Shown: positions 1 through 25,103, counted from the first letter of the stretch. The stretch: 25,103 nt of DNA from a virus (IMGVR_UViG_3300036761_000585:1-25103), one strand, 5' to 3'. The notes: generated by a model from the letters alone, not told the origin. Numbers and translations: made by a program.

Positions 1-2
1 GA

Positions 3-233
3 GAGCAGGCGAAATTCGAGAAGCGCATGGCGGCATGGGGCGTGGAGATTCGGGCGGAGCACGCGGGGCTCCGCGCTCGCATCCTCGCGGCGCGACCGGG
101 GTGGGACGCGACGGCGCTGGCGGGCATCGAGCGGTCGCACGGCCACGAGGCGGACGCGCCTGGACTCCGCGACATCCTCGCGGCTATCGAGCGGCACGAC
201 GCGCTCGCGGCGCGCTTCGGGGTGGCGTCGTGA
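3..233 (+). CDS. Hypothetical protein, 5' end outside the window
   Basis: The frame is open from base 3 through the ATG at 27 to the TGA at 231-233. I see no clear ribosome binding site before the ATG, so the gene probably starts upstream of the window and is shown partial. The visible part is about 76 residues, rich in Ala, Arg and Glu, and likely alpha-helical (for example around ALAGIERSHG and DILAAIERHD). I do not recognise a family. The stop overlaps the GTG of the next gene in a GTGA junction, so the two are probably translationally coupled. Its C-terminal residues GVAS are encoded by an 18-bp sequence that recurs at the end of the next gene. Confidence 0.6.
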   Translation, partial: EQAKFEKRMAAWGVEIRAEHAGLRARILAARPGWDATALAGIERSHGHEADAPGLRDILAAIERHDALAARFGVAS

Positions 234-235
234 AC
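218..235 (+). repeat. Repeated gene-junction element, copy 1
   Basis: CGGGGTGGCGTCGTGAAC covers the last residues of one gene, the GTGA overlap and the next GTG start. An identical 18-bp copy is at 475-492 and a 15-of-16 match is at 1256-1271. Confidence 0.6.
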
Positions 236-490
236 GTCACGCACTTCGTGTCGTTCGCGGACGGCTCCGGCGCGGAGATGCTCGCGGAGGTCAACGGCTT
301 CCGCTTCCAGGCAAGCTTCGTTGCCGGACAGGTCGCGGTGCGCCCCCTCTCCAACGTCAACTTCCTGACTCGCACCTGGGGCTTCCTCGCGGCGCTCAAG
401 TCGGTGGAGGTCGAGATGGCCGTGCGCATCGCGGCGCTCGGGTCGGCGTGGCTCGCTGCTCACCGCACGATGTACGGGGTGGCGTCGTGA
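230..490 (+). CDS. Hypothetical protein, 86 aa
   Basis: The GTG at 230 overlaps the previous stop (GTGA), and the ORF ends in TGA at 488-490. A G-rich tract at 219-225 lies just upstream of this start. The protein begins VNVTHFVSFADG and contains alternating hydrophobic stretches (FRFQASFVAGQVAVRPL) suggesting a small beta-rich domain followed by a helix (FLAALKSVEVEMAVRIAAL). I recognise no family and see no signal peptide. It belongs to a run of four or five small genes joined by GTGA overlaps. Its last residues (GVAS) and the following start are encoded by the same 18 bases as the previous junction. Confidence 0.65.
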   Translation: MNVTHFVSFADGSGAEMLAEVNGFRFQASFVAGQVAVRPLSNVNFLTRTWGFLAALKSVEVEMAVRIAALGSAWLAAHRTMYGVAS

Positions 491-492
491 AC
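475..492 (+). repeat. Repeated gene-junction element, copy 2
   Basis: Identical to the 18 bases at 218-235 and placed at the same kind of GTGA junction between two unrelated proteins. It encodes the shared ending GVAS and the next GTG. Confidence 0.6.
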
Positions 493-771
493 CGCGCGAT
501 GCCGCGGGGCTGCGAGTACCCGCTGCGGCTCGGGGACGGCGTGGCGGCACCGGGGGAGGACTGCTCCGGCGTCGTGCTCTCGCTGCACGGCGCGACCGCG
601 CTCATCCTGTGGGAGAGCGGGGAGGTGCTGACCTATCTGGCGGAGGACGTGGTGCCGCTGGCGGGCGCTCGGGCGGGGACCAGCAACGTGCGCGGGCTCG
701 CGCTGCGGTGCCTCTCGGTGCTGGCGACGCTGGTGGACGACGAGCAAGAGCGCGCGGGGAGGCGGTCGTGA
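487..771 (+). CDS. Hypothetical protein, 94 aa
   Basis: The GTG at 487 overlaps the upstream stop in a GTGA junction; a later in-frame ATG at 499 is possible but less likely given the overlap pattern. The sequence looks like a small beta-barrel fold: LGDGVAAPGEDCSGVVLSL, then GATALILWESGEVLTYLAEDVVPL, resembling the SH3/KOW-like small phage proteins in which a charged strand ends in a Val-Val-Pro-Leu turn. The C-terminal third is helical (LALRCLSVLATLVDDEQERAG). No catalytic motif is visible and I assign no function. It ends in GTGA overlap with the next gene. Confidence 0.65.
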   Translation: MNRAMPRGCEYPLRLGDGVAAPGEDCSGVVLSLHGATALILWESGEVLTYLAEDVVPLAGARAGTSNVRGLALRCLSVLATLVDDEQERAGRRS

Positions 772-1271
772 GCACCGTCGAGCTTGACCGCGGCGCGCAA
801 GCGCACGCGCTCCGGCAGGCGCGCGGGTGCTACCAGCGCGCCATCCTGCGGGGCGAGCAGCGCATCTCGGGCAGCGACCTTCGCGGGGAGGCGCGGCGGT
901 GGAGCGGGCGGTACGCCGCGAGCGTGGCGAACCTGCTGGCGCGATGCGCGGCGGCGGGAGTCGTCTGCGGTGAGCAGCGCGGGCACGGTGGCCTGCGCGT
1001 GCTGACCCTGGCGTTCGCGGAGCCGGTGGCCATCGACGCCACCGCGAGCCTTGCCGCGGGCGTGCTGACGTGCGCGACGGACGATGACGCCGCGCGCTTC
1101 CTGGCGGACCTCGCGCCGCGCCTCGCGGTGTACGGTGGGGCGCTGACTCTCGCGCGCGACGGTGCGGTGCTCCGGTTCGAGGGGGACGCGGGCGAGGCAG
1201 TGGACGTGGTGCTCGACGCGCTGGACGCGGACGCCACGTTGCCGCGCGTGCGGCTCGGGGTGGCGGCGTGA
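768..1271 (+). CDS. Hypothetical protein, 167 aa, possible winged-helix N-terminal half
   Basis: The start is the GTG at 768, overlapping the previous stop. The N-terminal half (about residues 10-85) has helix-rich sequence with repeated Arg and Ala, including a segment SVANLLARCAAAGVVCGEQR followed by RVLTLAF, which could be a recognition helix plus wing of a winged helix-turn-helix domain. The C-terminal half (about 90-167) alternates strand and helix (ARFLADLAPRLAVYGGALTL, AVDVVLDALDADATLP). No specific family is recognised. A regulatory role is only a guess. It is the fourth gene of the GTGA-coupled run, and its stop overlaps the next small ORF. Confidence 0.6.
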   Translation: MSTVELDRGAQAHALRQARGCYQRAILRGEQRISGSDLRGEARRWSGRYAASVANLLARCAAAGVVCGEQRGHGGLRVLTLAFAEPVAIDATASLAAGVLTCATDDDAARFLADLAPRLAVYGGALTLARDGAVLRFEGDAGEAVDVVLDALDADATLPRVRLGVAA

Positions 1272-1384
1272 CTCGGGCGACCGCGGTGCTGGCGCTCGTG
1301 GTCTACGTCCACGCGCTCGCGGTGGACGAGCAGACGCGGCTGCGCGCCGCGGTGGCCAGTCTACGGCCCCCCGTCGCCCCGTAG
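1268..1384 (+). CDS. Micro-protein with one hydrophobic segment, 38 aa
   Basis: A GTG at 1268 overlaps the preceding TGA exactly as the earlier genes of this run do, and the frame stays open for 38 codons to the TAG at 1382-1384. The N-terminus (TRATAVLALVVYVHALAV) is a plausible single transmembrane or signal-like helix, followed by a short charged tail (DEQTRLRAAV). It has the size and shape of small phage membrane peptides, but nothing identifies a function. Overlap position and hydrophobic pattern are the only support, so this could be chance. Confidence 0.35.
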   Translation: MTRATAVLALVVYVHALAVDEQTRLRAAVASLRPPVAP

Positions 1385-1400
1385 CGGCGTCTGGGGGCCG

Positions 1401-1437
1401 GAGTCGGGGGGCAGGCTCGCGCCGTGCTCCCCGGCTC
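1401..1437 (+). terminator. Candidate hairpin terminator before the modification operon
   Basis: GAGTCGGGG at 1401-1409 pairs with CCCCGGCTC at 1429-1437 (nine pairs including one G-T) across a 19-nt loop. It follows the last gene of the leading run and precedes the promoter-like element at 1472-1482. There is no T tract, so intrinsic termination is uncertain in this GC-rich sequence. Confidence 0.35.
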
Positions 1438-1471
1438 GCTTTGGGCGCAGGGCTCGCAACGGCTCGCGCTC

Positions 1472-1482
1472 TGCGGTAGGGT
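1472..1482 (+). promoter_or_regulatory. -10-like element (TAGGGT) for the modification operon
   Basis: TAGGGT at 1477-1482 matches the TAnnnT pattern repeated before many gene starts in this window. A weak TCGCAA lies at the -35 distance (1454-1459). The predicted transcript would start near 1489, giving a leader of roughly 13 nt before the ATG at 1502. A GGAGG ribosome binding site at 1489-1493 sits 8 nt before that ATG. Confidence 0.4.
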
Positions 1483-1501
1483 CGGCGCGGAGGCATTGAG
1501 C

Positions 1502-2227
1502 ATGGCCAGTAGGCGTCGCGTTGCAGCAGAGTCAGAGCGTCAGGAACTCAAGGGCGGCACCGTCGTGGGGACGGTGGAGACGGTGGCACTCGACCGAGTG
1601 AAGCCGAACCCGTGGAACCCGAACCGGATGACGCCGCGGCAATTGGAGTCGCTGAAGCACGGGCTCAAGGAGGACGGGTGGCTCACGTCGCAGAGCATCC
1701 TCGTGTGGCGCACGGACGACACGGGGACGGCGAAGTACCTCATCATCGACGGTGAGCATCGTTGGCGCGCTGCAACGGCGCTCGGGTTCGTGGAGGGGCC
1801 GATGGTGTTCCTCGACGGCGTGACGGAGGCGCAGGCGAAGGCGCTGACCATCAAGCTCGACAACAAGCGCGGGAGCTTCGACCAGGAGATTCTGCGCGGG
1901 CTCTTGCGCGAGGTGCAGGAGCAGCTTGGGGACGAACCGGCGCTGGACCTTGGGTTCGAGGACGCTGCGTACCTCGCTCTCATCGCGGCACCGGGCAGCG
2001 ACCTCGACGGCATCAGCAACCCACCGGGGCAATCCACGTTCGAGGGCGTCATCCCGACCATGACCACGCAGGTGAACATGGTTCAGATCTTCCTCACGAG
2101 CGACCAGAAGGCGCTGTGGGACGAGCGCGTGCGCACGCTCGCTGGACGCTTCGGAACGCGCAACGCGACGGACACGGTGATTGAGGCAATCCGACTTGCC
2201 GCAGAGGCGTCCACGGCAGCGGCATGA
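1502..2227 (+). CDS. ParB/Srx-fold (ParB N-terminal domain) protein
   Basis: The ATG at 1502 is chosen because GGAGG lies 8 nt upstream; in-frame starts further upstream would read through the hairpin and promoter. The 241-aa protein has a ParB-like domain at about residues 17-110: VALDRVKPNPWNPNRM is the usual first strand and loop, and DGEHRWRAA (around residues 83-91) is the ParB box that binds or hydrolyses NTP. It is followed by LDNKRGSFDQEILRGLL, seen in stand-alone phage ParB-like proteins. The C-terminal part (FLTSDQKALWDERV to VIEAIRLAA) is helical. This is not a partition ParB: no parS-binding HTH or ParA is present. Phage ParB-like proteins often lie beside DNA-modification genes, as here. 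A DNA-targeting, nicking or CTPase role is possible. Its stop overlaps the dioxygenase start (ATGA). Confidence 0.85.
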   Translation: MASRRRVAAESERQELKGGTVVGTVETVALDRVKPNPWNPNRMTPRQLESLKHGLKEDGWLTSQSILVWRTDDTGTAKYLIIDGEHRWRAATALGFVEGPMVFLDGVTEAQAKALTIKLDNKRGSFDQEILRGLLREVQEQLGDEPALDLGFEDAAYLALIAAPGSDLDGISNPPGQSTFEGVIPTMTTQVNMVQIFLTSDQKALWDERVRTLAGRFGTRNATDTVIEAIRLAAEASTAAA

Positions 2228-3114
2228 AGCCGCTCATCATCCAGCTTCGCACGCGCGTGCCGGAGGAACTGATCAAGGCGCGCGTCGGAGCGCGCGTGGT
2301 GGACGACGACATCGGCATCGAGCTACGCGGCGACTGCGACGTGTACGCAGCGTCGGGCGCGCTGGTGTGCAAGCTCCGCCGCGGGGCCATCGGCCAGGAG
2401 ACGAGTGACCGTGCGTACCCGCACCTCGCGCATCTGGCGAGTCGCTACGGCTCGGTGAACCGCGGGCTCTACTCGGGGCTCCCGCGCGTGGCGAAGATCG
2501 GCAGCAAGGTCGGGATGACGGTGAACCCGGATGGCTCGCGCGCGACAATCAAGAGTTCCATTGGGGGGTACTTCGAGCCGCAAGGCGGGCGCTTCCCGTA
2601 TTGCCGCACCACGATGTTCACATCAGCCGAGCCCGAGCGGTGGAACGAAGTGCTCCCGCTCATCCGAGAAGTCGGTGAGCACTTCGCGCGCGAGCTACCC
2701 GACCGCTGCAAGGTGCAGCGCGACTACGCGGAGAAGTGCTCGCCGTACTTCCGAATCGTCGGCACACCGTTCTCAACCATCACGGTGAACCAGAACATCG
2801 CGGGGACGATTCACCAGGACAAAGGCGACCTCAAGCAAGGGTTCGGCATCATCACGTGTCACCGCCGCGGGGCGTACACGGGAGGTCTGCTGACGTTCCC
2901 GCAGTACCGCATCGCGGTGGACCTGCGGGACCGCGACCTCATCTACTTTGACCCGCACGAGTGGCACGGCGTGACGGAGATGCAGAGCGCGGACCCGGAC
3001 TACTCGCGCGTGACGGTCGTGTACTACTTCCGAGCGGGCATGACGAAGTGCGGCACGCCCGAAGAGGAAGTGGCGAAGGCGAAGCTGCGCGCCGCAGGGG
3101 CGAGTGTCGAGTGA
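2224..3114 (+). CDS. TET/JBP-type 2-oxoglutarate/Fe(II) DNA dioxygenase
   Basis: The 296-aa protein starts at an ATG overlapping the previous stop. It has the double-stranded beta-helix signature of the TET/JBP branch of 2-oxoglutarate/Fe(II) dioxygenases: H197-x-D199 (TIHQDKGD), the distal His H248 in HEWHGV, and an Arg, R262, in SRVTVVYYF to hold the 2-oxoglutarate carboxylate. The strands between (FGIITCHRRGAYTGGLLTFP, RDRDLIYFD) follow the usual order. Known family members oxidise the methyl group of thymine (JBP) or 5-methylcytosine (TET, some phages) in DNA. The base used here cannot be read from the sequence; the thymidine-type partners downstream favour thymine. Lys- and Arg-rich residues in the N-terminal 120 residues may contact DNA. 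The last codons overlap the next gene in GTGA. Confidence 0.82.
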   Translation: MKPLIIQLRTRVPEELIKARVGARVVDDDIGIELRGDCDVYAASGALVCKLRRGAIGQETSDRAYPHLAHLASRYGSVNRGLYSGLPRVAKIGSKVGMTVNPDGSRATIKSSIGGYFEPQGGRFPYCRTTMFTSAEPERWNEVLPLIREVGEHFARELPDRCKVQRDYAEKCSPYFRIVGTPFSTITVNQNIAGTIHQDKGDLKQGFGIITCHRRGAYTGGLLTFPQYRIAVDLRDRDLIYFDPHEWHGVTEMQSADPDYSRVTVVYYFRAGMTKCGTPEEEVAKAKLRAAGASVE

Positions 3115-3989
3115 CGCTCCGCGACGACTTCTACGCGAGCGCGCGAGCGCAGATCGCATCGGGCGACATCGACCCGATGTACCCGGTGCTCCGGCGGTTC
3201 TACGAAGCGGAGCGGTGTGAGCGGGAGGTCGCGCTCTGGCGCACGCTGCTCTACGTCACGTGGTACCACGTGGGCTCCGCGTCGCTCGTGTGGCGTCGCA
3301 TCCCCGAGCCGCGCCCGCTCACTGAGGGAGACGTGCGCGGGCTCTCCACTGGCACGGAGCGGCGGGGCTTCCGCGGCAACGTGATCGCGGCCACGCACGT
3401 CAACGCGCTGCTCGCGCTCGCGCAGAAGGCCGGGGGGCTCGCGCGCTTCGTGGACGGGCTCGTGGGCGACGGAGGCGAGACGGGTTGGGCACGCACGCGT
3501 GAGGCGTTGCAGGAGGTCGCGTGGCTCGGACCTTGGGCGAGCTACAAGTGGGCGGACCTTCTCAAGCACGTGCACGGCGCGCCCATCACGGCCAACGACA
3601 TCGGCGTGGGCGGCAACAGCGAGACGGCTGGCCCCATCCCTGGGATGGTGCGGCTCACCGGAGAGAACTGGCGCGAGTGCGCCACGAACATCGGGTTGCA
3701 GAAGCGGCTGCTCGGGGAGGCGCGAGACGCGGGCGTTCCGTTCGACGGACTCGACCAGTTAGAGACGACGCTCTGCGACTTCAACAGTCTGTGCAAGGGC
3801 GGCTACTACATCGGTCACGACATCGACGCGCAGATGGACCACCTGAACGTCGCAACGGAACCGGGGCTGTGGGAGGCGCGCGCCACGTCGTTCGAGTCGC
3901 GCTACCTCGGTGAGCACCACGACTGGTTCGGCGTGCGCAAGAACCTACGGCCGGTGTACGCGAAGCATCAGAGGCTCGTCGTCCTGTGA
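3111..3989 (+). CDS. aGPT-Pplase-like amino acid:DNA transferase (DNA-glycosylase fold)
   Basis: The GTG at 3111 overlaps the previous TGA. The 292-aa protein resembles the alpha-glutamyl/putrescinyl-thymine pyrophosphorylase family, now known as amino acid:DNA transferases. These replace the pyrophosphate of 5-pyrophosphoryloxymethyl-dU in DNA with an amine and are related to helix-hairpin-helix glycosylases. Supporting segments are LWRTLLYVTWYHVGSASLVW (about 42-61), EVAWLGPWASYKWADLLKHV (135-154) and the C-terminal LETTLCDFNSLCKGGYYIGH (217-236) followed by D237 and D239, with C222 and C228 nearby. Its place between a base-oxidising dioxygenase and an FAD oxidoreductase plus kinase strongly supports the call. 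The amino acid used cannot be read from the sequence; glycine would fit the adjacent FAD enzyme. It ends in a GTGA overlap. Confidence 0.72.
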   Translation: MTLRDDFYASARAQIASGDIDPMYPVLRRFYEAERCEREVALWRTLLYVTWYHVGSASLVWRRIPEPRPLTEGDVRGLSTGTERRGFRGNVIAATHVNALLALAQKAGGLARFVDGLVGDGGETGWARTREALQEVAWLGPWASYKWADLLKHVHGAPITANDIGVGGNSETAGPIPGMVRLTGENWRECATNIGLQKRLLGEARDAGVPFDGLDQLETTLCDFNSLCKGGYYIGHDIDAQMDHLNVATEPGLWEARATSFESRYLGEHHDWFGVRKNLRPVYAKHQRLVVL

Positions 3990-4885
3990 GGGTGCATCTC
4001 GAAGGGATGGGCGTGCCTGGGTGCTTCCTCGCGTGGCACCTCGAACGCGCGGGAGTCGAGTGGACGTGGGACGACATCGACTCTCCGTTCAATGCGTGGA
4101 GCGCGTGCACGGGGGCCATCTACCCGAGCGGCGTGCCGTTCGACGTAGCCAATTACTCGCGTTGGCGCGCGTGGGTCGGGGGCTCTGCTCCGTGGCCAGC
4201 GTCGCTCACGCGCGAGTGCGTGGAGGAAGCTGGTTGGTGGTACTGCACGAAGGCGGCACCGCATGGCGGCAAGTACAAGACGGTCGCGACGGTGGGCGCG
4301 CTCAAGCGCGGTTCGGCAACGAGCCTGCACTACAACGCGCAGAAGTTCGTGCCAGCCACGCGCGAGGCGTTCGCGGAGCGGCGGCGCACATCGGCGGAGC
4401 CTGGTGCGCAGCGCGTCGTGACGCACGGCTTCGGGCGACGGAACCACCACGTGCTGTGGGGCTGGACGGTGCTCGTGAAGCTCGACATCGACCAGACGTT
4501 GCTCGCGCACGAGACGTGCGCGCGCCCGAGCCTCTACATGCGCAAGGGTCGGTTCGTGATGGCGTACGCCTACGCGGTGCCGGGGACGCCTTGGTGGTAC
4601 TCGGGCTCGTCGCTCATCGTGCAGAAGGTTCCTAAGCAACTCGAAGTGCCGGAGAAGTTCGCGCGGTGGCGCATGAACTTCGAGGCGCTGGCGGGCGGGC
4701 TCGCGCGCGTGAGCGAGGTCGGGAGCGTCATCACGGGATGGCGACCCGCGGGAGCAGACGACAGTGCACCGCTCGTGTTGCGACTCGATGACGGCGCGCT
4801 GCACGTGCGTCCGTTTTGGAACAGCGGAGTGCGGCACTCGCCGGTACTCGTGGAGGCAGTGATGGACTCATTGGGTGTCGCGTGA
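3986..4885 (+). CDS. FAD-dependent oxidoreductase, DAO-like, in the base-modification operon
   Basis: The start is the GTG at 3986, overlapping the previous stop. The N-terminus VRVHLEGMGVPGCFLAWHLE carries the Rossmann dinucleotide-binding motif G7-x-G9-x-x-G12. A strand ending in WTWDD (about residue 30) comes at the position where DAO-family proteins bind the FAD ribose, followed by SACTGAIYPSG, a typical second FAD-contact loop. The C-terminal half has long strands and aromatic clusters (YAYAVPGTPWWYSGSSLIVQ; ITGWRPAG) and a final AVMDSL helix. D-amino-acid/glycine-oxidase-like flavoproteins occur in phage thymidine hypermodification clusters, where they convert an amino-acid-substituted methyl-dU to an aminomethyl derivative. 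That is the inferred role here. The 299-aa length is somewhat shorter than cellular DAO enzymes, usually 340-380 residues. Confidence 0.7.
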   Translation: MRVHLEGMGVPGCFLAWHLERAGVEWTWDDIDSPFNAWSACTGAIYPSGVPFDVANYSRWRAWVGGSAPWPASLTRECVEEAGWWYCTKAAPHGGKYKTVATVGALKRGSATSLHYNAQKFVPATREAFAERRRTSAEPGAQRVVTHGFGRRNHHVLWGWTVLVKLDIDQTLLAHETCARPSLYMRKGRFVMAYAYAVPGTPWWYSGSSLIVQKVPKQLEVPEKFARWRMNFEALAGGLARVSEVGSVITGWRPAGADDSAPLVLRLDDGALHVRPFWNSGVRHSPVLVEAVMDSLGVA

Positions 4886-5397
4886 CGGTTCTGTTCGTGG
4901 TCGGTCCTCCGGGTGTCGGCAAGACGACGCTCGTGCGGCGCTTGCTCAACACCCCGAGCACGCTCATCGAGAGTCCTAAGTGGACGGTCGGTGAAGATGT
5001 TTGCGCGGCGGGGCACTACTCCGGCGGCACGTTCGATGGCGCGGACACGGTGCCGTACAACGGCGTGCAACTCGCGCTCGCGTATTGGGAGTCGTGTCTC
5101 ACCGACCGCTCGCTCACGATCTTCGACGGCGACCGCTTCTCTCACGCGGGCACCATCGCGTGGTTCAACGCGCGCGGTGTTGAGCCGGTGTGCCTCGCGC
5201 TCACCGCACCCGACGACGCGCTGGCAGCGCGCCGCGCTGCTCGGGGCTCGAAGCAGAACCCCTCGTGGATGAAGGGGCGCGTCACCAAGGCGGCGCGCTT
5301 CGCAGACAGCTTCCCCACTCCACGAGTGCTCCGGCTGGACGCCGGGAACTCTACGGAATCACTGGAAGTTTCCCTGCGGGAATGGCTCGCCAGATAG
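4882..5397 (+). CDS. P-loop kinase, probable 5-hydroxymethyl-dU DNA kinase-like
   Basis: The GTG at 4882 is chosen because it overlaps the previous stop and places the first strand directly before the P-loop; upstream in-frame ATGs would add a tail inside the neighbour. The 171-aa protein starts VTVLFVVGPPGVGKTTLVRR (Walker A, residues 8-16), has TIFDGDRF (79-86) as a Walker B-like strand, and an Arg-rich lid (RRAARGSKQN, 117-126). The segment GHYSGGTFDGADTVPYNGVQ (44-63) resembles the substrate loop of phage kinases that phosphorylate 5-hydroxymethyl-dU in DNA. Such kinases act before the amino acid:DNA transferase, whose candidate is two genes upstream. It is the last gene of the operon. 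A generic nucleotide or polynucleotide kinase is the alternative. Confidence 0.7.
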   Translation: MTVLFVVGPPGVGKTTLVRRLLNTPSTLIESPKWTVGEDVCAAGHYSGGTFDGADTVPYNGVQLALAYWESCLTDRSLTIFDGDRFSHAGTIAWFNARGVEPVCLALTAPDDALAARRAARGSKQNPSWMKGRVTKAARFADSFPTPRVLRLDAGNSTESLEVSLREWLAR

Positions 5398-5400
5398 TTC

Positions 5401-5430
5401 TTGTCGGTCGGGGCGGAATTGGTTTATGAT
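5401..5430 (+). promoter_or_regulatory. Sigma70-type promoter
   Basis: TTGTCG at 5401-5406 and TATGAT at 5425-5430 are separated by 18 nt, close to the sigma70 consensus and AT-rich for this genome. It begins right after the kinase stop and predicts a transcript start near 5437, about 35 nt before the ATG at 5472. It is the only promoter here with good matches at both hexamers. Confidence 0.65.
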
Positions 5431-5437
5431 GGGTTTC

Positions 5438-5453
5438 GGGTCGAGTTTGACCC
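5438..5453 (+). promoter_or_regulatory. Inverted repeat at the predicted transcript start (possible operator)
   Basis: GGGTC at 5438-5442 and GACCC at 5449-5453 form an inverted repeat with a 6-nt centre, placed exactly at the predicted start of transcription from the promoter at 5401-5430. It could be a repressor site or a small 5'-leader hairpin. Evidence is positional only. Confidence 0.3.
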
Positions 5454-5471
5454 CAACGAAAGGCCCCCCCA

Positions 5472-6098
5472 ATGTCCTACGAAACCGCTCCCGCCACGCT
5501 GATGCTCGCGACCCGTTGTGCCTGCTGCTCGCGTCCCCTCTGCGACGCCATCAGCGTCGAGACTGGCGTTGGCCCCGAGTGCCGTCGCAAGCACGGGTTC
5601 AACGACGCGCAGGGTGAGCCGGACTGGTGCGCGGCGCTGGTCCTGCTGGACGGGCACGTGAGCACCGCCGACATGCACGCAGCCGCGATGGCGGGTGAGG
5701 GCGAGTACGACGCGCGAGCGGTGGCCAACCTGCTCGTGCACCGCATCGCCTGCCGGTCCTCCGCTCGGGTGGACGGCGCGGTGCTCGCGATGACTGCGGC
5801 CATCCGGGCGCTCGGGTTCGTCACCCTGGCGAACAAGATCGTGGAGCACGGCGCGGGCAAGGTCGAGGTTCACGCGGTGGGCGACCGCCTCGCGGTGACG
5901 ACTCCCTTCAACGCGGCGTTCGTCGGCGCGCTCAAGGCGGCTCGGGTCGGCGCGCGGTGGGACGCGGCGAGCAAGGTGTGGACGGTGCCCACGGACCCGA
6001 GCGCGCGCAAGGCGCTGTGGGGCGCGCTGCGCTCGCACTACGCGGGAGCCTTGCTGGTTTCGGACACGGGCACCACCACGGTGCCGCACGCGGCGTGA
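5472..6098 (+). CDS. Zinc-finger (DUF6011-like) plus HARP-like domain protein
   Basis: The 208-aa protein starts at the ATG at 5472, with AAAGG 8 nt upstream. Near the N-terminus is CACCSRPLCDAISVETGVGP followed by EC (residues 16-37), which matches the short zinc-binding module common in phage and actinobacterial proteins (C-x2-C, then GxGPxC; DUF6011-like). The C-terminus (about 139-190) resembles the HARP domain of SMARCAL1-type annealing helicases: phenylalanine- and alanine-rich helix, then ARWDAASKVWTVP (161-173) and a final helix. HARP domains bind forked or single-stranded DNA. A DNA-binding accessory role in replication, repair or the modification pathway is inferred; no helicase or nuclease motor is present. 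It has its own promoter, so it may be expressed separately from the upstream operon. Confidence 0.65.
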   Translation: MSYETAPATLMLATRCACCSRPLCDAISVETGVGPECRRKHGFNDAQGEPDWCAALVLLDGHVSTADMHAAAMAGEGEYDARAVANLLVHRIACRSSARVDGAVLAMTAAIRALGFVTLANKIVEHGAGKVEVHAVGDRLAVTTPFNAAFVGALKAARVGARWDAASKVWTVPTDPSARKALWGALRSHYAGALLVSDTGTTTVPHAA

Positions 6099-6105
6099 GC
6101 CGCCC

Positions 6106-6157
6106 CCGCTGCGCTCCGAAGGGGAGCACGCCGGTTCGATTCCGGCGCAGCGGGCCA
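6106..6157 (+). ncRNA. tRNA-like mini-element: acceptor stem, one hairpin, T arm and CCA
   Basis: CCGCTGC (6106-6112) pairs perfectly with GCAGCGG (6147-6153), followed by G and CCA (6155-6157), as in a 7-bp acceptor stem with discriminator and CCA end. Inside it, GCCGG-TTCGATT-CCGGC (6130-6146) is a canonical T arm with the conserved TTCGATT loop. Between acceptor and T arm is only GCTCC-GAAGG-GGAGC, a 5-bp hairpin. No D arm exists and the hairpin loop lacks U33, so it is not a normal decoding tRNA. The total length is 52 nt. It lies wholly in the gap before the gene at 6192. Alternatives are a degenerate tRNA, an attachment site matching a host tRNA 3' end, or coincidence. Confidence 0.4.
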
Positions 6158-6173
6158 GGGGAGAAGGTTCCCC
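6158..6173 (+). repeat. Small hairpin directly after the tRNA-like element
   Basis: GGGGA (6158-6162) and TCCCC (6169-6173) form a perfect 5-bp stem with a 6-nt loop starting at the base after the CCA. It is followed by AGGA (6182-6185), the ribosome binding site for the ATG at 6192. It could stabilise or separate the 3' end of the tRNA-like RNA from the downstream message. Confidence 0.35.
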
Positions 6174-6191
6174 GAGAAAGCAGGAATACAG

Positions 6192-6590
6192 ATGGCCAAG
6201 GTTTTTGTTTACGGGACTCTGCGAGCGGGCGGTGCGCTGCACTCGCATATGACGGGCGCTGACCTCGTGTGCTCGGCGGGAGCCGTGCGCGGGTTCGCGA
6301 TGTTCGACCTCGGGCCGTACCCCGCGGTGGAGCCCGTGCAGACGCCGCACGCGGTGGTCGTCGGGGAGGTCTACGAAGTGGACGCCGAGCACCTCGCGCA
6401 CCTCGACCGGGTGGAGGGCGTGCCGCACCTCTACCGGCGGACGCTCGTGGACGTGGTGGTGGGCGGGGGCAGCGACGGCGACGACACGGTGGAGGCGTAC
6501 ATCTACGCGATGCAGCCGGGGCACGCGCGCGGGAAGCGCGTGCGCGGCGGGGACTGGATGCGGCACGTCGAGGGGCGGGTGGCGCTGTGA
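6192..6590 (+). CDS. Gamma-glutamylcyclotransferase-fold protein (first of two)
   Basis: The ATG at 6192 has AGGA 6 nt upstream. The 132-aa protein is a standard-length GGCT/AIG2-type protein: VFVYGTLRAGG (residues 4-14) forms the signature loop that binds the substrate, and LDRVEGVPHLYRR holds the expected catalytic acid E75. GEVYEVDAEHLAHLDRVEG matches the central family strand and helix. Family members release 5-oxoproline from gamma-glutamyl amines or peptides. In this phage the substrate is unknown. A role trimming a gamma-glutamyl base adduct or host peptide is possible but not shown. Its stop overlaps the GTG of the second GGCT-like gene, so the two are coupled. Confidence 0.82.
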   Translation: MAKVFVYGTLRAGGALHSHMTGADLVCSAGAVRGFAMFDLGPYPAVEPVQTPHAVVVGEVYEVDAEHLAHLDRVEGVPHLYRRTLVDVVVGGGSDGDDTVEAYIYAMQPGHARGKRVRGGDWMRHVEGRVAL

Positions 6591-7315
6591 GCAGCAAGGG
6601 CAAGGCGGCGCGGCGACTGGTCGCGCGCGGACCCGCGCCGCTCGCGCGCTCGCTGGTGTTCAGCTTCGGCTCGAACCTCCACGAGCCGCAGCTTCGAGAG
6701 CGATGCCCCGATGCGATGCAGGTCGGTCCCGCGACGCTGCACGGGTTCCGCCTGGCGTTCGTCGGGCACTCCGCGCGATGGGGCGGGGCGGTGGCGACGG
6801 TGCGCCCGACCGCGAAGGCGGAGACGCCGGGGGAACTCGTGCTGCTCACGGACGCGGACCTCGCGCGCCTCGATGGCTTCGAGGGAGCGCCGCAGGTCTA
6901 CAAGCGGACGCGGGTGCAGGTGCAGACGTGGGCAGCGTCGGGCGCTGCGCGCGCGGTGAGCGCCTGGACGTACACGCGGGACGGCGGGGAGGCGGACCCG
7001 AGCCTCACCTACGTCTCGCGGATTGCCTGCGGGTACGGTCGGCTCGGCTACGACGACGCGCCCATCGTGCGGGCGATCCACGCAGCGAGCAGAGCGCAGA
7101 GCAGGCGGTGGGAGGCGCTGAACGCTGCGGTGGAGCCCGCGACGCCGCGAGCCTCCGTGGGCGGCTCGCGCCGCAAGCGGGAGCGCATGAGCGACTACTT
7201 CGGGGATCTGTTCCCCAACGACGACCGGCGCAGCGACCCGGACGAGCGCGACGGGGACGTGCTCGCGGACCTCTCCGATGTGCCCCCTACCTGGTATCGC
7301 GGGAGGGCGTCGTGA
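6587..7315 (+). CDS. Gamma-glutamylcyclotransferase-fold protein with C-terminal extension (second of two)
   Basis: The GTG at 6587 overlaps the upstream stop. The 242-aa protein has the GGCT signature LVFSFGSNLHEPQL (about residues 23-36), the strand HSARWGGAVATVRP (61-74), and GELVLLTDADLARLDGFEG with the probable catalytic acid E99, then QVYKRTRVQV. It is closer to the classic eukaryotic-type GGCT (FGSNL) than its neighbour (YGTLR), so the pair is not a recent duplication. After the fold, about 65 residues form a basic then acidic tail (GGSRRKRERM, then DDRRSDPDERDGDV), probably disordered. Its substrate is unknown. It ends in a GTGA overlap with the next gene. Confidence 0.8.
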   Translation: MSSKGKAARRLVARGPAPLARSLVFSFGSNLHEPQLRERCPDAMQVGPATLHGFRLAFVGHSARWGGAVATVRPTAKAETPGELVLLTDADLARLDGFEGAPQVYKRTRVQVQTWAASGAARAVSAWTYTRDGGEADPSLTYVSRIACGYGRLGYDDAPIVRAIHAASRAQSRRWEALNAAVEPATPRASVGGSRRKRERMSDYFGDLFPNDDRRSDPDERDGDVLADLSDVPPTWYRGRAS

Positions 7316-7569
7316 GCTACCGCGTGGTGTGGGACAACGGCGCGGGCGCTTGCGGGACGTTCCCGTACGTGTTCGATACGGAGGACGGTGCCAACACGTT
7401 CGGGCGCGGGTGGGCGGACGAGAGCAACGTGCGCGACTTCGGGACGGGCGACCCGGTGGACGGGTACTCGTTCGATGTTGTCGAGGTGCCCGATAACGAC
7501 GGCGACGAGGAACCCGCGGATGAGATGGGGGAGCTACGCAAGGCTGCTCTTAGCAGGGGGCAGCCGTGA
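7312..7569 (+). CDS. Small acidic hypothetical protein, 85 aa
   Basis: The GTG at 7312 overlaps the previous stop. The protein begins VSYRVVWDNGAGACGTFPYVFDTEDGANTFGRGW, which looks like a compact two-strand and helix fold. It ends with a very acidic stretch (VPDNDGDEEPADEMGEL) and a short basic C-terminus. No motif identifies a function. Acidic phage proteins of this size can be DNA mimics, but the acidic part is only about 17 residues, so I do not claim that. It is coupled by a GTGA overlap to the gene at 7566. Confidence 0.6.
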   Translation: MSYRVVWDNGAGACGTFPYVFDTEDGANTFGRGWADESNVRDFGTGDPVDGYSFDVVEVPDNDGDEEPADEMGELRKAALSRGQP

Positions 7570-7916
7570 CGCGCCCGGTGGAGGTGGTGCTGCGGCTCGG
7601 TGCCTCTGGCGGAGACGACGCGGTGGAGCGGCTGCGCGCGTTCGCTGAGAAGCGCGGGTGGTACGTCGTGCGCGTGGATCGCGGGGCGAGCCAACCGGGG
7701 CAGCGACCGATGATGGCGTCCGTGCCGGAGGTGGTGGCGCGTGTCGAGGCGCTGGAAGCGAAGGGGCTCACGTACCAGGGCATCGCGGACGCGCTGAACG
7801 CAGAGGGGGTGCGGGGGGCCAAGGGCGGGCGCTGGTGGCCCAAGACCGTTGGCGCGGCGCTCCGCCAGGCGCGGCTCGCGCGAGCCACCGGAGCCGCGGG
7901 AGCCAAGGGGGTCTAG
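7566..7916 (+). CDS. Short serine-recombinase-derived DNA-binding protein; possible small terminase
   Basis: The GTG at 7566 overlaps the previous stop. The 116-aa protein has two pieces that resemble large serine recombinases. Residues 20-40 (VERLRAFAEKRGWYVVRVDRG) match the helix and strand usually found after the catalytic-Ser loop, and residues 67-102 (KGLTYQGIADALNAEGVRGA then GGRWWPKTVGAALRQA) match the helix-turn-helix of the recombinase domain. The roughly 100 residues that would normally lie between them, with the catalytic Arg residues, are missing, and no clear Y-x-R-x-S motif is present. It is probably a DNA-binding protein without recombinase activity. Its position upstream of the terminase large subunit and its HTH make a small terminase subunit another possibility. 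A hairpin follows directly. Confidence 0.6.
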   Translation: MTRPVEVVLRLGASGGDDAVERLRAFAEKRGWYVVRVDRGASQPGQRPMMASVPEVVARVEALEAKGLTYQGIADALNAEGVRGAKGGRWWPKTVGAALRQARLARATGAAGAKGV

Positions 7917-7918
7917 GG

Positions 7919-7950
7919 CGCCCCCTACGGGGCTTTCCCGGCAGGGGGCG
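7919..7950 (+). terminator. Candidate hairpin terminator before the packaging module
   Basis: CGCCCCCT (7919-7926) pairs perfectly with AGGGGGCG (7943-7950) across a 16-nt loop, three bases after the stop at 7914-7916. No T tract follows. The next 60 nt up to the promoter-like TATCAT are G- and C-rich and contain further short G/C complementary runs, but no gene. Confidence 0.4.
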
Positions 7951-8012
7951 GGGGCAGCCCCCCAAGGCTCCCCGGAGGGCGCAGGGGGCTACCCTGGAGG
8001 CGGGGCGGGGGG

Positions 8013-8018
8013 TATCAT
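8013..8018 (+). promoter_or_regulatory. -10-like TATCAT, predicted leaderless start
   Basis: TATCAT lies exactly 6 nt before the ATG at 8025, so a transcript would begin at the start codon itself. No ribosome binding site is present at the usual distance. The sequence around it is otherwise nearly pure G and C, which makes the hexamer stand out. Confidence 0.5.
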
Positions 8019-8024
8019 CCGCTG

Positions 8025-8204
8025 ATGCCCACCCTCTCGCTCCGTGACCGCCTCTACCGCGTGACGACTCCGGGGACCGCCACCATCGACGGCAAGACGG
8101 TGCACTACCCGCTCGGGCGCATCGTCGATGCCGCGCGCCTCGACATGGAGGAACTGGAACTGCTCGGTGTCGGGACGGCGCGCGTGATCCCCGCGCTACC
8201 GTGA
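8025..8204 (+). CDS. Small protein, 59 aa, upstream of the terminase
   Basis: This short gene runs from the ATG at 8025 to the TGA at 8202-8204, which overlaps the GTG of the terminase gene. The sequence MPTLSLRDRLYRVTTPGTAT continues into DGKTVHYPLGRIVDAARL and ELELLGVGTARVIPAL. It resembles small phage proteins of head operons with a beta-hairpin carrying a G-x-x-Y-x-x-G turn, then an acidic helix and a final short strand. No function is known. Too short for a typical small terminase. The leaderless-type promoter and tight coupling to the terminase make it a real gene. Confidence 0.65.
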   Translation: MPTLSLRDRLYRVTTPGTATIDGKTVHYPLGRIVDAARLDMEELELLGVGTARVIPALP

Positions 8205-9808
8205 GCGCGGCAGAGGACATCGACCTCGCGCACGCCGCGGTGCTCTGGGCGGCAGAGGAGGCGCGCGCGGACTCGAAGAAGTTCTTCGAGTTCGTCATGC
8301 GGCGCGAGCACGACGGTGCGCTGGTGGACTGTGCGCCGCATCAGCGCGTGCTGCTCGACTTCGTGGAGGCGCACCCGATGTGCGTCATCAGGATGCCGGT
8401 CGGGACGAGCAAGACGTTCTGCATGGCGGCGATCACGTTGTGCCTGCTCGGGCGCGACCTCTCATCCCGCGGTGCCATCGTGAGCGCGACGCAGGGGCAG
8501 GCGATGAAGCCGCTCTCGCTGGTGCGCGACACCATCGAGACGAGCGACGCGCTGCGCATGGTGTTCCCCCCGCTGCGGCGGAGCAGGCGCAAGACGGACT
8601 CGTGGACCATCAGCGAGATCACGGTGGACCGTCCGCCAGGCATCCGCGACCCGAGCCTCATCGCGGTGGGCATCGACGGCGCGCTCTCCGGCGCGCGTCT
8701 CTCGTGGGTGGTGGTGGACGACATCCTCGACCGCGAGAACACGGCGACGCCTGCGGGGTTGCAGAAGGTGCACGAGTGGTTCGACTCCACGGTGCTCTCG
8801 CGCATCGACCCGGAGGGCGGGCGCGTCGTCGTGACGAACACGCCGTGGTGCCCCGATGACCTGACCTACCGTCTGGAGGCGGCGGGCTGGCCGACGCTGA
8901 CGATGGACGTGACGGGCAACCTGCGCATCACGAACGCGCCGGACTTCGACACCGACGACATCGTGCCTAGCGCGCGCGAGGGGGAGGTGTACCGACTGAC
9001 GACGCACGCGGAGCCGCGCAACGAGCGCGAGGAAGTGAGCGACGAGACGGTGCCGCTCTGGCCGGAGCGGTACTCGTGGGGGCAGATCGAGTCGCTGCGC
9101 GGCAAGCACCTCCCACACCGCTTCAATCAACTCTACCTCTGCATCTGTCGTGCGGACGACACGGCGCGGTGTAAGGCGGACTGGATAGATCGGTGCAAGG
9201 CGCAGGGGCGCGGGACCACGTTGCAGAGCGAGTACCTTGGGGGCAACACGACGTTCACCGGAGTGGACCTCGCGGTGGGCAAGGGGGCGAGCTACGACGC
9301 GACGGCGTTCTTCACGTTCGAGCATCTGCCGGACGGCAAGCGCAAGATCATCGACGTGGAGTTTGGGCAGTGGGACGCGCCCACCATCGTCTCGAAGCTC
9401 ATCGACAAGGCGCAGCGATACAAGAGCATCGTGCGCGTGGAGAACAACGCGGCGCAGGACTACATCAGGCAGTTCGCTCGCGCGCAGAACGCGAGCATCC
9501 CGATTCGCGCGCACGCGACGGGGCGCGGCAAGGCTCACCCCGAGTACGGCGTGGAGGGTCTGTTCATCGAGCTACAGAACGCGGCGTGGATTATCCCGTG
9601 CGACATTCACGGGCGGTGCCATCCTGCGGTGCAGCAGTGGGTGGACGACTGCCTCTACTACCAGCCGGACGCGCACACGGGCGACGTGCTGATGGCGGCG
9701 TACCTGGCGCGGGAGCAGGCGCGGGAGTTCGGCATGATGAGCGGCGTGACGACCATCGGCGCGGTGAACCACGCGGCGGGGCTGGCCACGTCGTTGCTGA
9801 CGCGATAG
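8201..9808 (+). CDS. terL: Terminase large subunit
   Basis: The GTG at 8201 overlaps the preceding stop. The 535-aa protein has both terminase domains. The ATPase has the variant Walker A loop RMPVGTSKT (about residues 64-72), the adenine/Q-type PHQRVLLDFVE before it, and the Walker B strand SWVVVDDILD (168-177) with acidic residues at 173-174. The C-terminal RNase H-like nuclease begins at GVDLAVGKGASYDATAF (about 354-370) with its first metal-binding Asp, continues through RVENNAAQDYI, and ends with the HTGDVLMA segment carrying a late Asp. The enzyme cuts and pumps DNA into the prohead at the portal. The stop codon TAG (9806-9808) is itself the start of the -10-like element for the next gene. 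Confidence 0.93.
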   Translation: MSAAEDIDLAHAAVLWAAEEARADSKKFFEFVMRREHDGALVDCAPHQRVLLDFVEAHPMCVIRMPVGTSKTFCMAAITLCLLGRDLSSRGAIVSATQGQAMKPLSLVRDTIETSDALRMVFPPLRRSRRKTDSWTISEITVDRPPGIRDPSLIAVGIDGALSGARLSWVVVDDILDRENTATPAGLQKVHEWFDSTVLSRIDPEGGRVVVTNTPWCPDDLTYRLEAAGWPTLTMDVTGNLRITNAPDFDTDDIVPSAREGEVYRLTTHAEPRNEREEVSDETVPLWPERYSWGQIESLRGKHLPHRFNQLYLCICRADDTARCKADWIDRCKAQGRGTTLQSEYLGGNTTFTGVDLAVGKGASYDATAFFTFEHLPDGKRKIIDVEFGQWDAPTIVSKLIDKAQRYKSIVRVENNAAQDYIRQFARAQNASIPIRAHATGRGKAHPEYGVEGLFIELQNAAWIIPCDIHGRCHPAVQQWVDDCLYYQPDAHTGDVLMAAYLAREQAREFGMMSGVTTIGAVNHAAGLATSLLTR

Positions 9809-9811
9809 GCT
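9806..9811 (+). promoter_or_regulatory. -10-like TAGGCT containing the terminase stop codon
   Basis: TAGGCT at 9806-9811 includes the terL stop TAG and fits the TAnnnT pattern of this window. The transcript would start near 9818 and include GCGGAGG (9816-9822), a strong ribosome binding site 6 nt before the ATG at 9829. Confidence 0.4.
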
Positions 9812-9828
9812 GCGCGCGGAGGTGCCTG

Positions 9829-10368
9829 ATGAACTCGATTGTGATTTTCGATCCCCACGGCGTCGAACCCGAAGGGGAGATCCTGACAGCGCAACGTCTC
9901 GCGGTCGCGCGCGCGCACGGCGTGGTGACGCTCCCGGTAGACGTGGACATGATGCGCGCCACGGCGCTCGGCGGGTACGCGAAGCGCGCGTACGGCAAGG
10001 GCTGGCGCTTCGACGCGCTCCGCGCGGGACGCGGGTGCCCGCTGGTGCTCTACGCCGCGGCGGCGCACCCGACGCTCCACTGGGTCGTGCGACTGGTCGC
10101 TGACGGGCCGGAGCGGCAGGGGCAGCTTCGCGTCGCGGTGGACACCGGGCAGCTTGGCGTGAACGCATCGGGGTTGAGCCCGGTGACGCCTCCCATCCTG
10201 CTCGCGGACTTGGGGGAGCCGGACGCCGGGGACGGCTGGACGTGCCACGGGCACGGCACGCTCTCGCTTCGGGACAACGCGCTCGCGGGCTTTATGCTGT
10301 ACGGCACGCTCTCCGGCGCTCGCGTGGCGTGGTGGGCGGTGTCGCAGGGGAGCGCGGCGGAGCAGTGA
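9829..10368 (+). CDS. Hypothetical phage protein, 179 aa
   Basis: The ATG at 9829 has GCGGAGG 6 nt upstream. The protein begins MNSIVIFDPHGVEPEGEILT and has an alpha/beta look in the first half (AQRLAVARAHGVVTLPVDVD, then YAKRAYGKGWRFDALRAG). The second half contains several beta-type strands with aromatic residues (LHWVVRLVADG; GWTCHGHGTLSLRDN; GFMLYGTLSGARVAWWAVS). No family is recognised. It lies between terminase and portal, where phages of this kind carry small genes of unknown role. It overlaps the next gene in GTGA. Confidence 0.7.
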   Translation: MNSIVIFDPHGVEPEGEILTAQRLAVARAHGVVTLPVDVDMMRATALGGYAKRAYGKGWRFDALRAGRGCPLVLYAAAAHPTLHWVVRLVADGPERQGQLRVAVDTGQLGVNASGLSPVTPPILLADLGEPDAGDGWTCHGHGTLSLRDNALAGFMLYGTLSGARVAWWAVSQGSAAEQ

Positions 10369-10589
10369 CGCAGAAGCAGGCGTTCGCACAGTGCGTGCAA
10401 CTCGCGCCGGACTTCCGGCTCGGGCTGGCGTTCCCCGTGCTCGGGCGCTCGCTTGTCTGGTACGGGACGCCGCGCGCGACGGGCGTGCCGCTGACGGCGG
10501 GCGTGCAGTTCCCGACCGACAACCCCGTGGACCCGCTGCTCGACTTCCTGCTACAGCAGGCACTCGTCACGCTGACTCAAGCGGTGTAG
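10365..10589 (+). CDS. Hypothetical protein, 74 aa
   Basis: The GTG at 10365 overlaps the previous stop. The sequence VTQKQAFAQCVQLAPDFRLG leads into strands (LAFPVLGRSLVWYG) and ends in a helix (PVDPLLDFLLQQALVTLTQA). No family recognised. Its TAG stop at 10587-10589 begins the -10-like TAGGCT for the gene at 10602, the same arrangement as at the end of terL. Confidence 0.6.
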   Translation: MTQKQAFAQCVQLAPDFRLGLAFPVLGRSLVWYGTPRATGVPLTAGVQFPTDNPVDPLLDFLLQQALVTLTQAV

Positions 10590-10592
10590 GCT
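10585..10592 (+). promoter_or_regulatory. -10-like TG/TAGGCT containing the upstream stop codon
   Basis: TAGGCT at 10587-10592 is preceded by TG, and TCGTCA at 10564-10569 lies at -35 distance with a 17-nt spacer (4 of 6 consensus matches). The predicted transcript starts about two bases before the ATG at 10602. No ribosome binding site is evident. Confidence 0.45.
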
Positions 10593-10601
10593 GACGGCGC
10601 G

Positions 10602-10907
10602 ATGCGCAGCCTCATCGACTCGTTCGTGCACAACGTCCTCATCCACCCGTTGCTGTTCGTGCGCGACGTGGCGGAGCGGGCGGGCTTCGTGGGCGTGGCG
10701 TTGCTGCTCTCGCGGGCGCATGACGACCACTGGGTGTGGGGGGAGTCAGAACACGAGTTCTCACCGACCCCCGAGCAACGCCCGTGGACGCCGGAGGCGG
10801 AGGCGATGGTGTACCGGGGGCGACCGGAGATGCCCCCGCCCGCAGACGCCGCGCCGCTGACGGGTAGCGTGGCCGACCGGATGCAGCGCGCGAGGGGTGC
10901 GCACTGA
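10602..10907 (+). CDS. Small protein with HN-hPLL helix, 101 aa
   Basis: The ATG at 10602 follows a TAnnnT element by 9 nt. The N-terminus MRSLIDSFVHNVLIHPLLFV is an amphipathic or weakly membrane-active helix containing the HNVLIHPLL pattern that recurs in small phage proteins of unknown function. A second hydrophobic stretch (GFVGVALLLS) follows, and the rest is proline- and glutamate-rich (SPTPEQRPWTPEAEAM), probably disordered. No enzyme motif. Its stop overlaps the portal ATG (TGATG), so it may be co-translated with the portal. Confidence 0.65.
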   Translation: MRSLIDSFVHNVLIHPLLFVRDVAERAGFVGVALLLSRAHDDHWVWGESEHEFSPTPEQRPWTPEAEAMVYRGRPEMPPPADAAPLTGSVADRMQRARGAH

Positions 10908-13012
10908 TGGTCGCGCAGGTCATCCGGCTGACGGACAGGAGCATCGCGCTCGCGTCCAGCTTCGGCGTGGACGAGACGACGCTTGGCCCCCCGTTCCGCT
11001 CGAACGCGCTGCTCACGTCGGAGCGATACCGGCTGCTTGACCGGCGCAGTTCGTACTACTCGTGCACGCACCACGACTGGAAGCAGTTCGACTTCGACGC
11101 GCGCGCCATCCCGGTCGGCAACCCGCTGCTCGGGCAGCCGCTCATGGCGAGCGAGCCCGCGAACTGGTACGTGCCGCTCCGCTGGCGACGCCCGAGCGCA
11201 CCGTACCGTCTCGCGCGCGTGATCGTCGATTCGTTCACGAACCTCATCCTCGGCTACCAGCGGTGGCCAACGATCCGGTGCGCGGAGGACTCCGAGACGG
11301 AGGCGTTCGTCCGCGCGCTCGTGGACGCGACGCGGCTGCGCACGGTGCTCATCCGAGCGCGCTCCATCTGCGGGAGCGCGGGCACGGTGGGCATCTCGTG
11401 GGGCATCACGCGCGGGACGCCGCGGGTGCAGGTGCATCACCCGCGCACGCTCATCGTGCATCGGTGGGCAGACCGCGAGCGGTTGATCCCCGCGCACGTC
11501 ACCGAGCTTTACAAGTTCCCGCGAGACGAGTGGGACGTAGAGAAGAAGCAGTACCTTCGGAACTGGTATTGGTTCCGGCGCGACTGGACCGAGACGAGCG
11601 ACGTGGCGTTCCACGAGGTGCGCGCGGACCTCGCGGCGGAGCCGTCGTGGGTCGTGGACGAGGAGCAGAGCTACAAGCACGACGACGGCTTCGCGCACTT
11701 CGTCTGGTGGCAGAACCTCCCGAGCGACACGGACGACATCGACGGCGTGCCGGACTACGAGGGGCTGTACGAGAACTTCGAGGCGTTGGACGTGCTGAAC
11801 AGCACGCTCGTCCGGGGCACGACGCTGAACCTGGACCCGACGCTCATCCTCAAGCTCGACCCGGAGATCGTGGCGCGCACGGGCATCCGCAAGGGCAGCG
11901 ACAACTCGCTGGTCGTTGGGCAGTCCGGCGACGCGCACTACATGGAGCTTCAAGGCACGAGCGTGCAGGTGGGCACGTCGCTGTTCACGAAGATGCGGGA
12001 GGCGGCGCTGGAGGTCGCGCAGTGCGTGGTGCCGGACCCGAATCAGATCGGAGCCGCGGGCACGTCGTCCGTCGCGCTCAAGGTCATCTACGCGCCGATG
12101 CTCGGGAAGGCGGACGTGCTGCGCGGGCAGGCGGAGCAGGCGCTCCACGACCTGCTCATGCAGATGGTGACGAGCGCGCGCAAGGCGATGGACGCGGTGC
12201 CGCTCGTGGTGGTGAAGGAGGACGGCAGCGAGGAAGAATCGGTGCCGTCCCTGAACCTCCCGCCGCGCATCGTGACGGAGGACGTGTTCGACCCGGACAC
12301 GGGGGAGCCCACGGGGGAGCGACGCGAGACGGTGGTGGAACTCAAGCCCGGTCGCGGCGAGACGCTGCGGTTCGATTGGGGTGACTACTTCCTGCCCACG
12401 GCGCAAGACCAGCAGCAGACGGCGGCGACGCTGACGCAGCTTGTGGCGGGCACGCTGCTCTCGCAGGAGAGCGGCGCGGACCTGGCGAGCCGCATCGTGC
12501 GCATCGACCCGCGTGCAGACTGGGACCGCATCGCCACGGAGAAGAAGGCGAAGGACGCGGCGCAGGCTGCGATGATGGGCGGCGACATGGGTGGCGCGGT
12601 GGACGCGATGGGCGAGCTACCGCCGGGCGCGTCGGAAGGCGAGGCACCTGCGGAGGGCGAGGCGGCACCGGCAGCGGTGGCACCGGACCAGATGGCCCCC
12701 GCGGTGGGCGACAGCATCGGGAACTTCACGCTCGGCGTGTCGGACCTCGCGAACATCGTCACGGTCAACGAGGGTCGCGCGACCAGCGGGCTCGGGGCGC
12801 TGCTCACCCCGGCTGGTCAGATCGACCCGGATGGCTACCTGACCATCGCGGAGTTCAGCGCGAAGCGGAAGGCGGACGCGGACGCGCGCGCGAAGATCGC
12901 GGTGGACGACGCGAAGGCGGACAACGAAGCGGCGGCGGGACCGGATGCGGCTGGCGCACCGCCCGTGAATCAGTACGGGACGCCCGATGGCCAACCGCCT
13001 TTCACCGGCTGA
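10907..13012 (+). CDS. Portal protein
   Basis: The ATG at 10907 overlaps the previous stop. The 701-aa protein has the size and pattern of a phage portal: an N-terminal region with WYVPLRWRRPSAPYRLARVI, central strands and the stem/wing region around VYYEGLYENFEALDVLNSTL-type sequence (PDYEGLYENFEALDVLNSTL at about 284-303) that precedes clip and stem helices. It continues with MREAALEVAQCVVPDPNQIG, typical of portals whose helix leads into the crown. The C-terminal 130 residues are Ala/Gly/Glu-rich, probably disordered, with EAPAEGEAAPAAVAP. The portal forms the dodecameric ring for DNA entry and binds the terminase, encoded three genes upstream. It overlaps the Mu F-like gene by 26 nt. Confidence 0.88.
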   Translation: MVAQVIRLTDRSIALASSFGVDETTLGPPFRSNALLTSERYRLLDRRSSYYSCTHHDWKQFDFDARAIPVGNPLLGQPLMASEPANWYVPLRWRRPSAPYRLARVIVDSFTNLILGYQRWPTIRCAEDSETEAFVRALVDATRLRTVLIRARSICGSAGTVGISWGITRGTPRVQVHHPRTLIVHRWADRERLIPAHVTELYKFPRDEWDVEKKQYLRNWYWFRRDWTETSDVAFHEVRADLAAEPSWVVDEEQSYKHDDGFAHFVWWQNLPSDTDDIDGVPDYEGLYENFEALDVLNSTLVRGTTLNLDPTLILKLDPEIVARTGIRKGSDNSLVVGQSGDAHYMELQGTSVQVGTSLFTKMREAALEVAQCVVPDPNQIGAAGTSSVALKVIYAPMLGKADVLRGQAEQALHDLLMQMVTSARKAMDAVPLVVVKEDGSEEESVPSLNLPPRIVTEDVFDPDTGEPTGERRETVVELKPGRGETLRFDWGDYFLPTAQDQQQTAATLTQLVAGTLLSQESGADLASRIVRIDPRADWDRIATEKKAKDAAQAAMMGGDMGGAVDAMGELPPGASEGEAPAEGEAAPAAVAPDQMAPAVGDSIGNFTLGVSDLANIVTVNEGRATSGLGALLTPAGQIDPDGYLTIAEFSAKRKADADARAKIAVDDAKADNEAAAGPDAAGAPPVNQYGTPDGQPPFTG

Positions 13013-14045
13013 TGTACTGCGGCTGAACCGGCAGCAAGCGCGGGCGCTCGCGGAGCGGGTGGGGACGACACCGATCCGCGCGCTGCTCACCGACGCGCAC
13101 AACGACCTCCGCAAGCGCATCGACGCCGCTACCCGTGGCTTCGACCCGGCGACGCCCACGGGGCTGCGGGAGATGCGGGTGACGCTGGCGCAGGTAGAGG
13201 ACGTGACGCGCTCGCTGGCGAAGGACTTGGGGACGACGACGGCGCGCGCGGCGAAGCAGGTGGCGGAGGTGAGCGTGAGTGGGATGACGCGCTACCTGAG
13301 CGACGCTCAACGGGCGTACGGGAGCAAGGCGCGCCCGCTGGCGCTGCGCGAGGGCGCGATGCTGCGGCGGGCGGTGCAGGGGGCGGAGAGCACGGTGCTG
13401 CGGCGGCTGGCGACGACGGAGAAGGCGCGGGAGGCGGAGCAGGAGGACGGCGGGGAGGCACCCGACACCGCGCCGCGCATCTCGCTGGACCGCGAGACGA
13501 GCGTGCTGTCCCGGTACTCCGTCGCCACCATCGGGGAGTTCGAGACGCAGCTATCGACGGCGGTGGCGGTGGGCAAGCCGTGGCTCGCCACGCGGGAGGC
13601 GCTGATTCAGCAGAGCCCGTTCCTGCAAGGCGCTCCGGTGTCGTGGGCAGAGCGCATCGCGCGGACGGAGACGATGGGGGCGTACAACCGGGCGGGGTGG
13701 GAGGGCATCCGGGCGGCGGACGACGACCTCGGGGACATGGTGAAGATCCTGTGCGCGAGCTTCGACGCGCGGACGGGGTGGGACTCGTACCAGGTGCACG
13801 GGCAGATCCGGTTGCCGGACGAGGCGTTCGAGTGGGCGGGCGGGCTGTACCAGCACCCGCCGAACCGACCGAACGACCGCGAGGTGGTCGTGCCGCACCG
13901 GAAGTCGTGGGCCATCCCGCCCGAGCTTGCGTGGCGCGGGGACGGGGAGGTGATGGCGGCGTGGCTGCGGGACCGGAGGAAGGGCGCACCGCCTGCTCGC
14001 CCCGACATGACCACGGTGCCACTCGACCAGTTCGGCAAGGGCTGA
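12987..14045 (+). CDS. Phage Mu F-like minor head protein (head morphogenesis)
   Basis: The ATG at 12987 lies inside the portal gene; no clear upstream alternative start. The 352-aa protein has a long helical N-terminus (LNRQQARALAERVGTTPIRA) and the conserved Mu F/SPP1 gp7-type region at about residues 225-310: RIARTETMGAYNRAGWEGIR, then CASFDARTGWDSYQVHGQIR and YQHPPNRPNDREVVVPHR. The usual NCRC cysteines at the end of the family motif are absent here; the PNDRE-VVVPHR segment takes their place. Such proteins sit at the portal vertex and are ejected or act in head assembly. It ends in TGA, which is also the TGA of the following TGATACCGT element. Confidence 0.85.
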   Translation: MANRLSPADVLRLNRQQARALAERVGTTPIRALLTDAHNDLRKRIDAATRGFDPATPTGLREMRVTLAQVEDVTRSLAKDLGTTTARAAKQVAEVSVSGMTRYLSDAQRAYGSKARPLALREGAMLRRAVQGAESTVLRRLATTEKAREAEQEDGGEAPDTAPRISLDRETSVLSRYSVATIGEFETQLSTAVAVGKPWLATREALIQQSPFLQGAPVSWAERIARTETMGAYNRAGWEGIRAADDDLGDMVKILCASFDARTGWDSYQVHGQIRLPDEAFEWAGGLYQHPPNRPNDREVVVPHRKSWAIPPELAWRGDGEVMAAWLRDRRKGAPPARPDMTTVPLDQFGKG

Positions 14046-14051
14046 TACCGT
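14043..14051 (+). promoter_or_regulatory. Extended -10 TGATACCGT, predicted leaderless start
   Basis: TGATACCGT fits an extended -10 (TGnTAnnnT), and the TGA is the stop codon of the head protein. A -35-like TCGACC (14023-14028) lies 17 nt upstream. TACCGT ends 7 nt before the ATG at 14059, so the transcript would start at or next to the ATG. There is no ribosome binding site. Confidence 0.55.
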
Positions 14052-14058
14052 CCCGAGC

Positions 14059-14295
14059 ATGGCACTCCCCATCGTCCATGCGCAGAGCACCGTCGTCGGA
14101 GAGCACCGCCGCGTCGCGGTCGAGAAGTTCCGCGAGCTTGCCAACAGGCTGGCGAGCGGGGAACTGGACGGGGCGCGCGTGGAGTGGCGCGAGGGCGCAG
14201 GCGAGATGGTCGTGGTCGAACTCGTCGCGGGGACGGAGGTGCGGCTCTCGCACTACCGCATGACCGCGCCACCGCTGACCGTCGTGGGGGGCTGA
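14059..14295 (+). CDS. Hypothetical protein, 78 aa
   Basis: The ATG at 14059 has no ribosome binding site but lies 7 nt after a -10-like element. The protein has a helix (HRRVAVEKFRELANRLASGE) and then two strands (GARVEWREGAGEMVVVELVA, VRLSHYRMTAPPLTVV), a compact alpha-beta fold. No family recognised; the form is common among small phage head-operon proteins. The next gene begins 3 nt after its stop. Confidence 0.65.
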   Translation: MALPIVHAQSTVVGEHRRVAVEKFRELANRLASGELDGARVEWREGAGEMVVVELVAGTEVRLSHYRMTAPPLTVVGG

Positions 14296-14298
14296 CCC

Positions 14299-14700
14299 GT
14301 GGCACTCAATCCCAAGACGCGCATCCTCTCGCGCGACGCTGCGCTGAACGCGGCGTTCGACGTGCTCAACGCCGGGTTCTTCAAGGGCTACGACGGCGTG
14401 CAGCCCACCGACGCGGACACGGCCATCGGCGCGCAGGTGCTCTTGTTCTCGTGCGCTCTGAACGCCACGGCGTTTGCCGTGGCTGCGGCTGCGAGCAAGT
14501 CGGCCAACGCGGTGACGAACGGGACCGGGCTCGCGCTCGCGGTCTGTACCTGGGCGTCGCTCGTGCTCTCGGACAACGTGACGCGCGTGATGGACATGAG
14601 CGCGGGCACGGGCGGTACGAACCTCGTGATGAACTCCGCGAGCATTTCGGTCGGCGTGACGGTGGCCATCACCAGCATCACGCTCACGCAGGCACCCTGA
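14299..14700 (+). CDS. Conserved phage virion-type protein, 133 aa
   Basis: The GTG at 14299 starts 3 nt after the previous stop. The sequence MALNPKTRILSRDAALNAAF and FFKGYDGVQPTDADTAIGAQ, then strand-rich segments ending in LVMNSASISVGVTVAITSIT, match a frequent phage pattern in which an N-terminal helix precedes a YDG-x-QP motif and a small jelly-roll-like domain. Proteins of this pattern are found in structural clusters near the head genes and are probably virion decoration or minor tail components; no direct function is known to me. It overlaps the next ATG (TGATG). Confidence 0.65.
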   Translation: MALNPKTRILSRDAALNAAFDVLNAGFFKGYDGVQPTDADTAIGAQVLLFSCALNATAFAVAAAASKSANAVTNGTGLALAVCTWASLVLSDNVTRVMDMSAGTGGTNLVMNSASISVGVTVAITSITLTQAP

Positions 14701-14981
14701 TGAGGACCGTCTATCAGGTGTGGCACCAAGCCGAAGGGGTCGTGGGGCAGGTCGCCTTCGGGCAGCCTCCCACGGACGCGCAGGTGCAGTCGATCCGCGC
14801 GCAGCTTGCGGTGAAGTGGCCTGGCTTCGAGGCGTGCGAGATGCGCGTGCGCGAGGTGACGCTCATCGAGTGGGCGGAGCTTCCTGCGCTCGTGGGCATC
14901 GAGCCGTACGAGCAGTCGCCCGCGGGCGCTCGCGCGTTGCTCGCAACGATGACCGCGAGCGTCACCGCTCACGTGGAGTAG
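14700..14981 (+). CDS. Hypothetical protein, 93 aa
   Basis: The ATG at 14700 overlaps the previous TGA. The protein MRTVYQVWHQAEGVVGQVAF begins with strands, then a helix (DAQVQSIRAQLAVKWPGFEA), a strand (MRVREVTLIEWAELP) and a C-terminal helix (AGARALLATMTASVTAHV). No recognised family. It is probably co-translated with the preceding virion-type gene and its order is typical of structural modules. Confidence 0.6.
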   Translation: MRTVYQVWHQAEGVVGQVAFGQPPTDAQVQSIRAQLAVKWPGFEACEMRVREVTLIEWAELPALVGIEPYEQSPAGARALLATMTASVTAHVE

Positions 14982-14986
14982 CCGCG

Positions 14987-15415
14987 ATGTACTACTCCCT
15001 CTCGCAGCGCACCACGTCCCTCACCGTCAACACGGCGGCGTGGGAGGTGCGCGTCGCCGCGGCGTCGCTCGCGCGCATCGTGGAGCTTGGCTTCGTGCAG
15101 ACCGCGGCGACGGCGAGCAACGTCGGCGTCGGGCGACCAACGGCCATCGGCGTCACGCCCACGAGCCCGCAGACGTTCGTGAACGAGGGCGATGCGAACG
15201 CCCCTGCGGCGCTGACGACGGCAGCCGTTGCGTGGGGCACCGCGCCGACCTCGCCCGCGGTGTTCCTCCGTCGCGCGGACACGACGGGCACCATCGGGCT
15301 CGGCACCATCTGGACGTGGCCGCGTGGCCTGGTCGTCCCGGCGGCGAACTCCGTCGTGCTGTTCAACATCGCAACGGGATCGCTTCTCGACGCTTGGGCG
15401 GTCGTGGACGAGTGA
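14987..15415 (+). CDS. Virion-type protein, first of a tandem paralogue pair, 142 aa
   Basis: The ATG at 14987 follows the previous stop by 5 nt. The protein MYYSLSQRTTSLTVNTAAWE is beta-rich, with IGVTPTSPQTFVNEGDANAP and a conserved IWTWPRGLVV, and ends DAWAVVDE. The next gene encodes a protein with the same motifs in the same order (YALSQRTT, GRPGAIGVTPTTPQ, IWTFPRGF, DVWAVIDE), about 45-50% identical by eye. No cellular family recognised; a small beta-sandwich virion protein is the most likely form, for example a capsid decoration or tail fibre-associated protein. Confidence 0.7.
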   Translation: MYYSLSQRTTSLTVNTAAWEVRVAAASLARIVELGFVQTAATASNVGVGRPTAIGVTPTSPQTFVNEGDANAPAALTTAAVAWGTAPTSPAVFLRRADTTGTIGLGTIWTWPRGLVVPAANSVVLFNIATGSLLDAWAVVDE

Positions 15416-15431
15416 AGGAAGAAACAGAACC

Positions 15432-15863
15432 ATGAGCATCTACGCACTCTCGCAACGCACCACGCAGACCGTCACGGCGAACACGTCCTGGGAGGTTCGC
15501 GCAGCGGCGACGAACAAGCCGCGCATCATGGAGGTGGGCATCTCGCAGGTCACGGCGGTCGCTGGCGTGTTCGGCTTCGGCCGTCCCGGTGCCATCGGCG
15601 TCACGCCCACGACGCCGCAGAATTTCGTCGCGGAGAACGACGCGAGCGCCCCGACCTCGCTTTCACAGGCGGCGATTGCGTGGGCCACGCAGCCCACGGT
15701 GCCGACGAACTTCAACCGCCGCATCGCGTGTCCCGCGACCATCGGCGCTGGCGTGATCTGGACCTTCCCGCGGGGCTTCGACGTTGCGCTCTCGAACAGC
15801 GCGACGATCCACGTCATCGCCACCGCTCCGGTCTGCGACGTGTGGGCCGTCATCGACGAGTGA
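15432..15863 (+). CDS. Virion-type protein, second of a tandem paralogue pair, 143 aa
   Basis: The ATG at 15432 has GAAGGAAG at 15415-15422 about 9 nt upstream. The protein has the same length and motif order as the preceding one, indicating duplication followed by divergence. Conserved between the two are LSQRTT, WEVR, GRP-AIGVTPT-PQ-FV, D-SAP or D-NAP, IW-xPRG and the C-terminal DxWAVxDE. Differences cluster in the middle strands. Both copies keep intact frames, so both are probably used. No function is assigned beyond virion-type beta protein. Confidence 0.7.
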   Translation: MSIYALSQRTTQTVTANTSWEVRAAATNKPRIMEVGISQVTAVAGVFGFGRPGAIGVTPTTPQNFVAENDASAPTSLSQAAIAWATQPTVPTNFNRRIACPATIGAGVIWTFPRGFDVALSNSATIHVIATAPVCDVWAVIDE

Positions 15864-15870
15864 GGCGCGC

Positions 15871-16119
15871 ATGAAGATCGACGACAAGCACGCGGACGGG
15901 ATGCAGGTCACGGGCGTCCTGACGATCAAGCTCTGGAGCAACGGCGCGATGAGCGTTGAAGGCCCCATCGAGGACACGACGTTCTGCCTCGCCATCTTGG
16001 AGAACGCGAAGGACGCCGTGCGCAATCACAAGTCGCGTCGCGCGGACATCGTGATCCCCGGCCGCGACGTGTCGGTGGAGCAGCCGCTTCACCCGCTCCC
16101 CGGTCGAGGGCTCGCGTGA
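15871..16119 (+). CDS. Hypothetical protein, 82 aa
   Basis: The ATG at 15871 follows the preceding stop by 7 nt, with GAGG just before it. The sequence begins MKIDDKHADGMQVTGVLTIK, with strands (VTGVLTIKLWSNGAMSVEG), a helix (DTTFCLAILENAKDAVRNHK) and a C-terminal RRADIVIPGRDV. No family recognised. It overlaps the next gene in GTGA. Confidence 0.6.
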   Translation: MKIDDKHADGMQVTGVLTIKLWSNGAMSVEGPIEDTTFCLAILENAKDAVRNHKSRRADIVIPGRDVSVEQPLHPLPGRGLA

Positions 16120-16610
16120 GCGGCTTCCTCGGCGCGGTGCGCGGCGCAGGGTTCGCCAGCGTCGGCGTCTCGCTGCCCGCCGATGAGCGGTCGTGGCCGC
16201 ACGACTACCAGTGGAACGGGTACAACCCGATCCCGATGGAACCGTGGCGCGATGCCGCGCTCTGGCCGAGCACGGCGTTCATCGGCAGCGATGAGAGCGG
16301 GTGCCTGCTCGGACTGGACGCGCGGAGCTTCCCCCGGTGGGGACTCGATCTCGGATGGGACGCGAGCGGCGGCGGTACGATGAAGAAGATCATCGGGACG
16401 TGCCGCGACTCGACCGGAGCCGTGCTCGGAAGCTGCATCGTGCAGGGCTTCCAGACGGCGACCGATGCGTTCGTGAACCAGATGACTTGCGACTCGGCGG
16501 GCTACTTCGAGTTCTGCACGCAGTTCACGGGACAGCACTACCTCGTCGCGTACAAGGCGGGAGCGCCGGACGTGGCGGGCACGACGGCGAACACGCTCGT
16601 CGGAGTCTGA
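16116..16610 (+). CDS. Virion protein with carboxypeptidase-regulatory-like beta domain, 164 aa
   Basis: The GTG at 16116 overlaps the previous stop. Residues 1-88 are aromatic-rich (YQWNGYNPIPMEPWRDAALW) and form no recognised domain. From about residue 89 to the end, MKKIIGTCRDSTGAVLGSCI with SAGYFEF and GQHYLVAYKAGAPDVAGTTA is a carboxypeptidase regulatory/Ig-like beta-sandwich pattern (G-x-D-x-x-G start, D-x-x-G-Y middle, then VAYK and a C-terminal ANTLVGV). This module is common in phage virion and tail-associated proteins. Location in the cell is therefore the virion, by inference. The next gene starts 3 nt after its stop. Confidence 0.65.
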   Translation: MSGFLGAVRGAGFASVGVSLPADERSWPHDYQWNGYNPIPMEPWRDAALWPSTAFIGSDESGCLLGLDARSFPRWGLDLGWDASGGGTMKKIIGTCRDSTGAVLGSCIVQGFQTATDAFVNQMTCDSAGYFEFCTQFTGQHYLVAYKAGAPDVAGTTANTLVGV

Positions 16611-16613
16611 CCT

Positions 16614-17633
16614 ATGGCGTGCGCGGACGACGCCGCATCAAGTCTCGTCCTGCGCAGCACCGCGCTCGATGGCCCAAACGACGTGCGCCTGTACGCACCC
16701 GGCGTCGCGGTCGCCGCGGTCCTCAACGTCATCCTGTTCTCGTGGGTGCCCCCCTACGGGACGAACGACATCATCCTCTCGCCGCTTGGCGGTGAGCGAT
16801 GCGCTACCGCCATCGCGGCGACGAGCCCGTTCGACGCGAGTGCGGCGGCGACCGTCACCATCTCCGCGTCCGCGTCCGCCGCGCTCTCGCCGTTCGCCGT
16901 TGCTGCGCTCGGTGATGAACGGATTGACGCCAGCGCCTCCGCCGCGCTCTCCCCCTTCGCAGCGAGCGCAGCCGGGGCGCTCTCACATTCGGGGGCAGCC
17001 TCCGCCGCGCTCTCGCCGTTCGCCGTTGCCGCGGTCGGGGATGATCGCATCGACTGCACCGCCACCGCCGCGCTCTCGCCCTTCGCCGTCTCCGCAGCCG
17101 GGGCGCTCGCGTTCTCGGGCGCGGCGTCCGCTGCTCTTGCGAGCTTCGGAGCGAGTGCGACCGGGGCACTTGAGTACTCCGGTGCGGCGTCCGCTGCTCT
17201 TGCGAGCTTCGGTGCGCAGGCGCTCGGGAGCGAGCGAATCGACGCCTCCGCCACCGCCACGCTCTCGCCCTTCGCAGCGAACGCGACGGAGCAGACGCGC
17301 GTGGTGTGCGTGGCGTCCGCCACGCTCTCGCCCTTCGCCGTCTCCGCGCTCGGGGAACCGTTGTACGTGGGGGCAGTCTCCGCCGCGCTCTCGCCCTTCG
17401 CCGTGGACGCGCTCGGGCTATGGGGCGCGGAGCCGTCTCGCTTCTGCCGTGGGTTGGCAACGGCCGATGAGCCGCGCGCGCTGGCGACTCCGCGCGACCC
17501 CATCGCGGAGGTCGTGCCGCTGGAAGCCGTGGCGATGGTGTTCGTGAACGGGCAGAACGCCGTGCCGGTCACGACGACGACGGTGGCGCTCGTGGTACAG
17601 ACTCGCACCATCGCCATCGCCATCACGTGCTGA
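16614..17633 (+). CDS. Tandem-repeat virion or fibre-like protein, 339 aa
   Basis: The ATG at 16614 follows the previous stop by 3 nt. Residues 1-80 form a non-repetitive head (MACADDAASSLVLRSTALDG; ILFSWVPPYGTNDIIL). From about residue 85 to 265 there are about nine copies of a 19-23-residue unit with the core ASAALSPFAV, followed by AALGDERID, AAGALSHSGA or similar variants. The last 70 residues are non-repetitive (EVVPLEAVAMVFVNGQNAVP). The units may stack as a short beta-solenoid or collagen-like shaft, fitting a fibre or decoration protein. The repeats are visible in the DNA from about 16866 to 17415. No enzymatic motif. Confidence 0.65.
   Translation: MACADDAASSLVLRSTALDGPNDVRLYAPGVAVAAVLNVILFSWVPPYGTNDIILSPLGGERCATAIAATSPFDASAAATVTISASASAALSPFAVAALGDERIDASASAALSPFAASAAGALSHSGAASAALSPFAVAAVGDDRIDCTATAALSPFAVSAAGALAFSGAASAALASFGASATGALEYSGAASAALASFGAQALGSERIDASATATLSPFAANATEQTRVVCVASATLSPFAVSALGEPLYVGAVSAALSPFAVDALGLWGAEPSRFCRGLATADEPRALATPRDPIAEVVPLEAVAMVFVNGQNAVPVTTTTVALVVQTRTIAIAITC
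16866..17415 (+). repeat. In-gene tandem repeat, about 60-bp unit
   Basis: About nine degenerate copies of a 57-69-bp unit, each containing a segment like GCCGCGCTCTCGCCGTTCGC. Copies differ mainly in the second half. Such repeats can expand or contract by recombination, so the copy number may differ between related phages. Confidence 0.65.
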
Positions 17634-17646
17634 GAGGGCTCCCCCC

Positions 17647-17976
17647 ATGTTTCTCATCAAGCAGAACGACGAACTCCCGAACTTCCAGGCGCTACTCCGA
17701 ACGCGAGTGGACGACCAGAACCCGCAGCCGGTGGACCTCACCGGGGCGACGGTGCAGTTCAAGATGCAGTCGCTCGGCGGTGGCCCGCTCAAGGTGGACG
17801 CCCCCGCGGTGATCCTCGACGCCATCACGGGCTCCGTCTCCTACGAGTGGGTCGCGGCCGACACCGACACCGTGGGGCAGTACCGGGCGGAGTTCGAGGT
17901 CACGTTCCTGAGCGGGCGGGTGCTGAGTTTCCCCACGCAAGGCTTCCTCCCCGTGCAGGTCATGCCGTCGATCTGA
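17647..17976 (+). CDS. Baseplate Ig-like protein (BppU N-terminal-like), 109 aa
   Basis: The ATG at 17647 follows the previous stop by 13 nt with GAGAGGG upstream. The 109-aa protein fits the Ig-like module found at the N-terminus of phage baseplate upper proteins: MFLIKQNDELPNFQALLRTR, VDLTGATVQFKMQSLGGG, then DAITGSVSYEWVAADTDTVG and YRAEFEVTF, and ending with FPTQGFLPVQVMPS. Conserved marks are DLTGATVQFKM and the final FP-x-x-GF. Stand-alone copies occur in many phages as small structural proteins. A virion or tail location is inferred. The gene ends 29 nt before the promoter of the lipoprotein gene. Confidence 0.75.
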   Translation: MFLIKQNDELPNFQALLRTRVDDQNPQPVDLTGATVQFKMQSLGGGPLKVDAPAVILDAITGSVSYEWVAADTDTVGQYRAEFEVTFLSGRVLSFPTQGFLPVQVMPSI

Positions 17977-18004
17977 CGCCTGGTGGACGCTGCCCGGTGG
18001 CGGG

Positions 18005-18013
18005 TGATACCGT
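18005..18013 (+). promoter_or_regulatory. Extended -10 TGATACCGT, leaderless start of the lipoprotein gene
   Basis: TGATACCGT places TACCGT (18008-18013) exactly 6 nt before the ATG at 18020, so the predicted transcript starts at the A of the start codon. TGGACG (17984-17989) lies upstream at an 18-nt spacing. No ribosome binding site. Confidence 0.55.
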
Positions 18014-18019
18014 CCAGCG

Positions 18020-18712
18020 ATGCGCTACTTCCTGCTCGTCGTCGCGTTGGCTCTCGTGGCGTGCAGCAAGCCGCTCGCGCCCGCCCCCGGTCCTACGGCA
18101 TCTGCCTCTGCCTCCGCGTCTGCGCTCGGCGCGGCGGCGGGGAAGTCCACCGTCGTCGTGGTGAACGACACGGGCGCGTCGGCTATGGTGTACCTCGCGT
18201 TCGGCGCGGACTCGGTGGTGCTCCCTGCGGCGTTTCCGTTCTGCGACACGGGGCAGCCCCCCGCGCCGCTCTCGTGCTCGTTCCGGCTGGCGTCGAAGGC
18301 GGAGCAGGCGCTCCCGCTCGCGGGGCAGTACCTCAACGTGACGATGGCGTTCAACGCGCCGGTCAACTGCGGCTCGACGAAGGCGGAGGTCAACGTGAAC
18401 AACCCGGCATGGTTCGACGTGCTGGACGTGTCGCTCGTGGACGGGTTCTCGAACGGCGTGGAGATCCAGACGGGCACCGTCATGCTCGCGGCGTTCAAGG
18501 GCACCGGCAACGAGAAGGCGCTCGGCGTCTACCCGCTCGGCTGCGACGTGTGCGTGGCGCGGCAGCATCCCCCGTGCGGGATGACGCCAGGACGTGACGG
18601 GTGCAAGGCGGGCTCGCAGTACGCGCCCGACGTGCCGTGTCAGTGGCAGGGCGCGGTGAAGGGCGGCGGGACTCCGGTGCGTGTGGTGCTTGTCGCAGGA
18701 GTACCGGCGTAG
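18020..18712 (+). CDS. Phage-encoded lipoprotein with thaumatin-like sequence, 230 aa
   Basis: The N-terminus MRYFLLVVALALVACSKPLA is a lipoprotein signal peptide with a lipobox LVAC, the Cys at residue 15 being the acylation site. A Ser/Ala-rich linker (PTASASASASALGAAAG) follows. The mature domain has eight more cysteines and the segment WFDVLDVSLVDGFSNGVEIQ (about 131-150), which strongly recalls the DFYDVSLVDGFN motif of thaumatin-like proteins, then a Cys-rich end (GCDVCVARQHPPC; GCKAGSQYAPDVPCQW). The protein is likely exported and membrane-anchored, with disulfides. Its own promoter and unrelated product suggest a moron. Possible roles are changing host surface or superinfection exclusion. 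The thaumatin similarity is by eye and remote. Confidence 0.75.
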   Translation: MRYFLLVVALALVACSKPLAPAPGPTASASASASALGAAAGKSTVVVVNDTGASAMVYLAFGADSVVLPAAFPFCDTGQPPAPLSCSFRLASKAEQALPLAGQYLNVTMAFNAPVNCGSTKAEVNVNNPAWFDVLDVSLVDGFSNGVEIQTGTVMLAAFKGTGNEKALGVYPLGCDVCVARQHPPCGMTPGRDGCKAGSQYAPDVPCQWQGAVKGGGTPVRVVLVAGVPA

Positions 18713-18754
18713 CGTGGGACGGCGGCAGCGGTCCTCGTGGAGTGGTGAGTGGCG

Positions 18755-18763
18755 TGATAGGGT
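18755..18763 (+). promoter_or_regulatory. Extended -10 TGATAGGGT, leaderless start
   Basis: TAGGGT (18758-18763) ends 6 nt before the ATG at 18770, predicting a transcript that starts on the ATG. No -35 match and no ribosome binding site are evident. Together with the 18005 element it brackets the lipoprotein gene as a separate transcription unit. Confidence 0.5.
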
Positions 18764-18769
18764 GCGCCG

Positions 18770-19141
18770 ATGCTGAACGGTCCCATCATCGACATCACGA
18801 ACCCGGTGGCAACGCCGGACCCGAACGTCACGCAGCCCCCCGACACGACGGTGACGGTGCTCCCGCTCGCCAACGGGCAGCCGAGTGGCCCGTGGATCGT
18901 TGCGATGGGTGGAGCCCCGACCATTCAATTTTGGGCGGCTCCGTTGGGCGATAGCCCCCCGACGTGGTTCGTCATCAACTTCGCGTCGTTTGGCGGGTCG
19001 AGCCTCACCCTGCCAGCAGACCAGATGATTTCAGGCGGTGCTCTGCTCACCACGAGCATCCCCGCTGGTATGCCGATTCACGTTCAGGTCACCGCGCAGA
19101 ACGGTGCGACTAGGATCATTGCGGGACTGATGAAGTCCTGA
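18770..19141 (+). CDS. Hypothetical protein, 123 aa, beta-rich
   Basis: The ATG at 18770 is set by the leaderless-type element. The protein MLNGPIIDITNPVATPDPNV is rich in strands and prolines, continuing TVTVLPLANGQPSGPWIVAM and ending ATRIIAGLMKS. It looks like a small beta-sandwich structural protein. No recognised family. It ends with TGA at 19139-19141; the next gene's -35-like TTGCGT begins three bases later. Confidence 0.6.
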   Translation: MLNGPIIDITNPVATPDPNVTQPPDTTVTVLPLANGQPSGPWIVAMGGAPTIQFWAAPLGDSPPTWFVINFASFGGSSLTLPADQMISGGALLTTSIPAGMPIHVQVTAQNGATRIIAGLMKS

Positions 19142-19164
19142 CGGTTGCGTGCCGTCCCTCTGCC

Positions 19165-19173
19165 TGATACCGT
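19165..19173 (+). promoter_or_regulatory. Promoter TTGCGT...TGATACCGT before the gene at 19182
   Basis: TTGCGT (19145-19150) and TACCGT (19168-19173) are exactly 17 nt apart, with TGA in front of the -10. The predicted start is about one or two nt before the ATG at 19182, so the message is almost leaderless. This is the best -35/-10 pair among the TGATA-type elements. Confidence 0.6.
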
Positions 19174-19181
19174 CGAACGAC

Positions 19182-19484
19182 ATGGCGAAGCTCCCGTTCC
19201 GAGTGGCGACGGCGGTGCCCGAGCTTGGGCGGCTGGCGGACGGGAAGTTCACCAAGCTCGTCTCCGCGTCGCCTCCGCAGGTGATCAACAAGAGCATCGC
19301 GGGCGTGCGGATGAACGAAGTGATCCGCGAGGTCGCGGTGCCTGACCGGCTGGTGGGCAAGGGCGCACCGAAGAACGTCGCGGGACCGAGCGCAGACGCG
19401 AAGGCTCCGGTGTACCCGGACGCGATACCGTGGCCAGCGGCGGGACCGAACAACGACGCCAACCGCAAACCGTTCAAGCTGTAG
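19182..19484 (+). CDS. Hypothetical protein ending in RKPFK motif, 100 aa
   Basis: The ATG at 19182 is preferred to the in-frame ATG at 19149 because the earlier one lies upstream of the promoter. The sequence MAKLPFRVATAVPELGRLAD leads into VINKSIAGVRMNEVIREVAV, then a Pro/Ala-rich C-terminal half. It ends NDANRKPFKL, almost the same as the end of the next gene (NSRKPFKGI). The wobble codons differ, suggesting selection on the peptide rather than recent DNA copying. A short conserved terminal tail could be a docking peptide for a capsid or tail protein. No family recognised. Confidence 0.65.
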   Translation: MAKLPFRVATAVPELGRLADGKFTKLVSASPPQVINKSIAGVRMNEVIREVAVPDRLVGKGAPKNVAGPSADAKAPVYPDAIPWPAAGPNNDANRKPFKL

Positions 19485-19495
19485 GAGGCACGACG

Positions 19496-19846
19496 ATGGC
19501 GACAGGCGACGGCAAGACTCAAGGTGACGCAAGCACGAGCCCGTTCGGCAACGGCGGCGGTAACACGGCTGGAGGCAACATGGCAGGCAACGACTTCGTG
19601 ACGAACCCCGGTGGCTCAAAGGCTGGCGGAGCAGGAGCAGACTTCATGGTGAACCCAAGCGGTGCAGGACCGAGCGGCGCGAAGCCGAACATCACGCAGG
19701 CCCCCGAGCAGAAGAAGGGCGAGCCGGTGGACCTGAACAAGCCATCCGAGATCCGCGACGGCGGCGGACTGGTGCCGCTGCTCGACCGCCCCGATGCGGG
19801 CGCGGGCAGCATCGGCAACTCGCGCAAGCCCTTCAAGGGGATCTGA
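19496..19846 (+). CDS. Gly/Asn-rich disordered protein ending in RKPFK motif, 116 aa
   Basis: The ATG at 19496 has the strong site AGGAGG (19483-19488) 7 nt upstream, overlapping the previous stop. The protein is Gly-, Asn-, Ala- and Pro-rich and probably disordered (MATGDGKTQGDASTSPFGNG; NDFVTNPGGSKAGGAGADF with a second copy DFMVNPSGAGPSGAKPN). It ends SRKPFKGI, sharing the RKPFK tail with the preceding protein. The Gly/Asn motif duplication suggests a repeated adhesive or flexible segment. It may be a virion decoration or an assembly factor; function is unknown. Confidence 0.65.
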   Translation: MATGDGKTQGDASTSPFGNGGGNTAGGNMAGNDFVTNPGGSKAGGAGADFMVNPSGAGPSGAKPNITQAPEQKKGEPVDLNKPSEIRDGGGLVPLLDRPDAGAGSIGNSRKPFKGI

Positions 19847-19854
19847 GGTAGCTC

Positions 19855-20271
19855 GTGGGGCAGGTATCGATCAACGGGACATTCTCAAGCGGACCCGTGC
19901 AGGTCGGCTCGGGATTCCCGCAGGCGATCTACACCACGCCCCTCGCCACGAGCGTCACGCCCAAGCCGTTCAGCGCGGCGTCCGGCGTGATGCAGCGGCG
20001 CGTCGCCGTTGCTGCACCCACCTTCGTGACGTTGCAGGGGCTCGGGCCGACCGACACCGTGGTTCGGTGCGACCTGCTCTACCTGCGCAGCGACGCGGCG
20101 CTCATCCTCCGCCTCTCGAATCAAGACCCGCTGAACCCGTTCGGGCCACCACTCGTCGTGGAGGTGCCTGTGAGCGGGCTCGTCATCATGGAGTTCCCCG
20201 CTTCGAGCCCCCTGGTATTGCTCGAAGCGCAGGGATCTGCCACCGTGGAATACGCCGCATCAGGACAGTAG
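19855..20271 (+). CDS. Hypothetical virion-type protein, 138 aa
   Basis: The GTG at 19855 follows a short GAGG-containing gap after the previous stop. The protein MGQVSINGTFSSGPVQVGSG is strand-rich throughout, with TFVTLQGLGPTDTVVRCDLL, LRSDAALILRLSNQDPLN and VEVPVSGLVIMEFPASSPL, and looks like a beta-sandwich. It occurs before the scaffold and coat genes, so a decoration or minor structural role is plausible. No family recognised. Confidence 0.6.
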   Translation: MGQVSINGTFSSGPVQVGSGFPQAIYTTPLATSVTPKPFSAASGVMQRRVAVAAPTFVTLQGLGPTDTVVRCDLLYLRSDAALILRLSNQDPLNPFGPPLVVEVPVSGLVIMEFPASSPLVLLEAQGSATVEYAASGQ

Positions 20272-20284
20272 GAGATTTTCAATC

Positions 20285-20959
20285 ATGGCCGAGACGATCC
20301 AGCAAGCACTCAACCGCGCAGACCCCAACGTCATCGCGGACCAGTTCCGTTCCCTCAAGATCGGTGACGTGCTGCGCGCACTGCCCACCACGATTCGTCG
20401 GCGCACGAGCGCGGCGTCCGCGTCCATCGCTGCCACGCTGTTCGCCGTGAGCGGACAGGCGGAGGAAGCGCGCGGCGCTTCTGTCGTCACGGCGTACGCT
20501 CGCGTCGGTGCTGGACCCGGTGCGGCGCTCGCGCCTGTCGCGTTCCCTCCGGGTGCGGGACAGATCGCGGTCGCGCCGAACGGCGATGTCGTCGTGCTCG
20601 CAGCCGATGCGTGGACGGACCTCGACGTGACGTACCTCGTGGAGAAGGGCGATGTCGTGGAGGTCGTGGCCAACGTGGTCGCGGCGACCGGCGTGCTGAC
20701 GCTGCCGACGAACATCACCAACCCCGGCGCGGTCACGCTCATCCAGGCGGAAGCCATCGCGGCGACCTCGACCGGCGTGAAAGAGATCCTGGCCCCCGGT
20801 GCCGCATCGGCAGCCGGAGAGGCGCGGCTCAATCTCGCCAAGTCAACGGTCGTGTTCGCCATCGCTGACGCGGTGACGAGCGCGCGCGTTCGCCTGCTCA
20901 TCAACTCGTCCGTGGACGTGAGCGCGTCGCTCGCCTCCGTGGACTTCGTGTTCGTCTGA
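20285..20959 (+). CDS. Hypothetical virion structural protein, 224 aa
   Basis: The ATG at 20285 has TAGGAG 9 nt upstream. The N-terminal part (MAETIQQALNRADPNVIADQ) is helical, ending in a basic RRRTSAASA segment. The rest is beta-rich (GQIAVAPNGDVVVLAADAW; YLVEKGDVVEVVANVVAATG) and closes with VRLLINSSVDVSASLASVDF. A helical arm followed by a beta-barrel is common for minor capsid and head-decoration proteins. It is the last gene before scaffold and coat. Its exact role is not known. Confidence 0.65.
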   Translation: MAETIQQALNRADPNVIADQFRSLKIGDVLRALPTTIRRRTSAASASIAATLFAVSGQAEEARGASVVTAYARVGAGPGAALAPVAFPPGAGQIAVAPNGDVVVLAADAWTDLDVTYLVEKGDVVEVVANVVAATGVLTLPTNITNPGAVTLIQAEAIAATSTGVKEILAPGAASAAGEARLNLAKSTVVFAIADAVTSARVRLLINSSVDVSASLASVDFVFV

Positions 20960-20990
20960 ACCGCAACGCTCAACGGGAGTAGAGCAAGCC

Positions 20991-21833
20991 ATGAGCCTCA
21001 CCAATTCGCCAGACGCCGCGGGGACGCCCGCAGCTACACCGAGCATCGTGCGTGGCTCGAACACCGGGGAGTCGTTCGCGACTCCCGCGGTGGCGGACCC
21101 CGCAGCACCGGCCGCGCCTGCGGCGGCGGCGGCACCGGCCGCACCCGCTCCGGTTGCCCCCGGCGCGGGTGTGCCCGCGCGCCGCGTGCACACGCTGGAC
21201 GATGCCGCGCTGAACGACCGCCTCGCGCGCGCCAAGCGCCAGGGGTTCATCGACACGTTCGGCACCACCGACACGGAGGCGATCAAGGCGAAGCTCGCCA
21301 AGGCTGACGCACTCGAAGCGGAAGCAGAGGCACGCAAGCGCGAGCAGATGAGCGAGGTCGAACGCCTCAAGCACGACCTTGCGGTGGCGAACCAGACGGC
21401 GCAGCGCGCTCGGGCGGAGGTGCACACGGTGCGCGAGCGCCAGATGGTGCAGGAGCAGCAGGGCGTCGTGGAGCGCATCGCATCGCGGCACGTCGCTCCG
21501 GCGTACGTGCAGGACGCGGCGTTCCTGTTCGCCAAGCATCTGCGCGACAACGTGCAGCCCGCGGACCTCGCGCGCTACACGGACAAGGACATCGCGAAGT
21601 GGTTCCAGACCTTCGCATCGAGGCGTCCGGCGTTCGCCGCGAGCACGCAGACGCGCACGCGCGTCCGCGCTCCGGTGGGCTCCCCGACGCCCGCCCCCCG
21701 GCCCAACGCCCCCGCGTCCGCGCTCGTCGCGCCCGCAGGCGGCGGAGGTCGAACGATTCGCCCCGGTCAGCCCAACAGCATGACGCGGGAAGAAGCGCGG
21801 GCGGAAGCTCGCAAGAACGGATACACCTGGTAA
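20991..21833 (+). CDS. Head scaffolding protein
   Basis: The ATG at 20991 has GGGAG upstream (20974-20978) and a 31-nt gap from the previous gene. The 280-aa protein has a Pro/Ala-rich disordered N-terminus (about 1-65), a long charged helix or coiled coil at about 70-165 (AKLAKADALEAEAEARKREQ; VERLKHDLAVANQTAQRARA) and a C-terminal Pro/Ala-rich part ending in TREEARAEARKNGYTW, a short basic helix of the type that binds coat. The location immediately before the coat gene and the low-complexity/coiled-coil pattern fit a scaffold of tailed-phage heads. No protease motif is visible, so it is probably not a fused protease-scaffold. Confidence 0.8.
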   Translation: MSLTNSPDAAGTPAATPSIVRGSNTGESFATPAVADPAAPAAPAAAAAPAAPAPVAPGAGVPARRVHTLDDAALNDRLARAKRQGFIDTFGTTDTEAIKAKLAKADALEAEAEARKREQMSEVERLKHDLAVANQTAQRARAEVHTVRERQMVQEQQGVVERIASRHVAPAYVQDAAFLFAKHLRDNVQPADLARYTDKDIAKWFQTFASRRPAFAASTQTRTRVRAPVGSPTPAPRPNAPASALVAPAGGGGRTIRPGQPNSMTREEARAEARKNGYTW

Positions 21834-21952
21834 CGAACCCCGTCTCGAACTGAGTCGCAGCACCACGCTCACGCCAGCGGTTAATCGGCGGGTCACGCGC
21901 AGCGACGAGGACACGAGAGCACGCCACCCAAGCATCAACGGAGACAAGTCAC
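21834..21952. other. 119-nt leader region before the capsid gene
   Basis: No ORF of note lies here. The only AT-rich spot is GTTAAT at about 21880-21885, a possible weak -10, and I see no good -35 for it. The last 15 nt hold the capsid ribosome binding site. A structured leader is possible, but I find no strong hairpin. Confidence 0.3.
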
Positions 21953-23341
21953 ATGGCTCTCATTCTCGGCATCCCACCCGCGGTCATCAACCTCGTTCAG
22001 CAAGGGCTCTTGGAGCGCGCGTTCCACGACGGGCTCTATCCCTCACTCCAATTCCGCGCAGAGGCGATGGTCGAGGAGTGGGCAGCGAACACCGGCACGG
22101 AACAGTTCATGTCCCGCCCCGGTCTGCTCGCGCCTGTCACCAAGCCGCTCGCACCCGGCAACGACCCCATCCCGCAGGCGGTGGCGTACGAGCAGTGGAT
22201 CGCCACGCTCAACCGTTTCAGCGGGACCATCGACACTCACATGCCGACGAGCGCGACGGCGAACGCGAACCTGTTCCTGCGCAACATCCATCAGCTTGGG
22301 TTGCAGTCGGGGCAGTCGCTCAACCGCATCCCGCGTAACGCGCTGTTCCAGGCGTATCTCTCGGGGCAGACGCTCACCACGGTGCCGGGGCTCGCGGGCG
22401 ACACGTTCGTTCGCGTCGCTGCGCTCAACGGTTTCACCACCGTCGTGCTGGCGAACGTCACGGTGCGACCCGCCACGGTGTCCCCCGCGACGCCGCTGCC
22501 CATCACCATCACGGGCGTCGCTGGCACCCGCAACGTGGTCGGCTTCTCGCCGGACAACCCGGACGACCTGAACGGCCCCGGCACGCTCTCGCTCGACGCC
22601 GCGCTCGGCGTCGGCATCGCGGCGCGAACCCCGGTGCTCTCGTCGGCCAAGCCGCAGGTCATCCGCTCCGGCGGCGGCACCTCGGTGGACGCCATCGGCG
22701 CGGGCGACGTGTTCGCGTTGCAGGACGCGATCAACGCCGTGAACCGGCTGCGGCGCTTCAACGTGCAGCCGCACGAGGACGGCTACTACCACGCGCACAT
22801 CTCCCCGGACTCGAACTCTCAGGTGTTCACGGACCCGGCGTTCCAGCGGCTCAACACCGCTCTGCCGGACCACCACATCTACCACGAGGGTTTCATCGGG
22901 ACGATTGCGGGCATCATGTTCTTCATGAACACGGAGTCTCCCGACTCGCTCAACTGCGGTGCGCTCACCGCCACGGGCGTCAACGCGCGGTACGCGGAGG
23001 ACATCGGCGCGGAGGTCATCAACGAGGGCAACGTGCGCATCGGGCGCATCCTCGTGACCGGACGCGGCGCGCTCTACGAGAAGTGGCTGCCGGGCAGCAA
23101 CTTCGTGAGCGAGGCAGGCATCACCGGGAAGATGGGCGAGTTCGACGTGGTGAACGCAGGGCTCACCATCCAGACCGAGCGCATCGACCTCATCCTGCGC
23201 GCACCGCTGAACCGGTTGCAGGACACCGTTGCGGCGACGTGGCAGATCAGCACCGCGTTCCCCGTGCCGTCCGACGTGACGAGCGGGACTGGACCGGAGC
23301 GGTTCAAGCGCGCCATCGTCATCGAGCACGCTCTCGGCTGA
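21953..23341 (+). CDS. Major capsid protein (HK97-type fold)
   Basis: The ATG at 21953 has CGGAGA 9 nt upstream. The 462-aa protein begins MALILGIPPAVINLVQQGLL, followed by helical and strand segments of an HK97-type coat (LERAFHDGLYPSLQFRAEAM; NRFSGTIDTHMPTSATANAN; NRIPRNALFQAYLSGQT). A Gly-rich loop region around 170-235 (ITITGVAGTRNVVGFSPDNP) could be an insertion domain, and the C-terminus (NAGLTIQTERIDLILRAPLN) leads to a final EHALG. The call rests on size, position directly after the scaffold and being the largest structural gene; HK97 homology was not tested. No leader for a head protease is obvious. Strong hairpins follow its stop. Confidence 0.82.
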   Translation: MALILGIPPAVINLVQQGLLERAFHDGLYPSLQFRAEAMVEEWAANTGTEQFMSRPGLLAPVTKPLAPGNDPIPQAVAYEQWIATLNRFSGTIDTHMPTSATANANLFLRNIHQLGLQSGQSLNRIPRNALFQAYLSGQTLTTVPGLAGDTFVRVAALNGFTTVVLANVTVRPATVSPATPLPITITGVAGTRNVVGFSPDNPDDLNGPGTLSLDAALGVGIAARTPVLSSAKPQVIRSGGGTSVDAIGAGDVFALQDAINAVNRLRRFNVQPHEDGYYHAHISPDSNSQVFTDPAFQRLNTALPDHHIYHEGFIGTIAGIMFFMNTESPDSLNCGALTATGVNARYAEDIGAEVINEGNVRIGRILVTGRGALYEKWLPGSNFVSEAGITGKMGEFDVVNAGLTIQTERIDLILRAPLNRLQDTVAATWQISTAFPVPSDVTSGTGPERFKRAIVIEHALG

Positions 23342-23350
23342 GAGTAACCA

Positions 23351-23382
23351 GCGGCGGACGTAGAGCGATCTCCGTCCGCCGC
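23351..23382 (+). terminator. Strong hairpin after the major capsid gene
   Basis: GCGGCGGACG (23351-23360) pairs perfectly with CGTCCGCCGC (23373-23382). The 12-nt centre can extend the stem by GAG/CTC (23363-23365 with 23370-23372) with a 2-nt bulge and a CGAT loop. It begins 9 nt after the capsid stop. No T tract; probably a terminator or 3'-end stabiliser limiting read-through of the most abundant message. Confidence 0.6.
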
Positions 23383-23385
23383 GGT

Positions 23386-23407
23386 GCACCCCGTTCGTCG
23401 TGGGTGC
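23386..23407 (+). terminator. Second, smaller hairpin in tandem
   Basis: GCACCC (23386-23391) pairs with GGGTGC (23402-23407). It follows the strong capsid hairpin directly and precedes the TGATAGGCT promoter element at 23414. Confidence 0.35.
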
Positions 23408-23413
23408 CGTCCG

Positions 23414-23422
23414 TGATAGGCT
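23414..23422 (+). promoter_or_regulatory. Extended -10 TGATAGGCT after the capsid hairpins
   Basis: TAGGCT (23417-23422) with TGA in front matches the recurrent element. Here, unlike most other cases, a leader of about 60 nt follows. That leader contains CCCG (23461-23464) and CGGG (23471-23474) as a small hairpin and ends at the ATG at 23490. Confidence 0.45.
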
Positions 23423-23489
23423 GCGCGGGACCGGCTCCCGCGCGCGACGTTAGCCCCCCTCCCGTTGCAGCGGGGGCCGGTCACTTCCC

Positions 23490-24419
23490 ATGCCGCTCAA
23501 GCCCGGTTCCAGCGACGACGCAGTGAGCGCGAACATCGCGGAGCTTCGGCGCGCAGGGCACCCGGAGGCGCAGGCGGTGGCCATCGCCATGCGCGAGGCA
23601 GGCAAGGGGGGCGCGGGGGGCTCCCCGCGAGCCGCTACGGGCTCGGGGCAGGCGGGGCGGGGCGTTGCCCCCTCCGGCCGCGGCAAGCTCACCAAGGGGC
23701 AGCCAGGGGGCGCAGCGGGGGGCCGGGGACCGATTGCGGAGATCCTGGCGATGCAAGACCGGCTGGTGCGGCAGGGGTGGAGCCGCAAGAGCGCCGGGGA
23801 GGCGGCGGAGTACGCGGTGACGGCGCGGAGCGGTGGGGCGGGGACGAGCGGCGCGGGGGCGATGGGCGAGCCGCTGGTGGCGTGGGCGAACGCGGCAGGA
23901 CCGGAGGTGCGCGTCCCGCAGGTGGAGCAGACGACGAACTACACGTGCGGACCCGCGGCGTTGCGCGCGGCGCTGCTCGCGCTCGGGGTGACGGCCAGCG
24001 AGGACAAGCTTGCGGCTCTGGCGCACACGACGGCGGCGGGCGGGACGCACGCGGACGGGCTCGCGGAGGCGGCGGGGGAGCACGACGTGGAGGCGGAGGT
24101 GCGGGACGGCTACACGCTGGACGAGCTTGCGCACGCGCTCGATGACGGGTGCGTGGTGCTCTGTTGCATCCAGGCGACGAGCGAGCCGGAGGACACGTCG
24201 CATTGGGTCGTGCCGGTGGCGGTGAAGGTGGACCCGGAGGCGGTGAAGCTGATGGACCCGTGGGTGGAGAACGCGCACTCGACGGTGACACTGGACGACT
24301 TCGAGGAGCGGTGGCACTGCCTGAACGAAGGGGAGGAAGTCATGGGGCTCGCGGTGGTGCTGCGCGGCGGCGCGCCTGCTCGCATCGCGCTCGCACTCCC
24401 CACGTTGGCGATGGAGTGA
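23490..24419 (+). CDS. C39-like papain-fold cysteine peptidase, 309 aa
   Basis: The ATG at 23490 begins [20 protein letters not shown], continuing [16 protein letters not shown]; this short helical module is frequent in phage proteins of head genes. A flexible Gly-rich linker follows (about 40-80). The C-terminal domain has the C39-type signature: [20 protein letters not shown] with nucleophile C153, then [29 protein letters not shown] with H238, and LMDPWVEN with D256, giving a Cys-His-Asp triad. C39-like peptidases cleave after Gly-Gly in bacteriocin exporters or act as general papain-fold proteases. Next to the coat gene it could be a head-maturation or virion protease. Its stop is embedded in the following TGATACGCT element. 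Confidence 0.78.
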
Positions 24420-24425
24420 TACGCT
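24417..24425 (+). promoter_or_regulatory. Extended -10 TGATACGCT containing the peptidase stop codon
   Basis: The TGA stop of the peptidase gene starts this element; TACGCT is at 24420-24425. The predicted transcript starts about 13 nt before the ATG at 24445 and includes GCGGAGG (24431-24437) as ribosome binding site. Confidence 0.4.
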
Positions 24426-24444
24426 CCGCGGCGGAGGTTCCCAG

Positions 24445-24756
24445 ATGGCCCGTAAACGACAGCACGAAGATCCGAGCAACGACCCGTACCTGACGACGCC
24501 CACGGCGATGCAGGTGAGCGCACCGGAGCCGGAGGTGCCGCTCATCGACCAGTCGCCGCTCATCGGTGACGCGACGGCGCGGGACCGGCGCGACATTCAC
24601 GTGGCTCCGGCGAAGCGGTGGACGTTGGTCACGGGCGGCGTGTTCACGAACCACGGGTTCCGCACGACGATGCGCGCGGGCAAGGTGCTCGACGAAGCGA
24701 ACTTCGACATCCCGTTTCTGGTGGGGCAGGGCGCACAGCTTCGCGCGGTGGAGTAG
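24445..24756 (+). CDS. Hypothetical protein, 103 aa
   Basis: The ATG at 24445 has GCGGAGG 7 nt upstream. The protein has a basic, disordered start (MARKRQHEDPSNDPYLTTPT) and a C-terminal beta-rich half (KRWTLVTGGVFTNHGFRTTM; VLDEANFDIPFLVGQGAQLR). It resembles small proteins downstream of capsid genes in related phage modules, but no family is assigned. The next gene starts 3 nt after its stop. Confidence 0.6.
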   Translation: MARKRQHEDPSNDPYLTTPTAMQVSAPEPEVPLIDQSPLIGDATARDRRDIHVAPAKRWTLVTGGVFTNHGFRTTMRAGKVLDEANFDIPFLVGQGAQLRAVE

Positions 24757-24759
24757 CGC

Positions 24760-24942
24760 GTGAACGACTGCGCGAGCCGTCACGACTTCCACGTGGGAGA
24801 CGACTTCACGGTTGGCTGCCACGATGGGACCACCGCGCGGTGTCCGGTGGCGGGGCTCTCGCTGCTCATGTTCCTGGCGCTGCACGACGTGGACGTGCAG
24901 AGCGGTGAGAGCACGCTGACGATTCCGAGCCTGGAGAACTGA
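24760..24942 (+). CDS. Small Cys-containing protein, 60 aa
   Basis: The GTG at 24760 follows the previous stop by 3 nt. The protein MNDCASRHDFHVGDDFTVGC contains three Cys and several His in its first 28 residues and then a hydrophobic helix (LSLLMFLALHDVDV). A metal site is possible but unproven. It ends with TGA overlapping the next ATG (TGATG). Confidence 0.5.
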   Translation: MNDCASRHDFHVGDDFTVGCHDGTTARCPVAGLSLLMFLALHDVDVQSGESTLTIPSLEN

Positions 24943-25103
24943 TGGCGCAGAACAGCTTCACGCAAGAGGAGAAGGTGCGCATCCGGCATCACATGGGCTA
25001 CCTCAACGTGGACGCCGTGCAGACGTTCGTGCTCGGCTCCCCCGCGGGAGTCGAGACGCAGTTCATCATCGAGGGCGCGATGAACCGCGTGTTGCCGGAG
25101 GCG
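24942..25103 (+). CDS. Head-tail connector-type protein, 3' end outside the window
   Basis: The ATG at 24942 overlaps the previous stop; the frame is open to the end of the window, so the gene is partial. The visible 54 residues (MAQNSFTQEEKVRIRHHMGY, then VDAVQTFVLGSPAGVETQFI) match a frequent phage pattern following head genes, with RHHMGYLNV and a helix ending NRVLPEA. Such proteins are usually head-completion or connector proteins with helical bundles. The role is inferred from position and pattern only. Confidence 0.6.
   Translation, partial: MAQNSFTQEEKVRIRHHMGYLNVDAVQTFVLGSPAGVETQFIIEGAMNRVLPEA

Follow-up and report, generated by a model that had tools for sequence, protein, structure and literature searches.

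A five-gene phage operon as a likely pathway for post-replicative thymine hypermodification, with an exchangeable TET/JBP first step

Which base a phage TET/JBP dioxygenase oxidizes, and whether a modification built on that oxidation could be carried out entirely on finished DNA, are questions raised by a cassette of five intact head-to-tail ORFs on the plus strand, at positions 1502–5397 of a virus sequence with ~70% G+C. The whole stretch of DNA analysed, hereafter the window, is the 25.1 kb source record (25,103 nucleotides), and the virus genome that it represents may be incomplete. The cassette comprises the following genes.

1502..2227, plus strand: ParB-like N-domain protein, 241 aa (Pfam ParB_N, 2.8e-9; phrog_723, 5e-22)
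2224..3114, plus strand: TET/JBP 2OG-Fe(II) dioxygenase, 296 aa (Pfam Tet_JBP, PF12851, 1.2e-18)
3111..3989, plus strand: ADDT/AADT amino acid:DNA transferase, 292 aa, GTG start (Pfam ADDT, PF18724, 1e-9)
3986..4885, plus strand: DAO-fold FAD enzyme, 299 aa, GTG start (GMGVPG motif, predicted structure)
4882..5397, plus strand: P-loop kinase, 171 aa, GTG start (Pfam Ploopntkinase3, PF18751, 1.7e-7)

All four junctions within the cassette are 4-nt stop/start overlaps, one of them ATGA and three GTGA, and the matches to ParB_N, Tet_JBP, ADDT and Ploopntkinase3 all exceed the curated Pfam cut-offs. The sequence-only reading of this DNA had recognised five overlapping genes at these positions and had assigned each to a family; both the layout and the assignments hold, that of the flavoenzyme by way of its aligned homologues and a structural model. 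The genes that follow on the 3′ side encode, in order, a DUF6011 protein, two GGACT proteins, a recombinase fragment, the large terminase, the portal, a Mu-F-like head protein and the major head protein, so that the cassette immediately precedes the packaging genes, a position it also has in actinophages. The two GGACT genes were considered as tailoring enzymes and dropped, being shared with no other cassette except for one remote match in locus L028. The window transferase gene has identical copies in three further contigs, which hence come from this virus or from one very close to it.

A scan of viral contigs yielded 79 transferase loci, or 82 when the window and two loci from an earlier scan are included. 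All five families occur together in 62 of these 82 loci, far beyond chance. The full set is also present in cultured actinophages, namely Gordonia phages Wooper, CaiB and LittleMunchkin, Rhodococcus phage Tonitrus and Mycobacterium phage Phelemich, while Microbacterium phages Kozie and MO526 have the cassette without the ParB gene. The arrangement is not new: besides being known from several cultured actinophages, it has already been proposed in print, the cassette of Tonitrus having been published in 2025 as a five-gene thymine hypermodification system (PMC11955845). In Tonitrus, the three Gordonia phages and Phelemich, the ParB, TET/JBP, ADDT (aGPT-Pplase2) and kinase genes form one operon, which lies, as in the window, near the left end and directly upstream of the terminase, and the fifth gene aligns with the window flavoenzyme. 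The window differs from the actinophage cassettes in that its TET belongs to another clade (D-type, see below); its order of flavoenzyme and kinase genes is reversed relative to Tonitrus and the Gordonia phages and agrees with that of Phelemich. To this the present analysis adds a comparative argument, drawn from gene content and trees, in favour of thymine as the substrate and of a modular exchange between TET and hydroxymethylase.

The dioxygenase has the Tet_JBP domain with the HxD…H iron ligands and the arginine for 2-oxoglutarate. When 11 phage TETs are aligned, H197, D199, H248 and R262, the residues named in the sequence-only reading, are invariant. The transferase combines the ADDT domain with homology to solved transferases: when compared with the PDB, its family profile finds 25qc at 1.5e-90 and 8z2m, named ‘Glycinyltransferase’, at 8.5e-45, and the protein is also homologous to gp51 of Pseudomonas phage M6 (2e-19). 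The kinase matches the broader AAA_33 family slightly better (3e-9) than Ploopntkinase3, displays the conserved motifs GxxGxGK, FxGTD and [DE]GxR, and is modelled with a nucleoside/nucleotide-kinase fold (pLDDT 94.8). By family it is of the Ploopntkinase3 type related to M6 gp54, which the family profile finds weakly (~1e-4 in a small set). These two M6 proteins are what the window has in common with the thymidine hypermodification of Pseudomonas phages M6 and PaMx11 and Salmonella phage ViI reported by Lee et al. in 2018 and 2021. The 5hmdU kinase of M6 acts on DNA (PMC6449724), and the window kinase is likewise proposed to be a 5hmdU-DNA kinase. As for the ParB-like protein, which carries a GEHRWRAA motif and whose gene accompanies TET in 61 of 67 TET loci, it probably loads or targets the enzymes on DNA; this is a guess and the weakest step of the scheme.

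For the flavoenzyme, searches with the single sequence gave no match in Pfam, PHROGs, NCBIfam or the PDB, and its family alignment offered too short a run of conserved residues to be used in scanning contigs. The GxGxxG motif, GMGVPG at residues 7–12, is evident, and the AlphaFold model (pLDDT 93.5, pTM 0.90) has the fold of DAO and glycine oxidase: its best Foldseek matches are iminodiacetate oxidase 6pxs (2e-11), D-amino acid oxidases and glycine oxidases. The family profile likewise reaches 6pxs, an FAD-dependent oxidoreductase, as well as glycine oxidases, and it finds the ‘Flavin-dependent lyase’ entries 8z2o and 8z79 as a remote match (E 0.016) that covers the N-terminal FAD-binding part only. 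The window enzyme may on this basis be likened to the flavin-dependent lyase branch of PaMx11, to which 8z2o presumably belongs. The fold relatives act on glycine-like amines, which would suit a DNA-bound N-linked glycine, and both the sequence profile and the model lead us to propose that the protein is a flavin-dependent lyase or amine oxidase acting on a DNA-bound amino acid. None of the 79 loci has both the flavoenzyme and the PLP/radical-SAM pair; the two exclude each other and may be regarded as alternative ways of processing one adduct.

We consider it likely that the operon encodes a self-contained, post-replicative pathway of thymine hypermodification. The TET/JBP enzyme would act on thymine in DNA, hydroxylating its methyl group to give 5-hydroxymethyl-dU, the hydroxyl of which would be phosphorylated, still in DNA, by the P-loop kinase. 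The transferase would then replace the phosphate by an amino acid, most likely glycine, yielding N-alpha-glycyl-thymidine, and the DAO-type flavoenzyme would cleave the glycine oxidatively to leave 5-aminomethyl-dU. The ParB-like protein may help to position the enzymes on DNA, and the modified base could block host restriction nucleases and so hide the phage DNA from bacterial defences. In M6, 5hmdU comes from a dUMP hydroxymethylase (gp58) and enters DNA by replication, whereas the window has TET/JBP instead; with TET in place of the dUMP hydroxymethylase of M6, ViI and PaMx11, an altered nucleotide pool would not be needed.

The proposed end product deserves separate consideration. Even with thymine as the substrate, a different amino acid might be attached, or the flavoenzyme might stop at an imine, an aldehyde or an N-oxidised product. 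Indeed, the sequences here do not reveal which amino acid is used, and the flavoenzymes of the family diverge, with 12–43% identity to the window protein. We nevertheless regard such an outcome as unlikely. The related solved enzyme is named a glycinyltransferase, and the clade of the window transferase serves the flavoenzyme and PLP/radical-SAM branches alike, both of which, Lee et al. are said to have found in 2021, begin from the glycine adduct. Moreover, 17 sister loci have a GNAT acetyltransferase gene within the cassette, as would be expected if the product there were a primary amine, acetylated by some phages. PaMx11 has such an acetylated product, 5-AcNmdU. No GNAT gene is found within the window cassette, for which the predicted end product is thus 5-aminomethyl-dU itself.

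The sequence-only reading had named thymidine ‘(or methylcytosine)’ as the target, and the choice between the two rests on what accompanies the tailoring genes. Among the 79 loci, TET is present in 67 and a thymidylate-synthase-family (TS) gene in four, and the two never occur together (Fisher p=3e-4, with relatedness ignored). Correspondingly, PF00303 was found in exactly four of 50 whole contigs, namely those of the four loci that have the TS gene and no TET. These TS proteins show RSNDxxWGxxGxN with, as judged by eye, Asn at the base-reading position, and are therefore of the dUMP type, as is E. coli thymidylate synthase; at that position dCMP hydroxymethylase carries Asp179, the key determinant for cytosine (PMC6400193). 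Loci L027 and L028, which have TET, and L029, which has TS, share the same M6-like PLP and radical-SAM enzymes. On a tree of the transferases, loci with TS, D-type TET and N-type TET are intermingled, and the supported clade of the window transferase (97/90) brings together L029 (TS), L006 (N-type TET) and the window, L027 and L028 (D-type TET); in L105, a D-type TET is joined to an M6-type transferase. If either TET or the dUMP hydroxymethylase can precede one set of tailoring genes, both ought to supply one intermediate, namely 5hmdU in DNA. The claim that TET/JBP performs the first hydroxylation on DNA gains comparative support from this exclusivity and from the swap.

Alternatively, TET might oxidize 5mC to 5hmC, the 5mC coming from a methyltransferase of the phage or the host, and the kinase, transferase and flavoenzyme would then produce an aminomethyl-cytosine. 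Phage TETs that work on 5mC are known, Burke et al. having reportedly described them in 2021 in a system where a C5 methyltransferase supplies that base; this TET-based cytosine hypermodification is likewise post-replicative. Such a system would be expected to include a phage C5 methyltransferase, but PF00145 was absent from the window, from a 50 kb sister contig and other sister contigs, and from nine complete actinophages that combine TET with the kinase and, in seven cases, with the transferase too. PF00303, the family of the dUMP hydroxymethylase on which systems of the M6/ViI type depend, was equally absent from the window, from that 50 kb contig and from the same nine complete phages. 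Both searches found their targets in control genomes, the latter recovering M6 gp58; absence of a gene from incomplete contigs is weak evidence, and since C5 methyltransferase matches exceed the cut-off in three larger transferase-bearing contigs, the rule of absence is not absolute. Together with the mutual exclusion of TET and TS and their replacement of one another before M6-like genes, the lack of a C5 methyltransferase in complete cassette phages points to thymine, which is likely to be the substrate of the cassette. The methylcytosine option of the earlier reading is accordingly disfavoured, and we hold the cytosine version to be rather improbable.

The residue that follows the first iron-binding histidine at a distance of five (H+5) was considered as well. 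It divides the phage TETs into two clades, each with 100/100 support: the D-type (Asp) comprises the TETs of the window, HTVC112P, P12024L and Cr30, and the N-type (Asn) those of the actinophages, L006 and L007. The window TET is ~20% identical to the actinophage TETs. The Asp of the window TET (HQDKGD) is shared with the Naegleria 5mC oxygenase (HKDNLD), and human TET2 has Asn like the actinophage TETs. Furthermore, in P12024L the D-type TET gene adjoins that of a ‘TET-associated glycosyltransferase’, a family known from work on cytosine hypermodification. Both observations would be in keeping with a cytosine substrate. However, D- and N-type TETs both occur with the same downstream genes, and for this reason H+5 was dropped as a predictor of thymine versus 5mC. 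That both clades serve the same cassette rather implies that the dioxygenase has been exchanged within it.

A cassette that is decayed, or that acts on small molecules without modifying bulk phage DNA, as the resemblance of the kinase fold to nucleoside and NMP kinases might hint, is very hard to reconcile with reading frames that are all intact, conserved catalytic residues, five genes kept together across very diverse phages, a transferase and kinase homologous to the M6 proteins gp51 and gp54, and the action of the M6 5hmdU kinase on DNA (PMC6449724).

It appears quite probable that phage TETs from the two distinct clades genuinely hydroxylate thymine in bulk phage DNA, and that they constitute a modular first step which has repeatedly replaced, or been replaced by, the nucleotide-level dUMP hydroxymethylase before the same amino-acid tailoring genes. 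Such a pathway would be entirely post-replicative, like that of kinetoplastid base J, which employs the thymidine hydroxylases JBP1 and JBP2 and a glucosyltransferase (PMC10057400). The two would have in common that Fe(II)/2OG-dependent hydroxylation of thymine in DNA comes first and tailoring of 5hmdU second; they differ in that base J is made by glucosylation in a eukaryote, whereas the window cassette belongs to a phage and would proceed through a kinase, aminoacyl transfer and flavin-dependent cleavage.

The thymine-hypermodified phages known so far put 5-hydroxymethyl-dUTP into replication. Cassettes like that of the window would work wholly on finished DNA, which would permit sequence-selective modification, and the pathway might be moved into other hosts as an operon. 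Given the swap pattern, cultured Gordonia and Mycobacterium smegmatis phages allow a direct test of the question. A thymine-specific TET/JBP enzyme, once characterised, would be the bacterial equivalent of the hydroxylase in base J synthesis and would be useful for attaching amine tags to DNA in a site-specific manner.

Some sister cassettes from other viral loci contain genes in addition to the shared set. GNAT acetyltransferase genes, which fall into two sequence groups, lie inside the cassette at 17 loci:

L056 2156-2707, example of the L045-L066 group
L036 10695-11288, the L036 group

Their position is consistent with acetylation of the proposed aminomethyl product. Another recurrent insert encodes a low-molecular-weight phosphatase-like protein (LMWPc match, 5.6e-10), accompanied by an unclassified partner that by eye appears amidoligase-like. 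Both are inserted between transferase and flavoenzyme in L031, L034, L055, L077, L080, L084, L088, L090 and L098, and possibly provide additional tailoring steps.

The 327 kb jumbo phage contig L007 (cassette region, 12417-17398) carries a single transferase-flavoenzyme-GNAT-kinase cassette flanked by two TET and three ParB genes; a C5-cytosine methyltransferase gene is also present, far from the cassette. Downstream of the window cassette lie tandem genes for gamma-glutamyl cyclotransferase-like (GGACT) proteins:

6192-6590, GGACT gene 1
6584-7315, GGACT gene 2

Most other cassettes lack this pair, and L028 has a remote GGACT gene approximately 3 kb downstream of its transferase.

Inteins appear to split radical-SAM genes of two hypermodification clusters:

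L105 4296-7317, intein-like sequence, recognized by eye
L027 4461-6884, weak Intein_splicing match

Some PHROG names are likely to be misleading. The predicted DNA kinase of the window matches phrog_800, named 'terminase small subunit', as is the record of gp54, the kinase of Pseudomonas phage M6. Similarly, phrog_6059, which matches TET/JBP proteins, is named 'queuine tRNA-ribosyltransferase', a label shared by Phelemich gp2. Among the structural genes of the window, a protein with a C39-like peptidase domain (23490-24416) gave weak PHROG matches to endolysins.

D-type TETs, the clade of the window enzyme, have different neighbours in P12024L and HTVC112P:

L016 4917-7182 (P12024L), TET next to genes for two enzymes, an N6/N4 methyltransferase and a glycosyltransferase of the TET-associated family
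L015 4366-6588 (HTVC112P), TET next to a ParB-like gene and a methyltransferase gene annotated as FkbM

Neither a C5 methyltransferase nor a thymidylate-synthase family gene was found in these two genomes, which are candidates for glucosylated or methylated 5hmdU.
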